Of a stretch of DNA of 64,000 nucleotides, positions 1-64,000 are shown piece after piece; positions within the stretch are counted from its first letter, which is position 1, and every line of letters starts with the position of its first letter. This DNA is from Micromonospora carbonacea (GTDB taxonomy: Bacteria; Actinomycetota; Actinomycetes; Mycobacteriales; Micromonosporaceae). A program made the translations under genes and the position numbers. Under the pieces are notes generated by a model. The model was not told where the DNA came from, ran no database searches, and saw only the letters and a program-made list of their open reading frames with translations. The stretch spans positions 1,462,001 to 1,526,000 of the forward strand of contig NZ_JACHMZ010000001.1 of NCBI RefSeq assembly GCF_014205165.1, read 5' to 3'.

Positions 1-49
1 CTCGGTGCGCTGAGCGCCGGGCGGGGCCCGGCCGGCGGCGGGGTGACCG

Positions 50-1336
50 TCAGGCCGGGGCCTCGCCCGCGTCGAGGACGGCCTGGGTCCAGCCGCCCTC
101 GACGACGCCCGTCGCGCCCAGCACGGCCCAGTCGACGACGTCCGCCGCCTCGACCACCACGGGCGCGCCGATGCGCACCGCCGGGTCGGTGCCGGCGTCG
201 CTGGCGCTCGCCCCGACGATCCGCTCCGGGGCGTCCCACGACGTCACGCCCGCCCAGACGTACTCGGGGCCCTCGTCGCCCGGCAGGCCGTACTTGACCA
301 CGAGCTGCGACTCCGCCGGCAGCCGGCCCGCCAGGAACCGGGCCCGCACGTCGTCCAGGCCGGCCCGGGCGGTGGCGATCGCCTGGCTCATGGCGTCGCC
401 GGGTCGGGCGTAGCGCACGTCCGGCGCGATGCCGTCGAACAGCGTGGCGCAGGCCGCCGCGAAGTAGCGCCCGTCCGGGCCCGGGTGCCCCGGCGGCGGG
501 CGCAGGCTCAGGAACGAGTCGGCGTCCGGGTCGGTGGCCGGGTCCAGCTCCAGCCGCAGCAGCACCGGCGCGGTCGCCCCGTGCTGCTCCGGGTTGCCGT
601 AGGCGACCGCGATGTCGTGCCCGGTGACCGTGGCCAGCACCGGGAGCTGCACGAACGCCGGCACCTCGTCGCCGGCCAGCCCGTCGGTCCAGGCCCGCAG
701 CAGCCGGCGGGCGGCCCCGGTGAGCACCGCGCCCCAGGCCCGGGTGAGGTGGTCGGGCACCCCCTGGGTCTGCAACTCCAGCAGCCCGAAGCGGCGCAGC
801 CCCTTCGTGGTGAACCACAGCCCCTCGGCGTCGGAGGAGTAGGGCACCAGCACCCAGTCGACCAGCCGGATCCGCCCCTGCTCGTCCGGCAGCGACCGCA
901 GCGCCGTGGCCGGGTCGAGGAACTGAAGGCCGAAGACGTCCACCACGTCCCCGCCCGCGCTCTCGGCGACGGCGGCGGCGACCGCCCGCGCCGCCCACTC
1001 GTGCGCGGGCGGCCAGCCCGGCCGGTACTCCGCCTGCACCACCACCAGGTGGGTGGCCGCGGCGAGCCGGTCGAGCTGCGCCTGGCCCGCCCCGAACGCG
1101 GTCAGCAGGTCCGGCGGCAGCGCCGGGAACTCGGCGACCGGCCGGGTGTCCACGCTCATCAGCGGGCTGTCCAGCATCTGCGTCGCCAGCCCGTGCACCG
1201 GCTCGGCGAGCCGACCGGCCAGCGCCCGCACGGCCGTCTTCACACCGACCTTCGGCAGGCCCACCATCGGCACCAGGTAGGTGGCGGTGAGCGACTCGGG
1301 GACCGGGACGGGCAGGAAGTCGTCGGTGATGAGCAT
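50..1336 (-). CDS. DUF2314 domain-containing protein
   Basis: A 428-residue soluble protein of unknown function. The last ~90 residues resemble DUF2314: a Val-Lys-Tyr segment, then EYVWAGVTSWDAPERIVG, and a closing VVDWAVLG segment like the D-W ending of that family. The first ~330 residues contain no motif I recognise; they are rich in Ala, Leu and Pro with few charged runs and no membrane segment. It lies 65 bases downstream of cobS on the same strand and could be the last gene of the cobalamin operon, but nothing in the sequence links it to cobalamin. The ATG start precedes a well-folded looking segment (MLITDDFLPVPVPESL). Confidence 0.75.
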   Translation of the reverse strand: MLITDDFLPVPVPESLTATYLVPMVGLPKVGVKTAVRALAGRLAEPVHGLATQMLDSPLMSVDTRPVAEFPALPPDLLTAFGAGQAQLDRLAAATHLVVVQAEYRPGWPPAHEWAARAVAAAVAESAGGDVVDVFGLQFLDPATALRSLPDEQGRIRLVDWVLVPYSSDAEGLWFTTKGLRRFGLLELQTQGVPDHLTRAWGAVLTGAARRLLRAWTDGLAGDEVPAFVQLPVLATVTGHDIAVAYGNPEQHGATAPVLLRLELDPATDPDADSFLSLRPPPGHPGPDGRYFAAACATLFDGIAPDVRYARPGDAMSQAIATARAGLDDVRARFLAGRLPAESQLVVKYGLPGDEGPEYVWAGVTSWDAPERIVGASASDAGTDPAVRIGAPVVVEAADVVDWAVLGATGVVEGGWTQAVLDAGEAPA

Positions 1337-1401
1337 GTGGTCCCCTGTCTGCCCCGGGCCGGCCTGTCGCCCGAAACGCTACCCGCCCCGGCGCGTCCGG
1401 A

Positions 1402-2193
1402 TCAGCGGGTCGCCGCCAGCCCCAGGTAGACCAGCGTGGTCACCACCTCCACGGTCGCGCCGAGCACGTCGCCGGTGATGCCGCCGAGGCGGCGTACCAG
1501 GTGGCGCAGCAGCAGCACCGCGACGGCGAGCGCGGCGAGCACGGCGACCGGCCCCTGCCACGGGCGGCCCGGCACGGCGGCGACCGCGACGGCCGCGACG
1601 GCGGCCACGCCGACCCCTGCCGCAACCGGGCCGACGGTGCCCGCGACCAGCGCGCCCAGCCCGTCGGGCCGGGCCGCCGGCACGCCGCGCCGGCAGGCCA
1701 GGGTGACCCCGAGCCGCCCGGCCGCCGTCGCCGCCACCACGCCCGCGAGCGCCGCCGGCCACGACCGGGCCGCCAGCTCCGCGAGGACCGCGGCCTGCGT
1801 CAGGAGTACGACCACCAGCGCGGCCACCCCGAACGGCCCCACGTCCGGCTTCTTCATGATCTCCAGCGCGGCGGTGCCCCGCCGGTACGACCCCAGCGCG
1901 TCGACGGTGTCGGCGAGCCCGTCCAGGTGCAGCCCCCGGGTGAGCAGCGCGCCCGCCCCGAGGGTCACCGCCGCGGCGACCAGCGGCGCAGCGACGGCCC
2001 CGACGAGCAGCAGCACCCCGGCCAGCGCCGCCCCGAGCAGGGCGCCGACCGCCGGGGCGGACGCCATCGCGACGCCCGCCGTGGCGCGGTCGACCCGGCC
2101 GGCGCGCACCGGCCAGACGGTGAACGTGGTCAGCGCCAGCCGCAGGCCGTCGCCGACGCGCCCCCCGCCGCCCGGGTGGGGGTCAGTCGGCAC
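1402..2193 (-). CDS. cobS: adenosylcobinamide-GDP ribazoletransferase (CobS)
   Basis: Integral membrane enzyme that joins alpha-ribazole(-phosphate) to adenosylcobinamide-GDP, the last step of cobalamin nucleotide-loop assembly. The 263-residue product has the family hallmarks: RLALTTFTVWPV near the start, LTRGLHLDGLADTVDALGS with its acidic residues, the EIMKKPDVGPFG loop, and several Ala/Val/Leu membrane segments. I chose the GTG at 2193 because it overlaps the stop of the CobU-CobT gene (GTG-CCG-ACT-GA), giving translational coupling and a normal family length; a longer open frame upstream lies inside cobUT and is not needed. Confidence 0.93.
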   Translation of the reverse strand: MPTDPHPGGGGRVGDGLRLALTTFTVWPVRAGRVDRATAGVAMASAPAVGALLGAALAGVLLLVGAVAAPLVAAAVTLGAGALLTRGLHLDGLADTVDALGSYRRGTAALEIMKKPDVGPFGVAALVVVLLTQAAVLAELAARSWPAALAGVVAATAAGRLGVTLACRRGVPAARPDGLGALVAGTVGPVAAGVGVAAVAAVAVAAVPGRPWQGPVAVLAALAVAVLLLRHLVRRLGGITGDVLGATVEVVTTLVYLGLAATR

Positions 2194-4273
2194 GCCGCCC
2201 GGCCGGATCCGGCTCCGGCCCGGCCGGCTCGGCGGCCCCGGCGGACGCGGTGGTCCCCGTGGACGCGGTGGTGCCCGTGGGCGCGGTGGTGGCCGGGCCC
2301 GGGCCGGCCGGCTCCGGCTCGACGAACTCCGCGCCGCCGTCGTCGCCGTCCGTGCCACGGTCGTCGTCGTCGGCGCCGCCCGTACCGTCGCCGTCGTCGC
2401 CCGCACCGTCGTCGCCCGCACCGTCGTCGCCCGCACCGTCGTCGCCCGTGCCTGCGGCAGCCGCCTCGTCCGCCACGGTCGCGGCGTCGTCCGGGCCCGG
2501 CCGCGCGGGCAGCGCGGCGGCCAGCGACAGCACCGAGCGCAGCAGCGGCAGCGCGGTCAACGCGTTCGCCCCCTCGCCGAGGTCGAGCCGCAGGTCCAGC
2601 AGGGGATCGAGGCCCAGCACGTCGGCGGCGAGCCGGACCGCCGGGTGGCCGCCGTGGTCGGCCAGCAGGCACCAGTGCCGGGCCTGCCCGGCCAGGTCCC
2701 GGCTGACCATGCCGGCCGCCAGGCCGACCGGGCCGTCCAGCAGCACCGGCAGCCGGCGGGCGGTCGCGCCGAGCAGCACGCCGGTCGCCACCGCGATGTC
2801 CCCGCCGCCCAGCTCGGCCAGCACGTCCTTGGCGTCGCGGGGCGAGCGCCGGGTGCGGTGCAGCGCGTCCCGGACCGCCGCACAGCGCCGCATCCACGCC
2901 GCGTCGTCGATCTCGCCGCCCGCCGTCACCACCCGGCCGAGCACCGCCGGTGGCTCCGCGCCGGCCGTCGCCGCGAGCACCGCCGCCGCGGCGGCGTCCG
3001 TGCCGGCTCCGCACGCCGCCAGCACCAGCAGCCGTACGCCCGCCTCGGCGGCCTCCTCGGCCAGCCGCCAGCCGTACCGCAGGGCCTGCTCGACCTGCTC
3101 GTGGTCCAGGGCCGGCAGGCGCTCGATGGGCTCGGACGCCGGCGTCTCGACGACCTGGAGGCTCGCGCCGTTCTCGGCGGCCAGCCGGGCCAGCACGCCC
3201 TGCCCGGCGCGGGCCTGCGCCGCCCGCCGGGCCGACTCCCCGGGCGGGGCGCCGGCGGCGGCCCCACCGGCGTGGTCGCCGTGCAGCAGCAGCACCCGCA
3301 CGCTGTCCCAGGGCTTCGGCGTCGGCGTGCCCTGGGTGGCCGCGGCGAAGCCGACCACCCGCTCCAGCACGCCCAGCCCGGCCCCGGGCACGTCCAGGGT
3401 GGCCAGCCGCTCGACGGCCTGCGGCCCGGTGTACTCGTCGGGCATCGGCAGCTCCATGCCGGGCTGGATGACCAGGCCCGTGGCGACCACCGGCAGCGCC
3501 ATCGTCGGCGCGGCCCAGGGCGCGCCGGCCGGCTCCGGTGCCGCGGTCGGGGTCAGCACCTGCGGCAGCGCCGCGCGGTCGTCGTGCCCACCGCCGGCCG
3601 CCGCCGTAGCCGTCGCCTGGGCGGCCGCCCCCTGCGCGGCCGTCGCCTGGGCGGCCGTCGTCGCGGCCGGAGCCGGGACCGCCGCCTGTGGGGCGGGGAC
3701 CGCCCCGGCCTCGCCGCCCGGCGCGGCGGGGGCCTTGAGCCAGCACGCCTGGCCGGCGACCACCAGCACCACCGCGTCGCAGGCGTCGGCCACCGCCCGG
3801 TTGGCCGCGCCGAGCGCGTCGACGAACGCCCGCCCCAACGGGGTGGTCGGCACCAGCGACAGCCCCACCTCGGGACTGACCAGCACCAACCGCGCCGGGC
3901 AGGCCCGCACCGCGTCGGCCAGCTCGGCGATGGTCGCCGTGTCGTCCGCCGGCTGGTGGGCCGGGTCGAGCAGCACGGTCACCCAGCCGCCGAGGTCGTC
4001 GACGAGCAGCGTCTCGTTCGGCCCGGCCGACGCGACGACGTCGGCCAGCCGGCGCGGGTCGTCGGCGGTCTCCTCGGTGGTCCACGACCCCGGCCGCCGG
4101 GCGCGATGCGCCTCCAGGCGGGCCGCCCACTCGGCGTCGGTCGGGTCACCGGCAGCCGAGGTCGCCACGTAGCGGACCGTGGGCGCCTCGGCGACCAGGG
4201 ACTCCGCGAACTCGGACTTGCCGGAGCGGATCCCGCCGAGCACCAGGACCGTGTTCCACCCGTCAACGGACAT
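2183..4273 (-). CDS. CobU-CobT fusion: cobinamide kinase/guanylyltransferase plus DMB phosphoribosyltransferase
   Basis: A 696-residue fusion of two cobalamin enzymes usually made separately. Residues 1-180 are CobU: P-loop GGIRSGKSEFAE, the EAHRARRP segment carrying the histidine that forms the GMP adduct, LLVDDLGGW, and VSPEVGLSLVP with LGRAFVDALGAANR. Residues ~181-255 are an Ala/Pro linker. Residues ~256-588 are CobT, which makes alpha-ribazole phosphate; the GEG motif with the family's catalytic Glu is kept (LDLGEGANAL). The usual GEMGIGNTT loop is replaced by CGAGTDAAA. The last ~108 residues form a disordered acidic tail with GDDGA repeats. The gene is coupled to cobS by stop/start overlap. 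Confidence 0.9.
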   Translation of the reverse strand: MSVDGWNTVLVLGGIRSGKSEFAESLVAEAPTVRYVATSAAGDPTDAEWAARLEAHRARRPGSWTTEETADDPRRLADVVASAGPNETLLVDDLGGWVTVLLDPAHQPADDTATIAELADAVRACPARLVLVSPEVGLSLVPTTPLGRAFVDALGAANRAVADACDAVVLVVAGQACWLKAPAAPGGEAGAVPAPQAAVPAPAATTAAQATAAQGAAAQATATAAAGGGHDDRAALPQVLTPTAAPEPAGAPWAAPTMALPVVATGLVIQPGMELPMPDEYTGPQAVERLATLDVPGAGLGVLERVVGFAAATQGTPTPKPWDSVRVLLLHGDHAGGAAAGAPPGESARRAAQARAGQGVLARLAAENGASLQVVETPASEPIERLPALDHEQVEQALRYGWRLAEEAAEAGVRLLVLAACGAGTDAAAAAVLAATAGAEPPAVLGRVVTAGGEIDDAAWMRRCAAVRDALHRTRRSPRDAKDVLAELGGGDIAVATGVLLGATARRLPVLLDGPVGLAAGMVSRDLAGQARHWCLLADHGGHPAVRLAADVLGLDPLLDLRLDLGEGANALTALPLLRSVLSLAAALPARPGPDDAATVADEAAAAGTGDDGAGDDGAGDDGAGDDGDGTGGADDDDRGTDGDDGGAEFVEPEPAGPGPATTAPTGTTASTGTTASAGAAEPAGPEPDPAGRRAD
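2392..2451. repeat. 15-bp tandem repeat, about four copies
   Basis: Four near-identical 15-base units (plus strand CGTCGTCGCCCGCAC, the last unit slightly changed). On the minus strand they encode consecutive Gly-Asp-Asp-Gly-Ala units in the acidic C-terminal tail of the CobU-CobT fusion. The unit is a multiple of three, so copy number can change without breaking the frame. Confidence 0.9.
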
Positions 4274-4503
4274 GCCCCGTACCTTAAGGCCGCCGCGGCC
4301 CGCGCCGCCGGTCGGCCCGCGCCGGTGACCACGGTTCGGGCGGACGGGGCGGGGGCCCCGGGCGGCCCCGCCACTGCCGGCGGCCCGGCCGGCGGGGTCG
4401 CCGGGTGGAGCGCCGGGTGGAGCGGCGGGCCGTCCGGCACGGGGCCGACTACGCTTGCGGGGGTTCGTCCCAGGGGGACTTCAGCGGCGAGGGGAGACGC
4501 GGC

Positions 4504-4704
4504 ATGGCGTGGAGCTGGCGGTACGAGGGCGCGGACGGCGCGGCGGCCGAGGGGCCGGCGGAGACGTTCGGGAGCCAGGCGGACGCCGAGTCCTGGATCG
4601 GCCAGACCTGGCGGGAGCTCGCGGCATCCGGCGTCACGACGGTCACGCTCGTCGAGGACGACCGGGTGGACTACCGGATGAGCCTCCAGCCCCCGGCCGA
4701 GTGA
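4504..4704 (+). CDS. small conserved acidic protein, function unknown
   Basis: A 66-residue soluble protein (MAWSWRYEGADG... to SLQPPAE). It has a Trp-rich start, a middle helix around SQADAESWIGQTWREL, and a strand-like GVTTVTLVEDD segment ending in VDYRMSLQ. No catalytic motif or membrane segment is visible. I chose the ATG at 4504 because a purine-rich ribosome site (GAGGGGAGA) precedes it; the open frame reaches further upstream but without a better start. Its stop overlaps the start of the M50 protease gene (GTGATG), so the two are probably co-translated. I recognise the type only as a small actinobacterial hypothetical. Confidence 0.75.
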   Translation: MAWSWRYEGADGAAAEGPAETFGSQADAESWIGQTWRELAASGVTTVTLVEDDRVDYRMSLQPPAE

Positions 4705-5504
4705 TGACACCGGGCCGCCCGGGCGGCGGCGAGCCCCTGGTGCTCGGGGTGCCCCGGGCGGCCTTCCGGCCCAGCCCGGTGTTCCTGGCGTTGGTCGCGC
4801 TCTTCGCGGCCAGCGGCGTCATGGCCTGGAACCGGTTCGGCAACGTCCGGTTCGACGTGTTCCTCTTCGTCGTCTCGGGCTGGCTCGTCTCGCTGTGCCT
4901 GCACGAATACGCGCACGCGGTGGTCGCCTACCGGGCCGGGGACCGCGACATCGCCCACCGGGGCTACCTGACGCTCAACCCGTTCAAGTACACCCACCCG
5001 CTGCTGTCGATCGTGCTGCCCGTGGTGGTGGTGCTGCTCGGCGGCATCGGCCTGCCCGGTGGCGCGGTGTGGGTGGACCGGCACGCCATCCCGGGGCGGC
5101 TGCGGCACACCCTGGTCAGCCTCGCCGGCCCGGCCACCAACGTGCTGTTCACCCTGGTGCTGGTGGCGGTGCTGCGGGTCGGCTTCGGCGGCGGCGGGTC
5201 GGTGGAGTTCTGGGCGGGCCTGGCGCTGCTGGCGTTCCTCCAGCTCACCGCCAGCGTGCTCAACCTGCTGCCGGTGCCCGGCCTCGACGGCGGCAACATG
5301 ATCCAGCCGTGGCTGAACCCGCAGTGGCGACGGATGTACGACCTGTTCGCCCCGTTCGGGTTCATCCTGCTGTTCGCGCTGCTGTGGAACCCGCGCCTCG
5401 GCGGCTGGTTCTTCGACGCGGTCTTCGCCGTGGCGAACCTGCTCGGCCTGCCCCCGTGGCTCTACGCCGCCGGCCTCGACCTGATCCGCTTCTGGCAGGG
5501 CTGA
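4704..5504 (+). CDS. site-2 protease family (M50) membrane metalloprotease
   Basis: A polytopic membrane protein of 266 residues. The zinc site HEYAH (67-71) lies in a membrane segment, and the third-ligand motif VPGLDGGN has its Asp at about 195, as in the M50 rhomboid-unrelated site-2 proteases. Five or six hydrophobic segments surround these motifs, and the conserved SLAGPATN turn lies between them. Family members cut membrane-bound substrates such as anti-sigma factors; no substrate is indicated here. The ATG overlaps the stop of the small upstream gene; an in-frame GTG three bases earlier (4701) is the alternative. Confidence 0.88.
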   Translation: MTPGRPGGGEPLVLGVPRAAFRPSPVFLALVALFAASGVMAWNRFGNVRFDVFLFVVSGWLVSLCLHEYAHAVVAYRAGDRDIAHRGYLTLNPFKYTHPLLSIVLPVVVVLLGGIGLPGGAVWVDRHAIPGRLRHTLVSLAGPATNVLFTLVLVAVLRVGFGGGGSVEFWAGLALLAFLQLTASVLNLLPVPGLDGGNMIQPWLNPQWRRMYDLFAPFGFILLFALLWNPRLGGWFFDAVFAVANLLGLPPWLYAAGLDLIRFWQG

Positions 5505-5528
5505 CCCGCACCGCACGGCGGTGGCGGG

Positions 5529-5565
5529 CCCGGTCCGGCCGGCGCGCCGCGCCGGCCGGACCGGG
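5529..5565. terminator. bidirectional hairpin between convergent genes
   Basis: A 17-bp perfect stem (CCCGGTCCGGCCGGCGC and its complement) with a 3-base loop. It fills the short gap between the M50 protease gene (plus) and the aldo/keto reductase gene (minus). No T-run follows, which is common for actinobacterial terminators. Confidence 0.7.
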
Positions 5566-5570
5566 ACACC

Positions 5571-6569
5571 TCACGGCCGCTTCGCGGGGGACTGCGTCTT
5601 GCCCGGGTCCCGCTCGACGACCGGGTCGACGACGGCGTCGATCGCCTTGAGCAGGTCGGCGTCGAGCTTCACCCCGGCCGCCTTCACGTTGTCGTGCACC
5701 TGCTCGGGACGGGACGCCCCGACGATCGCCGAGGAGACGTTCGGGTTCTGCAACACCCAGGCGATGGCGAGCTGCGGCATGCTCAGCCCGGCCTGCTCGG
5801 CCAACGGCTTGAGCTGCTGCACCCGGGTCAGCACCTCGTCGGTGAGCAACCGGGCGATGAAGTTCGCCCCCGACTTCTCGTCGGTGGCCCGGGAACCGGC
5901 GGGCGGCGGCTGGCCCGGGAGGTACTTGCCCGACAGCACGCCCTGCGCGATCGGCGACCAGACGATCTGCCCGATGCCCAGCTCCTCGCTGGTCGGCACC
6001 ACCTCGGCCTCGATGACCCGCCACAGCATCGAATATTGCGGCTGGCTGGACACCAGCGGGATGCGCAGCTCCCGGGCGAGCCGGTGGCCGGCCCGGATCT
6101 GGTCCGCCGTCCACTCCGAGACGCCGATGTAGTGGGCCTTGCCGGAGTGCACGACGTCGGCGAACGCCTCCATCGTCTCCTCCAGCGGAGTGCTGTGGTC
6201 GTACCGGTGGGCCTGGTAGAGGTCCACGTAGTCGGTCTGCAACCGGCGCAGCGAGCCGTTGATCGACTCCATGATGTGCTTGCGGGACAGGCCCCGGTCG
6301 TTGCGACCGGGACCGGTCGGCCAGAAGACCTTCGTGAAGATCTCCAGCCCCTCGCGGCGCTCGCCCTTCAGCGCCCGGCCGAGCACCTCCTCGGCCTTCG
6401 TGCCGGCGTACGTGTCGGCGGTGTCGAACGTGGTGATGCCCGTCTCCAGCGCGGCCCGGACGCAGGCGGTCGCCGCGTCCTCCTCGACCTGCGACCCGTG
6501 GGTGATCCAGTTGCCGTACGAGATCTCGCTGACCAGCAGGCCCGAACGGCCCAGGTGTCGGAAGTCCAT
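5571..6569 (-). CDS. aldo/keto reductase
   Basis: NADP-dependent oxidoreductase with a TIM-barrel fold, 332 residues. The catalytic tetrad is intact: Asp49 and Tyr54 in TFDTADTYAG, Lys80 in EIFTK, and His121 in LYQAHRYD. The sequence style (FRHLGRSGLLVSEISYG, GVSEWTADQI, SPIAQGVLSGKY, GASRPEQVHDN) places it with the potassium-channel beta-subunit-like AKRs rather than the aldose reductases. The substrate cannot be told from sequence. It is a single gene: its 5' side faces a 61-base gap to the 3' end of the WG-repeat giant gene on the same strand, and its 3' end is closed by a hairpin. Confidence 0.9.
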   Translation of the reverse strand: MDFRHLGRSGLLVSEISYGNWITHGSQVEEDAATACVRAALETGITTFDTADTYAGTKAEEVLGRALKGERREGLEIFTKVFWPTGPGRNDRGLSRKHIMESINGSLRRLQTDYVDLYQAHRYDHSTPLEETMEAFADVVHSGKAHYIGVSEWTADQIRAGHRLARELRIPLVSSQPQYSMLWRVIEAEVVPTSEELGIGQIVWSPIAQGVLSGKYLPGQPPPAGSRATDEKSGANFIARLLTDEVLTRVQQLKPLAEQAGLSMPQLAIAWVLQNPNVSSAIVGASRPEQVHDNVKAAGVKLDADLLKAIDAVVDPVVERDPGKTQSPAKRP

Positions 6570-6630
6570 GGTGCGACCCTAGCCCGCCCGCGTCATGGTC
6601 ACCTGCCCGCAGGGCGCGGGGCGGCTCGGG

Positions 6631-9600
6631 TCAGACCAGCGGGCTGGCGTCGGCGAGCAGGTGGTCGATCTGCTCGACCACCCGGTCGCGGCTCGGATGC
6701 ACCGGGTCGATCAGCGGCGCGCCCCGCCGGTCCAGCGCGCCCCAGCGGCCGAGGCCGTCGCCGACCAGGTACGCCACCGGGTGCACCACCAGCGCCGGGT
6801 GCGCCGGGGCCACCAGCACCCGGCCCGTGCGGTCCACCACCCCGCGCCGGCCGTTCAACTCCACCACGGCCAGCCCCTCGTCGGTGAAGCCGTCGACGTA
6901 GCGGCCGTCGAACAGGGCCGTGGTGAAGCCGTGGTAGCGGGTGGGCACCACCACCGTGCCGGTGCGGTCGACCGCCCCCCAGCCCCCGCCGACGCGGACC
7001 GCCGCCACCCCGCCCCGGAACGGCCGCACGTCGTCGAAACCGGGCGGGATCACCACCATGTTGGACGGATCCACCGCCATCCAGTTGCCCGTGCCGTCCA
7101 TCGACACCCAGGCGAGGCCGTCGGAGAACGAACCGACCGACCGGTAGCCGTTGTTGGCCTGGATCAGCGTGCCGCCCGAGTCGTCGATCAGCGCCCACCG
7201 GGTGCCCTCCGGCCGGCGTACCCAGGCCACGCCCTCCCGGAACGGCTGCACCTCGGCGTAGTCGGTGCCGATCACCAGGTTGCCGTCGGCGTCGGCGTAG
7301 CCCCACCGGTCCAGGTCCTCGTCGTACGTCGGCACCGGCGGCCGGGGCGTCCGCAGGATCTCCGACCGCCCGCGCGGATAGGGGCCGAAGCCGTCCCGCC
7401 CGGCCCGTTCGGCGACCGCGTCCAGCGCGATCCGGGTGCGGGCGAGCAGCTCCGGATCGGCGGACCGTTGCAGGTCGAGGGCCCGCTCGAAGTGCTGGCA
7501 CGCCTCGATCAGCCGGCCCTGGTCGTAGCAGCAGCGGCCGGCGTGCTCGTGCAGGGCCGCGCGCAGCCGGTCGGGCAGCTCCGTCGAGTTGGCCTCCGCG
7601 AAGAGCCGGTCGGCCTCGGCGAACTCGCCCCGCCAGCGCAGCACGTGGGCCAGGCGCGCCCGCGCCAGCGCGGTCCGCCGCAACTCGCCGGTGGCCTCGG
7701 CGTACGTCAGCGCCAGCCGGGCGTCGTCGGCCGCGTCCCCCAGGTCGCCGAGCAGGCGCGACGCCACCGCCCGCAGGCTCAGCAGCCGGGCCCGGGACCG
7801 GTTGTCCAGGGCGACGTCGAGCTTGGCGGTCAGCCCCTCCCGTACGCTGCGCAGCAGCTCCGGGTCGTCGGCCTCCTCGCGCAGGGTCTCCGGGTGCAGC
7901 CGCCACCGCAGGGCCGCGAGCGTCTGCTCCGGGTCGGCCGGAGCGGCCCGCCGCTCCTGGCCGGGCCGTGGCTCCGCCCCGACGACGGACCCGGCCGGCG
8001 ACACGGGCTGCGCGGGCACACCGGACACCGGCTGTGCAGGTACGCCGGACACCGGCCGGGCAGGTACGCCGGACCCGGGATACGCGGGCGGTGCCGAGAC
8101 GGGACGCGGCTGCTCCGGCACCGGCTGAGCGCCGGGCGACGCGGCGGACACGGGCGGGGCGGACATCGGCGGCGCGGACACCGGCGGGGTGGACACGGGC
8201 CGGGTGGATACCGGCGGCGCGGATACCGGCGGTGTGGACACGGGCGGTGTGGACACCGGCGGCGGTGCGGGCGCGGCGCTCACCGGGCGCGGGTCGACAC
8301 CCCGGTCGGCCGGGCCCGGAGCCTGCGGCGTCGTCGGGCGCGCGTCGGCGGCGGCCGGACCGCCGGTGGGCTGCGGCTCGGGCGTCGCCGGGACCGGGTC
8401 GGCCGGAGCCGGAACCCGGGTCGACGAGGCCGGCACCGCAGCCGGGGTCGGTGCCGGGGCGGGGGGCGAGACCTGCGCCGGGACCGGAGTGGGGACCGGG
8501 TCCGCAGCGGCGGCGGGAGCGGCCGGCTCGGGGACCGGCGACACCGATCTGCTCGGGCGGAACCACGCGTCGGACTGCTCCGGCGGGGGCGACGTCGCCG
8601 CGCCTGCCGGCCCTGGGGACGGCCGTTCGTCCACCGCCCGAGGCCGGTCGGCCCCGCCGGGGGTGGCGTCGTCCGGTGCCCCGGCCGCCCGTGCCCGGCC
8701 GGCCGGCACGTCGACGATCGAGGCGATCACGCTCTCGTCCCGGCCGGTGGTGTCGTCCCGACCGGTGGTCCCCTCCGGCGCGGGGTCCCCGGCCGGATCG
8801 GCGGGAACGGTCGGCGGGCGGGCGGCATCCGGGACCGCGGCGACGACCGGTTCGCCGGCCACGTCCGGGCCGGTCGTGACGCCGGGCTCGGCGGACCCGG
8901 CAGCGGCCTCGGGCCCGGTGACCTCGGGCTCTGCGGCGGCCCGGGCCTCGACGGCGGGCCCGGGCTGCACGGTGCGCTCGGGCCCCGCGGTGCCTTCGGG
9001 CTCTGCGGTGCGCTCGGGCTCTGCGGTGACCCGGGAGGGGGCGGTGGCCTCGGATCCGGCGCTGGCTCCGGGCTGGGGCTTGGGCTCGGTGGCATCTTCG
9101 GGCTCGGTGGCGCGCCCGGGCCTGCTGGCCCCTTCGGGCCCGCTGGTGGCGTCGGGTGCGGAGGCGGCTCCGCGCGTGGCGGAGTCCCCGGGCCTCGTGG
9201 AGTCCTCGGGCCTGGTGACGTCTGCGGGCTCGGCGGTGGCGTCGGGTTCGACCACGGGTGCGGGCTCGGCGGCTGCCCTGGGCCTGGCTGCGGCTCCGGG
9301 CGTGGCGGAGCCCCCGGGGCCGGGCGGGACGGGCGCGTCCACCGGCACGGCAGCCGGCGGCTCGTCCGGCCCCCGGGCGGCCTGCGGCCCGGGGGCGGCG
9401 GCCGGCGGTTCGGGCGTCGGATCCGTCGACTCCGGAGCGACGGACGGCACCGGCGGCACGGGCTGCTCCGGTCGCGGGCGGCTCGATGGCTCGGCAGACC
9501 GCGGAGCGGCGACCGGGGCGGTCGCGGCCGGGGCGTCCGGGCGTACCGTGTCGCCCCCGGCGGCCGGTGGACCGCCGGGCACGGTCCGGGGCTCGGCCGG

Positions 9601-11799
9601 CGCGGGGGCGGGCAGGAACTCCAGCCGCAGCCGGGCGGCGGGCGGCGCGGGGACGGGCTCGGCGGGTGGCGCGGGGACCGGCCGTGCCGGGGGGACGGGC
9701 TCGGCGGGTGGCACGGGGACCGGTGCCGACGGCGCGGGTGGCGTCGGCACGATGCGCGTCGGCACGGGCGGCGCGGAGACCGGTGCCGCCGACGCGGCCG
9801 GCGTGAGCTCGGTCGGCGGCGTGGAGACCGGCCTGGCCACCGGCGGCTCCTGGGCCGGCCTGGTCACCGGCGGCACCGAGATCGGCCTGCCCGGCGGTCC
9901 GCTGGCGGGGGCGTCGCTCACGGGTGTGCCGGTGGCGGGCGATCCGCTGACGGGCGTGAGAGGCGTGCCAGGCCGTGCGGCCGGCGGCGCGTCGGCGGCC
10001 GGCTCGACCGGGCGACGCGGCTCGACCGGCGGGCGGATCGGCTCGACCGGTGCGCGGTGCGGGTGCGGCTCGACCGGGAACCGCGCCGGTCCGGCCGCCG
10101 GACGCCAGGGCTCCACCGGCGGGCGCAGCGACTCCGTCGGCGGGCGCAGCGGTTCGGCCGGGGGGCGGGGTGGCTCCACCGGTGCGCGGTGTGGTTCGGC
10201 CGGCGGGCGGTGCGGCTCGACGGGCCGGTGCGGCGGGGGGCCGAACCGGGGGCCGGGGGCGCTGTCCTGCCTCGGTGGCGAGCCGGCGCGATCGACCGGC
10301 GGGCGGGGCCCGTACCGGTCGGTGACCGGCCGTTCGTCGCCGCGGCCGTCGGCGGCCGGCCACTCGCCTCGGCGCGGGTCGCCCTGGTGCGGGTTCGCGG
10401 GGGCGGGGTTCCGGCCCAGGTCCGGACGGAGCTGGCCGGGCTGCGGCCAGGGCAGGGCACCGTCGCGCGGCGGGGCCGGCCGGACACCGGGCTCGCGGCG
10501 CTCCTCCGCGTGCGCGGCGGCGTCCCGCCCGTCCCGGTAGGGGTGGGCGTCCCGGTACTGCGCCGGTCCGCCCCGGTCGCCAGGGTGGCGCGGTGCGTCG
10601 GCGGTGGGGCGTGCGGGCAGGTCGGCGGGGTGACGCGGCCCGTCGGCGGGCCGGCCCTGCTGGCGGTCCAGCCGGTCCGCGCCCTGACCGCTGCCGGCCG
10701 CCGGGGGGCCCGGCCACCCGTCCGGGCCCGGTCCGACACGGCCGTCGCGGTCCAGCGTGGACCGGCGGCGTTCGGGCCAGCCGGCGGCGGCCGGCCCCGG
10801 CCGGTCGCCGTAGGGCCGGTTCGGGTGCTCGTCCGGCTCGGGCAACCATCCGGCATCGCTGCGGGCTGCGGGGGAGACCGGGGTCGCCTCGGCGGGCCCC
10901 GGCCGGCGGCCGGGGTCGGCGGGCCGTGGCTGGTCGTAGCGTGGCTGGTCGTACCGGCCGACGGCCGCGTCGCGGTCCGGCGTCCGGCCGGGGGAGCGCC
11001 GGTCGTGCCGGCCGGGCTGGTCGTGGGCGGGATGCCGCGGCGGGTACGCCTCGGCCGGCCCACGCTCCTCCCAGCCGCGCCGCGCCGGTCCCCACTCGTC
11101 CGGCGCGGGGGGCCGGCGGTACGGGGCGTGCTCGTCGGCGGCGCGGCGACGGTGCGGGGCCTGCTCGTCGGTTGCGGCGTGCCGGCGGTGCGGTGCGGCG
11201 TCGTCGGGTGCGTGCCGGCGGTGCGGTGTGGCGTCGCCCGGCGCGGGACGCCGGTACGGGGCGTGGTCGTCGGCGGCGGGGCGCGGGCGGTAGGGGTCGT
11301 GTTCCTCGGGCGCGGGTCGGCGGTAGCGGTCGCGCTCGTCCGGGGCGGCGCGTCGCCCGTCGTCCGCCGGCCGGCGGTACGGGTCGTGCTCGGTGCCGGG
11401 CCGGCGGTAGCCGTCCGGCTCGGTGACCGGACGACGGAAGGCGTCCCGCTCGGTCGGCCGTGGGTGTGCGTCTCGTTCCACCGGCCGGCGGAACGGGTCC
11501 TGCTCGGTGCCGGGACGCCGGTACGGGTCGTGGTCCGTGGTCGGGCGGCGGTACCGCTCGTGCTCGTCGGATCCGGGCCGGCGGTACGGGTCGTGCCCGT
11601 CCGGGGCGGGGCTGACCGGCTGCACCTCGGCCCGGCCGACGGCGGCGGCGCGGCCCCGGGGCGGGGGCGGCTGGTGCCGCAGGCCGATGTCGCCCGGGTA
11701 GCGCTGCCCCGGGAACTGCGGCTGCCACTCGGTGGTCGGCTCGAACACCCAGGACGGCTCGGCCGGATCGCGCCAGCGGTCGATGAAGTCGCCGCTCAT
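6631..11799 (-). CDS. giant Pro/Ala-rich protein with TPR-like region and C-terminal WG repeats
   Basis: A 1722-residue protein of unknown function. Residues ~1-50 are a short ordered head (MSGDFIDRWRDPAEPSWVFE). Residues ~50-1280 are low-complexity: first many YRRP-type Arg/Pro units, then Ala/Pro/Glu-rich and PPVSTPPVSAPP segments. Residues ~1285-1496 are helical and TPR-like (ALRWRLHPETL, ARARLAHVLRWRGEFAEADRLF, CYDQGRLIEACQHFERAL). Residues ~1497-1722 carry about five WG-type beta repeats (WGYADADGNLVIG, WALIDDSGG, WGAVDRTGTVVVP, RGVVDRTGRVLV, WGALDRRGAPLID). No signal peptide or membrane segment is visible. The other strand is also open almost throughout, but only this frame encodes recognisable domains. 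Head, TPR and WG regions suggest a scaffold; that is inference. Confidence 0.85.
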   Translation of the reverse strand: MSGDFIDRWRDPAEPSWVFEPTTEWQPQFPGQRYPGDIGLRHQPPPPRGRAAAVGRAEVQPVSPAPDGHDPYRRPGSDEHERYRRPTTDHDPYRRPGTEQDPFRRPVERDAHPRPTERDAFRRPVTEPDGYRRPGTEHDPYRRPADDGRRAAPDERDRYRRPAPEEHDPYRPRPAADDHAPYRRPAPGDATPHRRHAPDDAAPHRRHAATDEQAPHRRRAADEHAPYRRPPAPDEWGPARRGWEERGPAEAYPPRHPAHDQPGRHDRRSPGRTPDRDAAVGRYDQPRYDQPRPADPGRRPGPAEATPVSPAARSDAGWLPEPDEHPNRPYGDRPGPAAAGWPERRRSTLDRDGRVGPGPDGWPGPPAAGSGQGADRLDRQQGRPADGPRHPADLPARPTADAPRHPGDRGGPAQYRDAHPYRDGRDAAAHAEERREPGVRPAPPRDGALPWPQPGQLRPDLGRNPAPANPHQGDPRRGEWPAADGRGDERPVTDRYGPRPPVDRAGSPPRQDSAPGPRFGPPPHRPVEPHRPPAEPHRAPVEPPRPPAEPLRPPTESLRPPVEPWRPAAGPARFPVEPHPHRAPVEPIRPPVEPRRPVEPAADAPPAARPGTPLTPVSGSPATGTPVSDAPASGPPGRPISVPPVTRPAQEPPVARPVSTPPTELTPAASAAPVSAPPVPTRIVPTPPAPSAPVPVPPAEPVPPARPVPAPPAEPVPAPPAARLRLEFLPAPAPAEPRTVPGGPPAAGGDTVRPDAPAATAPVAAPRSAEPSSRPRPEQPVPPVPSVAPESTDPTPEPPAAAPGPQAARGPDEPPAAVPVDAPVPPGPGGSATPGAAARPRAAAEPAPVVEPDATAEPADVTRPEDSTRPGDSATRGAASAPDATSGPEGASRPGRATEPEDATEPKPQPGASAGSEATAPSRVTAEPERTAEPEGTAGPERTVQPGPAVEARAAAEPEVTGPEAAAGSAEPGVTTGPDVAGEPVVAAVPDAARPPTVPADPAGDPAPEGTTGRDDTTGRDESVIASIVDVPAGRARAAGAPDDATPGGADRPRAVDERPSPGPAGAATSPPPEQSDAWFRPSRSVSPVPEPAAPAAAADPVPTPVPAQVSPPAPAPTPAAVPASSTRVPAPADPVPATPEPQPTGGPAAADARPTTPQAPGPADRGVDPRPVSAAPAPPPVSTPPVSTPPVSAPPVSTRPVSTPPVSAPPMSAPPVSAASPGAQPVPEQPRPVSAPPAYPGSGVPARPVSGVPAQPVSGVPAQPVSPAGSVVGAEPRPGQERRAAPADPEQTLAALRWRLHPETLREEADDPELLRSVREGLTAKLDVALDNRSRARLLSLRAVASRLLGDLGDAADDARLALTYAEATGELRRTALARARLAHVLRWRGEFAEADRLFAEANSTELPDRLRAALHEHAGRCCYDQGRLIEACQHFERALDLQRSADPELLARTRIALDAVAERAGRDGFGPYPRGRSEILRTPRPPVPTYDEDLDRWGYADADGNLVIGTDYAEVQPFREGVAWVRRPEGTRWALIDDSGGTLIQANNGYRSVGSFSDGLAWVSMDGTGNWMAVDPSNMVVIPPGFDDVRPFRGGVAAVRVGGGWGAVDRTGTVVVPTRYHGFTTALFDGRYVDGFTDEGLAVVELNGRRGVVDRTGRVLVAPAHPALVVHPVAYLVGDGLGRWGALDRRGAPLIDPVHPSRDRVVEQIDHLLADASPLV
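8014..8085. repeat. short tandem repeats in the WG-giant gene (GVPAQPVS units)
   Basis: Three imperfect 24-base units around GGTACGCCGGACACCGGC encode GVPAQPVS/GVPARPVS units on the minus strand. Confidence 0.7.
8140..8265. repeat. tandem 15-bp-class repeats in the WG-giant gene (PPVST units)
   Basis: Eight or nine imperfect 15-base units (variants of GGACACCGGCGGTGT) encode a run of PPVST/PPVSA pentapeptides on the minus strand, in the disordered middle of the giant protein. Confidence 0.75.
11080..11630. repeat. degenerate repeats encoding Arg-Arg-Pro units at the N-terminal side of the WG giant
   Basis: Irregular units of about 24-50 bases built on the plus-strand core GCCGGCGGTACGGGTCGTG encode repeated DxxPYRRP motifs (residues ~55-235 of the giant protein). 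Spacing varies, so this is a diverged family rather than a clean array. The region is strongly basic and Pro-rich. Confidence 0.6.
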
Positions 11800-11959
11800 C
11801 CGCAGGTCCCGTCGCCGCCCGCGTGGCGAGCCCCGGTGCCCGGCTCGCGTCGCTCGCTCACGGCGATGTCACCTCGTTGGAAATTGTCGAGCTGGGCACC
11901 CCACCTGCCGGTAAAGTCGCCCGGTCCGGCGCGGGTGGCTGCGGAAGGAGGGTAACGGC

Positions 11960-12811
11960 GTGGGCTCTGTCACCGCCACTGTGGCACCGCCCACCGAGTC
12001 AAACGTTATCCTATGGTTTCGGACATTCGGTGCGATAGTGCGATCCGGATTCCGCCGGTACGCCACGTACCGCCAGGCCGCGCTTGCCGGTGCCGTCACC
12101 AACATCGTCTTCGGTTTCCTGCGCTGCTACGTCCTGCTCGGCGCGGCGGGCGCGGCGGGCACCGTGGCCGGGTACGACCGGGCGCAGTTCGCCACCTTCG
12201 TCTGGGCGGGGCAGGGCATGCTGGCGGTGATCCTGCTGTGGGGCCGGCCCGAGCTCGCCGAGCGGATCCGCACCGGCGACGTGGCCAGCGACCTGCTGCG
12301 CCCGGTCCACCCGGTGACCAGCTACCTCGCCACCGACCTGGGCCGGGCGGGCTGGGCGTGCGTGTCCCGGCTGCTGCCGCCGGTCCTGGTCGGCCCGCTC
12401 TTCTTCGACGTGCACCTGCCGGCCCGCTGGTCGACCGTGCCGCTGTTCGTGGTCTCCGCGACGGTCGCGGTGGTGCTCTGCTTCGGCTGCCGGTTCCTGG
12501 TCAACGCCACCGCGTACTGGCTCCAGGACGTCCGCGGCCCGCAGATCCTGTGGACCCTCGGCTCGGGGGTGCTCGCCGGGCTCTACTTCCCGCTGCCGTT
12601 CCTGCCCGACGGGCTGTTTCTGGCGTTGCAGCTGGCCACCCCGTTCCCGAGCCTCCTACAGACCCCGCTCGACGTGCTGGTCGAGCGGGATCCGACGGGC
12701 GTGCAGGTCGCGCTGGTCGGGGTGCAGGTCGGCTGGGCGGCGGCGATCCTCGCCCTGTGCCGGCTGGTGCAGCGCCGCGCCGAGCGCCGCCTGGTGGTGC
12801 AGGGTGGCTGA
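11960..12811 (+). CDS. ABC-2 family exporter permease (first subunit)
   Basis: Membrane subunit of a three-gene ABC exporter, 283 residues. Six hydrophobic segments are visible, with the conserved cytosolic loop WGRPELAERIRTGDVASDLLRP that marks the COG4587-like permease family. The GTG start at 11960 has a strong ribosome site (AAGGAGG, about 9 bases upstream). The stop overlaps the next permease gene by 8 bases. The transported substrate is unknown. The operon is divergent from the giant WG-repeat gene, with a 160-base shared upstream region. Confidence 0.87.
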   Translation: MGSVTATVAPPTESNVILWFRTFGAIVRSGFRRYATYRQAALAGAVTNIVFGFLRCYVLLGAAGAAGTVAGYDRAQFATFVWAGQGMLAVILLWGRPELAERIRTGDVASDLLRPVHPVTSYLATDLGRAGWACVSRLLPPVLVGPLFFDVHLPARWSTVPLFVVSATVAVVLCFGCRFLVNATAYWLQDVRGPQILWTLGSGVLAGLYFPLPFLPDGLFLALQLATPFPSLLQTPLDVLVERDPTGVQVALVGVQVGWAAAILALCRLVQRRAERRLVVQGG

Positions 12812-13610
12812 CCACCGGCTGCGGGCGTACGGGGCGCTGCTCGGTGCGCAGGCCCGGTCGCAGGCCGCCTACCGGGCGTCGTTCGCGGTGGACCTGGTCG
12901 GCAACGTCGGGGCCACCGTCTTCGACGTGGTGACCGTCCTGGTGATCTTCGGGGTGACCCGGGAGCTGGGCGGGTTCACGCTGCGCGAGACGCTGGTCAT
13001 GGTGGGCCTGTCGGCGTGCGCGTTCGCCACCGCCGACCTGCTCGTCGGCAACGTCGAGCGGCTGCCCGCGTACGTGCGCACCGGGCTGTTCGACGCGGTG
13101 CTGCTGCGCCCGCTCGGCGCGCTGCCCCAGCTGCTGCTGATGGACCTGCCGCTGCGCAAGGTGTCCCGGGCGGTGTTCGGCCTGGCCGTGCTGCTGGTGG
13201 CCCTCGCCCGCGCCGGCATCGAGTGGTCCCCGGGCCGGGTGGCGCTGGCGGTGGCCGCCCCGCTGGCCGGGGTGGTCTTCTTCGGGTCGCTCTTCGTGGC
13301 CACCGCCACCGTGTCGTTCTACTGGACCGACTCGGGGGAGCTGGCCAACTCGGTCACCTACGGCGGCAAGGAGTTCACGACGTACCCCGTCACGATCTTC
13401 GACGGCTGGTTCCGCGCGGCCTTCGCGTACGGGATGGGGTTCGCCTTCGTCAGTTACCAGCCGGCGCTGGCGCTGCTCGGCCGGGCCGACCCGCTCGGCC
13501 TGCCGGCCTGGGTCGGCTGGGTCTCGCCGGCCGTCGCGCTGGTCGCCGCCGCCCTCGCCGCCGCCGCCTGGCGCGTCGGGGTCCGCCACTACCGGAGTAC
13601 GGGATCATGA
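12804..13610 (+). CDS. ABC-2 family exporter permease (second subunit)
   Basis: Second membrane subunit, 268 residues, with about six hydrophobic segments and the loop NVERLPAYVRTGLFDAVLLRPLG, which parallels the first permease (RTGDVASDLLRP). The two probably form a heterodimer. The GTG start lies inside the end of the first permease gene and the stop overlaps the ATPase start (ATGA), so all three genes are translationally coupled. The KEFTTYPVTIFDGWFR segment is typical of the COG3694-like partner subunit. Confidence 0.87.
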   Translation: MADHRLRAYGALLGAQARSQAAYRASFAVDLVGNVGATVFDVVTVLVIFGVTRELGGFTLRETLVMVGLSACAFATADLLVGNVERLPAYVRTGLFDAVLLRPLGALPQLLLMDLPLRKVSRAVFGLAVLLVALARAGIEWSPGRVALAVAAPLAGVVFFGSLFVATATVSFYWTDSGELANSVTYGGKEFTTYPVTIFDGWFRAAFAYGMGFAFVSYQPALALLGRADPLGLPAWVGWVSPAVALVAAALAAAAWRVGVRHYRSTGS

Positions 13611-14608
13611 ACGTCATCGACGTGCGCGACCTGCGCAAGGAGTTCACGGTCCGGGTCAAGGCCGGCCGGCTGCGCCGCGAGAAGCGCACCGTCGCGGCGG
13701 TGGCCGGGGTCGACCTGCGCGTGGAGCGCGGCGAGCTGCTCGGCTACATCGGCCCGAACGGCGCGGGCAAGTCCACCACCCTGAAGATGCTGACCGGCGT
13801 GCTCACCCCCACCTCCGGGCACGTACGCGTGTGCGGGCTGCGCCCGGTGCCCGAGCGCACCCGGCTGGCGCTGCGCGTCGGGGTGGTCTTCGGCCAGCGG
13901 TCCCAGCTCTGGTGGGACCTGCCGCTGCGGGAGTCGTTCGACCTGCTGCGGCACGTCTACCGGGTGCCGGCCGCCGCGCACGCCGCCCGGCTGCGCCGCT
14001 GCCGCGACCTGCTCGACCTGGACGCCTTCGCCGACATCCCGGTGCGGCAGCTCTCCCTCGGCCAGCGGATGCGCGGCGAGCTGACCGCCGCCCTGCTGCA
14101 CGGCCCGGAGGTGCTCTTCCTCGACGAGCCGACCATCGGGCTGGACGTGGTGAGCCGGCAGGCCGTGCGGGGCTTCCTGGCCGAGCTCGGCCGCTCCGGC
14201 GACACCACCCTCGTGCTCACCACCCACGACCTGGCCGACATCGAGCGGCTGTGCCCGCGCCTCGTGGTGATCGACCACGGCCGGGTGGTGCACGACGGCT
14301 CGATCGCCGCCCTGCACGACCGCTACGGCTCCCGCCGGTTGGTCGTCGCCGACCTGGACACCGCCCTGCCGCAGCCGCCGGAGCTGCCGGGCGCCCCGCT
14401 GCTGCGGGTGGAGGCCGACGGGCACCGGCTGGTCTTCGCGTTGGAGTCGGCGGGCGTCGCCGACGTGGTGGCCGCCCTGGCCGGGCGGGCCGCCCTGCGG
14501 GACGTGTCGATCGTCGAGCCGGACATCGAGGACGTCGTCGCCCGCCTGTACGCGGGTAAGGAGGGGCCCCTTGTTAACGCTTCCGGTATAGCAGGGGCCC
14601 CTTCTTAA
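13607..14608 (+). CDS. ABC transporter ATP-binding protein
   Basis: ATPase of the exporter, 333 residues. Walker A is GPNGAGKST (49-57), the Q-loop GVVFGQRSQLWWDLPLRES, the signature LSLGQ (149-153), Walker B VLFLDEPTIGLD (~169-180), and the switch His in TTHDLADIERLCPR. The C-terminal domain (~230-315) is typical of the COG4586 group that pairs with two ABC-2 permeases. The last 17 codons (317-333, GKEGPLVNASGIAGAPS) lie inside a 54-bp REP-like inverted repeat, so the natural C-terminus has apparently been replaced by element sequence. The start is the ATG overlapping the previous stop. Confidence 0.92.
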   Translation: MNVIDVRDLRKEFTVRVKAGRLRREKRTVAAVAGVDLRVERGELLGYIGPNGAGKSTTLKMLTGVLTPTSGHVRVCGLRPVPERTRLALRVGVVFGQRSQLWWDLPLRESFDLLRHVYRVPAAAHAARLRRCRDLLDLDAFADIPVRQLSLGQRMRGELTAALLHGPEVLFLDEPTIGLDVVSRQAVRGFLAELGRSGDTTLVLTTHDLADIERLCPRLVVIDHGRVVHDGSIAALHDRYGSRRLVVADLDTALPQPPELPGAPLLRVEADGHRLVFALESAGVADVVAALAGRAALRDVSIVEPDIEDVVARLYAGKEGPLVNASGIAGAPS

Positions 14609-14609
14609 C
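14556..14609. repeat. REP-like imperfect inverted repeat, 54 bp
   Basis: The left end GTAAGGAGGGGCCCCT and the complement of the right end, GTTAAGAAGGGGCCCCT, form terminal inverted repeats. The centre carries GTTAACGC and TATAGC. The AT-containing GTTAAC and TTCTTAAC pieces stand out from the GC-rich surroundings. It covers the 3' end and stop codon of the ABC ATPase gene and lies just before the convergent DUF3043 gene, so it may also end transcription in both directions. I recall similar GGGGCCCC-centred repeats in Micromonospora genomes; copy number cannot be checked here. Confidence 0.75.
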
Positions 14610-14621
14610 GAGGGGGACGCG

Positions 14622-15218
14622 TCAGACCGGATCGCCGATGTTGACGCGGGGCTCCGGGGCGCGCATCCGGCGGAAGGTGATCGACCGCATGATCGCGTAC
14701 AGGTAGAGGGAGCCGAGGCGCTGGTCGGACTTGGGGAAGCGCTCCCGCACCAGCTTCTTGATCTTGCGGCTGATCAGGACCGAGTCGATCACCACGCCGA
14801 GGGCGAGCGCGCCCCACAGGATGTTGGACAGCAGCCGGACGATCGGCGGCATCGCCTGGTTGGAGCCGAGCAGCACGATCAGCGCCCCGCCGAAGAACCA
14901 GGTGCCCACCGTGCGCCGGGAGTCGACCACGTTGCGGGCCAGCAGCCGCTCCGGGCCCCGGTCGCGGGGGCCGCCCTCGCGGCGGAACTCGGAGGCGGAC
15001 TCGGCGCGCAACTGCCGCCGCCGCTCCCGGGCCTCCTCCTTGCTCAGCGGCTTGGTCGGGCCGGCGGGCCGACGCCCGGCCACCGGCCGCTTCGGCGTCT
15101 CGCGGCCCTTGGCCGGGGTGTAGCCCCGGCGGGCGCGCGCGGTCTCCTCGTCGGTCGTCACCGGGGTGACGGAATCCTCGACGAGGTCGGTTGACTTGCG
15201 GCGAAACAGCGACGGCAC
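14622..15218 (-). CDS. DUF3043 domain-containing membrane protein
   Basis: A 198-residue protein of unknown function. The first ~95 residues are charged and basic (RRKSTDLVEDSV..., SKEEARERRRQLRAES). Then come two hydrophobic segments (GTWFFGGALIVLLGSN and LSNILWGALALGVVIDSVLI) and a basic C-terminal cytosolic part (SRKIKKLVRERFPK, LYAIMRSITFRRMRAPEPRV). This layout matches DUF3043. I chose the GTG at 15218 (VPSLFRRKS) because family members begin with a similar FRRK segment and the upstream in-frame residues look non-coding. It lies in the conserved block next to murA and erpA. Confidence 0.83.
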   Translation of the reverse strand: MPSLFRRKSTDLVEDSVTPVTTDEETARARRGYTPAKGRETPKRPVAGRRPAGPTKPLSKEEARERRRQLRAESASEFRREGGPRDRGPERLLARNVVDSRRTVGTWFFGGALIVLLGSNQAMPPIVRLLSNILWGALALGVVIDSVLISRKIKKLVRERFPKSDQRLGSLYLYAIMRSITFRRMRAPEPRVNIGDPV

Positions 15219-15306
15219 GCGGAAAGGGTAGCCAAACGCCCGCGCCCGGTGCACATCGCGGTGCACCGGGCGCGGGCGGACGTGAGCAGGATTACTGCGG
15301 GTGAGG

Positions 15307-16662
15307 CTACGGGCGCTCGGTGTGGGCGCCCAGGTCGGCCAGCTTCGCCTCGAAGTCCTCGTAGCCGCGGTTGATCAGGTCGACGCCGTACACCCGGGAG
15401 GTGCCCTCGGCGGCGAGCGCGGCGATCAGGTGGCTGAACCCGGCGCGCAGGTCCGGGATGACCAGGTCGGCGGCGTGCAGCTTGCTCGGGCCGGCGATCA
15501 CGGCGGAGTGCTTGAAGTTGCGCCGGCCGAACCGGCACGGGGTGCCGCCGAGGCAGTCGCGGTAGACCTGGATGTTCGCGCCCATCGTGTTGAGCGCCTC
15601 GGTGTAGCCGAGCCGCTGCTCGTAGACCGTCTCGTGGACGATCGACAGGCCCCGGGCCTGGGTCAGCGCCACGACGAGGGGCTGCTGCCAGTCGGTCATG
15701 AAGCCCGGGTGCACGTCGGTCTCCAGCGCCACGGCGTTGAGCTCGCCGCCCGGGTGCCAGAACCGGATGCCGCCCTCCTGGCCCGGGTCGCCCAGCTTCG
15801 GCGGCCGGGCGTCGGTCACCTCGTACTCGCCGCCGACGGAGCGGAAGATGTTGAGGAACGTCATCATGTCGGCCTGCTGCGCGCCGAGGACCTCGACGTG
15901 GCCGCGGGTGGCCAGCGCCGCCGCCGCCCAGCTCGCCGCCTCGATCCGGTCCGGGATCGGCCGGTGGGTGTAGCCGTGCAGCTTCGGCACGCCCTGGATC
16001 TCGATCACCCGGTCGGTGTGCACCTTGATGATCGCGCCCATCTTCTGCAGGATGCAGATCAGGTCGATGATCTCCGGCTCGACGGCGGCGTTGCGCAGCT
16101 CGGTGACGCCCTCGGCCATCACGGCGGTGAGCAGCACCTGCTCGGTCGCGCCCACGCTCGGGTACGGCAGCGCGAACTTGGTGCCGTGCAGCCCGTTGGG
16201 GGCCGACAGGTGCAGGCCCTCCGGGGTCTTGTCGACCGTGGCGCCGAACTCGCGCAGCGCCTGGAGGTGGAAGTCGATCGGGCGCGGCCCGATGTGGCAG
16301 CCACCCAGGTCGGGGATGAACGCGTGGCCGAGCCGGTGCAGCAGCGGCCCGCAGAACAGGATCGGGATGCGACTGGAGCCGGCGTGCACGTTGATCTGGT
16401 CGGTGCTGGCGCTCTCGACGTTGGCCGGGTCGAAGACCAGCTCACCGTCCTCGGCGCCGTCGGTGACCTTGACGCCGTGCAGGCCGAGCAGCCCCCGCAC
16501 GACCTCGACGTCGCGGATCCGCGGCACGTCGAACAGCCGGCTGGGGCTGTCGCCCAGCAGGGCGGCGACCATCGCCTTGGAAACCAGGTTCTTCGCGCCG
16601 CGCACGCGGATCCGCCCTTCGAGCGGAGTGCCTCCGTGTACGACCAGGACGTCGTCGGTCAA
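15307..16662 (-). CDS. murA: UDP-N-acetylglucosamine 1-carboxyvinyltransferase (MurA)
   Basis: Cytosolic enzyme of the first committed step of peptidoglycan synthesis: transfer of enolpyruvate from PEP to UDP-GlcNAc. The 451-residue product has GAKN (22-25) with the catalytic Lys, and the active-site loop GGCHIGPRP with Cys122. The cysteine means the fosfomycin-reactive residue is present, unlike the Asp variant of mycobacteria. The inside-out barrel motifs TDWQQPLVVALTQA and PDLRAGFSHLIAALAA are intact. I chose the TTG at 16662 (LTDDVLVVHGG) because GGAGG lies five bases upstream; the longer open frame adds 38 residues unlike MurA. Confidence 0.92.
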   Translation of the reverse strand: MTDDVLVVHGGTPLEGRIRVRGAKNLVSKAMVAALLGDSPSRLFDVPRIRDVEVVRGLLGLHGVKVTDGAEDGELVFDPANVESASTDQINVHAGSSRIPILFCGPLLHRLGHAFIPDLGGCHIGPRPIDFHLQALREFGATVDKTPEGLHLSAPNGLHGTKFALPYPSVGATEQVLLTAVMAEGVTELRNAAVEPEIIDLICILQKMGAIIKVHTDRVIEIQGVPKLHGYTHRPIPDRIEAASWAAAALATRGHVEVLGAQQADMMTFLNIFRSVGGEYEVTDARPPKLGDPGQEGGIRFWHPGGELNAVALETDVHPGFMTDWQQPLVVALTQARGLSIVHETVYEQRLGYTEALNTMGANIQVYRDCLGGTPCRFGRRNFKHSAVIAGPSKLHAADLVIPDLRAGFSHLIAALAAEGTSRVYGVDLINRGYEDFEAKLADLGAHTERP

Positions 16663-16874
16663 CGCAACCTCCAGCGCGTCGGTGCTGCCGTAGTTGATGG
16701 TGATGCGGGCGATATGGGGGTTACCCGTGATGCGGCCGGATGAAAACGGGCGCGTGTGTCGTCGCCCCGGCAGCATAGCCCTCGGTGACGAAAATGGAGA
16801 CGGTCACCGTGCGCCGGAGGGCACGAATCGGCGCTTCCGGCACCATAAGGTGCCGGATCGGTCACGCAGGGTGG

Positions 16875-18083
16875 TCAGGTGGTCGCCGGGGGCGGGGTGT
16901 CCGCGCCGGGGAGGGCGAGCATCCGGTCCAGCGCCACCCGGGCGTGGTGCGCGGTGTCGGCGTCCACGGTGATCTGGTTGACCACCCGGCCCGCCACCAG
17001 CTCCTCCAGGGCCCACACCAGGTGCGGCAGGTCGATCCGGTTCATCGTGGAGCAGTAGCAGACCGCCTTGTCCAGGAACATGATCTGCTTGTCCGGGTGG
17101 GCCAGCGCCAGCCGGCGCACCAGGTTCAGCTCGGTGCCGACCGCCCACGCCGAGCCGGCCGGGGCCGCCTCGATGGCCCGGATGATGTATTCCGTCGAGC
17201 CCACGTGGTCGGCGGCGGTGACCACCTCGTGCCGGCACTCCGGGTGCACCAGCACGTTGACCCCCGGCACCCGCGCCCGCACGTCCTCGACGCTGTCGAG
17301 GGTGAACCGGCCGTGCACCGAGCAGTGCCCGCGCCACAGGATCATCTTCGCGTCGCGCAGCTGCTCCGGGGTCAGCCCGCCGCCCGGCTTGTGCGGGTCG
17401 TACAGCACGCAGTCGTCCAGCGACAGCCCCAGCTCCAGCACTGCGGTGTTGCGGCCGAGGTGCTGGTCGGGCAGGAACAGCACCTTCGACCCCTGCTCGA
17501 ACGCCCAGTCCAGCGCCCGCTTCGCGTTCGACGAGGTGCACACCACGCCGCCGTTGCGGCCGACGAAGCCCTTGATGTCCGCCGACGAGTTCATGTAGGT
17601 CACCGGGACCGTCTGCGCCGCGACGCCCAGCTCGGTCAGCGTGTCCCAGGCGGACTCCACCTGGGTCAGCACGGCCATGTCCGCCATCGAGCAGCCGGCG
17701 GCCAGGTCGGGCAGGACCACCCGCTGCCGCTCGGAGGTGAGGATGTCGGCGCTCTCGGCCATGAAGTGCACGCCGCAGAAGACGATGTATTCCGCGTCCG
17801 GCCGGGCCGCCGCCTCGCGGGCCAGCTTGAACGAGTCGCCGGTCACGTCGGCGAACTGGATCACCTCGTCGCGCTGGTAGTGGTGGCCCAGCACGAAGAC
17901 CTTGTCACCCAGCTTCGCCTTGGCCGCCGCGGCCCGCGCCACCAGGTCGGGGTCGCTGGGCGCCGGCAGGTCGCCCGGACACTCCACGCCACGCTCGGTG
18001 GCGGGGTCGCTGCCGCGGCCGAGCAGCAGCAGGGCCGTCGCGGTGTTGGAGGGTTCCACCCAGGTCGAAGTCACGCCACTCAT
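16875..18083 (-). CDS. nadA: quinolinate synthase (NadA)
   Basis: Cytosolic [4Fe-4S] enzyme that condenses iminoaspartate with dihydroxyacetone phosphate to quinolinate in de novo NAD synthesis. The 402-residue length fits the long form of the family. Cluster cysteines can be placed at Cys131 (AAGCSMADM), Cys254 (WRGHCSVHGRF) and the CYCSTMNRID segment (Cys342/344). The substrate motifs LGHHYQRDEV, YMNSSADIKG and VHPECRHEV are present. The ATG at 18083 gives the normal N-terminus. No nadB or nadC is adjacent. It is divergent from glycerate kinase, with a short region holding two operator-like sites. Confidence 0.95.
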   Translation of the reverse strand: MSGVTSTWVEPSNTATALLLLGRGSDPATERGVECPGDLPAPSDPDLVARAAAAKAKLGDKVFVLGHHYQRDEVIQFADVTGDSFKLAREAAARPDAEYIVFCGVHFMAESADILTSERQRVVLPDLAAGCSMADMAVLTQVESAWDTLTELGVAAQTVPVTYMNSSADIKGFVGRNGGVVCTSSNAKRALDWAFEQGSKVLFLPDQHLGRNTAVLELGLSLDDCVLYDPHKPGGGLTPEQLRDAKMILWRGHCSVHGRFTLDSVEDVRARVPGVNVLVHPECRHEVVTAADHVGSTEYIIRAIEAAPAGSAWAVGTELNLVRRLALAHPDKQIMFLDKAVCYCSTMNRIDLPHLVWALEELVAGRVVNQITVDADTAHHARVALDRMLALPGADTPPPATT

Positions 18084-18120
18084 GGTTCCACAGCCGGGCG
18101 ACAAGGCAGCCCGTGGCGGT

Positions 18121-18165
18121 GTGTGCTGCCACACTGCCCAGCGCCGATGTGGCCTGCCACACTGC
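18121..18165. promoter_or_regulatory. two operator-like palindromes between nadA and the glycerate kinase gene
   Basis: The sequence CTGCCACACTGC occurs twice, at 18126-18137 and 18154-18165. The second copy overlaps a perfect palindrome TGTGGC-CT-GCCACA (18148-18161), and the first overlaps arms GTGTG/CACAC (18121-18134). Two similar sites 28 bases apart in a divergent promoter region suggest a dimeric regulator. Which gene it controls, and which protein binds, is not visible. Confidence 0.4.
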
Positions 18166-18170
18166 TCGGC

Positions 18171-19307
18171 ATGCGCGTGCTGCTCTGCCCCGACAAGTTC
18201 GCCGGAACGCTGCCCGCCCAGGAGGTCGCCGCCGCCGTGGCCGAGGGCTGGCGGGAGGTGGCCGACGGCGACGACCTGCTCATCCGTCCCCTCGCCGACG
18301 GCGGGCCCGGGTTCGTGGCCGTGCTCGCGGAGGCCCTCGGCGGGCGTCGGGTGCCGGTGCCGACCGTCGACCCGCTCGGTCGCCCCACCGACGGTGAGAT
18401 CCTGGTCACCGACGACGGCACGGCCTACCTGGAGAGCGCCCAGGCGTGCGGGCTGCACCTGCTCGCCGCCGCCGAGCGCGACCCGAAGGCCACCACCTCG
18501 TACGGGCTGGGTGCGCTGGTCGCCGCCGCCGTGGAGCACGGGGCCCGCACGGTGGTGGTCGGGCTGGGCGGGTCCGGCACCAACGACGGCGGGGCCGGGT
18601 TGCTGACCGCGCTGGGTGTCACCCCGCTCGACGGGGCCGGCCGGGCCCTGCCGTACGGCGGGGCGGCGCTGGCGGCGGTCGCCGGGCTCGACGGCGCGCC
18701 CCGGCTGCGCGGGGCCACCCTCGTCGCCGCCACCGACGTCGACAACCCCCTGCTCGGGCTGCACGGGGCCAGCAACGTCTACGGCCCGCAGAAGGGCGCG
18801 ACCCGCGAGGACGTGCTGCTGCTCGACGCCGCGCTGGAGCGCTTCGCGGGCGTACTCGAAAAGGACCTGCCGGGGTGCCCGCCCGGCCTCGGCGCGCTGC
18901 CCGGCGGGGGAGCGGCCGGGGGCCTCGGCGCGGCGATCCTCGCCCTCGGCGGCCGGTGCGCCTCCGGCATCGGCCTGGTCACCGAGGCCATCGGCCTGCC
19001 CGCCGCGCTCGACGCCGCCGACCTGGTGATCACCGGGGAGGGCTCCTTCGACCACCAGTCGCTGCGCGGCAAGGTCGTGGCCGGGGTGGCCGGGGCCGCC
19101 CGGGACCGGGGCGTGCCCTGCGTGGTGCTGGCGGGGCAGGTGAGCACCGGGCGGCGCGAGGCCGCCTCGGCGGGCGTCACCGACGCGTACAGCCTGGTGG
19201 AGCACTTCGGCGGCGAGGAGCGGGGCGGGCTCGACGCGGCGCTGAGCCGCCCGGCGGAGGGGCTGCGCCAACTCGGCGCGCGGCTGGCCCGCCAGTGGAG
19301 CCGCTGA
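18171..19307 (+). CDS. glycerate kinase
   Basis: Phosphorylates glycerate with ATP (glycerate kinase type 1, GarK/GlxK fold), 378 residues. Motifs seen: PDKFAGTLPAQEVAAAVAEG at the start, PLADGGPGFVAVL, VVGLGGSGTNDGGAG, LGASN-type ATDVDNPLLG, FGPQKGA-like YGPQKGATREDV, GGGAAGGLGAAILALGG, and the C-terminal TGEGSFDHQSLRGKV. The ATG at 18171 begins the first beta strand (MRVLLCPDKF), which is the normal N-terminus. No strong ribosome site is seen. From memory, a homologue sits next to the erpA-type gene in mycobacteria, as here. Confidence 0.93.
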   Translation: MRVLLCPDKFAGTLPAQEVAAAVAEGWREVADGDDLLIRPLADGGPGFVAVLAEALGGRRVPVPTVDPLGRPTDGEILVTDDGTAYLESAQACGLHLLAAAERDPKATTSYGLGALVAAAVEHGARTVVVGLGGSGTNDGGAGLLTALGVTPLDGAGRALPYGGAALAAVAGLDGAPRLRGATLVAATDVDNPLLGLHGASNVYGPQKGATREDVLLLDAALERFAGVLEKDLPGCPPGLGALPGGGAAGGLGAAILALGGRCASGIGLVTEAIGLPAALDAADLVITGEGSFDHQSLRGKVVAGVAGAARDRGVPCVVLAGQVSTGRREAASAGVTDAYSLVEHFGGEERGGLDAALSRPAEGLRQLGARLARQWSR

Positions 19308-19444
19308 GCGGCCCACGTCACGTCGACCGGGTGGTCCCGGCGGGGGCGGCGTACCATCGGATCTGCGAACACATCGGGAATCACTGGGCGACGGACGACG
19401 TTGGCCAGTGCGTCCAGACCCAGACCGCGCAGGGAGATTTCCAC

Positions 19445-19813
19445 GTGACCACGCCAGCGCAGACCGAGTCGACCGAGGCCAAGGCCCCTACTTCCGTCGT
19501 CCTCACCGACGTCGCGGCGCAGAAGGTCAAGGCCCTGATCGAGCAGGAGGGCCGCGACGACCTGCGGCTCCGGGTGGCGGTGCAGCCGGGCGGCTGCTCC
19601 GGCCTGCGGTACCAGCTCTTCTTCGACGAGCGTTCGCTCGACGGTGACGTCGTCACCGACTACGACGGCGTCGAGGTCGTCGTCGACCGGATGAGCGCCC
19701 CCTACCTGGCCGGCGCCACGATCGACTTCGCCGACCGGATCGACGCCCAGGGCTTCACGATCGACAACCCCAACGCGGGCAACTCCTGCGCCTGCGGCGA
19801 CTCGTTCAGCTGA
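19445..19813 (+). CDS. erpA: iron-sulfur cluster insertion protein (ErpA/IscA family)
   Basis: A-type carrier that delivers [Fe-S] clusters to apo-proteins, 122 residues. The three cluster cysteines are Cys51 (PGGCSGLRY) and the C-terminal pair Cys115/Cys117 (NSCACGDSFS), the full HesB/IscA pattern. The GTG start follows an AGGGAG ribosome site about 9 bases upstream. A strong intrinsic terminator follows the gene, so it is probably transcribed alone. Its place between glycerate kinase and adenosine kinase is conserved in actinobacteria; cluster-needing proteins nearby include NadA and the Rieske protein. Confidence 0.93.
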   Translation: MTTPAQTESTEAKAPTSVVLTDVAAQKVKALIEQEGRDDLRLRVAVQPGGCSGLRYQLFFDERSLDGDVVTDYDGVEVVVDRMSAPYLAGATIDFADRIDAQGFTIDNPNAGNSCACGDSFS

Positions 19814-19875
19814 GTCCCGCCTGACCTCAGCCGGTCGGCCTGGCCGCCTCCGGCTGGGTCCCGCTCGTCCGGCAA

Positions 19876-19920
19876 CGGCGGGGCCACCCCGGGACGGGGT
19901 GGCCCCGCCGTCCGTTTTTT
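19876..19920 (+). terminator. Rho-independent terminator after erpA
   Basis: A GC stem (CGGCGGGGCCACCCC paired with GGGGTGGCCCCGCCG, loop GGGAC) is followed by TCCGTTTTTT. It is the clearest intrinsic terminator in the window and one of the few with a T-run. Confidence 0.9.
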
Positions 19921-20003
19921 CCGCGCGGCCCTACCGTCCGTGTCCCCCGGCCACGGGCGTGACCGGCGCGGATCCGTCCCGGCTCCGCGCAGGGTGACGG
20001 TGA

Positions 20004-21080
<1,077 letters not shown>

Positions 21081-21089
21081 CGGGGTGGC

Positions 21090-21434
21090 TCACGGGACCG
21101 TGGCGGGTGGCCGGGCGTCGATCCAGATCAGGCGCAGCCGACGGCCGGTGCGGGCGAACAGCCGCAGCGCGCTCTCGGCACTCGTGAAGTGCCCGGTCGT
21201 GCTCTGATCGTCGCAGCGCAGCAGGGCACCCTCGGCGAACGCCATGCCCCAGGCGACGACCTCGCCGTCGACCCGGTCGCCGTGCTCCTCGCAGATCGCG
21301 AACCGGTGGGGCGCGAACTCTCTCACCAGCTCGACCAGCATCCGGTGGAACTCCTCGGGCGTGCCGAGCGGTGCGATGGGCGTGCCGAGCGGTGCGATGG
21401 GCGTGCCGGGCGGTTCGATCGTCGGATCAGGCAT
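21090..21434 (-). CDS. small hypothetical protein divergent from the WhiJ-type regulator
   Basis: A 114-residue protein I do not recognise. The N-terminus holds Pro-rich PIAPLGT repeats encoded by a 21-base tandem repeat. The rest (FHRMLVELVREFAPHRFAICEEHGDRVDGEVVAWGMAFAEGALLRCDDQ split by charged turns) looks like a compact alpha/beta domain, and it ends LRLIWIDARPPATVP. The ATG is preceded by GGAGG at a good distance. It shares a divergent promoter region containing a 14-bp perfect palindrome with the XRE/DUF5753 gene. Position suggests a partner or target of that regulator; no function is claimed. Confidence 0.7.
   Translation of the reverse strand: MPDPTIEPPGTPIAPLGTPIAPLGTPEEFHRMLVELVREFAPHRFAICEEHGDRVDGEVVAWGMAFAEGALLRCDDQSTTGHFTSAESALRLFARTGRRLRLIWIDARPPATVP
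21361..21420. repeat. 21-bp tandem repeat (2.9 copies)
   Basis: Two perfect 21-base units starting GTGCCGAGCGGTGCG and a third partial, diverged unit. They encode PIAPLGT heptapeptides near the N-terminus of the small protein on the minus strand. Confidence 0.9.
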
Positions 21435-21455
21435 GGCCACCTCCAAAAGTCGGTT

Positions 21456-21469
21456 GCTATACGTATAGC
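21456..21469. promoter_or_regulatory. 14-bp perfect palindrome, likely operator
   Basis: GCTATACGTATAGC is a perfect palindrome and unusually AT-rich for this genome. It lies 22 bases before the start of the minus-strand small gene and 70 bases before the XRE/DUF5753 gene. This is a natural place for autoregulation by the HTH protein; binding is inference. Confidence 0.6.
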
Positions 21470-21539
21470 GTGGATCCTTGCTCGATGGAAGTAGCGACGG
21501 CATGATGTTCTCGTCGGTACGCGAGCATGGAGGCGATGC

Positions 21540-22388
21540 ATGGGCACGCGAACGGATCCGTCGGCGCTGCGTTGGTTGATCGGGGCCGAGCTCAACCGGT
21601 ACCGGCGCGAGGCACCGATGACGCTGACCGAGCTGGCGGCCAGCACCGGGATCGGCAAGCCGAAGCTCGGCCACATGGAGACCGGCCGCTACCAGCAGTT
21701 TCCCGAGGACATCGCGACCGTGCTGCGGGCCTGCGGCGCGGACGGGGCGGCCATCGAACGGCTCACCTCGCTCGCCAACCGCTCCGACGCGAAGACCTGG
21801 TGGGTGCCCTGGGCCGCCGTGATGCCGGACTGGTTCAAGACGTACGTCGGCCTGGAGGGGCTGGCCGACGGCGCGTTCGTGTTCGAGTCCATGGTCATCC
21901 CCGGCCTGCTCCAGACCGAGGAGTACGCCCAGGCGCTGACCCTGGGCACCGGCTTCGTCCGACCCGACCACGCCGAGCGGTTCGTGTCCTTCCGGCAGGC
22001 CCGCGCCCGGCGGCTCACCGACGACGAGCCGCTCACCCTGCACGCGGTGATCGGCGAGGCGGCGCTGCGGCTGCGGGTCAACGGCGACGCCACCCGGCGG
22101 GCGCAGCTCGCGCACCTGGCTGCCATGTCCGAGCTGCCGAACGTGACCGTGCAGGTGCTCCGCCCCGAGGACGGACCGCACGCGGCGACGCCGCTGGGCA
22201 AGTTCGTCCTGCTGGACTTCGCCAACGTGCGGCCGATCGCCTACACGGAGGTGCTGGACGGGGCGATGTACGTGCAGGACCCGGACGGCGTGCGGACCTA
22301 TAGCATGGTGGCCGACAACCTGCGCCAGGTCGCCCTCTCACCCGCCGAGTCGCGCGCGTTGATCAGGGAGCTGGCCGGCGCGTCATAG
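21540..22388 (+). CDS. XRE-family regulator with DUF5753 domain (WhiJ-like)
   Basis: DNA-binding regulator of 282 residues. Residues ~8-70 form an XRE helix-turn-helix (LIGAELNRYRREAPMTLTEL..., IGKPKLGHMETGRY). Residues ~95-275 are the DUF5753 domain, with EGLADGAFVFESMVIPGLLQTEEYAQAL and FVSFRQARARRLTDDEPLTLHAVIGEAALR as clear markers. In Streptomyces such proteins (WhiJ family) work with small DUF397 proteins in developmental control, and a DUF397 gene follows directly. The ATG at 21540 is preceded by ATGGAGG. It is divergent from the small gene at 21434, with a palindrome between them. Confidence 0.9.
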   Translation: MGTRTDPSALRWLIGAELNRYRREAPMTLTELAASTGIGKPKLGHMETGRYQQFPEDIATVLRACGADGAAIERLTSLANRSDAKTWWVPWAAVMPDWFKTYVGLEGLADGAFVFESMVIPGLLQTEEYAQALTLGTGFVRPDHAERFVSFRQARARRLTDDEPLTLHAVIGEAALRLRVNGDATRRAQLAHLAAMSELPNVTVQVLRPEDGPHAATPLGKFVLLDFANVRPIAYTEVLDGAMYVQDPDGVRTYSMVADNLRQVALSPAESRALIRELAGAS

Positions 22389-22403
22389 CCCTGGAGGCCC
22401 GCC

Positions 22404-22625
22404 ATGCCCACCACCCCCGACCTCGTCGCCGCCCGCTGGTTCACCAGCAGCCGCAGCGCCAACAACGGCGACTGCGTGGAGTGCGCCGTGCTGCCCGGCG
22501 TGATGGCGGTGCGGGACAGCAAGGACCCGTCCGGCCCGACGCTCGTCTTCCCGTCCCACCAGTGGACGGCGTTCGTCACGGCAACCACGGCCGGCACCCT
22601 CACCCGGCTGCGCCCGGTCTCGTGA
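22404..22625 (+). CDS. DUF397 domain-containing protein
   Basis: A 73-residue partner-type protein. DUF397 hallmarks are clear: ARWFTSSRSANNGDCVECAVL, then VMAVRDSKDPSGPTLVF and a closing WTAFV segment. It starts 15 bases after the regulator gene, with GGAGG before the ATG, so the two form an operon. In Streptomyces, DUF397 proteins are encoded beside WhiJ-type regulators and act with them; the mechanism is not visible here. Confidence 0.9.
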   Translation: MPTTPDLVAARWFTSSRSANNGDCVECAVLPGVMAVRDSKDPSGPTLVFPSHQWTAFVTATTAGTLTRLRPVS

Positions 22626-22627
22626 TC

Positions 22628-22680
22628 GTCTGCGGCTGACCGGCGCGACACGCCGAGGCGGGTGCCGGTCAGCCGCAGAC
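22628..22680. terminator. long perfect hairpin between convergent genes
   Basis: 17-bp perfect arms (GTCTGCGGCTGACCGGC at 22628-22644 and its complement at 22664-22680) enclose a 19-base loop. It separates the DUF397 gene (plus) from the TusA gene (minus) and likely stops transcription both ways. No T-run is present. Confidence 0.75.
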
Positions 22681-22724
22681 GGTCAGACGCTGCGCTTCGC
22701 ACCCGCCGGCGTCGCCGCGAGGCG

Positions 22725-22752
22725 GCTCAACCGACGCGGCTCAACCGACGCG
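22725..22752. repeat. 14-bp tandem duplication at the end of the TusA gene
   Basis: CGGCTCAACCGACG occurs twice in a row. Each copy contains a TCA, read on the minus strand as a TGA stop. The upstream copy provides the stop used by the TusA gene; the second copy lies just past it and repeats the last codons out of the reading frame. Confidence 0.7.
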
Positions 22753-22986
22753 GCGCACGTCGTAGCCCGGCCCCTCGGCGTGGGCGGCGACGAACTCCTG
22801 GCCGCGCATCCGGCACCACGCCGGGATGTCCACGGCCGCCGCCGGGTCGTCGGCGAGCACCCGCAGCACCGCGCCGACCGGCAGCTCCGGCAGCCGCCGG
22901 GCCAGCCTGATCACCGGCAGCGGGCACCGCTGCCCCCGGCAGTCCAGCACCTCCGCCGGCCCGGCCCCCCGGTGCGGCCCGCTCAC
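22741..22986 (-). CDS. TusA-family sulfur carrier protein
   Basis: Small sulfur carrier of 81 residues. The signature VLDCRGQRCPLPVIRLARRL contains Cys16 and the CPxP motif with Cys21, the persulfide-bearing residue of TusA/SirA proteins. The strand-helix pattern (VGAVLRVLADDPAAAVDIPAWCRMRG) fits the fold. The GTG start overlaps the stop of the cysteine desulfurase gene (GTGA), so the sulfur donor and carrier are co-translated. It could serve tRNA thiolation, molybdopterin or Fe-S work; no acceptor gene is adjacent. Confidence 0.9.
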   Translation of the reverse strand: MSGPHRGAGPAEVLDCRGQRCPLPVIRLARRLPELPVGAVLRVLADDPAAAVDIPAWCRMRGQEFVAAHAEGPGYDVRRVG

Positions 22987-24134
22987 AGCCCCACCACCCC
23001 CGCCTCGGCGCGCAGCCCCGCGACGATCCCCGGCAGCTCGGCGAGGAACCGCTCCACGTCGGCGACCGTCGTCTCCCGGTGCAGCGAGACCCGCACGTTG
23101 CCGTGCGACAGCACCCCCATCGCCTCCAGCACGTGCGACGGGCGCAGCGTCGACGACGTGCACGACGAGCCGGAGGAGACCGCGAAGCCGCGCCGGTCCA
23201 GCGCGTGCAGCAGCGCCTCCCCGTCGACGTACAGGCAGGAGAACGTGACCAGGTGCGGCAGCCGGTCCACCGGGTCGCCGACCACCTCGACGTCGGGCAC
23301 CTCCGCCGCCACCCGGGCCCGGATCCGGTCCACCAGCGGCGACAGCCGGGCCGCCTCGGCCGCCGCGTCGGCCGCCGCCGCGCGCAGGCTCGCCGCCGCC
23401 GCCACGACCGCCGGCAGGTTCACCACCCCGGGGGTACGCCCCGACTCCCGCTCGTCCGCCGGCCACGGCGACTCCCAGCGGGTGCCCTTGCGCACCACCA
23501 GCAGCCCGACGCCCGGCGGCCCGCCCCACTTGTGCGCGCTGGCGGTCAGCACCGACCAGCCCGCCGGCACCGGTGCCCGGCCCACGAGCTGCGCCGCGTC
23601 GACGTACAGCGGCACCCCGGCGGCGGCGCACGCGGCGGCGGCCGGAGCGACCGGCTGCACCGTGCCGACCTCGTGGCTGGCCCCGATCAGCGCCGCGAGG
23701 GCCACCCCCGGCGCGCGGACCGCGGCGGCGAACGCGTCCAGGTCGAGCCGGCCGAGCCGGTCCACCGGCACCGACACGGCGCTGCCGCCGCCGGCCACGT
23801 GCCGCTGCGCGGCGTGCAGCACGGCCGAGTGCTCGATCGCCGAGTGCACCAGCGTCGCGCCCACCCGTCGCCGCCCGACCAGGCCACCGAGCACCGCCGA
23901 GTGCGCCGCCGCCGTACCGCTGGGGGTGAAGGACAGCTCGTCGGCGCGCACGCCGAGCGTCGCCGCGGCGGCCTCCCGGGCGGCGTCGAGGAGCTGGCGG
24001 GCCCGGCGGGCCTGGCCGTAGAGCCGGGCCGGGTCCGCCCAGCCGTCGTCGAGGGCGGCCAGCAGCGCCTGCCGGGCGACCGGGTGCGGCGGGGCGGCGG
24101 TGGCCGCGTCCAGGTAGACCGGGGATGCGCTCAC
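22983..24134 (-). CDS. cysteine desulfurase, class V aminotransferase fold
   Basis: PLP enzyme of 383 residues that takes sulfur from cysteine. His102 (SAIEHSAVL) stacks on PLP, Asp179 and Gln182 (YVDAAQLVG) and the Schiff-base Lys202 (ASAHKWGGPPGVG) are present. Cys325 in SSGSSCTS is the persulfide cysteine on the flexible loop. The IscS-type NNE motif reads SHE (153-155), a change worth noting. The short loop after Cys and the ending (HGNVRVSLHRETT) suit the IscS/NifS group rather than SufS. The GTG start is preceded by a GC-rich region. It is followed, with overlap, by the TusA gene. Confidence 0.9.
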   Translation of the reverse strand: MSASPVYLDAATAAPPHPVARQALLAALDDGWADPARLYGQARRARQLLDAAREAAAATLGVRADELSFTPSGTAAAHSAVLGGLVGRRRVGATLVHSAIEHSAVLHAAQRHVAGGGSAVSVPVDRLGRLDLDAFAAAVRAPGVALAALIGASHEVGTVQPVAPAAAACAAAGVPLYVDAAQLVGRAPVPAGWSVLTASAHKWGGPPGVGLLVVRKGTRWESPWPADERESGRTPGVVNLPAVVAAAASLRAAAADAAAEAARLSPLVDRIRARVAAEVPDVEVVGDPVDRLPHLVTFSCLYVDGEALLHALDRRGFAVSSGSSCTSSTLRPSHVLEAMGVLSHGNVRVSLHRETTVADVERFLAELPGIVAGLRAEAGVVGL

Positions 24135-24303
24135 GGCCCGACGCTATCGCGCCGGCACGCCGACGATCCCCCCGAAGGGGGCGTACGGCCACCCCAACAC
24201 GGCTCTGCCCGTCATGGTCGAGTAATCTGCGACCGTCGGTGACGCCTTTGCCGCTGGTACGGGGACAACCAACCGCCACGGCGCGCTAGGGAGGCAGGAC
24301 CAG

Positions 24304-25275
24304 GTGGTCGCAAGGAGTTCGGAGGTACGGCCCCCGGCCGTACGGCACAGCGCTTCTCCGGGAGCCGGTGGACGCCGCCGGCGTGGCGCTGGTCGGCTCG
24401 CCGGGCTCGGCCTCGGCGGCGCGGCGCTGCTGGTCTCGCTCACGGGCTGCGACGTCGGCAAGACGTTCGGCGGCTTCGGCTGGCCGCAGGGCGGGATCAC
24501 GCCCGAGGCGAACCGCATGTACGACCTGTGGATCGCGTCCTGCATCGCGGCGCTCGCGGTCGGCGTGTTCGTCTGGGGCCTGATCTTCTGGTGCGTCGTG
24601 CGCTACCGCAAGCGGGGCAACGAGCTGCCGGTGCAGACCCGCTACAACCTGCCGATGGAGTTCCTCTACACGATCGCCCCGATCCTGATCGTGTCGGTCC
24701 TCTTCTACTACACGGCGGTCGTGCAGACCGACGTGGTGCGCACGACGAAGAACCCGGACGTCACCGTCGAGATCGTCGCCTTCAAGTGGAACTGGCAGTT
24801 CAACTACCGCGACGGCCAGGGCAAGGACGCCAACACCGTGGCGTCGGTGCTCGGCACCAGCGAGGTCATCCCGATCCTGGTCCTGCCGACCGGCCGGTCC
24901 ATCCGGTTCGAGGAGACCAGCAAGGACGTCGTGCACTCCTTCTGGGTGCCGGAGATGCTGTTCAAGCGGGACGTCATGCCCGGCAACATCCGCAACGTCT
25001 TCGAGGTCTCCAGCCTCGACGCCGAGGGCGCCTACGTGGGCCGCTGCGCCGAGCTCTGCGGCAGCTACCACGCCTTCATGAACTTCGAGCTGCGCGTCGT
25101 CTCCCCGCAGCAGTACGACCAGTTCCTTGCCGCCAAGCGCGACGGCAAGTCGACGCAGGAGGCGCTCACCGCCATCGGCGAGGACCCGTACGCCAGCACG
25201 ACCAAGCCGTTCGACACGCGGCGCAACACGGCCAACTTCAACCCCGACGACGTCGCGGCCGGCACGGGAAGCTGA
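24304..25275 (+). CDS. ctaC: cytochrome c oxidase subunit II
   Basis: Membrane-anchored subunit that takes electrons into the aa3 oxidase through the CuA centre; 323 residues. A basic head, a hydrophobic stretch and the lipobox-like VSLTGC form a signal for a lipoprotein. Two membrane helices follow (WIASCIAALAVGVFVWGLIFW and FLYTIAPILIVSVLFYYTAVV). The CuA ligands lie in DVVHSFWVPEM and GRCAELCGSYHAFM. The GTG at 24304 has AGGGAGG upstream. The neighbouring ctaF follows 10 bases later, and ctaD is not here, so the oxidase core subunit I must be encoded elsewhere. Confidence 0.96.
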   Translation: MVARSSEVRPPAVRHSASPGAGGRRRRGAGRLAGLGLGGAALLVSLTGCDVGKTFGGFGWPQGGITPEANRMYDLWIASCIAALAVGVFVWGLIFWCVVRYRKRGNELPVQTRYNLPMEFLYTIAPILIVSVLFYYTAVVQTDVVRTTKNPDVTVEIVAFKWNWQFNYRDGQGKDANTVASVLGTSEVIPILVLPTGRSIRFEETSKDVVHSFWVPEMLFKRDVMPGNIRNVFEVSSLDAEGAYVGRCAELCGSYHAFMNFELRVVSPQQYDQFLAAKRDGKSTQEALTAIGEDPYASTTKPFDTRRNTANFNPDDVAAGTGS

Positions 25276-25285
25276 GGGAGCGGGC

Positions 25286-25714
25286 ATGAAGACCGAGTGG
25301 CGTATCTTCCTGATCATCGCCGGGTTCCTCTTCGGCGCGACGATCCTCTACGGCGCCTGGACGTACGGCGACTCCGGCGGCCAGGTCGAGTGGGTCGGCA
25401 CCGTGGCGCTGCTGCTGTCGTTCCTGCTCTGCTCGATGTGCGGCGGCTTCTTCTGGTTCGTCTCCCGCCGCATCGACCTGCGCCCGGAGGACCGGCCGGA
25501 CGGCGAGATCGCCGACGGCGCGGGCGAGATCGGCTTCTTCAGCCCGGGCAGCTACTGGCCGTTCGGGCTGGCGCTGGCCGCCGCGCTCGCCGGCCTGGGC
25601 CTGGTCTTCTGGCAGTTCTGGCTGCTGGGCCTGGGTCTGGTGGCGGTCGTCTTCGCCGCCTGCGGCCTGCTCTTCGAGTACTACAGCGGCACCCGGCGCA
25701 CCGCCGAGCACTGA
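25286..25714 (+). CDS. ctaF: cytochrome c oxidase subunit IV (actinobacterial CtaF)
   Basis: Small membrane subunit of 142 residues found in actinobacterial aa3 oxidases. Four hydrophobic segments are visible: WRIFLIIAGFLFGATILYG, WVGTVALLLSFLLCSMCGGF, FGLALAAALAGLGLVFWQFW and LGLVAVVFAACGLLF. The loop RRIDLRPEDRPDGEIADGAGE with FFSPGSYWP between the second and third is the family marker. The ATG follows GAGGGAGCGGGC. It is the last gene of the ctaC-ctaF pair and is followed by a hairpin. Confidence 0.93.
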   Translation: MKTEWRIFLIIAGFLFGATILYGAWTYGDSGGQVEWVGTVALLLSFLLCSMCGGFFWFVSRRIDLRPEDRPDGEIADGAGEIGFFSPGSYWPFGLALAAALAGLGLVFWQFWLLGLGLVAVVFAACGLLFEYYSGTRRTAEH

Positions 25715-25735
25715 GCACCCGCCGGCTTACGGAAG

Positions 25736-25768
25736 AAGCCCGCGTCCCCGGTGAGGGGGCGCGGGCTT
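25736..25768 (+). terminator. hairpin terminator after ctaF
   Basis: The stem AAGCCCGCG(T)CCCC pairs with GGGGCGCGGGCTT around a GGTGAG loop, ending in CTTCTCG. Position and strength fit termination of the ctaC-ctaF transcript. Confidence 0.75.
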
Positions 25769-25782
25769 CTCGCTGATCGGCT

Positions 25783-25840
25783 CCATGTCGGCGACATGGC
25801 GGTATCAGCGGGGCCCGGTTACCGCCATGTCGCCGACATG
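25783..25840. repeat. palindromic intergenic repeat, copy 1
   Basis: Two perfect 21-bp inverted arms (25784-25804 and 25820-25840) enclose a GC-rich 15-base loop. Each arm is itself palindromic; the left one contains CCATGTCGGCGACATGG. The same 17 bases recur at 41864-41880. It lies between the ctaF terminator and a convergent small gene, in non-coding DNA. Confidence 0.8.
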
Positions 25841-25857
25841 CCGCCAGTCGGGCCGGG

Positions 25858-26058
25858 TCAGGCCGCGCGGCGGGAGGCGTGGGCGGTGCCGGTGGCGAGC
25901 CGGGTCGCCGGGAACGTGAACGTGGCGATCAGCAGCGCCGCGCCGCAGCCGGTGCAGACCAGCTCCGGGCAGTCGACGCCGTGGCCGTCGGCGCACGGCG
26001 GAACCTCGAACGGCCGCACGCCCTCGCAGGTGTCGCAGTGGAGCTCGCGGTCGGACAC
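25858..26058 (-). CDS. small zinc-ribbon-like protein
   Basis: A 66-residue protein with two CxxC-type pairs: CDTC near the start and CTGCG in the middle, plus a further Cys in VDCPELVC. This pattern suggests a single zinc ribbon. The C-terminal part (ALLIATFTFPATRLATGTAHASRRAA) is hydrophobic then basic. I chose the GTG at 26058 (VSDRELHCDTC) because AGGAGA precedes it; the longer frame adds 22 residues without support. Function unknown. It is a stand-alone minus-strand gene between the ctaF end and trpD. Confidence 0.7.
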   Translation of the reverse strand: MSDRELHCDTCEGVRPFEVPPCADGHGVDCPELVCTGCGAALLIATFTFPATRLATGTAHASRRAA

Positions 26059-26182
26059 GGCGTCTCCTCTCCTGGCCGGGGCATGAGAATCACTCGGCTG
26101 TAGTTTCCCACGGGAGTCCGACAATTCCCGCCAGGGGGGACCGGACGGCGCTCGCGTCGGCGGAGCGGGCCGAGGCGGCGGC

Positions 26183-27229
26183 TCAGGCGGAGCGGGCCAC
26201 CTCGACCCAGCGGTCCAGCACCGCCGCGGCGGCCCCGGAGTCGATCGACGCGGCGGCGCGGGCCATCCCGGCGCGCAGCGCCTCGGTCAGGTCGCCGCCC
26301 AGCGGCCCCTGGGTGGCCAGCGCGGCGGCGGCGTTGACCAGCACCGCGTCGCGGACCGGGCCCGCCTCGCCGGCCAGCAGCCGACGGGCCACCCCGGCGT
26401 TGTACGCCGCGTCACCGCCCCGCAGGTCGGCGAGGGTCACCCGGGGCACCCCGAGGTCCGCCGAGTCCAGCAGCGCCTCCCGCACGGTGCCGCCCTGGGC
26501 TGCCCAGACCCGGGTCGGCGCGGCGGTGGTGAACTCGTCGAGGCCGTCCTCGCCGCGCAGCACCAGCACCGAGTCGCCTCGGGCGGCGAAGACGGCGGCC
26601 ATCACCGGGGCCATCCGCGGGTCGAAGCAGCCGACCGCGCCGGCCCGGGGCCGGGCCGGGTTGGTCAGCGGGCCGAGGAAGTTGAAGAACGTCGGGACGC
26701 CCAGCTCGCGCCGGACGGGGCCGGCGTGCCGCATGCCCGGGTGGAACCGGCCGGCGAAGCAGAAGCCGATGCCGGCCTCGGTCACGCAGCGGGCCACCCC
26801 CTCCGGGGTCAGGTCCAGCGGCACGCCCAGGAACTCCAGCAGGTCGGCGGTGCCGCAGGACGACGAGGCGGCGCGGTTGCCGTGCTTGACCACGCGGACG
26901 CCCGCGCCGGCCACCACGAGGGCGGCCATGGTGGAGATGTTCACGGTGTGGGCGAGGTCACCGCCGGTGCCGACCACGTCGAGCGCCGACGACCGCAGCT
27001 CCTCCGGCAGCTCGACCGGGACCGCCTCGCCGAGCATCGCCTCGACCAGCCCGGCGACCTCGGCCGGCGTCTCGCCCTTGGCCCGCAGCGCGACGGCGAA
27101 GCCGGCGATCTGGGCCGGCGCCGCCGAGCCGGACATGATCTCGCCCATCGCCCAGGCGGTGTCCGCGGTGGTGAGTTCCTCCCCGCGCAGCAGCGCGCCG
27201 AGCAGGTGCGGCCAGTTCCGTTCGCCCAT
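26183..27229 (-). CDS. trpD: anthranilate phosphoribosyltransferase (TrpD)
   Basis: Second step of tryptophan synthesis: anthranilate plus PRPP gives phosphoribosyl-anthranilate. The 348-residue product shows the PRPP loop [56 protein letters not shown] and [13 protein letters not shown] with the metal/PRPP residues. Length and start ([19 protein letters not shown]) fit the family. No other trp gene is adjacent; trpD next to ctaE and the bc1 genes is the actinobacterial arrangement. Confidence 0.96.
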
Positions 27230-27351
27230 GGCGGGCCTCCCGAGCGGGCGTGGGGGTGCGGAGGGACGGGTGCCGCCCGGGGCGCGGGGCGGCACGACCG
27301 GGCCGGCGACGCCGGTGGCGTGCGGGCCGGGGCGACCCAGGTGGCGGCGAC

Positions 27352-27747
27352 TCAGGCGGGGGCGTGGCTGCGCAGCAGCTCGGCCACGGTGGCGCCGGTG
27401 GTCACCGGGTCGAGCGGGTGCACGAGGGTGGCGTCGACCTCGGCGTACGCGGCCAGCCAGCGGTCGGCGGCGCGGGCGATCACCAGGCAGGTCGGGGGAG
27501 CGTCGTCCCGGTCGTCCTTGATCTGCCGGGCGATGCCGAGGCCGCCGCCGGGGCTCGCCTCGCCGTCGAGCAGCATCAGGTCGATCTCGTACTCGTCGAC
27601 CAGCCGCACGCACCCGGCGTAGTCGGAGGCGTCGACGAACTCGACGCGCAGCCCGGGGGCCGGGCGGGTGCCGACGGCCAGCCGCATCCGGTCACGGACC
27701 TGCGGGTCGTCGCTGTAGAGCAGGACGGTGCAAAGACGATCGCTCAT
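27352..27747 (-). CDS. response-regulator receiver-like protein, stand-alone
   Basis: A 131-residue single-domain protein with a CheY-like fold. The acidic pocket is [14 protein letters not shown], and the likely phosphoacceptor Asp lies in [13 protein letters not shown]. The conserved Lys near the C-terminus of true receivers (K-P) appears as His-Pro in ATLVHPLDP, so phosphorylation may be weak or lost. There is no output domain and no kinase nearby. It is on the minus strand, 122 bases upstream of trpD. The function is unknown; homologues in this position may be conserved in the family. Confidence 0.75.
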
Positions 27748-27851
27748 CGCTGGCTGACTCCCACCTCGTAGCTGCCGAGCATCGTACCCGCCACCGGCGG
27801 GCAGCCGATGTCCTGCCCGGGCGGGCCGGTGGTCGTACCGGAATCCGCTGG

Positions 27852-28820
27852 TCAGGCCGGGGACTTCGCGGCCTGGTCGGCGCGCTCGCGGGCCTCCTGG
27901 CGGTCCAGCTCGCGGTCGAGCCGGCGGGCCTCCCGCTCCGACTGGCGCACCCACTGCACCACCAGGACCGCGAGCATCGTCACGCTGACGAACTCGCCGC
28001 CGGCCCACAGGATGCCCCCGGCGACCACCTGGTCGGCGGCGGGGTCGGACCAGGTGAGGCCGAGCGACGGGTACCAGTCGCCGCCGAACAGCGTGGTGCT
28101 CTGCATGATCGTGAGCCCGAGCACGGTGTGGAACGGCACCGACAGCACCATCAGCAGCGCCCGCGCCGGGTACGGCCAGCGCCCCGGCAGCGGGTCGAGC
28201 CCGAGCAGCGGCCAGAAGAACACGCAGCCGGTCATGATGAAGTGCGCGTGCACCAGCTCGTGCGCCCAGGCGTGTTCGAGGGTGTAGCGGTAGAGGTCGC
28301 TGAAGTAGAGCGCGAACGGGTTCACGACGAAGATGGCGAACGCCACCAGCGGGAACGTGTAGACCCGGGCGACGCGGCTGTGCACGATCGCCAGCAGCCG
28401 CTTGCGCGGCCCGACCGGCAGGGTGCGCAGCGCCAGGGTGACCGGCGCGCCGAGGGCCAGGAAGATGGGGGAGACCATCGACAGCACCATGTGCTGCACC
28501 ATGTGCACCGACAGCAGCGCGGTGTCGTACGCGTGCAGGCCGCTGACGGTGACCGCCGCGATGCCGCCGAGGCCGGGGCCGAGGAAGAAGACGGTGCGGG
28601 AGACCGGCCAGCGGTCCCCGCGCAGCCGCAGCCGGTAGACCCCGTAGAGGTAGAGCCCGGCGGCGAGCACCAGCCCGAGGGCCAGCCAGCTGTCCAGCCG
28701 GGTCTCGGTGAACACGCGGGCCACGGTGAACGGCGGCGGCAGCGGGTCCCCGCCGGCCGCGAGCGCCCCGGGCGCGGCGACCGCCGAGGTGGCGGCGAGG
28801 ATCTGAGCGACGTGCTGCAC
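27852..28820 (-). CDS. cytochrome c oxidase assembly protein (CtaG, caa3 type)
   Basis: A 322-residue integral membrane protein with about seven hydrophobic segments. The family markers are the His-rich LLSVHMVQHMVLSMVSPIFLALGAPVTLALR, HAWAHELVHAHFIMTGCVFFWPLLGLDP and PARALLMVLSVPFHTVLGLTIM. It is thought to help copper delivery or assembly of the oxidase, and its position beside ctaE supports this. The GTG at 28820 (VQHVAQIL) starts the first helix; a longer frame upstream has no support. The C-terminal tail is highly charged (SEREARRLDRELDRQEARERA), probably a cytosolic coiled segment. Confidence 0.87.
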   Translation of the reverse strand: MQHVAQILAATSAVAAPGALAAGGDPLPPPFTVARVFTETRLDSWLALGLVLAAGLYLYGVYRLRLRGDRWPVSRTVFFLGPGLGGIAAVTVSGLHAYDTALLSVHMVQHMVLSMVSPIFLALGAPVTLALRTLPVGPRKRLLAIVHSRVARVYTFPLVAFAIFVVNPFALYFSDLYRYTLEHAWAHELVHAHFIMTGCVFFWPLLGLDPLPGRWPYPARALLMVLSVPFHTVLGLTIMQSTTLFGGDWYPSLGLTWSDPAADQVVAGGILWAGGEFVSVTMLAVLVVQWVRQSEREARRLDRELDRQEARERADQAAKSPA

Positions 28821-28928
28821 GCGTTTCAGGCTAGGCCAGGCGAACCGGACCGCCACGATCGGGCCACCGACGCCACGGGTTTGGCCCCCCGCTGATCGCC
28901 GGCCGTGGTCAGGGGCAATAATGACCGC

Positions 28929-29528
28929 GTGACTGCGGCCCCAGCCATTGACAAGAGCCGGATCCACTCCCTGACGCGGCCCAACATGGTCAGCGTCGGG
29001 ACGATCGTGTGGCTCTCCAGCGAACTCATGTTCTTCGCGGCGCTGTTCGCGATGTACTTCTCCATCCGCGCGGCGGCGCCGGAGCAGTGGGCGAAGCACA
29101 CCGAGCACCTCAACATCCCGTACGCGACCACCTTCACGGTGATCCTGGTGCTGTCCTCGGTGACCTGCCAGCTCGGGGTGTTCGCCGCCGAGAAGGGTGA
29201 CGTCCACGCCCTGCGGCGCTGGTTCACGATCACCTTCGTGATGGGTCTGATCTTCGTGCTCGGTCAGCTGAACGAGTACGTGACCCTGGTCCACGAGGGC
29301 GTGAAGATCAACGCGGACGGGTACGGGTCGATGTTCTACCTGACCACCGGCTTCCACGGCCTGCACGTGACCGGCGGCCTGGTCGCCTTCATCATCTTCA
29401 TGGTCCGCACGACCATGGGCCGGTTCACCCCGGCGCAGGCCACGTCGGCGATCGTCGTGTCGTACTACTGGCACTTCGTCGACGTCGTGTGGATCGGCCT
29501 CTACGCCATGATCTACTGGCTTCAGTGA
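28929..29528 (+). CDS. ctaE: cytochrome c oxidase subunit III
   Basis: Five-helix subunit III of the aa3 oxidase, 199 residues. The motifs [72 protein letters not shown] and [20 protein letters not shown] match the family, including the conserved Glu in helix I. The GTG at 28929 ([13 protein letters not shown]) gives the normal short N-terminus. It leads the ctaE-qcrC-qcrA-qcrB operon, the actinobacterial arrangement for the bc1-aa3 supercomplex. Confidence 0.96.
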
Positions 29529-29600
29529 TCTTGGCGCGTCACGAACCGCGCCGCTGCCCCGTCCTCTGAGACAAGGTCCCACCGGTTAAGGACACAGGTC

Positions 29601-30437
29601 ATGACTTCTGACAACGACCGCCGACGCGGTCTGCTCGCGCGGTTGCGCGGCGAGCGGTCCGCAGCGCGCAGCAGGGGCCGCCGCCGGCTGGGCGCCGCGG
29701 TCCGCCTGATCGCCGCGCTCACGCTGGCCGGCGGCGCCTACACCGTCTTCGCCCCCGGCGTGCAGGCGCAGGAAAACCCGCCGCTCACCGGCGCCGCCGC
29801 CGAGGGCAAGGCGCTGTTCGACGTGAGCTGCGTGACCTGCCACGGCCGTAACGCGCAGGGTGTCGAGGGTCGTGGCCCGAGCCTGATCGGGGTCGGCTCG
29901 GCCTCCGTCGAGTTCCAGGTGAGCTCCGGCCGGATGCCGATGGCCCGGCAGGAGGCGCAGGCCATGCGCAAGCCGCCGGTCTTCACCGACGAGCAGGTCC
30001 GCCAGCTCGGCCAGTACGTCCAGGAGCTCGGCGGGGGTCCGCAGGTCCCCGAGGGCGACCTGCGCGAGGGCGCCAACCTGGCCACCGGCGGCGAGCTGTT
30101 CCGGATCAACTGCTCGCAGTGCCACGCCTTCGGCGGCGGCGGCGGCGCGCTCTCCTCCGGCAAGTACGCGCCGAGCCTGCGCCCGGCCAGCGACCGCCAG
30201 ATCTACGCCGCGATGCTCAGCGGCCCGCAGAACATGCCGGTGTTCGGGGACAACCAGATCACCCCGGAGCAGAAGGCGGACATCATCGCCTACATCCAGG
30301 ACACCCTGAAGCACGACCAGGACCAGGGTGGCTTCAACCTCGGCCGGTACGGGCCGTCCACCGAGGGGCTGGCGATCTTCCTGATCGGCATCGTCGCGCT
30401 CGTCTTCGCCAGCCTGTGGATCGCGGGCAAGTCGTGA
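29601..30437 (+). CDS. qcrC: diheme cytochrome c subunit of the bc1 complex (QcrC)
   Basis: Membrane-bound diheme cytochrome c, 278 residues, that hands electrons directly from the bc1 complex to the aa3 oxidase. Two heme-c motifs are seen: CVTCH (77-81) and CSQCH (171-175), with the axial Met candidates in RMPMARQEAQAM and GPQNMPVFG. An N-terminal basic segment and hydrophobic helix export it, and GLAIFLIGIVALVFASLWIAG anchors the C-terminus. Actinobacteria lack a soluble cytochrome c and use this subunit instead. It starts 72 bases after ctaE. Confidence 0.96.
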   Translation: MTSDNDRRRGLLARLRGERSAARSRGRRRLGAAVRLIAALTLAGGAYTVFAPGVQAQENPPLTGAAAEGKALFDVSCVTCHGRNAQGVEGRGPSLIGVGSASVEFQVSSGRMPMARQEAQAMRKPPVFTDEQVRQLGQYVQELGGGPQVPEGDLREGANLATGGELFRINCSQCHAFGGGGGALSSGKYAPSLRPASDRQIYAAMLSGPQNMPVFGDNQITPEQKADIIAYIQDTLKHDQDQGGFNLGRYGPSTEGLAIFLIGIVALVFASLWIAGKS

Positions 30438-30504
30438 CCGAGCGGATCATTCGATTCAGCGCTGCGGTGCCGCGGTCCGGCACCGCCCGTAGCGAGGTGA
30501 CGGC

Positions 30505-31593
30505 ATGAGCACCAAGACCGAGCACCAGGCCCACCAGGGCCCGGAGCCGCTCGACGTCCACGACCCGCGGCTGAGCCGGTTCGACATCGTCCGGGAGGGC
30601 GCGCGCCGGGACGACATCGAGATCGTCCACTACGAGGAGCAGGTCGTCCCGGGCAGCAAGGCCGAGCGCCGGCTGACCCGCACGGTCGCCTCGATGTTCC
30701 TGCTGACCGGCCTGGCCGCCACCGCCTTCCTGGTCGTCTACATCTGGTGGCCGTGGGAGTACGAGCCGGGCACCGGCGGGGACAAGTACTACACCCCGCT
30801 GCTCGGCCTCACCCTCGGCGTCGCCCTGCTGGGCATCGGCTTCGGCATCCTGACCTGGGGCAAGAAGCTGCTGCCCAAGGAGGTGTCGATCCAGGACCGG
30901 CACGAGAACGACCCGAACGTGGCGGAGAGCCGCAAGATCACCGGCGAGACGATGCTCTACCTCGCCGACGAGATGGGCGTGAAGCGTCGCCCGCTGCTGG
31001 GCATCTCGCTGCTCGCCGGCCTCGCGCCCGTCGGCGCGGTCGCGGCGGCCCCGCTGGTCGGCGGCCTGATCTCCAACCCGCACAAGAACAACCAGATGTT
31101 CACCACCGGCTTCGCGCCGGCCGACGGCCGCAAGATCCGGCTGGTCCGCGAGGACGGCCGGCCGATCCGCCCGGCGGACATCAGCGCCGGCGGCCAGCTC
31201 ACCGTCTTCCCCGGCATCGAGCACGGGGTGAGCAACAAGCACGCCGACTCCCCGACGCTGCTGATCCACCTGCGCGAGTCCGACGCCCAGGTCTCCCGCG
31301 AGGCCAACCAGCGGGTCGGCCACGGGAACTACATGTGGGGCAACTACGCCGCGTTCTCCAAGATCTGCACGCACGCGGGCTGCCCGGCGAGCCTGTACGA
31401 GCAGCAGACCAACCGGCTGCTCTGCCCGTGCCACCAGTCGCAGTTCCTGATCACCGACAACGCCCGGCCGGTCTTCGGCCCCGCGAGCCGGCGGCTCCCG
31501 CAGCTGCCGATCGAGGTGGACGACGAGGGCTTCTTCGTGGCGCGGTCGGATTACACCGAGACCGTCGGGCCTGACTTCTGGGAGCGGCCGTGA
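30505..31593 (+). CDS. qcrA: Rieske iron-sulfur subunit of the bc1 complex (QcrA)
   Basis: Membrane-bound Rieske protein, 362 residues. The [2Fe-2S] ligands are in CTHAGC (288-293) and CPCHQS (307-312), with the extra cysteines of the stabilising disulfide. Three hydrophobic segments in the first half (FLLTGLAATAFLVVYIWW, YTPLLGLTLGVALLGIGFGILTW, ISLLAGLAPVGAVAAAPLVGG) mark the actinobacterial three-helix form. The ATG is preceded by AGCGAGGTGACGGC. The stop overlaps the start of qcrB. Confidence 0.96.
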   Translation: MSTKTEHQAHQGPEPLDVHDPRLSRFDIVREGARRDDIEIVHYEEQVVPGSKAERRLTRTVASMFLLTGLAATAFLVVYIWWPWEYEPGTGGDKYYTPLLGLTLGVALLGIGFGILTWGKKLLPKEVSIQDRHENDPNVAESRKITGETMLYLADEMGVKRRPLLGISLLAGLAPVGAVAAAPLVGGLISNPHKNNQMFTTGFAPADGRKIRLVREDGRPIRPADISAGGQLTVFPGIEHGVSNKHADSPTLLIHLRESDAQVSREANQRVGHGNYMWGNYAAFSKICTHAGCPASLYEQQTNRLLCPCHQSQFLITDNARPVFGPASRRLPQLPIEVDDEGFFVARSDYTETVGPDFWERP

Positions 31594-33215
31594 AGCGTCG
31601 TAAGTTGGACATGGCCTCCGTTCCGGGCAAGGCCGCGGTGGGGGTGGACGACCGCTTCGGGGTCTCCACGCCGCTGCGCAAGCTGCTGAACAAGGTCTTC
31701 CCCGACCACTGGTCGTTCCTGCTCGGCGAGATCGCGCTGTTCTCGTTCGTCGTGCTGCTGCTGACCGGCGTCTTCCTGACGTTCTTCTACGAGCCGGCGA
31801 TGACCGAGGTGGTCTACAACGGCAGCTACGCCCCGCTGCGGGGCACGCCGATGTCGGCCGCGTACGCCTCCAGCCTGGACATCTCGTTCGACGTCCGCGG
31901 CGGCCTGATCATGCGGCAGATGCACCACTGGTCGGCGCTGCTGTTCATGGCCGCGATCGTCGTGCACATGCTGCGGGTCTTCTTCACCGGCGCGTTCCGC
32001 AAGCCGCGCGAGACCAACTGGATCATCGGCTCGCTGCTGTTCTGGGTCGGCTTCCTGGCCGGCTTCACCGGCTACTCGCTGCCGGACGACGGCCTCTCCG
32101 GCACCGGTCTGCGGATCGCCTCCGGCATCATGCTGTCGATCCCGGTGATCGGCTCCTGGGTCACCTCGTCGATCTTCGGCGGGGAGTTCCCCGGCGAGAT
32201 CATCATCAGCCGGTTCTTCATCGCCCACGTGCTGCTCATCCCGGGCCTGCTGGTGGCGCTGATCAGCGCCCACCTCGGCCTGGTCTTCAAGCAGAAGCAC
32301 ACCCAGTGGCCCGGCCCCGGCCGGACCAACGACAACGTGGTCGGCGAGCGGATGTTCCCGCGCTACGCGCTCAAGCAGGGCGGCTTCTTCATGGTCGTCT
32401 TCGGCGTGATCGCGCTGATGGGCGGCCTGTTCCAGATCAACCCGATCTGGTATTTCGGCCCGTACGAGGCGTGGGTGGTCTCGGCCGCCAGCCAGCCCGA
32501 CTGGTACGTCATGTTCCTCGACGGCTCGACCCGCCTCATGCCCGCGTGGGAGATCAACATCCCGATCGGCGACGGGTACGTCATCCCGCCGCTGTTCTGG
32601 CCCACCGTCGTGCTGCCGGGCGTCCTGGTCGGCCTCTCCACGCTCTACCCGTTCGTGGAGGCCCGCCGGCTCAAGGACTACCGCAGCCACAACCTGCTCC
32701 AGCGCCCCCGCGACGTCCCCGAGCGGACCGCGATCGGCGCGATGGCGGTGGCGTTCTACATCGTGCTGACCCTCTCCGGCGGCAACGACGTGATCGCGGA
32801 CAAGTTCCACATCAGCCTCAACGCGATGACCTGGGCGGGCCGGATCGGCCTGCTGGTGATCCCGCCGCTGGCGTACTACGTGACCTACCGGATCTGCCTC
32901 GGCCTCCAGCAGCACGACCGGGAGGTGCTGGCGCACGGCGTGGAGACCGGCATCATCCGCCGGCTGCCGGACGGCCGGTTCGAGGAGGTCCACCAGCCGT
33001 TGGCCGCCGGTGGCCACGACGGCCACGGCGAGCTGGAGTACGCCGGCTGGGTGGTGCCCAAGAAGATGAACCGGCTCGGTGCCCTCGGGCCCGCCATCCG
33101 GGGCTTCTTCTACCCCATCGAGAAGCCGGCCGAGGCGCCGGTCTCGCCGGGGCACCCGCCGGTCGAGCCCCGGCCGGAGCGCAAGGAGATCACCAGCGGG
33201 GACACCCGCCGCTGA
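31590..33215 (+). CDS. qcrB: cytochrome b subunit of the bc1 complex (QcrB)
   Basis: Quinol-oxidising diheme cytochrome b, 541 residues. Heme-ligand helices are MHHWSALLFMAAIVVHMLRVF and FIAHVLLIPGLLVALISAHLGL. The Qo-site PEWY motif of mitochondria reads QPDWYVMF here, with the preceding WVVSAASQ, as in actinobacteria. The long C-terminal cytosolic tail (from ~460, VETGIIRRLPDGRFEEVHQP onward) is typical of the group. The GTG at 31590 overlaps the qcrA stop; the ATG at 31611 is the alternative start. Confidence 0.95.
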   Translation: MKRRKLDMASVPGKAAVGVDDRFGVSTPLRKLLNKVFPDHWSFLLGEIALFSFVVLLLTGVFLTFFYEPAMTEVVYNGSYAPLRGTPMSAAYASSLDISFDVRGGLIMRQMHHWSALLFMAAIVVHMLRVFFTGAFRKPRETNWIIGSLLFWVGFLAGFTGYSLPDDGLSGTGLRIASGIMLSIPVIGSWVTSSIFGGEFPGEIIISRFFIAHVLLIPGLLVALISAHLGLVFKQKHTQWPGPGRTNDNVVGERMFPRYALKQGGFFMVVFGVIALMGGLFQINPIWYFGPYEAWVVSAASQPDWYVMFLDGSTRLMPAWEINIPIGDGYVIPPLFWPTVVLPGVLVGLSTLYPFVEARRLKDYRSHNLLQRPRDVPERTAIGAMAVAFYIVLTLSGGNDVIADKFHISLNAMTWAGRIGLLVIPPLAYYVTYRICLGLQQHDREVLAHGVETGIIRRLPDGRFEEVHQPLAAGGHDGHGELEYAGWVVPKKMNRLGALGPAIRGFFYPIEKPAEAPVSPGHPPVEPRPERKEITSGDTRR

Positions 33216-33231
33216 CCCTCCCGCAAGCCGC

Positions 33232-33267
33232 ACGTGGCGTCCGCCGGTTCCTCGGCGGGCGCCACGT
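33232..33267 (+). terminator. hairpin terminator after qcrB
   Basis: The stem ACGTGGCG(T)CCGCCG pairs with CGGCGG(G)CGCCACGT around GTTCCT. It closes the ctaE-qcrCAB operon. A short CCCGTTTCC tract follows. Confidence 0.75.
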
Positions 33268-33401
33268 CCCGTTTCCGCCCCCGGGCGACTGCCGGGCGTC
33301 GCCGGCACCCCGGCGCCTCCCGCGAGGCGGCTGCGGGTTCGCAGGGTTAATCCGGGTCAGCCGGGTATCCGTGCGGTCCAACGAAAAAGGGGGAGGGAAA
33401 C

Positions 33402-34076
33402 ATGTTGGGTCTCAAGCGCCTCGGACTGCTCGCCGCCCTGGTGGTGGCGGGGCTGGCGCCCGCGGCGGCGGCTCAGGCCGCACAGCCGTCGACGCAGGAC
33501 AGCCAGTACCTGCAGGCGCTGCACCAGGTGAACCTCGCGGAGATCGAATCCGGGAACCTGGCGCAGCAGAAGGGTCAGAACCAGCAGGTCAAGGACCTGG
33601 GTGCCCAGTTCGTGACGGACCACACCCAGCTCGACCAGACGGTGCAGGACACCGCGCAGCAGCTCAACGTCAAGCTGCCGGGCGCCCCGACCGCCGACCA
33701 GCAGAAGGTCGTCAACAAGCTGAAGAAGCTCAGCGGCGCCGAGTTCGACAAGGCGTGGGTGACCGCCGAGCTGGCCGGTCACGTCCAGGCCATCCAGGCC
33801 ACCCAGACGGAGATCTCGCAGGGCACCGAGCAGTCGGTGGTCCAGTTGGCCCAGAACGCCCTGCCGGTGCTCCAGGCGCACTACGACGCGCTGGTGGCCC
33901 TGGCCCAGACCCTCGGCGTCCCGGTCCCGCAGACCAGCGCCAGCGGCACGCCCAGCCCGGGCGCGACCACCACGACGCCCGCTCCGGGCGGCAGCAGCGA
34001 GGCCCCGGCCCCGGGCGGCACCTTCGAGTCGCCGACCCCGGAGAACACCGAGACGCCGGCCCCGAGCGTGAGCTGA
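33402..34076 (+). CDS. secreted DUF4142 domain-containing protein
   Basis: A 224-residue exported protein. A signal peptide is clear (MLGLKRLGLLAALVVAGLAPAAAAQAAQ). Residues ~30-170 are a helical DUF4142 domain (DSQYLQALHQVNLAEIESGNLAQQKG, LGAQFVTDHTQLDQTVQDTA), a ferritin-like four-helix bundle without obvious metal ligands. The last ~55 residues are a Pro/Thr/Ser tail with PAPGGSSEAPAPGGTFESPTPEN, probably extended and surface-facing. The ATG follows GGGGGAGGGAAAC, a strong ribosome site. It is a monocistronic gene closed by a hairpin. Function unknown. Confidence 0.85.
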   Translation: MLGLKRLGLLAALVVAGLAPAAAAQAAQPSTQDSQYLQALHQVNLAEIESGNLAQQKGQNQQVKDLGAQFVTDHTQLDQTVQDTAQQLNVKLPGAPTADQQKVVNKLKKLSGAEFDKAWVTAELAGHVQAIQATQTEISQGTEQSVVQLAQNALPVLQAHYDALVALAQTLGVPVPQTSASGTPSPGATTTTPAPGGSSEAPAPGGTFESPTPENTETPAPSVS

Positions 34077-34094
34077 CGTTGCGACACCCCAGGC

Positions 34095-34129
34095 GGTAGC
34101 CAGTCCACCCGACCGGTGGGCTGGCTACC
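34095..34129. terminator. bidirectional hairpin between convergent genes
   Basis: 15-base arms GGTAGCCAGTCCACC and GGTGGGCTGGCTACC pair (one T-G wobble) around CGACC. It sits between the DUF4142 gene (plus) and the Lrp-domain gene (minus). A second partial copy (GTGGCTAC) lies just beyond. Confidence 0.75.
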
Positions 34130-34146
34130 ACCGTCGTGGCTACGGG

Positions 34147-34434
34147 TCAGTCCGTGCCGGCCAGCCCGATCGCGAACGCCTCCTCCAGGTCGTGCTGCGA
34201 GTAGGCCCGGAAGGCGATGTGCGACTCGGTGTTGATCACGCCGGGCACCTTGGAGATGCTGCCGGCGATGACCTGGGCGATCTGGTCGAACTCCCGCACC
34301 CGCACGATGGCGATCAGGTCGACGTGCCCGGCCACCGAGTAGACCTCGCTCACCCCGGGCAGGGCCGCCAGGTTCTCGGCCACCTCGGGGATCGAGTCGG
34401 TGGCGCAGTCGATCAGGACGATCGCGGTGATCAC
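34147..34434 (-). CDS. stand-alone Lrp/AsnC ligand-binding (RAM) domain protein
   Basis: A 95-residue protein consisting only of the sensor domain of Lrp/AsnC regulators; there is no helix-turn-helix. The pattern TAIVLIDCATDSIPEVAENLAALPGVSEVYSVAGHVDLIAIVRV then PGVINTESHIAFRAYSQHD is typical. Such proteins form rings and bind amino acids. I chose the GTG at 34434 (VITAIVLIDC), the family start; the longer frame adds nine unlike residues. It may modulate a full-length Lrp protein or an enzyme; none is next to it. Confidence 0.88.
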   Translation of the reverse strand: MITAIVLIDCATDSIPEVAENLAALPGVSEVYSVAGHVDLIAIVRVREFDQIAQVIAGSISKVPGVINTESHIAFRAYSQHDLEEAFAIGLAGTD

Positions 34435-34570
34435 TGGTCTGCCCTTCGTCGCGCGGTGCACGCCACGCCGGTGGTGGCGTCGACGACCATCGTAGGCCCG
34501 TCCAACTGATCCCGGGCAGCGGTGGGGGCGGACCGCGAGGCGGGCCGGTGCGGCCGGGGCGGGCCAGGGC

Positions 34571-35467
34571 TCAGCGGGGCTCCGCCGCGACGGTCAGGCC
34601 CCCGGCGACGCGGACCACCCCGGTCAGGTGCTCCCCGGCGGCCACCTCCGCGCCCGGCCAGAGCACCGAGCGGGTCACCTCGCCCCGCACCGTGGCCCCC
34701 GCGCCCACCACGGCCTCCCGGCAGCGGCCGGTGACCGTCGCGGTCGGGTCGACCAGGTTGCCGCCGCCCGCCGCGTGCAGGTTGGCCGCCAGGTAGTCGG
34801 CGGGCGTGCCGGTGTCGTAGAAGGTGCCGGCGTAGGGCACGACGGTCAGCGCCCCGGCCGCCTCGGCCGGCCGCCACACCGCCCGGACCAGGTCGCCCGG
34901 CTCTGCCGTGAGGCCCCGCACCAGCCGCCACGGCAGCAGCGAGAAGCCGGTGAAGCGGTGGCCCGAGAAGGTGCCGGGGGCGGCCGGGTCGTCGGCGGGC
35001 TGGCCGAGCAGGCGTACGGTCTCGCCGTCCCAGCCGGCGAGCAGCGCGGCGACGTCCGGCCCCGGGCCAGCGGCCGGGTCGGCGAGGTACGCGTCGGCGT
35101 TGCCGACCAGCACGCCCCGGCCGGCGATCCAGTCCCGCAGGTTGCCCACCCCACCGGCCGTGCCGAGCGGGGCGCCCGGCTCGACCGAGAGGTGGGCCCG
35201 GTCGCCGACGTGCGCGACGACCTGCTCGCCGAGGTAGCAGGCGTTCACCGCCACCCGGGCCGGGCCGACGAGGCCGAGCCCGGCGAGCCGGGCCAACGCC
35301 CGGTCGAGCAACGGCACGTTGCCCACCGGGCAGAGCGCCTTCGGCAGCCGTTCGGTGAGCGGGCGCAGCCGGGTCCCCTCGCCGGCGGCGAGCACCACCG
35401 CGCAGACCTCCGGCGCGCCGGCCGGGCCCGCCGCGCCCCCGGGCCCGCCGGCCGCCGGGGTGGTCAC
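34571..35467 (-). CDS. sugar-phosphate nucleotidyltransferase (NTP transferase family)
   Basis: A 298-residue enzyme that activates a sugar phosphate with an NTP. The nucleotide loop AVVLAAGEGTRLRPLTERLPKALCPVGN is intact, with VNACYLGEQV, PLGTAGGVGNL and LVGNADAYL (metal Asp) following. The C-terminal part (VDPTATVTGRCREAVVGAGATVRGEVTRSVLWPGAEV) is a short left-handed beta-helix. It resembles mannose-1-phosphate guanylyltransferases; the exact sugar is unknown. The GTG start overlaps the NUDIX gene stop. Confidence 0.88.
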   Translation of the reverse strand: MTTPAAGGPGGAAGPAGAPEVCAVVLAAGEGTRLRPLTERLPKALCPVGNVPLLDRALARLAGLGLVGPARVAVNACYLGEQVVAHVGDRAHLSVEPGAPLGTAGGVGNLRDWIAGRGVLVGNADAYLADPAAGPGPDVAALLAGWDGETVRLLGQPADDPAAPGTFSGHRFTGFSLLPWRLVRGLTAEPGDLVRAVWRPAEAAGALTVVPYAGTFYDTGTPADYLAANLHAAGGGNLVDPTATVTGRCREAVVGAGATVRGEVTRSVLWPGAEVAAGEHLTGVVRVAGGLTVAAEPR

Positions 35468-35997
35468 GCCGCCGGCCCGCCCGGGGCCTCGCCGGCGCGC
35501 GGCCCGATGCCGTAGCGGCCGAGCAGGTTCGCCGTGGCGCGGCTCAGCCTCGGCAGGTCGTCCAGCGGATGCCAGGCGGCCTCGTAGACCTCGGCGCCGT
35601 CGACCGTCAGCTTCGTCGTCGACGCCGGCACCTCCGCCTCGAAGACGACGTCCACCCAGCCCTTCGCGTGCACCACGGCGTTCGGCACCGCCGGGCGCAG
35701 CCGGTCGGGGGAGAGCCGGACCCCGGACTCCTCGAACAGCTCGCGGGCCGCGCCGACGACCGGCTCCTCGCCGCGTTGCAGCAGACCCGCCGGCAGTGTC
35801 CAGCTGTGGCCGGGGGGCTGGCGCAGCAGCAGCAGGCGGCCGGGGCCGTCGGCCTCGGCGTCGCGGACCAGGGTGACCGCCCCGACGATGTACTTCGGTG
35901 TGGCGAGCCGGACCAGCCGGCGGCGCACCGACACGGGCAGTCGGTAGAAGACCTGGTAGGCGAAGGCCCGTCCGGTGGCTCGGGAGCGGGGGATCAT
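35464..35997 (-). CDS. NUDIX hydrolase
   Basis: Nucleoside-diphosphate-linked hydrolase of 177 residues. The Nudix box is complete: G-LLQRG-E-EPVVGAA-RE-L-F-EE-SG-V, with the metal-binding Glu pair. The N-terminal region (RAFAYQVFYRLPVSVRRRLVRLATPKYIVG) is basic and helical, and SWTLPAGLLQRG marks a substrate side. The substrate cannot be told. The gene is coupled by stop/start overlap to the sugar nucleotidyltransferase, which suggests a role near nucleotide sugars. Confidence 0.9.
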   Translation of the reverse strand: MIPRSRATGRAFAYQVFYRLPVSVRRRLVRLATPKYIVGAVTLVRDAEADGPGRLLLLRQPPGHSWTLPAGLLQRGEEPVVGAARELFEESGVRLSPDRLRPAVPNAVVHAKGWVDVVFEAEVPASTTKLTVDGAEVYEAAWHPLDDLPRLSRATANLLGRYGIGPRAGEAPGGPAA

Positions 35998-36050
35998 CGC
36001 CTAAGGCTAGTGGCCGGCGTCGGGCGGGTCGGGCACCGGGGGCGAAAGCG

Positions 36051-37847
36051 TCACTGGCGGTGGTCGACCAGGTCGATGAGCTGCCGGACCACCGCGTCCG
36101 GTTCGAGGGCCCGGTCGAAGACCGCCACCAGCAGGGTCTCCAGGTCGGGGTAGCCCAGCTCCTCCGACAGCCGCAGCAGCGGCAGGTCGTTGGCCAGCCC
36201 TCGGTCGTGCTTGCGCAGCGCCAGCCCGATCGTGGCCCGGCCGAGGCGGACCTTGTCGGCGATCGAGATGCCCGGCTCGGTGTGCTCGGCGAACCAGCGG
36301 TTGATCTGCATCTGCGCGTGCGGGGACTTGACGAAGCCGAGCCACTCCCGGCGGGGGCCGCGCGGGGCGACGTCCGCCTCGAAGCCGGACTCCGCATCGG
36401 ACTCGGTGAAGATCTCCACCACGTCGCCCTCCTCCAGCTCGGAGGAGAGCGGGGCGAGCCGGCCGTTGATCCGGGCCGCCAGGCAGCGGTCGCCCCGGTC
36501 GGGGCCCAGCTCGTAGGCTACGTCGACCGGGGTGGCCCCCGCCGGCAGCACCACCTGCCGCCCCTCGACGACGACCTGGATCTGCGCCTCGGCCAGGTCG
36601 CAGCGCAGCGACTCCAGGAACTGCGCCGGGTCGGGGGCCTCCTGCTCCCAGTCGAGCACCCGGCGCAGCCAGTCGAGCTGCTCGGCCTGCCCGGCGGCCC
36701 CGGCGGGGCGCGGGAAGCGGAAGTCGGCGGCGATGCCGTACTCGGCGGCGCGGTGCATCTCCTCGGTGCGGATCAGCACCTCGACGGTGCGGTCCTTCGG
36801 CCCGCAGACGCTCGTGTGCAGGGACCGGTAGAGGTTGTTCTTCGGGGAGGCGATGAAGTCCTTGAACCGGCCCGGCACGGGCCGCCAGAGGCCGTGCACC
36901 GCGCCGAGGGCGGCGTAACAGTCGGTCGTCGGCCCGTCCACGACGATCACGATCCGGGGCAGGTCGAACGGGACGCCGTGCCCGCCGGCGACGGTGTCCT
37001 TCCAGATCGAGTAGAGGTGCCGGGGGCGGGGGGAGACCTGGGCGTCGACGCGGCTGCGGCGCAGCGCCACCTTCGCCTTGGCGACCACGTCGTCGAGGTA
37101 TGCCGACCAGCCGGGCCGGTCGTGCACGAACCGCGCGATGCGGGCGTGCTCCTCGGGCTCCAGGTGCAGCAGCACCACGTCGTCAAGCTCGCGTTTGAGG
37201 GTCTGGATGCCGAGCCGGTCGCAGAGCGGGACCAGCACCTCCAGCGTCTTGCGGGCGATCCGCTCCCGCGACGCGGCCGAGCGCACCCCGAGGGTGCGCA
37301 TGTTGTGCAGCCGGTCGGCCAGCTTGATGATCAGGACCCGGACGTCCTTGCCGGCCGCGACGATCATCTTGCGGGTGGTCTCCGCCTCGGCGGCCTTGCC
37401 GTAGAACGCCTTGTCGAACTTGGTCACCCCGTCGACCAGGTGGGCCACCTCGCCGCCGAAGTCCTCCGCGAGGGCCTGGAGGGTGTAGCGGGTGTCCTCC
37501 ACCGTGTCGTGCAGCAGCGCGGCCACCAGCGTGGTGGCGTCCATGCCCAGCTCGGCGCAGATCTGGGCGACCGCGAGCGGGTGGGTGATGTACGGCTCGC
37601 CGCTCTTGCGGAACTGGCCGCGGTGCATGTTCTCCGCGATCGTGTACGCCCGGCGCAGCACCGACGCCTCGGTGCTCGGATGGATGCCCCGGTGCGTGCG
37701 GATCAGGTGGGTGACCGGGTCCGTCTCGCCGGTGGGCCAGCTCAGCAGCGACCGCAGCCGGCGGGCCAGGGGCAGGTCGCCCGGCTGGGTCGGGAGCGCG
37801 CCCCCCAGGGCGGCGCCGTGTCCGGCGTCGACGTCCACGAGGGACAC
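36051..37847 (-). CDS. RelA/SpoT homologue with HD, synthetase and TGS domains, no ACT
   Basis: A (p)ppGpp enzyme of 598 residues. Residues ~60-190 are the HD hydrolase (AENMHRGQFRKSGEPYITHP, LLHDTVED with HD at 113-114, KLADRLHNMRTL). Residues ~250-385 are the synthetase (RPRHLYSIWKD, DLPRIVIVVDG, GRFKDFIASPKNNLYRSLHT, VEVLIRTEEMHRAAEYGIAADF). The usual AHW ending reads ADF. Residues ~405-470 are a TGS domain. The C-terminal ACT domain of full Rel is absent. This matches the second actinobacterial Rel, RshA of Streptomyces. Key residues of both active sites appear kept. Confidence 0.9.
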   Translation of the reverse strand: MSLVDVDAGHGAALGGALPTQPGDLPLARRLRSLLSWPTGETDPVTHLIRTHRGIHPSTEASVLRRAYTIAENMHRGQFRKSGEPYITHPLAVAQICAELGMDATTLVAALLHDTVEDTRYTLQALAEDFGGEVAHLVDGVTKFDKAFYGKAAEAETTRKMIVAAGKDVRVLIIKLADRLHNMRTLGVRSAASRERIARKTLEVLVPLCDRLGIQTLKRELDDVVLLHLEPEEHARIARFVHDRPGWSAYLDDVVAKAKVALRRSRVDAQVSPRPRHLYSIWKDTVAGGHGVPFDLPRIVIVVDGPTTDCYAALGAVHGLWRPVPGRFKDFIASPKNNLYRSLHTSVCGPKDRTVEVLIRTEEMHRAAEYGIAADFRFPRPAGAAGQAEQLDWLRRVLDWEQEAPDPAQFLESLRCDLAEAQIQVVVEGRQVVLPAGATPVDVAYELGPDRGDRCLAARINGRLAPLSSELEEGDVVEIFTESDAESGFEADVAPRGPRREWLGFVKSPHAQMQINRWFAEHTEPGISIADKVRLGRATIGLALRKHDRGLANDLPLLRLSEELGYPDLETLLVAVFDRALEPDAVVRQLIDLVDHRQ

Positions 37848-37965
37848 CTCCTCACCCCGGCTCCTCGGTCGCCGGGCACGGCGACGGGAGCAGGCCCACG
37901 AAACGGGCAGTACTGCACTTCCTTAACAGCCTAAGCGAGTCGGGGTCGTCCGATCGGTCACTTGG

Positions 37966-39780
37966 TCATGGGCGTTCGGTCGAGAGTTGGTGGGATGCGG
38001 CGTTCTCGATCTTACTGAGCAGGTCACGGAAGCGGGCCGCTCCGGCGGCCGGGGACGCCCAGCCGGAGGACATCTCCACCAACCGGGTCTCGGGTCGCTC
38101 CAACCAGGACAGGATGCGCTCGGACTCCTCGGCGGAGGCCCGGGGCACCGGGCCGGGGCCGGGCGGCACCGTCTCGGCGGTCGCCCGGATCAGCTCGATC
38201 GTCGGTCGCGGGTGGACGCCCGGCGGCGAGACCCCGGCCCCGGCCAGCCGGCCGTGCCGGACGAGGGCCAGCTCCCAGCCGCCCCGGGCGGCCGGCCGGG
38301 CGGCGGCCAGCTCGGCGATCCCGGCCAGCGCGGTCAACCGTTGCATCCGGACGGTGGCCCGCAGCACCGCCGCGAGCCGGGCCCGCACTACCGCCGCCTC
38401 CTCGTACCGCTGGTCGGCCGCCAGCGCCCCGATCCGGGCCAGCAGGGCGTGCACCACGGACCCCGGGTCGGTGGCGGTGGCCGCGCGGAACGGGTCGACG
38501 GCGCGGGCCGCGTACTCCTCCGGGGTGATCCGGTGCTCGCAGGGCGCCGGGCAGCGGCCCAGCTCGGCCAGCGCGCACGCCGGGGTGACCGTGCGCAGCG
38601 ACAACCGGTGGGTGCACTGGCGCAGCGGGAGCGCGTCGTGGAAGCCGGCGGCGGCCAGCTCCGCCGCCCGTCGGGAGCCGAACGGGCCGAGGTAGGCCTC
38701 GTCGCCGTCGGCCAGCGACCGCACCACCGACAGCCGGGGGTAGGGCCCGTCGGTGAGCTTGAGCCAGACCATCCGCTCGGGGAACTTCGACCGCCGGTTG
38801 TACGGCGGCGCGTGCGCGCCGATCAGCCGCAGCTCGCGCACCTCGGCCTCCAGCGAGTGGGCGCACTCGACCGCCTCCACCCGCTCGGCGGCGGCCAGCA
38901 TCTCCGACATCCGGGCCCGCTTCTCGGCGGCCGTGAAGTAGCTGCGCACCCGGGTGGCGATGTCGCCGGAGGTGCCGACGTAGAGCGGCCGGTCGTCGGC
39001 GGCCCGGAAGATGTAGACGCCGGGTGCCTTCGGCAGCCCGTCGGCGAGGTGGCGCTTGCGCCGCTGCGTCGGGGTGACCGCGCGGGCGAACTCGATCGCC
39101 TCCCCGACGGTGTCGACCCGGTGCCCGCCGAGGCGCGCGATGAGGCCGTGCAGCACGTCGACGGTGGCCTTGGCGTCGTCGAGCGCCCGGTGCGTGGGCC
39201 GGGTGGCCGTGCGGAAGTAGGCCGACAGGGTGCCCAGCTTGCGGTTGGGCACCTCGTCGCGGCTGAGCACCCGCCGGGCCAGCGCCGCCGTGTCCAGCAC
39301 CCGGGGGTTGGGCCAGCGGTAGCCGTGCCGGGCGCAGGCGGCCTTGAGGAAACCGACGTCGTACGGCGCGTTGTGGGCGACCAGCACCGCGTCGGCGACG
39401 AACTCCAGGAAGCTCGGCAGCACCTGCTCGATCGGCGGCGCGGGGACCAGCATGGCCTGGGTGATCCCGGTCAGCACGGTGATGAACGGCGGGATCGGCA
39501 CGCCCGGGTTGACCAGGGTGGCCAGCACGCCCAGCTCCTCGCCGCCGCGCACCTTCACCGCGCCGATCTCGGTGATGCCGCCGCCGTCCGGCGCGCCGCC
39601 GGTGGTCTCCAGGTCGACCACCACGAACGTCGTCGCGTAGAGCGGCAGCGCCGGATCCACGCCGCCGCCCGCCGCCTGGCCCAGCCCGGCGAGCGCCTGC
39701 TGGACGTACTCCGCACCGCCCACCCCGGGCACGGTAGACCCCCGGTCCGACACTCGTGTCACAACAGTCCCAGGGGCCAC
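37966..39780 (-). CDS. DEDDh exonuclease fused to a UvrC-like GIY-YIG nuclease
   Basis: A 604-residue nuclease fusion. Residues ~45-215 are a DEDDh 3'-5' exonuclease like the epsilon subunit of DNA polymerase III: FVVVDLETTGG (motif I, D and E), LVAHNAPYDVGFL (motif II) and RPTHRALDDAKATVDVLH (motif III, H and D). Residues ~245-330 are the GIY-YIG domain (GVYIFRAADDRPLYVGTSGDIATRVRSYF). The rest resembles the UvrC middle region (CALAELGRCPAPCEHRI, two Cys). It corresponds, as I recall, to mycobacterial Rv2191. The GTG at 39780 overlaps a 19-base inverted repeat; a later GTG (VPGVGGAEYV, 39729) is an equally good start. Confidence 0.9.
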   Translation of the reverse strand: MAPGTVVTRVSDRGSTVPGVGGAEYVQQALAGLGQAAGGGVDPALPLYATTFVVVDLETTGGAPDGGGITEIGAVKVRGGEELGVLATLVNPGVPIPPFITVLTGITQAMLVPAPPIEQVLPSFLEFVADAVLVAHNAPYDVGFLKAACARHGYRWPNPRVLDTAALARRVLSRDEVPNRKLGTLSAYFRTATRPTHRALDDAKATVDVLHGLIARLGGHRVDTVGEAIEFARAVTPTQRRKRHLADGLPKAPGVYIFRAADDRPLYVGTSGDIATRVRSYFTAAEKRARMSEMLAAAERVEAVECAHSLEAEVRELRLIGAHAPPYNRRSKFPERMVWLKLTDGPYPRLSVVRSLADGDEAYLGPFGSRRAAELAAAGFHDALPLRQCTHRLSLRTVTPACALAELGRCPAPCEHRITPEEYAARAVDPFRAATATDPGSVVHALLARIGALAADQRYEEAAVVRARLAAVLRATVRMQRLTALAGIAELAAARPAARGGWELALVRHGRLAGAGVSPPGVHPRPTIELIRATAETVPPGPGPVPRASAEESERILSWLERPETRLVEMSSGWASPAAGAARFRDLLSKIENAASHQLSTERP

Positions 39781-39787
39781 CCCTGGG
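39769..39787. promoter_or_regulatory. inverted repeat in the divergent region of the exonuclease-UvrC and NYN genes
   Basis: CCCAGGGG-CCA-CCCCTGGG is a perfect 8-bp inverted repeat. It overlaps the first proposed start of the minus-strand gene and lies just before TAGGAT, a possible -10 box for the plus-strand gene. It may be an operator for either. Confidence 0.4.
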
Positions 39788-39851
39788 GCTAGGATGAGAG
39801 ATCAGCTCACTCACCGGGCGGTGGGCCCGGTCGCGGTGGGAGACTTGCCAC

Positions 39852-41408
39852 ATGCCCCTCACCGAGCCGCACGACGACAGCCTCCCGCAGGAGGAGTCGG
39901 TCGACGCTGCGCGCCACCCCGGTGAGGAGGCCCCGGCCGCGCGGGGGAGCGCTGCGCCCGAGCCGACGACGGCGGCCGGGTTCGGGCCGGTGGCCGAGCC
40001 GACGACGGCGGACCCGGTGGCCGAGCCGGAGCCCGGGGCAGAGTCCGAGCCCGGGGCAGAGTCCGAGCCCGAGCCAGATTCGGAGTCCGAACCGGAGCCC
40101 GAGCCGGAGCCGATGCTGCCGGAGCCCGTGCGGCAGCGGATCGTCGCGCTCACCGCCGCCGTCCTGCCGGTCCTGCCCGGCGACGAGGTGCCCGTGCCGC
40201 TGCGCCGGGTGGCCAAGTTCGCGCCCAACCGGCGGGCGCGGCTGGGCGCGCCGATGATCGCCGCCCAGCTCACCGCCGACCCGCTGTTCCGGCAACGGAT
40301 CACCGCCCGGGTGCTCGCCGACTCCGGCGACCTCGGGGCCGCCGTGGTCGCCGGCACCGCCCCGGCCGCGGCCGACCCGGTCGAGGTCGCCGCCCTGGCC
40401 TACCTCGCCCGGCCCCGGGGCTGGCGGGCGTTGATCGACGTCAGCGGCGCGGCGGTGCGCGCCGAGGCGGACCGGGCCGTCGTCGACGAGCTGGTCCGCG
40501 AGGCCGAGCAGCGCGCCACCCGGGCCGAGCACGACCGGGCCGTGGCCCGGGTCGAGGCCGACAAGCTCCGCGACGAGCTGGCCCGGGTCCGCGACGAGCT
40601 CGGCCAGCTCCGCGAGGAGAACCGGCAGCTCGCCCGCACGCTGCGCGAGGCGCAGGCCCGGGAGCGCCGGGCTGCCGAGCTGCTGGCCACCGAGCGGGGC
40701 CGGGCCACCCGCGCCGCGACCGAGGCGGACGCCGAGCTGCGCCGCGCCCGGGCCCGGCTGGCCGAGGCCGAGGCGGCGGCCGGGGTGGCCCGCGCCAGCG
40801 CCAAGGAGGCCCGCTCCGTCGACGACGCGAAGCTCTGGCTGCTGCTGGAGACGATCGGGCAGGCCGCCGTCGGGCTGCGCCGCGAGCTGGCGCTCGACCC
40901 GGTCGACCGGTTCCCCGCCGACTTCGTGGCCGACGCCTTCGCCGACCAGCCGAACGCCGCCCCGGCCGGCGCGGCCACCCGCGCCCGGGACACCGACGAC
41001 CCCGCCCGGCTCGACCAGCTGCTCGCGCTGCCGAAGGCGCACCTGGTGGTGGACGGCTACAACGTGACGAAGCGGGGCTTCGGCGAGATGTCGCTGGAGC
41101 AGCAACGCAAGCGGCTGATCACCGGGCTGGGCGGGATCGCGGCGCAGACCGGGGACGAGGTCACGGTGGTCTTCGACGGCGCCGAGCGGATGCACGGCCT
41201 GCCGCCGACGCCGCGCGGCGTCCGGGTGCTCTTCTCCCGCAAGGGGGAGACCGCCGACGAGCTGATCCGCCGGCTGGTCCGCGCCGAACCGGCCGGCCGC
41301 CCGGTCGTCGTGGTCTCCTCCGACCGCGAGGTCGCCGACGGGGTACGCCGGCACGGCGCCTACCCGCTCGGGGCCGACTCGCTGCTGCGTCGCCTCGCCC
41401 GGTCCTGA
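39852..41408 (+). CDS. NYN domain protein (YacP-like predicted RNase) with coiled coil
   Basis: A 518-residue protein. Residues 1-95 are acidic and repetitive (EPGAES twice, then EPEPDSESEPEPEPEP). Residues ~95-225 are a conserved helical region. Residues ~225-320 are a long coiled coil (ELVREAEQRATRAEHDRAVAR..., REENRQLARTLREAQ). Residues ~395-518 are a NYN/PIN-like nuclease domain: LVVDGYNVTKRG, VTVVFDGAERMHG, ETADELIRRLVRAEP, VVVVSSDREVADGVRRHGA, with the acidic residues of the active site in place. It is likely to act on RNA; substrate unknown. The ATG follows a GACTTGCCAC stretch with no strong ribosome site. Confidence 0.87.
   Translation: MPLTEPHDDSLPQEESVDAARHPGEEAPAARGSAAPEPTTAAGFGPVAEPTTADPVAEPEPGAESEPGAESEPEPDSESEPEPEPEPMLPEPVRQRIVALTAAVLPVLPGDEVPVPLRRVAKFAPNRRARLGAPMIAAQLTADPLFRQRITARVLADSGDLGAAVVAGTAPAAADPVEVAALAYLARPRGWRALIDVSGAAVRAEADRAVVDELVREAEQRATRAEHDRAVARVEADKLRDELARVRDELGQLREENRQLARTLREAQARERRAAELLATERGRATRAATEADAELRRARARLAEAEAAAGVARASAKEARSVDDAKLWLLLETIGQAAVGLRRELALDPVDRFPADFVADAFADQPNAAPAGAATRARDTDDPARLDQLLALPKAHLVVDGYNVTKRGFGEMSLEQQRKRLITGLGGIAAQTGDEVTVVFDGAERMHGLPPTPRGVRVLFSRKGETADELIRRLVRAEPAGRPVVVVSSDREVADGVRRHGAYPLGADSLLRRLARS
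40029..40064. repeat. 18-bp perfect tandem repeat
   Basis: GAGCCCGGGGCAGAGTCC occurs twice in tandem, encoding EPGAES twice in the acidic head of the NYN protein. Further diverged EPE/SE codons follow. Confidence 0.9.
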
Positions 41409-41609
41409 CCGGCGGCACCGTCCGTTGCCGGCTCGTCGTCGCCCGACCGCCGTGCGCGCGATCGGGCTCCTTGCTCGGGTCTGGGGCGGAAGCGGGCCGG
41501 TTGTCCGAATCTGTCGTACCCCGGCCGTAGTGTCGGCGTGACCGACGGTGGTCGGGCGGTGGCGACGCCGCCCCGGCCCGTCCACCGACGCATCGCTTCA
41601 GGAGGAACG

Positions 41610-41843
41610 ATGCTGATCGACTGCGACAGGTGCCGCGTGCGGGGCGCGGGTTGCGGCGGCTGCCTGGTGACCGCCCTGCTCGACGCCGACGCCCCGGGGG
41701 CCGACCTCGGCCCCGCCGAGCTGCGGGCCATCGAGGTGCTCGCCCGCGCCGGCTTCGACGTCGAGGTGCTGCCCGACGTCGACGCGGCCACGCCCCCGCC
41801 ATGGGTGCCCCGCCCCGGCCCGATCCGCCGCCGCGCCGCGTAG
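41610..41843 (+). CDS. small Cys-rich protein, function unknown
   Basis: A 77-residue protein. The first 20 residues hold four cysteines as CDRC...CGGC (MLIDCDRCRVRGAGCGGC), plus one more, a likely metal site. A helical segment follows (GPAELRAIEVLARAGFDVEVL) and then a Pro/Arg tail. The ATG has AGGAGG exactly placed upstream, so translation should be strong. It is a stand-alone gene between the NYN and M48 genes, and a palindromic repeat follows directly. I do not recognise the family. Confidence 0.78.
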   Translation: MLIDCDRCRVRGAGCGGCLVTALLDADAPGADLGPAELRAIEVLARAGFDVEVLPDVDAATPPPWVPRPGPIRRRAA

Positions 41844-41863
41844 CGCCCGCCGGGTCGAGCCCG

Positions 41864-41918
41864 CCATGTCGGCGACATGGCGGGGTCGGGGACATGGCGA
41901 TACCGCCATGTCCCCGAC
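41864..41918. repeat. palindromic intergenic repeat, copy 2
   Basis: CCATGTCGGCGACATGG (41864-41880), identical to the copy at 25783-25799, is followed by a 15-bp inverted repeat GTCGGGGACATGGCG / CGCCATGTCCCCGAC (41885-41899 and 41904-41918) with a 4-base loop. It lies between the small Cys-rich gene and the M48 protease gene. Confidence 0.8.
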
Positions 41919-42029
41919 ATGACGACGTGACCACCCCGGTCGGCCCCGCCGCCGCCGGCAATAGGATGAGCGCTCACGGCGGGAGGAGCGACGGATGGGG
42001 CGCGCACGAGGCGAGCGCGGGGTGGCCCG

Positions 42030-43289
42030 GTGACGCCGCGCGGCTGGGCGGTGCTCACCCTCGCCGGGCTCACCGTCGCGCTCCTCGTCGCCGTCGCCCT
42101 GCTCGTGCCCTGGCACCGGCCGCCCGCCCCGCGCGCCGACCAGCTCGCCGCCCTACGGGACCTCCCGGCCGAACAGGTCGCCCGGGCCCGCGCCTTCCGT
42201 GGCGCGCTGCGCCCCGGCGGCTGGGCCGCCCTCGCCGTGGGCCTGCTGGTGGCCCTGGCGGTCGGCCTGACCCCGCTGGGCGGTCGCCTGGTGGAGCTGG
42301 TGGCCCGCCCGTTCGGCGGCCACTGGGTCGCCCAGGCCGTGCTCGGCGGGCTCGCCGTGCTGCTCGTCGCCGACCTGCTCACCCTGCCGTTCGCCGCCTG
42401 GCGGCAGACGGTCCTCACCCGCTACGGGCTGAGCACCCAGGGCTGGGGCGGCTGGACGGCCGACCTGCTCAAGTCGTACGCCGTCAGCGCAGTGATCGGC
42501 GCGCTCGCCCTGCTCGGCTTCTACACCGTCGTCCGGCTCGCCCCGCGCTGGTGGTGGGCCTTCGGCGCGGCCGGCGCCGCCGGGCTGGTGGTGCTGCTGT
42601 CGTTCGTGCTGCCGGTGCTGGTGGAGCCGGTGTTCAACCGGTTCACCCCGATGGAGCAGGGCCCGCTGCGCACCGAGCTGACGGCCCTGGCGGCCCGCGA
42701 CGGGGTGCCGGTGCGCGACGTGCTCGTCGCCGACGCGTCCCGACGCACCCGCGCCGTCAACGCGTACGTCTCCGGGCTCGGGCCGACCCGCCGGGTCGTC
42801 GTCTACGACACGCTGCTGCGCGAGGCGACCCCGGCCGAGGTGACCAGCGTCGTCGCGCACGAGCTGGGGCACGCTAAGGACCGCGACGTCTGGACCGGCA
42901 CGCTCACCGGGGCGCTGGGCGCCGCGCTGGGCGTGGTCGTGCTCTACCTGCTCGGCTCCGCCGGCCCGCTGCTGCGCCTGGCCGGCGTCGACTCGATCGC
43001 CGAGCCGCGCGCGTTCCCGCTGCTGCTGGCGCTGGTCACGGTGGCGGGCCTGGTGACCGCCCCGGCCCAGGCGCTGGTGTCCCGCCGGGTCGAGGCGCGG
43101 GCCGACGCGCACGCCCTGGCCCTCACCGGCGACCCGGCCACCTTCGAGGCGATGCAGCGCCGCCTGGCCGGGGTGAACCTGGCCGACCCCGACCCGCCCC
43201 GCTGGGAATACCTCTACTCGGCGTCGCACCCGTCCACGGTCGAGCGGATGGCCGCCGCCCGCGCCTACGCCAGGGAGACCGGCAGATGA
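42030..43289 (+). CDS. M48 family membrane metalloprotease (Ste24-like)
   Basis: Membrane zinc protease of 419 residues. It has the zinc motif VVAHELGHAKD (HExxH) in the middle and the third ligand Glu in RRVEARADAHALAL. About six hydrophobic segments, a leading WAVLTLAGLTVALLVAVALLV and the FLPVLVEPVFNRFTP loop match the CAAX prenyl-protease type M48 group. Members degrade or trim membrane proteins. The GTG at 42030 follows a weak site (GAGCGCGGGGTGGCCCG). The stop overlaps the pimB start (ATGA), so the two are coupled. Confidence 0.88.
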   Translation: MTPRGWAVLTLAGLTVALLVAVALLVPWHRPPAPRADQLAALRDLPAEQVARARAFRGALRPGGWAALAVGLLVALAVGLTPLGGRLVELVARPFGGHWVAQAVLGGLAVLLVADLLTLPFAAWRQTVLTRYGLSTQGWGGWTADLLKSYAVSAVIGALALLGFYTVVRLAPRWWWAFGAAGAAGLVVLLSFVLPVLVEPVFNRFTPMEQGPLRTELTALAARDGVPVRDVLVADASRRTRAVNAYVSGLGPTRRVVVYDTLLREATPAEVTSVVAHELGHAKDRDVWTGTLTGALGAALGVVVLYLLGSAGPLLRLAGVDSIAEPRAFPLLLALVTVAGLVTAPAQALVSRRVEARADAHALALTGDPATFEAMQRRLAGVNLADPDPPRWEYLYSASHPSTVERMAAARAYARETGR

Positions 43290-44410
43290 GCCGCACGCTG
43301 CTGATCACCAACGACTTCCCGCCCCGCCCGGGCGGCATCCAGTCCTTCGTGCACAACCTCGCCGTGCGCCAGCCCACCGGCTCCGTGGTGGTCTACGCCT
43401 CCAGCTGGCGGGGGGCCGAGAAGTTCGACGCGGACCAGCCGTTCGAGGTGGTCCGGGAACGCACCAAGGTGCTGCTGCCCACCCCGCTGATCGCCCGCCG
43501 GGCCGCCCGGCTGGCCCGCCGGCACGACTGCGACACCGTCTGGTTCGGGGCGGCGGCCCCGCTCGGGCTGCTCGCCGCCGGGCTGCGCCGCCGCGCCGGG
43601 GTCCGCCGGGTGGTCGCCCTGACCCACGGGCACGAGGTGGGGTGGGCGGCGCTGCCCGTGGCCCGCGCGGCGCTGCGCCGGATCGGCCGCGGCGCGGACG
43701 TGGTCACCTACCTGGGCGAATACACCCGGGTCCGGCTGGAGCGGGCGCTGCACGGGCTGACCGAGCTGCACCGGCTGGCCCCCGGGGTCGACGTCGACAC
43801 GTACCATCCGGAGGTCGACGGCGGGCCGGTGCGGGCCCGGCTCGGCCTCGCGGACCGGCCGGTCGTGGTCTGCGTCTCCCGCCTGGTGCCGCGCAAGGGC
43901 CAGGACATGCTGATCCGGGCCCTGCCGGAGATCCGCCGCCGGGTGCCCGACGCGGCGCTGCTGGTCGTCGGCGGCGGCCCCTACCGGGGCGACCTGGAGA
44001 AGCTGGCCCGGCAGGCCGGCGTCGAGCGGGACGTCGTCTTCACCGGCTCGGTGCCCACGGCGGAGCTGCCGGCCCACTACGCCGCCGGCGACGTCTACGC
44101 GATGCCCTGCCGCACCCGCAACCGGGGCCTCGACGTCGAGGGCCTCGGCATCGTCTACCTGGAGGCGTCGGCGACCGGGCTGCCGGTGGTGGCCGGCGAC
44201 TCCGGCGGCGCGCCGGACGCCGTCCGCGAGGGCGAGACGGGATACGTGGTCCCCGGCCGCGACGTCGCCCAGCTCGCCGACCGGGTGGCCACCCTGCTCG
44301 CCGACCGGGACCTGGCCCGGCAGCTCGGCGCGGCGGGCCGGGCGTGGGTGGAGCGGGAGTGGCGCTGGGAGACCCAGGCCGCCCGGCTGGCCGCCCTCCT
44401 CGCCGGCTGA
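43286..44410 (+). CDS. pimB: phosphatidylinositol monomannoside mannosyltransferase (PimB type, GT4)
   Basis: GT-B glycosyltransferase of 374 residues that adds the second mannose to phosphatidylinositol in PIM synthesis, at the cytosolic face of the membrane. It closely resembles mycobacterial PimB' (Rv2188c) as I recall it: LLITNDFPPRPGGIQSF, TVWFGAAAPLGLLA, THGHEVGWAALPVARAALRRIG, VVCVSRLVPRKGQDML, YAMPCRTRNRGLDVEGLGIVYLEASATGLPV split by other residues. The GPGIAP-type loop and the EGLGIVYLE acidic pair that holds the nucleotide sugar are intact. PIM synthesis is expected in Micromonosporaceae. Confidence 0.92.
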   Translation: MSRTLLITNDFPPRPGGIQSFVHNLAVRQPTGSVVVYASSWRGAEKFDADQPFEVVRERTKVLLPTPLIARRAARLARRHDCDTVWFGAAAPLGLLAAGLRRRAGVRRVVALTHGHEVGWAALPVARAALRRIGRGADVVTYLGEYTRVRLERALHGLTELHRLAPGVDVDTYHPEVDGGPVRARLGLADRPVVVCVSRLVPRKGQDMLIRALPEIRRRVPDAALLVVGGGPYRGDLEKLARQAGVERDVVFTGSVPTAELPAHYAAGDVYAMPCRTRNRGLDVEGLGIVYLEASATGLPVVAGDSGGAPDAVREGETGYVVPGRDVAQLADRVATLLADRDLARQLGAAGRAWVEREWRWETQAARLAALLAG

Positions 44411-44430
44411 CCGCGCCGCCTCAGCCGGCG
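44401..44430. terminator. inverted repeat spanning both stop codons of convergent genes
   Basis: CGCCGGCTGA (44401-44410, ending in the pimB stop) and TCAGCCGGCG (44421-44430, starting with the complement of the GGDEF-EAL gene stop) are a perfect 10-bp inverted repeat around CCGCGCCGCC. Confidence 0.6.
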
Positions 44431-46253
44431 GCGGACAGGCGCTCCAGCAGCCGCGCGGCGGGCTCCGGCTTGCCGAAGTGCCAGCCCTGGGCGGCGTCGC
44501 AGCCGATGGCCCGCAGCCGGTCGGCCTGCCCCTCGGTCTCGACCCCCTCGGCCGTCACGGTCAGGTTCAGCGCGCGCGCCAGCGAGACCAGGGAGGCGAG
44601 GATCCGCTCGTCGGTGCGGCTCGCCGGGTCGTCCGCCGGGGCGCGCAGCCCCGCCACGAACTCCCCGGCGACCTTCAGCTCGGTCACCGGCAGGTCCCGC
44701 AGGTACGTCAGGTTGCAGTAGCCGGTGCCGAAGTCGTCGATGGCGATCCGCACGCCCATGTCGGCCAGCACCCGCAGGGCGCGCACCGGCTCCTCCACCG
44801 CGCTCATCATGGTGCTCTCGGTGACCTCCAGCTGGAGCCGCTCGGGCGGCAGGCCGGTGCGGTCGAGCACCTCGCGCACCTCCCGCACCAGCCCGGGACG
44901 GTGCACCTGGCGGACCGCCAGGTTGACGCTGACGAACGGCGCGGCGGCGCCGAACGACGACCAGGTCGCCGCCTCCCGGCACGCCTCGGCGAGCACCCAG
45001 CTGCCCAGCGGCACGATCAACCCGGTCTCCTCGGCCAGCTCGATGAACGTGCCCGGGTAGAGCTTGCCCAGCTCGGGGTGCCGCCAGCGGACCAGCGCCT
45101 CCACGCCGAGCACCCGGCCGTCGCGCAGGGACGTCAGCGGCTGGTAGTCGAGGTGGAACTCGCCCCGGTCGAGGGCCGCCGGTATCGCCGCGGACAGGGC
45201 GTACCGGGCCAGCTCGCGGCGGCTGCGCTCGACGTCGAACAGCGACCAGCGCGCGCCGCCGTCCGCCTTGGCCCAGTGCAGCGTGGCGTCGGCGGCCCGC
45301 ATCAGGTCGACCGGGGTGGTGCCGGCCACGGGGCGCTCGACGATGCCGATGCTCGCCGACACCGTCAGCTCGTGCCCGTCGACCAGGGCCGGCTCGCTGA
45401 CCGCCGCGAGCGCCGTCTCGGCCACCTTCACCACGTCGTCGGTGCCCGCCGTGCGTTCGACCAGGATGACGAACTCGTCGCCGCCGAGGCGGGCGACCAG
45501 GTGCTCGCCGAGCGCGCGGCGCAGCCGGTCGGCCACCGACACCAGCAGCATGTCGCCGACCTGGTGGCCGAGGGAGTCGTTGACCACCTTGAAGCGGTCC
45601 AGGTCGAGGAAGCACACCCCGACCCGGTCCGCGCCCCGGCCGGGGGAGTCGATCGCGGCGGCCAGCCGCTCGGTGAACAGCGTGCGGTTGGGCAGGTCGG
45701 TCAGCGGGTCGTGGGTGGCCTGGTGGCGGAACCGGGCCTCGCTGTCGCGCAGGGCCCGCTCGGCCTCCGCGCGGGCCACCATCGCGGCCCGGCGGATCGA
45801 CTCCTGCTCGTCGAGCGTCCGGTCCCGCAGCGCGCGGGCGTAGCCGGTCGCCACGGTGGCCAGCAGCCGGGCCATCCGGTCCTCGGCGTCCTCGGTGACC
45901 AGCCCCAGGTCGCGCAGCAGCCGGAGCTGGATGACCTCGATGGTCCGGCCCAGGCCCTCGGCGGAGGCGATGTGCGCCGCCACCAGCTCGGCGCCGACCT
46001 GGTGGCCGACCCGCACGTCGAACGGCTCGGACACCAGCGCCTCGGCCAGCCGCCCGGTGAGCCGGTGCAGCAGCGCCTCCAGCTGGGCCTGCGTCATCGG
46101 CAGGTAGCTGGTGCCGGAGACCGCCTTCGCCCAGGCCCGGGCGAACACGTTCGGGCAGGTGGCGGGAACCCCCGGACCGCAGGCGTGGCCGTCGGGGGCT
46201 GACGGGCCGGACGTGCCGTCGGAGTGCTCACCCACCGAGCCGCCCGACGCCAC
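44421..46253 (-). CDS. GGDEF-EAL protein (cyclic-di-GMP synthesis and breakdown)
   Basis: A 610-residue c-di-GMP enzyme. Residues ~55-165 are a helical input region. Residues ~175-335 are GGDEF: HDPLTDLPNRTLFTERL, FLDLDRFKVVNDSLGH, RLGGDEFVIL with the active motif intact. Residues ~345-605 are EAL: GVEALVRW (the EAL motif), ETGLIVPLG, VNLAVRQVH, AIDDFGTGYCN, and TAEGVET, so phosphodiesterase residues also look complete. Which activity dominates cannot be told. No signal peptide or membrane segment is seen. The GTG at 46253 overlaps the methyltransferase gene end; the GTG at 46235 is an equally likely start. Confidence 0.93.
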   Translation of the reverse strand: MASGGSVGEHSDGTSGPSAPDGHACGPGVPATCPNVFARAWAKAVSGTSYLPMTQAQLEALLHRLTGRLAEALVSEPFDVRVGHQVGAELVAAHIASAEGLGRTIEVIQLRLLRDLGLVTEDAEDRMARLLATVATGYARALRDRTLDEQESIRRAAMVARAEAERALRDSEARFRHQATHDPLTDLPNRTLFTERLAAAIDSPGRGADRVGVCFLDLDRFKVVNDSLGHQVGDMLLVSVADRLRRALGEHLVARLGGDEFVILVERTAGTDDVVKVAETALAAVSEPALVDGHELTVSASIGIVERPVAGTTPVDLMRAADATLHWAKADGGARWSLFDVERSRRELARYALSAAIPAALDRGEFHLDYQPLTSLRDGRVLGVEALVRWRHPELGKLYPGTFIELAEETGLIVPLGSWVLAEACREAATWSSFGAAAPFVSVNLAVRQVHRPGLVREVREVLDRTGLPPERLQLEVTESTMMSAVEEPVRALRVLADMGVRIAIDDFGTGYCNLTYLRDLPVTELKVAGEFVAGLRAPADDPASRTDERILASLVSLARALNLTVTAEGVETEGQADRLRAIGCDAAQGWHFGKPEPAARLLERLSAAG

Positions 46254-47040
46254 CCATGAAGACCGCCTTCTCGGCGTCCTCGGCGCTCTCCGGGGTCTCG
46301 GGCCGCCACTGCGGCACCCAGACGACGCCCGGGTCGACCAGCGGGAAGCCGTCGAAGAGGGCGGTCAGCTCCCGCCGGCTGCGGATGACCAGCGGGTTGT
46401 CGGTGCGCTGGTAGACCGCCTCGGCCTCCTCGCGTTCGCCGGTGTCGCGCCGGTCGTCGTCGCTGGCCTGGGACATCACCAGGTAGCTGCCCGGGGCGAG
46501 CGCCGCCCGCAGGGTCCGCAGGATCTCGTCGGGGCGGTCCTCGTCGGGCACGAAGTGCAGCACCGCCACGATCATCACCGCGACCGGCTGGGAGAAGTCG
46601 AGCATCCGGGTGACCTCGGGGTGGGCCAGGATCCGCTCCGGGTGGCGCAGGTCCTCCTGGAGGACGGCCGCCCGGTCGTTGCCGCTGAGGATCTCCCGGC
46701 TGTGCGCCACGGCCACCGGGTCGACGTCGACGTAGACCACCCGGGACTCCGGGGCGATCCGCTGGGCGATCTCGTGCACGTTGCCGACGGTCGGGATGCC
46801 GGAGCCGATGTCGAGGAACTGGCGGATGCCCGCCTCGGTGAGGAACTGCACCGCCCGGCGCAGGAACGCCCGGTTGGCCTGGGCCATCAGCGGGGCCTCG
46901 GGCACCGCGTCGACCATCGCCCGCGCGGCGGCCCGGTCGGCGGCGAAGTTGTGCGAGCCGCCGAGATAGTAGTCGTACATGCGGGCCACGCTGGGACGCT
47001 CGATGTCGATCGTGTCGGGTGCCCAGTCCGGCCGCTGCAT
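46228..47040 (-). CDS. SAM-dependent methyltransferase, DUF574 (SAV2177) family
   Basis: A 270-residue predicted methyltransferase. The family start PSVARMYDYYLGGSHNFAADRAAA is distinctive. SAM motifs follow: FLDIGSGIPTVGNVHEIAQ (motif I), VVYVDVDPVAVAHSRE (motif II), VAVMIVAVLHFVPDEDRP (post-I). The family is abundant in actinobacteria and has no known substrate. The ATG is followed 194 bases upstream by the response-regulator gene end; its own 3' end overlaps the start of the GGDEF-EAL gene by about 26 bases, so those two are coupled. Confidence 0.92.
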   Translation of the reverse strand: MQRPDWAPDTIDIERPSVARMYDYYLGGSHNFAADRAAARAMVDAVPEAPLMAQANRAFLRRAVQFLTEAGIRQFLDIGSGIPTVGNVHEIAQRIAPESRVVYVDVDPVAVAHSREILSGNDRAAVLQEDLRHPERILAHPEVTRMLDFSQPVAVMIVAVLHFVPDEDRPDEILRTLRAALAPGSYLVMSQASDDDRRDTGEREEAEAVYQRTDNPLVIRSRRELTALFDGFPLVDPGVVWVPQWRPETPESAEDAEKAVFMGGVGRLGG

Positions 47041-47099
47041 GCCCTACCCCTTTTGTCAACGACGCGGGACACGCCGCCCGCGCGGGTCACCCGCGTATT

Positions 47100-47119
47100 C
47101 TGCCCCGCCTGCGGGGCAG
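47100..47119. terminator. short perfect hairpin upstream of the methyltransferase gene
   Basis: CTGCCCCGC and GCGGGGCAG pair around CT. It lies between the end of the response-regulator gene and the start of the methyltransferase gene on the minus strand. Confidence 0.5.
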
Positions 47120-47202
47120 GTGACCAGAGAGGGCCGCCGTCGCCCCGTCTGCCCGGCCGGAGGGTCCCGTTGACCGGACCCGCCGGCCGTCGCGCAAGCC
47201 CC

Positions 47203-47224
47203 CCGGCCGGTGGCCGCCGGCCGG
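47203..47224 (-). terminator. possible hairpin after the response-regulator gene
   Basis: Two copies of CCGGCCGG, itself palindromic, are six bases apart just past the stop of the response-regulator gene. They can form a GC-rich stem. Confidence 0.5.
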
Positions 47225-47234
47225 CGGGACGGCG

Positions 47235-47903
47235 TCAGAACTTCGGAGCGTCGGGGGCTTCGAGCAGGCCGAGCCGCAGGGCCGTCATCAGCGCCTGCGC
47301 CCGGTTGGCCGCGCCCAGCTTCTCGTAGAGCTTCGAGATGTGGGTCTTGGCCGTCGACTCGCTGACGAAGAGCTGCTTGGCGATGCCGGCCACGCTCATC
47401 CCGTCGGCGAGCAGCCGCAGCACCTGACCCTCGCGGGGGGAGAGCTGCGGGCCGGACGGCGCGAGCCGCCGCTTCATCGCCTCGGCCAGGTCGGCGGCCG
47501 TGAACGCGCTCGGCGAGGAGGCGGCGTGCCGGGCGGCGGCCACGACCTCGTCAGCCGGGGCCGTCTTCGGCACGAACGCGCTCGCACCGGCCTCCAGCGC
47601 GCCGAAGAGCTGGTCGTCGCCCGCGTACATGGTGAGCACGACGATGCCCATCGACGCGCTGGACTTGCGGAGCGCGCGGGTGGCCTCCAGGCCACTGCCG
47701 TCGGGAAGCCGAAGGTCCATGATCACCACGTCGGGCTGGAGGGCGCCGGCCTGCCGGACCCCCTCCGCCGCCGTGGCGGCCTCACCGACGACCTCGAACT
47801 GCCGGTCCCGCTCGAAGGCGTGCCGCAGCCCCTTGCGGATCAGATCGTGATCGTCGACAAGGAGGACCTTGGTGCGGGTCGCCGGTGTCGGGCTTGTGGT
47901 CAT
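47235..47903 (-). CDS. LuxR-type response regulator (NarL/FixJ family)
   Basis: A 222-residue regulator. Residues ~12-130 are a receiver (VLLVDDHDLIRKGLRHAFE, phosphoacceptor Asp in PDVVIMDLRLPDGSG, VLTMYAGDD, FVPKTAP with the conserved Lys). Residues ~152-215 are a LuxR-type helix-turn-helix (LSPREGQVLRLLADGMSVAGIAKQLF, then VSESTAKTHISKLYEKLGA). The ATG at 47903 lies seven bases after the stop of the histidine-kinase gene, so kinase and regulator form one operon. Target genes are unknown. Confidence 0.95.
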   Translation of the reverse strand: MTTSPTPATRTKVLLVDDHDLIRKGLRHAFERDRQFEVVGEAATAAEGVRQAGALQPDVVIMDLRLPDGSGLEATRALRKSSASMGIVVLTMYAGDDQLFGALEAGASAFVPKTAPADEVVAAARHAASSPSAFTAADLAEAMKRRLAPSGPQLSPREGQVLRLLADGMSVAGIAKQLFVSESTAKTHISKLYEKLGAANRAQALMTALRLGLLEAPDAPKF

Positions 47904-47910
47904 CCTCGGG

Positions 47911-49608
47911 TTACTCCCCTTCTGCTGCTGCCGCCTTGCCGCGCACCCTATCGCGCCGGGGCGACGAACCGAGCACCACCGCCACGGTCGTGCCACTGGG
48001 CTGGCGCGGCCTGATCTCCAATCGGCCCCGGATACGTTCCGCTCTCTCGGCCATGATCGCAAGCCCGTAGTGACCGTCCGTGCGCTGGTCAGCGATGCCC
48101 TGACCGTCATCCGACACTTCAATTTGCGCGTACGGGGGGTCCACCTCGCAGGTGACCCACAGATTTGCGGCCCCGGCGTGCTTGCGGGCGTTGGTGACCG
48201 CCTCCTGCGCGATGCGCAGCAGCTCGGCCTCGGTCGCGGCGGGCAGCCGCGCGGTGGACTCGTCCAGCGACAGGTGCACCCGCAGCCCGCCGGACGCCCC
48301 GACGGTGCGCGCGTACTCGGCGATGGCGGCGGCCAGGCCGCCGTGCCGGTCCACCTCGCTGCGCAGCTCGAACAGGCTCAGCCGCAGCTCGGTGATGACC
48401 CGGGTCACCTCGCCGCGCAGGGTGCGCAGCGCCTCGGCCGTCTCCTTCGGGTCCTCCTCCACGTACGCCAGGGCGTTGTCGATGCCGTACCCGACCATGA
48501 CCAGCTCCTGGGCGACCCCGTCGTGGATCTCCCGGGCCAGCCGCTGCCGCTCCTCGTTGGTGGCCAGCGAACGCACCTCGTCGAACAGGAGCGCGGCCTC
48601 CAGCCGCAGCGCCGCCGGGCGGGTCAGCGCGGTCACCCGGGACACCACCGGCGGCGGGTACGCCTGCGCGACGTCCGCCTCCATCACCAGCATGCCGACC
48701 GTGCGGACCCCGGCGACCAGCGGCACGATCAGCGCCGAGACGTCGCCGCCGGTGTGCGAGCGGGCCTGCGAGCGGCTGGCGGTCTGCGGCTGCTGGCTGG
48801 CCCAGGCGTCGGCGATCGCCGAGTCGGCGTCGAGCGTGGTCTCCCAGTCGACCCGGTCCACGCCCACCTGGGCGAGCACCACCAGCCGGCCGCCGCCGCT
48901 GGCGGAGAGCACCGCCGCCCGCTCGGCCCGGGCCACGGTGCGCAGCTCCTCCAGCAGGTGCTCGGAGATGCCGCCCGGGTCGAGGGTCGCCCCCGGAAGC
49001 TGCCGGGCCACCGTGCGCAGCTGGGTCAGCAGCCGGGTCGCCTCCGCGTACGGCTGGGGCTTGCCCTCGCTGCGGACCCGGATCACCCGGTGCAGGGTGC
49101 CGGCGGTGTAGAGGCCCAGGCCGGCGAGGATCAGCCACTGGGCGCAGACCGCCAGGTAGCCCGGCTGGCCGAGCTGCCGTCCGCCGTCGACCTGGGTGAG
49201 GGCGGCGCTGGTCACCAGGGTGGCGGCGGTGACGGCGAGCAGCGCCGCGCCCTCGCGGAACCGGCGGCGCAGCGCGGTCACCGTCACCGGGACGGCGAGG
49301 TACGGCAGCACGGCCGACGCGCCGAGGCCGCCGATCGTGCCGTTGAGGGTGGTCACCGCGGCGACCTGGCTCGCGGCCAGCCCCAGCACCACCACCTCGG
49401 CGAAGCGGCTGAGCGGGCCGAGCAGCCGGTGCTGGGGGGCGAGCGCGGCGGGCAGCCCGGCGGCGCCGAGCAGCGCGATCCACCAGAGCTGACCGGCGTC
49501 GTGGGTGGCGAAGAGGGTGAGGACGGCGACCAGCACGAGCATCACCACGCGGGCGGCGGTGGCGAGCGGCTGCGTCGGCGGCCGGGCGGGTGTCGAGGAG
49601 TCGGGCAC
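47911..49608 (-). CDS. sensor histidine kinase (GAF, HisKA_3, HATPase)
   Basis: A 565-residue membrane kinase. Residues ~25-165 hold about five hydrophobic segments (MLVLVAVLTLFATH, FAEVVVLGLAASQVAAV, AVLPYLAVPVTVTAL). Residues ~200-345 are a GAF-like region (EHLLEELRTVARAERAAVLSASGG, GVRTVGMLVMEADVA). The dimerisation His is in ERQRLAREIHDGVAQELVMVGYG, typical of HisKA_3. The ATPase N box is ELLRIAQEAVTNARKHAGA and the G box SDDGQGI. The stimulus is unknown. The GTG at 49608 (VPDSSTPARPP) begins just before the acyl-CoA ligase gene end; a long open frame further upstream is only a shadow of that gene. Confidence 0.92.
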   Translation of the reverse strand: MPDSSTPARPPTQPLATAARVVMLVLVAVLTLFATHDAGQLWWIALLGAAGLPAALAPQHRLLGPLSRFAEVVVLGLAASQVAAVTTLNGTIGGLGASAVLPYLAVPVTVTALRRRFREGAALLAVTAATLVTSAALTQVDGGRQLGQPGYLAVCAQWLILAGLGLYTAGTLHRVIRVRSEGKPQPYAEATRLLTQLRTVARQLPGATLDPGGISEHLLEELRTVARAERAAVLSASGGGRLVVLAQVGVDRVDWETTLDADSAIADAWASQQPQTASRSQARSHTGGDVSALIVPLVAGVRTVGMLVMEADVAQAYPPPVVSRVTALTRPAALRLEAALLFDEVRSLATNEERQRLAREIHDGVAQELVMVGYGIDNALAYVEEDPKETAEALRTLRGEVTRVITELRLSLFELRSEVDRHGGLAAAIAEYARTVGASGGLRVHLSLDESTARLPAATEAELLRIAQEAVTNARKHAGAANLWVTCEVDPPYAQIEVSDDGQGIADQRTDGHYGLAIMAERAERIRGRLEIRPRQPSGTTVAVVLGSSPRRDRVRGKAAAAEGE

Positions 49609-49622
49609 GTGACGGATCGTAG

Positions 49623-51431
49623 TCAGCGCCGGTAGATCTCGGCGATCTCCGCCGCGTACGTGCTGTGCACGACCTGCCGCTTGACCTTCAGCGACGGGGT
49701 GAGCTCCCCGGTGGCCTCGGTGAAGTCGCGCGGCAGGATCCGGAACACCTTGATCGCCTCGGCCTTGGAGACGGACTGGTTGGCCTGGTCGACCGCGCCC
49801 TGCACCTCGGCGCGCAGCGCCTCGTCGTCGCGCAGCTCGTCGACGCCGGTGCCCTCGGGGCGGCCGTGGGCGGCCAGCCACTTCGGCAGCGCCTCCTCGT
49901 CGATGGTGACCAGCGCGGCGATGAACGGCTGCCGGTCGCCGACGACGACGCACTGGCTGATCAGCGGGTGCGCCCGGACCTGGTCCTCCAGCACCGCCGG
50001 GGCGACGTTCTTGCCGCCGGCCGTCACGATGATCTCCTTCTTGCGGCCGGTGATGCTCAGGAAGCCGTCGGCGTCGAGCTGGCCGAGGTCGCCGGTGCGG
50101 AACCAGCCGTCGGCGCTGAGCGCCTCGGCGGTGGCCTCCTCGTTGCGCCAGTAGCCCTGGAAGATCAGGTCGCCGGAGATCAGGATCTCGCCGTCGTCGG
50201 CGATCCGGATGGTCACGCCGGGCAGCGGCCGGCCGACGGTGCCGATCCGCGTCGCGCCGGGCAGGTTCGCGGCGGCGGCGGGGGAGGTCTCGGTCAGCCC
50301 GTACCCCTCGCAGATGGTCACCCCGATGCCCCGGAAGAAGTGCCCGAGCCGGGCCCCGAGCGGCGCGCCGCCGGAGATCGCGTCGCGGCACCGGCCGCCG
50401 AGGGCCGCCCGCAGCTTGCGGTAGACCAGCTTGTCGAAGACCGCGTGCTGGACGCGCAGCGCCACACCCGGCCCGTTCGGCGACTCCAGCGCCTCGCTGA
50501 AGGCCACCGCGACCTGCTCGGCCCGGTCGAAGATCTTGCCCTTGCCGTCGGCCTCGGCCTTCTGCCGGGCCCCGTTGTAGACCTTCTCGAAGACCCGGGG
50601 CACCGACAGCACGAAGGTCGGCCGGAACTCCTGGAGCTCGGCGACCAGGTTCCTGGTGTCGGCGCAGTGCGCCATGGTGGCCCGCGCCTGCACCACGCCG
50701 ATCTGGATGAGCCGGGCGAAGGCGTGCGCGAGGGGGAGGAACAGCAGGGTCGACGCGCCCGGACGCAGGAAGAGGTTGGGCAGCACCGGCACGGCGTTGG
50801 CGATGTCGGCGTACATGTTGCGGTGGGTCAGCACGCAGCCCTTGGGGCGGCCGGTGGTGCCGCTGGTGTAGATGATGGTGGCGACGTCGTCGGCCTTGAC
50901 CGCCGTGCGCCGCCGGTCGACCTCGACCGGGTCGACCGCGGCCCCGGCGGCGACCAGCTCGTCGACCGCGCCCAGCTCGATCTGCCACAGGTGGGCCAGC
51001 TCGGTGAGCCGGTCGCGGACGCCCTCGACGAGGGTGGCGTGGGCGGTCGTCTCGACCACGGCGGCGACCGCGCCGGAGTCGGCCAGGATCCAGGCGGCCT
51101 GCTCGGCGCTGGACGTCTCGTAGATCGGCACGGTGACCGCGCCGGCCGCCCAGATGGCGTAGTCGAACAGGGTCCACTCGTAGCGGGTGCGGCTCATCAG
51201 GCCGACCCGGTCGCCGGGGGAGATGCCGGCGGCGACCAGGCCCCGGGCCACCGCGACCACCTCGTCGCGGAACTGCCGGCAGGTCACCTCGACCCAGCCG
51301 GTGGCGGGCGCGACGGCGGGGCGGGCGAACTGGACGGCGTCCGGGGCGGTCTCGGCATTGTCCCAGACCGGGTCGGTGAGGCTGGCCGAGTCGCCGACGG
51401 TGACGATCGGCGGGACGGAGAACTCGCGCAC
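49623..51431 (-). CDS. long-chain fatty acyl-CoA ligase (FadD15 type)
   Basis: Adenylate-forming enzyme of 602 residues that activates fatty acids with ATP and CoA. The AMP-binding loop YTSGTTGRPKG, the VLSVPRVFEKVYN segment, YGLTETS, TGDLGQLDADGF and the C-terminal GRKKEIIVTAGGKNV with the catalytic Lys region are intact. The sequence closely follows mycobacterial FadD15 (Rv2187) as I recall. I chose the GTG at 51431 (VREFSVPPIVTVG) because a GGAG site lies about five bases upstream and it aligns with MREISVPAP of FadD15; a GTG two codons earlier and a longer frame are less likely. Confidence 0.93.
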   Translation of the reverse strand: MREFSVPPIVTVGDSASLTDPVWDNAETAPDAVQFARPAVAPATGWVEVTCRQFRDEVVAVARGLVAAGISPGDRVGLMSRTRYEWTLFDYAIWAAGAVTVPIYETSSAEQAAWILADSGAVAAVVETTAHATLVEGVRDRLTELAHLWQIELGAVDELVAAGAAVDPVEVDRRRTAVKADDVATIIYTSGTTGRPKGCVLTHRNMYADIANAVPVLPNLFLRPGASTLLFLPLAHAFARLIQIGVVQARATMAHCADTRNLVAELQEFRPTFVLSVPRVFEKVYNGARQKAEADGKGKIFDRAEQVAVAFSEALESPNGPGVALRVQHAVFDKLVYRKLRAALGGRCRDAISGGAPLGARLGHFFRGIGVTICEGYGLTETSPAAAANLPGATRIGTVGRPLPGVTIRIADDGEILISGDLIFQGYWRNEEATAEALSADGWFRTGDLGQLDADGFLSITGRKKEIIVTAGGKNVAPAVLEDQVRAHPLISQCVVVGDRQPFIAALVTIDEEALPKWLAAHGRPEGTGVDELRDDEALRAEVQGAVDQANQSVSKAEAIKVFRILPRDFTEATGELTPSLKVKRQVVHSTYAAEIAEIYRR

Positions 51432-51552
51432 CTGCACTCCCTCGTGCTCGCACTGGCCGGGCGGGCCGGGGCCCCGGAGGGGTCGGCTCTGTCGAAACCT
51501 ACCCGCCCGACCAGGTGGGTGCGCCAGGCAGGTTGCCGGGTAGCCTCCCCCC

Positions 51553-52008
51553 ATGGCGGACTCCTCCACCCAGTCGATCGTCGTGGGCGCGTCACCGGAG
51601 CGGGTGGCGGCGGTCATCTGCGACTTCGCGCGTTACCCCGAATGGACCGACGCGGTGCGCCGGACCGAGGTCGTGGAGGAATACGAGGACGGCTACGCCA
51701 GCCAGGTCCGCTTCACCCTCGACGCCGGGGTGCTGGCCGACGAGTACGTGCTGGCCTACGAGTACGCCGAGGACATCTCCCGGATCGAGTGGCACCTGGT
51801 GGCGCCCTCGAAGATGCAGCGCTCCCAGCGCGGGTCGTACGACCTCGTCGGCAACCCCGACGGCACGACCACGGTGACCTACACCCTGGAGGTGGAGCTT
51901 TCCGTGGGCATGCTCGGCATGTTTCGCCGCAAGGCCGAGAAAATGATCATGGATGCGGCGTTGAAGCAGCTCAAGCGCCGGGTAGAAGACACCGGTGCGG
52001 CGCGGTGA
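51553..52008 (+). CDS. SRPBCC/START-like (polyketide cyclase family) protein
   Basis: A 151-residue helix-grip protein. Markers are STQSIVVGASPERVAAVICDFARYPEWTDAV, then RYTLDAGVL-type strands (VRFTLDAGVLADEYVLAYEYAED), WHLVAPSKMQRSQRGSY, and a C-terminal helix MFRRKAEKMIMDAALKQLKRRV. Such proteins bind hydrophobic ligands in a deep pocket. It is divergent from the FadD15-type ligase gene with which it shares about 120 bases of upstream DNA; a mycobacterial counterpart (Rv2185c) sits near fadD15, so a lipid role is likely but unproven. Confidence 0.9.
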   Translation: MADSSTQSIVVGASPERVAAVICDFARYPEWTDAVRRTEVVEEYEDGYASQVRFTLDAGVLADEYVLAYEYAEDISRIEWHLVAPSKMQRSQRGSYDLVGNPDGTTTVTYTLEVELSVGMLGMFRRKAEKMIMDAALKQLKRRVEDTGAAR

Positions 52009-52051
52009 CGCGACCGGCTGCGGCGCGCCCGGCACGGTAGAGGAGCCGACC

Positions 52052-52747
52052 ATGGGGGGTACGGATCCGGGCTCGGCCCGGGAAGAGGCGGAGCGGCTGG
52101 TCGCCACGGTCCTCGCGGCGGCGAGGCTGGCCGCCGCGGGCGCCGGATCGGGCGGCGGCTCCGGGGCGGGGCCGTGGGGTCCGCTCGGTGGGATCGTGTC
52201 CAGTGTCCTCGGTCACAGCGGGGGCGGCTCCACGGCGGCCCGGCCGGCCGGCGGCGGGCACGGCGGTTTCGCCACCGGTGCGGCCGAATGCTGCATCTGT
52301 CCGCTCTGCCGCGGTATCGCGGCGTTGCGCGACCCGAGTCCGGAATTCGCCGAGCGGCTCGCCACGGGGGCCGGCGATCTGGCCGCCGGGGTGGCCAGCC
52401 TGCTGCGCGCGTTCGCGTCGGCCGACGAGCCGGCCGCCGGTGGCACACCGGCCGCCGACACCGCCGCGCCGTCGCCCCGACCGGCGGCTGACCAGGCATC
52501 GGGCGATCATGTGTGGCGCGAGGCCACCCGCACCGGGCATGATTCTCACCCGGCGCCGGATGAGGACGTGTGGTCCGCCGCGACCCGAGGGGAGGGTCCG
52601 GGCGTTCCGGCCGCCGCCGTGCCGCCCGCCGACGACGCCGGGCCGGACGTGCCGGGGGCTCCCCGGCCGCCGGCCGGCCGACCCGTGGTGCCCGCGTCGC
52701 GGGCCCCCGGTGGCGCGGGAGGGGACGCACCAGGCGACGGGGCCTGA
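52052..52747 (+). CDS. DUF5304-like protein with a Cys-rich core
   Basis: A 231-residue protein of unknown function. Residues ~10-60 hold a helix (SAREEAERLVATVLAAARLAA) and a Gly-rich loop. The central ECCICPLCRGIAALRDPSPEFAERLATGAGDLAAG split across ~78-112 contains CxxCxxC-type cysteines, a probable metal site. The last ~110 residues are Pro/Ala-rich and look disordered. The ATG at 52052 follows AGAGGAG. It is 43 bases after the SRPBCC gene, on the same strand. I recall such proteins as actinobacterial and next to SRPBCC and ROK genes. Confidence 0.75.
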   Translation: MGGTDPGSAREEAERLVATVLAAARLAAAGAGSGGGSGAGPWGPLGGIVSSVLGHSGGGSTAARPAGGGHGGFATGAAECCICPLCRGIAALRDPSPEFAERLATGAGDLAAGVASLLRAFASADEPAAGGTPAADTAAPSPRPAADQASGDHVWREATRTGHDSHPAPDEDVWSAATRGEGPGVPAAAVPPADDAGPDVPGAPRPPAGRPVVPASRAPGGAGGDAPGDGA

Positions 52748-52825
52748 CCACCGGACATCCCGTCCCACCGGCACGGCGGACCGCCGTGCCGGTGCCGGGC
52801 AGCACAGCAGAGGGGAGTGGCAGCG

Positions 52826-53773
52826 GTGACGCTGACCATCGGAGTCGACGTCGGTGGCACGAAGGTGGCCGGCGGTGTCGTCGACGACACCGGCAACGTA
52901 CTCGTGCAGGCCCGACGGGACACCCCCGCCGACAACGTGGGCAAGACCCGCGACGTCATCATCGAGGTGGTCAGCGAACTCTCCGCCGGCCGGCAGATCG
53001 ACGCCGTCGGCATCGGCGCGGCCGGCTGGATCGACGCCACCCGCTCCACCGTCCTCTTCGCGCCCAACCTGGCCTGGCGCGACGAGCCCCTGCGCGAGTA
53101 CGTCAGCCGGGCCACCGGCCTGCCGGTGATCGTCGAGAACGACGGGAACGTCGCCGCCTGGGCCGAGTTCCGCTACGGCGCGGCCCGGCACGCCGACGAC
53201 TCCATGGTCATGTTCACCATCGGCACCGGCGTCGGCGGCGGCATCGTGCTCGGCGGCGAGCTGGTGCGCGGCGCCCACGGCATCGCCGCCGAGCTGGGCC
53301 ACATGCTCACCGTCCCCGACGGACACCAGTGCGGCTGCGGCCGGCTCGGCTGCATCGAGCAGTACGCCAGCGGCAGCGCCCTGGTGCGCTTCGCCCGCGC
53401 GGCCGCCCGCCAGGAGCCGCACCGGGCCGTCGCCCTGCTGGAGCTGGCCGGCGGCGAGGCCGAGGCGGTCACCGGCCCGATGGTGACCGCCGCCGCCCAG
53501 GGCGGCGACCCCGTCTCCGCCGAGGCGTTCGCGCAGGTCGGGCGCTGGCTCGGCACCAGCCTCGCCGACATGGCGCAGATCCTCGACCCGCAGGTCCTCG
53601 TCGTCGGCGGCGGCGTCGTCGAGGCGGGCGACCTGCTGCTCGGCCCGACCCGGCGCTCCTTCACCGACGCGTTGGCCCAGCGCAGCCGGCTCCCCGTCGC
53701 CGAGGTGCTCCCCGCCGAGCTGGGCAACACCGCCGGCGTGATCGGCGCCGCCGACCTGGCCCGCCGGCTGTAG
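52826..53773 (+). CDS. ROK family glucokinase
   Basis: Sugar kinase of 315 residues that phosphorylates glucose with ATP (or polyphosphate). The phosphate loop IGVDVGGTKVAGGVV (start), the AGWIDATRSTVLFAPNLAW segment, VENDGNVAAWAEF with the catalytic Asp, and GTGVGGGIVLGGELVRGAHG follow the ROK pattern. The zinc motif CGCGRLGCIEQYASG is complete. I chose the GTG at 52826 because GGGGAG lies about eight bases upstream; a GTG nine bases earlier (52817) is the alternative. It is in the core actinobacterial block downstream of fadD15 and SRPBCC genes. Confidence 0.92.
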   Translation: MTLTIGVDVGGTKVAGGVVDDTGNVLVQARRDTPADNVGKTRDVIIEVVSELSAGRQIDAVGIGAAGWIDATRSTVLFAPNLAWRDEPLREYVSRATGLPVIVENDGNVAAWAEFRYGAARHADDSMVMFTIGTGVGGGIVLGGELVRGAHGIAAELGHMLTVPDGHQCGCGRLGCIEQYASGSALVRFARAAARQEPHRAVALLELAGGEAEAVTGPMVTAAAQGGDPVSAEAFAQVGRWLGTSLADMAQILDPQVLVVGGGVVEAGDLLLGPTRRSFTDALAQRSRLPVAEVLPAELGNTAGVIGAADLARRL

Positions 53774-53782
53774 GGGGCCGGG

Positions 53783-54508
53783 ATGACCGAGACGGGCCGG
53801 GTGGCCGACACCCCGGGCGGCGTGCCGCTGCGCGTCGTGTCGTACAACGTGCACAGCCAGCGCGACGACCAGGCCGCGCTGGCGGCGGTGGTCCGCGCGG
53901 CCGCCCCCGACGTGGTGATCGTGCAGGAGGCGCCCCGGCGGTTCCGGTGGCGGCAGAAGTGCGCGTCGCTGGCCGAGTCGTTCGGGCTGGTCGTCGCCGC
54001 CGGCGGCCTGCCGTCGCTGGGCAACCTGCTGCTGACCAGCCTGCGGGTGCGGGTGGCCGACACCCGCTGCCAGCGCTACCCGCTGACCCCGGGCCGGCAC
54101 ATGCGCGGGGCGGCGTACGCCGAATGCCGCGTCGGCGGCACCCGGTTCCTGCTGGCCGGCTCGCACCTGTCCACCGACCCGGCCGAGCGCCCCGCGCAGG
54201 CGGCGGCGTTCAAGCGGGAGCTGGCCGCCGCCGACCTGCCCGTGGTCGCCGCCGCCGACCTCAACGAGGGCCCGGACGGCCCGGCCTGGGCGACCGTCGG
54301 CGCGGGGCTGACCGACGCGGCGGTCGCGGCCGACCGCGCCGACCGGCTCACCTACTCGTGCGCCGACCCGCGCCGCCGCATCGACGCCGTCTTCGTCGAC
54401 CCCCGGATCACCGTCGTCGACTACGACGTGGTCGACACGCCGCAGGCCCGCCGGGCCAGCGACCACTTCCCCGTCGTGGTCGACCTGCTGCTGCCCGCCG
54501 CCGGCTGA
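53783..54508 (+). CDS. endonuclease/exonuclease/phosphatase family protein
   Basis: A 241-residue DNase I-like fold protein. Motifs: RVVSYNVHSQRDDQAALAAVV (catalytic Asn), VVIVQEAPRRFRW (metal Glu), FLLAGSHLSTDPAERPAQ (His), VAAADLNEGPDGPAW (Asp-x-Asn) and the closing RASDHFPVVVDLLL (Asp-His). All key residues are present, so it should be an active phosphoesterase; the substrate could be DNA, a phospholipid or an inositol phosphate. It begins 9 bases after the ROK gene, so they are likely one operon. Confidence 0.9.
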   Translation: MTETGRVADTPGGVPLRVVSYNVHSQRDDQAALAAVVRAAAPDVVIVQEAPRRFRWRQKCASLAESFGLVVAAGGLPSLGNLLLTSLRVRVADTRCQRYPLTPGRHMRGAAYAECRVGGTRFLLAGSHLSTDPAERPAQAAAFKRELAAADLPVVAAADLNEGPDGPAWATVGAGLTDAAVAADRADRLTYSCADPRRRIDAVFVDPRITVVDYDVVDTPQARRASDHFPVVVDLLLPAAG

Positions 54509-54610
54509 CGCGGCGCGCGACCCACCGTCCACAAGGACTGGACAAACCGGTCGGGTTACCGGAAGGATTTCGCAGCGACCCGGCACTCGTGCCGCACAAA
54601 GGAGAATCCG

Positions 54611-56014
54611 GTGTCCCCCTCCACCGACCCCGGCCGTCCCGAGCCGGACGCGACGACGCTCGCCCCGCCCCGGGACGCCCGACCGGTCTCCGACCGAGGC
54701 GAGACGGTCTGCGTCATCGGGGCCGGGGCCAGCGGCCTCACCGCCGTGAAGAACCTGCGCGAGCACGGCTTCGGCGTCGACTGCTACGAGCGGGAGACCG
54801 GCGTCGGCGGCGCGTGGAACTGGCGGCACGACCGCAGCCCCGTCTACGCCAGCACCCACCTGATCTCGTCGCGGCCGTTCACCCAGTTCCCCGACTTCCC
54901 GATGCCGGACGACTGGCCGGACTACCCGCACCACAGCCAGGTGCTCACCTACTTCGAGCGCTACGCCGACCACTTCGACCTGCGCCAGCACATCTGGTTC
55001 GGCACCGAGGTCATCCGGGTCGAGCCGGTCGACGGCGACCGCTGGGACGTCACCACCCGCAGCACCGGCGGCTACGGCCCCGAGCGCACCTCCCGGTACG
55101 CCGCCGTGGTCGTCGCCAACGGTCACAACTGGTCGCCGAAGCTGCCCCGCTACGAGGGGCTGGAGGAGTTCCGGGGCGAGATCATGCACGCCTCGTCGTA
55201 CAAGGACCCGGCGCAGCTGCGCGGCAAGCGGGTGCTGGTCGTCGGTGCCGGCAACACCGGCTGCGACATCGCCGTCGAGGCGGCCCAGCAGGCGTCCCAC
55301 TGCTGGCACTCCACCCGCCGCGGCTACTGGTACGCCCCCAAGTACGTCCTCGGCCGTCCCGCCGACCAGGTCAACGACACCCTGCTCGCCCTGCGGGTGC
55401 CGCTGCGCGTGCGGCAGTGGCTCTACCACTGGACGCTGCGGCTCACCGTCGGCGACCTGACCCGGTTCGGCCTGCCCAAGCCCGACCACCGGGTCTACGA
55501 GACCCACCCCATCGCCAACAGCCAGCTCGTCTACCACGTCGGCCACGGCCAGATCACCCCCGTGCCGGACGTGGCCCGGTTCCACGCCAAGGCCGTCGAG
55601 CTCACCGACGGCCGCGAGATCGACCCGGAGCTGGTCGTCTTCGCCACCGGCTACCTGCCGCGCTTCGAGTTCCTCGACCCCCGGGTGCTCGGCGCCGACG
55701 GGTCGGGGCGGCCCCGGCTGTGGCTCAACGCGCTCGTCCCCGGCCACCCGACCCTCGCCGTCGCCGGCCTGGTCCAGCCCGACTCGGGCGTCTTCACCCT
55801 GTCGCACTGGCAGACCGTCCTGTTCGCCCGGCTGCTCGCCCTGCGCGTGCGCCGGCCGGAGCGGGCCGCCGCGTTCGCGCAGCGGGTCACCGCCGGGGCC
55901 GGCGAGCGCTACTCGGGGAAGGTCAAGGACAGCAGCCGGCACTGGTTCGAGGTGGGCCACGCCGACTACCTGCGCGCCATCCAGCGCGCCATGCACGAGC
56001 TGGAGGAGAAGTGA
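54611..56014 (+). CDS. flavin-containing monooxygenase (FMO/BVMO-like)
   Basis: FAD/NADPH enzyme of 467 residues. The FAD loop is VCVIGAGASGLTAVKNL (GAGASG at 37-42), the FMO fingerprint is FRGEIMHASSYKDP, the NADPH loop VLVVGAGNTGCDIAVEAAQQ, and the FATGYLPRFEF motif follows. The GVGGAWNWRHDRSPVYA segment marks the substrate side. It is closest to N-oxygenating FMOs and Baeyer-Villiger enzymes acting on ketones; the substrate is unknown. The GTG at 54611 follows AAAGGAGAA. The stop overlaps the alpha/beta hydrolase gene (GTGA), a pairing typical of BVMO-esterase pathways. Confidence 0.92.
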   Translation: MSPSTDPGRPEPDATTLAPPRDARPVSDRGETVCVIGAGASGLTAVKNLREHGFGVDCYERETGVGGAWNWRHDRSPVYASTHLISSRPFTQFPDFPMPDDWPDYPHHSQVLTYFERYADHFDLRQHIWFGTEVIRVEPVDGDRWDVTTRSTGGYGPERTSRYAAVVVANGHNWSPKLPRYEGLEEFRGEIMHASSYKDPAQLRGKRVLVVGAGNTGCDIAVEAAQQASHCWHSTRRGYWYAPKYVLGRPADQVNDTLLALRVPLRVRQWLYHWTLRLTVGDLTRFGLPKPDHRVYETHPIANSQLVYHVGHGQITPVPDVARFHAKAVELTDGREIDPELVVFATGYLPRFEFLDPRVLGADGSGRPRLWLNALVPGHPTLAVAGLVQPDSGVFTLSHWQTVLFARLLALRVRRPERAAAFAQRVTAGAGERYSGKVKDSSRHWFEVGHADYLRAIQRAMHELEEK

Positions 56015-56832
56015 GCCAGCAGCAGCGGGTCCGGATCATGCGCGGCCGGGAGTGGGCCCGGCCCGTCCGCCCGGCCCGCCGCGAGGTGCTCAGCGCGCTC
56101 CCCGAGGTCGAGCAGGGCCGCCCGCCGCTGCTGTTCGTGCCCGGCTTCGGCCACGGCGCGTGGGCGTTCGCCGAGCACTGGCTGGGCCACGTCGCCGGTC
56201 GCGGCTTCCCGGCGTACGCGCTGAGCCTGCGCGGGCACGGCGGCAGCGAGCCGGCGCCGGAGGCGACGCTGCGGGCGTACACCCACGACGTGACGCAGGT
56301 GGCGGCGGGCCTGCCGCGCCAGGCGGTGCTGGTGGGGCACGGCGCCGGGGCCCTGGTGGTGCGGCACGCCCTGGCCCGCTATCCGGCGCGGGCGGCGGTG
56401 CTGGTGGCCCCGGTGCTCGGCGACTGGGCGACGCTCGGCACGGCGCTGCGCCGCAACCCCGGCGGCACCCTGCCCGCGTTCGTCGGCGCGGGCCTGCGGC
56501 TGAGCCGACGGCAGCTGTTCAGCCGCGAGCTGCCCGACGCCGACGCCCGCCGGTACGCCGCCCGCCTCGGGCGCGCCGGCCGGCGCGCCCAGTGGCAGCT
56601 GCTCACCCACCGCGACCCGGAGCCGGCCGTGGGCGACCCGCCCGTGCTGGTCCTGGGCAGCCCCGACGACCGGGTGGTCCCGCCGGCCGCGCTGACCCGG
56701 GCCGCCCGGCTGCACGGCGGCGCGCCGCTGCTCTTCCCCGGCATGGGGCACGACCTGATGCTCGACGTCCGCTGGCGGGAGCCGATCGACGCGATCCTGG
56801 ACTGGCTGGAGAAGGAACACCCGCCGGCCTGA
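56011..56832 (+). CDS. alpha/beta hydrolase-fold protein lacking the nucleophile Ser
   Basis: A 273-residue alpha/beta-hydrolase fold. The oxyanion segment FVPGFGHGAWAF is present, and the acid and base positions fit (GSPDDRVVPP ~218, GMGHDLM ~246). But the nucleophile elbow, normally GxSxG, reads GHGAG (109-113): the serine is replaced by Gly111 (codon at 56341-56343). The protein is therefore unlikely to work as a normal esterase. It may be a non-catalytic partner or use another mechanism. The GTG start overlaps the stop of the monooxygenase gene. Confidence 0.88.
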   Translation: MSQQQRVRIMRGREWARPVRPARREVLSALPEVEQGRPPLLFVPGFGHGAWAFAEHWLGHVAGRGFPAYALSLRGHGGSEPAPEATLRAYTHDVTQVAAGLPRQAVLVGHGAGALVVRHALARYPARAAVLVAPVLGDWATLGTALRRNPGGTLPAFVGAGLRLSRRQLFSRELPDADARRYAARLGRAGRRAQWQLLTHRDPEPAVGDPPVLVLGSPDDRVVPPAALTRAARLHGGAPLLFPGMGHDLMLDVRWREPIDAILDWLEKEHPPA

Positions 56833-56833
56833 C

Positions 56834-56876
56834 CCGCTGCCGGCGCGACCCGTCGACCGGGGCGCGCCAGCAGCGG
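56834..56876. terminator. hairpin between the hydrolase and otsA genes
   Basis: The arms CCGCTGCCGGCGCG and CGCGCCAGCAGCGG pair with one mismatch around a 15-base loop. It separates two convergent genes. Confidence 0.65.
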
Positions 56877-56901
56877 CGGCCGGGCGGGGCGGAACGCCCG
56901 G

Positions 56902-58329
56902 TCAGCCGGTGGGGGCGAGGTGGGTCAGCAGCGACCCGCCGTCGTCGAGGGCGCTGAGGTAGGAGCGGGCCCACGCCCGGATGTCGTTGCGGTGCAGGTG
57001 TTCGCGCATCGCCCGCATCCGCGGCGTGACGTCGGCCGGGTCGGCCTCGAGCGCCGAGAGCAGCCCCTGCTTGAGCCCCTCCAGGTCGTGCGGGTTGACC
57101 AGGTACGCCTGCGGCAGCTCGGCCGCCGCCCCGGCGAACTCGCTGAGCAGCAGCGCACCCGTGTCGTCGACCCGGGCCGCCACGTACTCCTTGGCGACCA
57201 GGTTCATCCCGTCGCGCAGCGGGGTCACCGCCATCACGTCGGCGACCCGGTAGAGCGCCGCCAGCTCGGCCCGGTCGAACGGCTGGGTGAGGTAGTGGAT
57301 GGCGGGCTCGCCGACCCGGCCGAACTCGCCGTTGATCCGCCCCACCTCGCGCTCGACCCGGTCGCGCAGGATCTGGTACTGCGTGACCCGTTCCCGGCTG
57401 GGCACCGCCACCTGCACCAGCACCGTGTCGCGCACCTTGACGTGCCCGCTGGCCAGCAGCTCGCTGTAGGCCTTGAGGCGCTGCTCGATGCCCTTGGTGT
57501 AGTCCATCCGGTCGACGCTGAGGATGACGTGGCCGGGGTCGCCGAGGTCGTGGCGCAGCCGCTGGGCCCGGGCCGCCACGTCGGGGCGGCCCGCGAGGGC
57601 GGCCATCTCGGCGGTGTCGATCGAGACCGGGAACGCCCCGATGCGGACCACCCGGTCGTCGACACCGACGCGCCGGTCCGTCGCCGGCAGCTCCAGCACC
57701 TTGGCGACGAGCTGGGCGAAGTTGTGCGCGGCCTGGGCGCGCTGGAAGCCGATCAGGTCGGCGCCGAGCATGCCGCGCAGCAGCTCGGCCCGGCGGGGGA
57801 GCTGCATGAACAGCTCCGGCGGGGGGAACGGCACGTGCAGGAAGAAGCCGATCCGCAGGTCGGGACGCAGCTCCCGCAGCAGGCCGGGCACCAGTTGCAG
57901 GTGGTAGTCCTGGATCCAGACCACCGCGCCCTGCTCGGCCGCCTCGGCGGTCGCCTCGGCGAACCGCTGGTTGACCCGCTGGTACGCCTCCCACCAGCGG
58001 CGGTGGTATTCCGGCTGCTCCACCGCGTCGTGATAGAGCGGCCACAGGGTCGAGTTGGCGAAGCCCTCGTAGTGGTCGCGGAAGTCCTCGCTGCTCAGCG
58101 GCACGGTGCGCATCCGCACGCTGCCGATGTCGGGCAGGCTCGGCGCCGGCCCGGTGCCGCCGGCCCAGCCGACCCAGGTGGCCGGCGTGTGCCGGAGCAG
58201 GGGATGCAGGGCGCTCACCAGCCCGCCGGGACTGCGTCGCCATTCACAGGCGCCGTCGGGCGCCACACTGTCGTCGATGGGCAGGCGGTTGGCCACCACC
58301 ACGAGGGAACTCTGTCGCATCTCGGGCAT
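56902..58329 (-). CDS. otsA: trehalose-6-phosphate synthase (OtsA)
   Basis: GT20 enzyme that joins UDP- or GDP-glucose to glucose-6-phosphate, giving trehalose-6-phosphate for osmolyte and cell-wall trehalose. The 475-residue product begins [20 protein letters not shown]. Substrate motifs [45 protein letters not shown] and [15 protein letters not shown] are intact. No otsB is adjacent. The ATG at 58329 and the ATG at 58320 are both possible; neither has a strong ribosome site. The AT-richer 58380-58440 upstream holds repeated GTAAC and may be its promoter. Confidence 0.93.
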
Positions 58330-58525
58330 TCCGATCAGCAGAGACCGACCACCGCGAGCAAGGAACAACCGGGCAGCCAGTGCGGGAAGTGACGTACAGC
58401 GGTATTCCTACTGACAGTAAGTTACACCACTGTTACGCCTCCCGCCGAGGGCGGTGCGCGTCCCGCAATTCGGGCATCCGCCGTCCGCCTGTGGGGACGG
58501 ACCGCTACCCGGAGTATGGGGCGGG

Positions 58526-59353
58526 TCAGACCCGGGCGCCGTCGTCGGGGTCGTCGTCGGAGTCGCCGGGCCGCAGCCGCCAGATCAGCGTCACGAAGCC
58601 GGCGAGGATGCCGGTGAAGCCGAGCAGGGTCACCACGGACGAGTCCACCGGCAGCAGCGTCGGCTCCAGGAAGAGCACGAACCCGGCGACGATGGCCAGC
58701 ACGCCGGCCACCGCGTACTTGGAGACGCGGGGCAGCGGCGGTGGCGGCGGCGGGGTGTAGCGCTCGTCGGCGTCGTCGGGCAGGCCGGCGCCGAACGTGT
58801 CCAGCCCGTCCAGCAGGGACGGCTCGTCCTGCCGGCTCCCGCCGACGGAGACGCCCGAGACGTCGGCGGCCCACGGCAGCCGGCGTACGTCGGTGGCGGT
58901 GCCACCCTCGTCGGCGCCGACCCGGCCGGTCGTGCCGGCCGGCTGCTCGTCGGGCTCGTCGTCGATGTCCTCGGCGGCTGGCCAGGGATGCGCGCCGGCG
59001 GCTGGGGCGGTGTGGAAGCCGGCGACGATGCGGGCCCACTCGGCGTCGACGTCGGGCTCGTCGCGGGACGGGCCGGCGGGGGCCTCCTCGGCGAGCTGGG
59101 TGAGGTAGTCGCGTGCGGTCGTCAGGTGGGAGCGGTCGACGTAGAGCCGGTCCACGGGGCGGGCCGGGACGGTGGTGGTGCGGGTGACCGGGTTCAGGTC
59201 GGCCGACGGTTGCAGGTACGCGGCGATGCCGCCCGCGGCCAGGACGTCGAGCAGGTGCTCACCCACGCGCGGATCCACGTCGCCGGCGACCGCGTACTCG
59301 CTCGCGTCGAGCCCGTTGTCCCGCCGTCCCCGGCGGGCCCTACCCGCTGACAC
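58526..59353 (-). CDS. membrane-anchored hypothetical protein
   Basis: A 275-residue protein. Residues ~10-110 are an ordered N-terminal domain (LDASEYAVAGDVDPRVGEHLLDVLAAGGIAAYLQ, RPVDRLYVDRSHLTTARDYL) with a fold like DUF308-neighbour or SPOR-type alpha/beta units; I do not recognise it firmly. A disordered acidic stretch follows. Near the end are two membrane segments (YAVAGVLAIVAGFVLFLEPTLLP and VVTLLGFTGILAGFVTLIWRL). The C-terminus is acidic. The GTG at 59353 has AGGGAGG upstream. It is downstream of a palindrome-rich region and upstream of otsA. Confidence 0.75.
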   Translation of the reverse strand: MSAGRARRGRRDNGLDASEYAVAGDVDPRVGEHLLDVLAAGGIAAYLQPSADLNPVTRTTTVPARPVDRLYVDRSHLTTARDYLTQLAEEAPAGPSRDEPDVDAEWARIVAGFHTAPAAGAHPWPAAEDIDDEPDEQPAGTTGRVGADEGGTATDVRRLPWAADVSGVSVGGSRQDEPSLLDGLDTFGAGLPDDADERYTPPPPPPLPRVSKYAVAGVLAIVAGFVLFLEPTLLPVDSSVVTLLGFTGILAGFVTLIWRLRPGDSDDDPDDGARV

Positions 59354-60032
59354 CGGACATCCTCCCTCGCGCACCTCCCGGTGCGGTCGCCCCCGGCGCC
59401 CCGCACGCCGTGCCCTGAATCGTGACACGTCAGGGCCCCCTTCCGGGAGTGCGTTGTGGCGCGCCGTACGAAGTAAGGACCCTCCCGCAGGTCGGGGCGG
59501 GGCCTCAATGTCGGTTTTCGCTAATCGCTTGCCAACAGAAGCTCGTGGCCCGGCTCCCGCACCGACACCCCCGCCCGCCCCGGCACCCCGCTGCCCACCC
59601 CGTTACCCGGCTGCCCACCCCCTGTGCCGGCGCCTACGCAGCTGAGTCACCTACGACATCACCACTCCACCCTGCCTCCACCACCCCACCTTCCCCCACC
59701 CCACCCCCGCCCGGTCACCGCCCGCCGCGGTGATCAAGAGAGAAGCGTCAAAGTCGATCTCTGAGCTGACTCAGATTCCCGTGATCACCGCGTCTCTCGA
59801 TCACCGCGGCGGGGAGGGGGCGAGCCGGGGTGGGGGTGGAATGGGTGATGTCGTAGGTGACTCAGCTGCGTAGGCGCCGTAGCGCTGCGTCGTTCCTCGC
59901 GGCCTCGCGGCCTTCCGGCTTTGCCGCCTCGCGGCTTCGTGGCTTTGCGGCCTTCCGGCCTCGCCGTCCGCGCCGGGGCGCAGGGGTCCCGAGGGCGGGC
60001 CGGTCCGTCCGCAGTGGCCGGGCGGTGGCGGG
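59354..60032. other. gene-free region with a large palindromic element and T/C-rich low complexity
   Basis: 679 bases without a convincing gene. 59354-59627 shows only GC-rich sequence with CCCC/CACCCC runs and no coding signal. 59628-59879 is a nested palindrome described separately. 59890-59975 is low-complexity sequence built from GGCCTTCCGGC, GCCTCGCGGC and GGCTTTGC units, downstream of the cyclase-ATPase gene on the minus strand. Confidence 0.7.
59628..59879. repeat. 252-bp nested palindromic element (MITE- or REP-like)
   Basis: The outer arms are perfect 36-bp inverted repeats at 59628-59663 and 59844-59879 (ends CGGCGCCTACGCAGCTGAGT and its complement). Inner arms (~59719-59746 and ~59789-59814) are a near-perfect second inverted repeat around CCGCCGCGGTGATCAAGAGA. 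The core holds GTGATCAAGAGAGAAGCG and CTGACTCAG. No transposase is encoded. As one strand it could fold into a long hairpin. The AT-richer core stands out. I recall GATCAAGAGAGAA-type sequences in intergenic DNA of Micromonosporaceae; copy number cannot be tested here. Confidence 0.85.
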
Positions 60033-63000
60033 CTAGTCGGTGGTTCCGGCGAGGCGGAGCAGGCCCGGGGCGTGGTTGCGGGCGGCGAACCCGCGCACCT
60101 CGGCCAGCACCTGCGCCGCGCCCGCCGGGTCCACCTCGCGCAGGGTGGGCACCGACAGCGCGGCGGCGAGCACGTGGTCGGTCAGGTCGCCCATCCGCCG
60201 GTACTGCTCGGCGGCCGAGCGGAACAGCTCGGCGGCGGCCCGGGCGTCGCCGGCCGACCCGGCCAGCGCGGCCTCCGCCGCCTGCCCGGCGGCCCGGGCC
60301 CAGGGCGTCATCCGGGGCGCGGAGGTCAGCAGCCGGCGCACCCGGCGGGCCGCGTCCCCGCCGAGCACCACGGCGACGTGGCCGATCGCCGGCACCCACT
60401 CGGCGAACGGGATCTCCCGGGTCCGCCGCCAGTCCTCGTCCAGCTCGGCGAGCAGCCGCAGCGCCTCGGCCCCGCGCCCCTGCACGGCACGGCACAGCGC
60501 GGCGTGGGCCAACGTGGACCGCAGCACCCGGTGGAAGCCGGACCGCCGCCCGGCGGCCACCGCCCGCTCCACCTGGTCCGGGTCGCCGCCGTCGGCCGGG
60601 GCCTCCGGGTCGCCGCGCAGCGTCCGCATCCAGCCGGACACCGCGACGATGTGCATGTCCCACTCGCCGGTCGGCCGGCGCGTCGACTCGGCCGCCAGGT
60701 CCGCCGCCGCACCCCAGTCCCCGGCGTAGTACGACCGGGCCCACTGGTCCTCGAAGCTCGCGGTGAGGCTGTGCTCGCCGCCGAGGTCCAGCGAGCGCTG
60801 CTCGTCCACCAGCCGCGCCGAGCCGGCCAGGTCGCCCTCCTCCTGCAACGCCCAGGCCAGGTTGTGCACCGCCCGCCGGCGGCTGGCCAGCCGCTCCACC
60901 CGGCAGTGCTCGGTGATCTCGACCAGCTCCGCGTACGCCTCCGGCACCCCCGACAGGTAGCGGGCCACCGCGAGCGTGATCCGGGCGCTCGCGCTGACCT
61001 CCCGCAGCTGGAGCCGCTCGGCGAGGCTCGCCGCGGTCCGGGCCGCCGCGCACGCCGGCTCGGTCTCCGCGTTGAGCATGTGCACCCGGGCCAGCTCCAG
61101 CAGGGCGCTCGCCTTCTCCTCGCTGTCGGGCAGGTCGGTGTAGATGCCGATGGCCCGGTCCAGGCAGCGCAGCGTCTCGGCCCGGTCCGCCCGCCGCCAC
61201 GCGGCGGTGGCCAGCAGCGTCCAGGCCCGCGCCGCCCCCGTCGGCTCGCCGGCCCCGGCCAGCTCGCCGGCCAGTCGGGCCAGCCGCTGCGCGCCGCCGT
61301 CGACGAGGAACGCGTCCCCGTCGCGGAACAGCGCCAGCTCGGCGTCGAACAGCTCCAGCATGGGCTCGGGCCCGCCGGGCAGGACCAGCGCCCGCCCCAT
61401 CAGCGTCGCGGCGGTGTCCAGCGCGTGCAACTCGTACGCCCGGCGGGCCGCCCGGTGCAGCGCGGCCCGCGCCGCCGGGGCGTAGGGCACGGTGTCCAGG
61501 CCGACGGTGCGGGCGATCTCGTGCGCCGCCCAGCGGTGGTTGGCCAGCACCTCGACCAGGTCCTGCTGCCGGCCGTCGGTGACCTGCTCCAGCCAGTCGG
61601 CGGTGCTCTGGTGGCGCGCCACCCGCTCGGTGCGGGGCAGCCGCTGATAGCACACGTCGCGCACCAGGACGTGCCGGAAGCGGTACTCGGGCTGGCCGGG
61701 CATCGTCGAGCTGGGCTGCTCGTAGACCAGGTCCCGGCGCTGCAACCGGCCCAGCGCCCGTTCCACCCACCGCACCGGGCGACCCAGCGCGGTGGCCACC
61801 GGCCCCGGCCAGAACTGCACGCCGACGACGGCGGCGGCCTGGAGCACCGCCCGGTCGGCCGGGTCGAGCAGGTCGAGCCGGTTGGCGATGACCGCCTGCA
61901 CCGTGCGCGGCATCTCCGGCGTACGGGCCGGGTCGGCCCGCCCGGCGGGGTCGACGAGCCCGCCGTCGAGCAGCATCCGCGCGTACTCCTGGGCGTAGAG
62001 CGGGTTGCCGTCGGCGAACTCGATCAGCGGCCCCCGGGACGCGGGCAGCAGCGCGGACTGCCCGAGCAGCAGCGCGTAGAGGGTGTCGATGTCGGAGTCG
62101 TGCATCGGCGGCACCGAGATCGACATCGCCCCGCTGATCGTGCCCGTCCAGGCCGGGTGCCGCTCCCGCAGCTCCGGCCGCGCCGTCGCCAGCACCAGCA
62201 GCGGCACGCCCCGGGCCGCCGCGCCGAGCTGCTCGACGAAGGCGAGCATCGCCTGGTCGGCCCAGTGCATGTCCTCGAACACCAGCACCGTCGGGCCTGC
62301 CTCGGCCAGGGCGAGCAGGAACCGCCGCCAGGACGTCTCGGTCTCGCCCGGGGTGAGCCGCTCGCCGGGCAGGCCGATGAGCGGGCCGAGCGGATCGGCC
62401 AGCCGCACCGCGTGCGGGTCGCCCAGCCTGGCCAACCGCTGCCGCAGCCGGTCGCCGAGCGCCGCCGGGTCGTCGACGTTCGCCACGCCGACCCAGCCCT
62501 TCACGATGTCGGCGAGCGCGGCGTACGTGACGTTCTCGCCGAACGGCGGGCACTGCCCGACCAGCCAGGTGATCGGCGGGCCGGGCAGGCTGGCGGCGTG
62601 CCGGGCCAGCTCCCGCAGCAGCCGGCTCTTGCCCACCCCCGCCGAGCCGAACACCGTGACGAGCTGCGAGGTGCGCTCGGTCACCGTGCGGTGCAGGGCG
62701 TTGACCAGCAGGCCGCGCTCGTGTTCCCGGTTGACCATCGGGGTCAGCTCGGCGGTGGTCAGGTCCCGCTGGGGCAGCGCCCGCACCGCCAGCCAGATCC
62801 GGCTGACCGCGGAGCGGCCCCGCAGCGTCACCGGCGGCCGGTCGGCGTACTCCATGTCGTGCCGGGTCGCCGCCCAGGTGCTCTCGTCGACGACCACGCC
62901 GCCCGACGGCGCGAGCGACTGCAACCGGGAGGCGGTGTTGACCACGTCCCCGGTGACGAAGCCCTGCCCGCCGTCGCGGGCGGCGGACAGGTCGACCAGC

Positions 63001-63335
63001 GCCTCGCCGGTGGCGATGCCGACCCGGAAGCCGAGCGGCGGGTGCGGCCCGGCCGGCTGGCGGGCCAGGTTGCGTTGCAGCTCCAGCCCCGCCCGGACGC
63101 AGCGCAGGGCGTCGTTGTCGGTGGCCACGGGCGCCCCGAACAGCGCCATCACCGCGTCGCCGATGAACTTCTCGACCACCCCGCCGTACTGGTGCACCAG
63201 CCGCCGTACGGTGGCGAAGTAAGCCTGCTGGAGGTTGCGGGCCTGCTCCGGGTCGGCCCGCTCCGCGTACGTCGTGAAGTCGACGATGTCGATGAACAGG
63301 ACGCTGACCTGCCGGCGGTCCTCCTGCACCACCAT
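60033..63335 (-). CDS. class III adenylate cyclase with AAA/NACHT-like ATPase and TPR region
   Basis: A large signalling protein, 1100 residues from this start. Residues ~8-175 are a class III cyclase: VLFIDIVDFTTYAERAD (metal Asp), VVEKFIGDAVMALFG (Lys that selects ATP, second metal Asp), GFVTGDVVNTASRLQ (Asp, Asn, Arg). All catalytic residues are present, so cAMP synthesis is likely. Residues ~200-520 are a P-loop ATPase (GSAGVGKSRLLRELAR, VLVFEDMHWADQAML). The rest is helical, TPR-like. The same frame stays open upstream and encodes two zinc ribbons without an ATG, GTG or TTG; see the adjoining feature. A stop codon lies before 63560. Confidence 0.9.
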   Translation of the reverse strand: MVVQEDRRQVSVLFIDIVDFTTYAERADPEQARNLQQAYFATVRRLVHQYGGVVEKFIGDAVMALFGAPVATDNDALRCVRAGLELQRNLARQPAGPHPPLGFRVGIATGEALVDLSAARDGGQGFVTGDVVNTASRLQSLAPSGGVVVDESTWAATRHDMEYADRPPVTLRGRSAVSRIWLAVRALPQRDLTTAELTPMVNREHERGLLVNALHRTVTERTSQLVTVFGSAGVGKSRLLRELARHAASLPGPPITWLVGQCPPFGENVTYAALADIVKGWVGVANVDDPAALGDRLRQRLARLGDPHAVRLADPLGPLIGLPGERLTPGETETSWRRFLLALAEAGPTVLVFEDMHWADQAMLAFVEQLGAAARGVPLLVLATARPELRERHPAWTGTISGAMSISVPPMHDSDIDTLYALLLGQSALLPASRGPLIEFADGNPLYAQEYARMLLDGGLVDPAGRADPARTPEMPRTVQAVIANRLDLLDPADRAVLQAAAVVGVQFWPGPVATALGRPVRWVERALGRLQRRDLVYEQPSSTMPGQPEYRFRHVLVRDVCYQRLPRTERVARHQSTADWLEQVTDGRQQDLVEVLANHRWAAHEIARTVGLDTVPYAPAARAALHRAARRAYELHALDTAATLMGRALVLPGGPEPMLELFDAELALFRDGDAFLVDGGAQRLARLAGELAGAGEPTGAARAWTLLATAAWRRADRAETLRCLDRAIGIYTDLPDSEEKASALLELARVHMLNAETEPACAAARTAASLAERLQLREVSASARITLAVARYLSGVPEAYAELVEITEHCRVERLASRRRAVHNLAWALQEEGDLAGSARLVDEQRSLDLGGEHSLTASFEDQWARSYYAGDWGAAADLAAESTRRPTGEWDMHIVAVSGWMRTLRGDPEAPADGGDPDQVERAVAAGRRSGFHRVLRSTLAHAALCRAVQGRGAEALRLLAELDEDWRRTREIPFAEWVPAIGHVAVVLGGDAARRVRRLLTSAPRMTPWARAAGQAAEAALAGSAGDARAAAELFRSAAEQYRRMGDLTDHVLAAALSVPTLREVDPAGAAQVLAEVRGFAARNHAPGLLRLAGTTD

Positions 63336-63500
63336 CGGCCGGTCCCGCAGCGGCTGCCCGCAGCTGGTGCAGAAGTTGGCCTCGACGTTGTTGGCGTGCC
63401 CGCAGGCGGCGCAGCCACGGGTCAGGGCCTGCCCGCACCCACCGCAGAAGCGGTCGTCCGGACCGGCTTCGCGTGAGCAGTGTCCACACTTGAGGTCGAT
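63336..63500 (-). other. in-frame double zinc ribbon upstream of the cyclase ATG
   Basis: In frame with the cyclase gene this stretch encodes KCGHC..FCGGCG and GCAACG..FCTSCGQ, a double zinc ribbon of the kind often found at the head of such cyclase-ATPase proteins. No ATG, GTG or TTG precedes it in frame. An ATC at 63498-63500 has GGAG six bases upstream, and a CTG lies at 63510-63512. The true start is probably one of these, giving about 1155 residues. Confidence 0.6.
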
Positions 63501-63635
63501 GGTCGGCTCCAGAGCGCGAGGTGGGCCCAGTATCGCGCCAGGCGGCAGAGTCGGCTACCCGATATGCAGGCGGATCGTACGCCCGACCGGGTCAGACTAA
63601 CCTTCCGCTCAGGACATGAACGCCAGGAGAGTGCC

Positions 63636-63881
63636 GTGCACGTACGACTGTCAGCCGCGTGGACGGACCCGCGAGGCACCCTGTGGGCCCCGGGCGACAC
63701 GGTCGACGTCGACGCCGTCACTCTCGCCGCATTGGAGGAGCAGGGCATGGTAGACACGCCGGACGGTCAGGGCACCGCCCCCGACCAGGGCAGCACGAAG
63801 ACCACGACGACCAAGCCGACCGACCCGTCGAAGATCGGCCCCGGCCCGAGCGCGCCGCCCGCGGACGAGCCGGGCAAGTGA
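63636..63881 (+). CDS. small hypothetical protein
   Basis: An 81-residue protein. The head (MHVRLSAAWTDPRGTLWAPGDTVDVDAVTLAALEEQGMVD in two parts) looks like a small beta fold followed by a short helix. The tail is a disordered KTTTTKPTDPSKIGPGPSAPP stretch. The GTG at 63636 has AGGAGA about six bases upstream; the longer frame runs back into the cyclase upstream region without support. It is divergent from the cyclase-ATPase gene and convergent to the gene at the window end. I do not recognise the family. Confidence 0.68.
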   Translation: MHVRLSAAWTDPRGTLWAPGDTVDVDAVTLAALEEQGMVDTPDGQGTAPDQGSTKTTTTKPTDPSKIGPGPSAPPADEPGK

Positions 63882-63886
63882 CCGGA

Positions 63887-63929
63887 CGCTGACGCCGGCC
63901 GTGCCCGCCAGGGGCGGTCGGCGTCAGCG
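63887..63929. terminator. hairpin overlapping the end of the last gene
   Basis: The arms CGCTGACGCCGGCC and GGTCGGCGTCAGCG pair with one G-T wobble. It separates the small plus-strand gene from the convergent partial gene and includes that gene's stop codon. Confidence 0.7.
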
Positions 63930-64000
63930 GTCGCTCATGCCGGCGCGGCGGCGCAGCGCCGCCACGTCGGTGACCACGATCCGGCGGCCCTCCGTGCGCA
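63924..64000 (-). CDS. C-terminal end of a regulator (Crp/Fnr-like), partial
   Basis: Only the last 24 residues are in the window (RTEGRRIVVTDVAALRRRAGMSDR, read in two parts as RTEGRRIVVTDVAAL and RRRAGMSDR). The G-R-R-I-V-V-T-D-x-x-x-L pattern is typical of the end of a winged helix-turn-helix, such as Crp/Fnr regulators. The start lies beyond 64000. The family call is tentative. Confidence 0.5.
   Translation of the reverse strand, partial: RTEGRRIVVTDVAALRRRAGMSDR

Follow-up and report, generated by a model that had tools for sequence, protein, structure and literature searches.

At positions 59628-59879 of the window, the 64,000-nt stretch of the single-contig, 7.53-Mb genome of Micromonospora carbonacea that was analysed here (genome G000; window G000:C1:1462001-1526000), lies a 252-bp nested palindrome that, judged by its sequence, combines two repeat families, with an inverted pair of family B units on the outside and a family A hairpin within. 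The reading we favour, which we hold with belief and doubt in about equal measure, is that the palindrome represents an old REPIN/MITE-like inverted pair of putative protein-recognition sites with a nested A repeat, the arms of which may have been kept perfect by template switching. Each arm would be a putative sequence-specific site, made of an octamer and a near-palindromic two-block core around a free 4-bp spacer. The inverted B pair would have dispersed in the distant past as a non-autonomous, REPIN/MITE-like element, would now be vertically inherited in this genome, and would be repaired against itself through template switching or gene conversion between the arms; we propose that the arms are perfectly complementary because of such self-repair, and not because the insertion is young.

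Structure of the palindrome and its neighbourhood

The outer arms are complementary at 36/36 bp and stand 180 nt apart. At gaps of up to 400 nt, no other perfect inverted repeat in the window is as long (the runner-up has 21 bp), and the arms far exceed the longest inverted repeats, of 13-18 bp, in 20 first-order Markov sequences derived from the window. An earlier note on this DNA had described a nested palindrome with 36-bp perfect arms across 180 nt, a second pair inside it and no coding gene across it, and all of this is borne out: the inner pair is perfect over 15 bp (59721-59735 with 59799-59813) and sits within a 62-nt pair that is 73% complementary, and no likely gene crosses the palindrome, which is flanked by minus-strand genes at 58526 to about 59350 and at 60033-63335. 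A 1234-aa open reading frame on the minus strand (59785-63489), taken from the mechanical ORF list, shares its DNA with the cyclase gene but in a different frame, and was not counted as a gene. The features of the region are listed below.

58526..59350, minus strand: flanking gene for a 274-aa product without a Pfam match; the palindrome lies upstream of its start, which is uncertain and possibly at 59428
59628..59663, plus strand: left outer arm, a family B unit with the local outward extension CGGCGCC; exact reverse complement of 59844-59879, kept in M. haikouensis
59635..59642, plus strand: outer octamer of the left arm, TACGCAGC (family consensus TAGGGAGC), a two-base variant common to both arms and both species
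59643..59661, plus strand: core of the left arm, TGAGTC-ACCT-ACGACATCA, with the free spacer at 59649-59652
59664..59843, plus strand: interior, with a C-rich left half, a G-rich right half and the family A hairpin between them (from the alignment with M. haikouensis)
59721..59735, plus strand: left side of the inner perfect 15-bp pair, the pair noted earlier
59729..59750, plus strand: family A left half-site of the inner hairpin, GGTGATCAAGAG-nnnn-GCGTCA (G000:C1:1521729-1521750), 0 mismatches
59767..59789, minus strand: family A right half-site of the hairpin, decayed in G000 and better preserved in M. haikouensis (boundaries by eye)
59799..59813, plus strand: right side of the inner perfect 15-bp pair, resembling by eye a partial duplicate of the A half-site (GATCACCGCGGCG)
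59844..59879, minus strand: right outer arm, family B (core 59846-59864, spacer 59855-59858, octamer 59865-59872)
60033..63335, minus strand: flanking gene with an adenylate/guanylate cyclase domain and an AAA ATPase; the palindrome lies downstream of its stop

As single-stranded RNA, the palindrome is predicted to fold at -175.6 kcal/mol (z -14.6) on the plus strand and at -190.2 kcal/mol (z -14.2) on the minus strand, and 0/200 shuffles were as stable on either strand. Rfam gave no match above the gathering score; the best of three sub-threshold matches, MIR839, reached 74.1 bits against a cut-off of 200, and a microRNA identity was rejected, the match being read as a long-hairpin artefact. 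Directly to the right of the palindrome, at 59895-59966, an imperfect unit of the CCTCGCGG/CCTTCCGG type gives six overlapping 32-nt matches in 8-bp steps, for which the alignment with M. haikouensis is poor.

In G002, G004, G019 and G021, the gap between the two genes that flank the palindrome holds a gene for a plsC-like acyltransferase (Pfam PF01553 in G021), which is truncated at this locus in G010 and was not detected there in G000 or M. haikouensis; the loci compared were window 59351-60032, L271, L272, L115, L112 and L269. Since this gene is present in the gap of relatives and undetected in these two species, the palindrome apparently occupies the site of a gene loss.

The two repeat families

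Unit B reads TAGGGAGC-TGAGTC-nnnn-ACGACATCA, the window version beginning with TACGCAGC, and occurs at about 24 intergenic loci in this 7.5-Mb genome, namely 21 listed elements, one arm at 870 kb and two remnants found through M. haikouensis. Uniqueness to this locus, which the earlier note had named as a refuting outcome, is thus rejected, as the arms recur across the genome, and the many intergenic copies with conserved ends for which it had proposed to search are present. The 29-base arm consensus was found at 15 places in G000 with up to 3 mismatches and, once three spacer bases were freed, at 27 places with up to 2 mismatches, the reversed control giving 0 in both cases; element counts, made with patterns allowing 2-5 mismatches, miss more decayed copies. 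Two end types can be distinguished, with the octamer TAGGGAGC outermost and the near-palindromic core TGAGTC-nnnn-ACGACATCA after it in either orientation, one or both cores being flipped in some pairs. Two ends are kept in 15 of the 21 elements, 62-453 bp end to end and with interiors that vary by locus, and the other six have a single recognisable arm, so that the inverted pair is dispensable at those loci. Like a MITE, the window-type element combines terminal inverted repeats, no coding capacity and multiple copies, and no called gene spans any of the 21 elements in a simple codon-usage gene call; at L058, one predicted gene end intrudes by 3 bases, its stop codon being the TAG of the element.

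Most B ends in G000 are flanked by TA or CTAG, with some variation, and a TA/CTAG target duplication was rejected as proof of the B boundary: the terminal bases (TATGGAGC, TTTGGAGC, TTTCGAGC) differ between species and therefore belong to the element. In M. haikouensis, the CTAG of a B arm was used as a target by a later insertion sequence (L038, about 2105-3541), which has ends TAGTGCTTTGTTAGGT and encodes a transposase that contains a DDE_5 domain (Pfam PF13546) and that we take to be of IS701 type; it is inserted exactly at the CTAG, which is duplicated, and G000 lacks it at the same locus. At another locus of G000 (L245, G000:C1:3160005-3161106), the B palindrome has collapsed to TAGGGAGCTGAGTCAGCTGCGTAGG, apparently through a deletion between short arm repeats, and M. 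haikouensis retains both arms.

Family A, of which the inner hairpin is a member (GGTGATCAAGAG-nnnn-GCGTCA, frequently arranged as inverted pairs), has 18 half-site matches in G000, including 59729-59750. At the window locus, the right half of the hairpin is decayed and is followed by a partial extra half-site, and an A hairpin also lies inside two further B loci of G000, at 3900878 and 1132066 (all by eye). Matches to the half-site number 117 in another Micromonospora (G011) and, for two genomes from other genera, 11 and 12; of the 61 genomes searched, 57 gave no match. The other-genus genomes G219 and G214 carry A in sequence variants of their own, making it a second and wider palindromic repeat family.

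Family B, among the genomes searched, appears essentially limited to Micromonospora. A GGAGC-containing pattern with one mismatch matched in 46/160 genomes of the genus including our own, with 1-30 matches each, and in a family-wide sample B matched in 3/8 genomes within the genus vs 0/113 outside it. The core alone matched in 19/41 genomes including our own (16/25 in the genus and 3/16 outside), and the three outside genomes, each with one single one-mismatch match, are taken as chance, the reversed control having likewise matched once in another genome. The outer bases of B vary by species. In the genome contig collection, the exact 23-base arm had 0 matches, and the same arm with its spacer freed had 14 loci, all in M. 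haikouensis. The regions spanning the window-locus gap in G001, G002, G004, G010, G019 and G021 contain no B units, a 3-mismatch core match elsewhere in the G004 locus being taken as chance, and G007 has a B pair of its own type at the window locus. A plasmid origin was rejected, as 72,556 plasmid records (blastn, E 1e-5) gave no match to the palindrome. Among the paper titles listed for repeats of Micromonospora, MITEs of actinobacteria and the motifs themselves, none names family A or B, which does not prove their absence from print.

Age of the palindrome and constancy of its arms

M. haikouensis (G061; G090, with identical contig coordinates, is evidently the same genome) is the nearest named relative that we met, its copies of the two flanking genes being 96.6% and 97.5% identical to those of G000, and it carries the palindrome between the same two genes. 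As the same element stands at the orthologous site, it is not a recent insertion, and the orthologous copy shows that the palindrome predates the split from M. haikouensis. The arms have been kept while the interior turns over: they are identical at 46/46 constant positions, with the TACGCAGC octamer in both arms, and the interior of M. haikouensis is longer and largely rewritten, the A hairpin excepted. The earlier note had taken perfect arms to imply recent insertion or gene conversion; recent insertion is not supported, given the orthologous copy, whereas some homogenisation of the arms is likely.

The two species share B positions at many other loci. Ten further loci were compared by their flanks, eight chosen in G000 and two in M. 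haikouensis. Seven of the eight carry one or both arms in M. haikouensis, six of them between both flanks and the seventh (L071) with an arm, identical to that of G000 including the spacer, beside the right flank only, the left flank being on another contig. At L060, the left flank is present, but the 2.5 kb beyond it contain no right flank and no arm, and the locus is not comparable. At the two loci chosen in M. haikouensis, G000 still has remnants, a single arm in one case and a collapsed palindrome in the second. The 11 locus comparisons between the two species thus include no clean empty site, and G010, with its flanks at 89%, is unreadable as a base-level empty site, since the truncated plsC-like gene lies there.

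Across 34 orthologous arm pairs at 19 loci, 11/782 constant arm positions differ between the species (1.4%) vs 30/136 positions of the 4-base spacer (22%), a contrast that is partly built in, as the search patterns fixed the constant positions and freed three of the four spacer positions, and as pattern searches also yielded 12 of the 19 copies in M. haikouensis. In nine flanking genes, 176/2294 four-fold-degenerate sites (7.7%) differ, a rate from which both the constant positions (Fisher p 1e-12) and the spacer (p 4e-7) deviate. This comparison covers 19 of the 21 elements, L060 and L071 being left out and L071 entering none of the difference counts. The M. haikouensis copies found by flanks only, a cleaner but small subset, differ at 3/253 constant positions, or 3/299 with the window locus included, which is below even half the four-fold rate (p 0.012 and 0.003, respectively), a threshold chosen to allow for ascertainment in G000. 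With moderate confidence, we take these differences to reflect purifying selection on the B arm as a putative recognition site.

Within elements, the spacers of the two arms match at 43/60 positions in G000 vs 28.2 when shuffled (p 5e-5), and at 32/60 vs 30.4 in M. haikouensis, which is not significant (p 0.35) and speaks against the favoured reading. At the window locus, both arms of G000 have the spacer ACCT, while those of M. haikouensis, with GAAT and ACAT, do not match; further out, each species has its own version in both arms, CGCC in G000 and CACC in M. haikouensis, and the two-base octamer variant is found in 4/4 arms of the two species. Such matched changes fit repair of one arm from the other and do not need a recent insertion. 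In one account of template switching (PMC8794818), each arm of an imperfect inverted repeat serves to correct the other. Maintenance of this kind would fit the window palindrome, where arm correction is inferred from the matched changes.

Mobility and possible roles of family B

In one relative (G137), the B pair occupies the middle of a 334-335-bp element with CAGGGT-type ends, present in three copies with 10-bp target duplications (GGGTGCGCCC, CCGGCCGGTG and GATCATTGRC, the first two perfect and the third matching at 9/10), and related copies occur in G116 and G010. On this sequence evidence, B pairs were carried by a transposable element in that relative. The MITE (CAGGGTSATTGCG element of G137, G116 and G010) has terminal inverted repeats around its central B pair, whereas in G000 and M. 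haikouensis the B pair exists outside the MITE; no CAGGGT ends were seen by eye around the window palindrome. Two B-less MITE copies in G010 were rejected as empty sites, since they look like imprecise deletions. A further CAGGGT-type pair of inverted ends in G137, 2.25 kb apart (L273 535-2782; G137:C35:163034-165281), encloses a Peptidase_C39_2 gene, with no transposase seen by eye among its ORFs of at least 130 aa; it was rejected as the autonomous CAGGGT element, a C39-like peptidase gene being found instead of a transposase, and may be a transposon that carries a passenger gene.

None of the loci examined held an autonomous element with B ends, and neither the PF01797 search of G000 nor the candidate ORFs of G137 yielded a transposase for the window B element or the CAGGGT MITE. 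The PF01797 search, on which the absence of a RAYT rests, gave one match in G000, an IS200/IS605-type TnpA beside an OrfB_IS605 (OrfB/TnpB) gene, with no B or A units in the 6 kb around it. On that search, mobilisation by a RAYT was rejected, as its single Y1 transposase match is of the IS200/IS605 type.

REPINs have been described as short conserved units in intergenic inverted pairs with a less conserved spacer, forming hairpins and leaving singlet remnants (PMC3116915); they depend on RAYTs, and the REP families described in these sources are mostly from Proteobacteria (PMC3733652, PMC3116915). Family B likewise consists of conserved intergenic inverted pairs in many copies, with singlets, but its interiors reach several hundred bp and differ between loci, the PF01797 search of G000 revealed no RAYT gene flanked by B units, and the 11 comparisons gave no clean empty site. 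The GTAG/CGTC REPs are small palindromic intergenic units that form dimers and species-specific variants, some without a dedicated transposase (PMC3733652, the main text of which has 0 mentions of 'actinob', Micromonospora, Salinispora or Streptomyces). B units are also small, palindromic, paired and intergenic, with species variants, but by eye no invariant unpaired GTAG or CGTC tag is present in the 34 arm pairs. The mobile, REP/BIME-like element suggested by the earlier note is partly supported, as a dispersed intergenic REP/BIME-like or MITE-like inverted repeat with conserved ends; of the checks proposed there, no clean empty site was seen against M. haikouensis, and the G000 copies offered no demonstrable target-site duplication.

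It is somewhat unlikely, in our estimate, that the palindrome is a selfish relic only, that is, an old REPIN/MITE-like element without a host role, whose arm conservation stems from identical ends at insertion and from the search method. The 6/21 solo arms and the one-armed or collapsed remnants at two more loci would fit such a relic, as would the amplification of the B pair as MITE cargo with 10-bp target duplications in G137 and the fact that no conserved gene neighbour was noticed beyond 3' ends; however, decay would then be expected even along the arm, whereas the flank-only copies are conserved (3/299) while spacers and interiors change.

A role as a terminator or mRNA 3'-end stabiliser, with the long hairpin stopping or protecting neighbouring transcripts, seems distinctly unlikely, despite the very stable predicted fold and the gene context of the elements. 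Nine of the 21 B elements lie between convergent genes, 11 between tandem genes and one between divergent genes, vs 10, 46 and 17 among the 73 background gaps that measured 100 bp or more (convergent 9/21 vs 10/73, Fisher p 0.011), these gaps being drawn from the window and eight loci that themselves hold B elements, and the genes being called by a codon-usage script trained on three genes. A gene 3' end adjoins 20/21 elements, but many inert repeats collect at gene 3' ends too. Moreover, termination requires pairing and not a fixed arm sequence, some elements are one-armed or have unpaired spacers, the window copy starts some 150 bp away from the stop upstream of it, and no GC hairpin with a T-run was found on either strand of 59351-60032 in a scan limited to loops of up to 8 nt. 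Highly improbable is a MatS-like chromosome-organisation site, at which one nucleoid- or partition-type protein would bridge or loop DNA between paired sites: about two dozen constrained-motif sites, mostly inverted pairs and essentially genus-limited among the genomes searched, would suit it, but they show no marked regional clustering by eye and are sparse at 2.2-5.0 Mb, and the 0-30 matches per genome of a fixed pattern in 160 genus genomes are unexpected for a conserved housekeeping site.

Beyond the favoured reading of an old inverted pair with self-repaired arms, we speculate, as a tentative and rather unlikely proposal, that B may be the site of a putative Micromonospora-specific DNA-binding protein that acts on inverted pairs through looping, insulation or recombination, in which case the site and not the DNA between the arms would be selected at some twenty loci, with species-specific co-evolved versions.

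Taken together, a high-GC actinobacterial genus has an inverted-pair family of its own with no visible RAYT, the ends of which appear constrained at fixed loci while the interiors churn. Family B thus makes testable the long-standing question of when a selfish palindromic repeat turns into a host site, and its loci provide a natural set for studying how cells keep long palindromes perfect.
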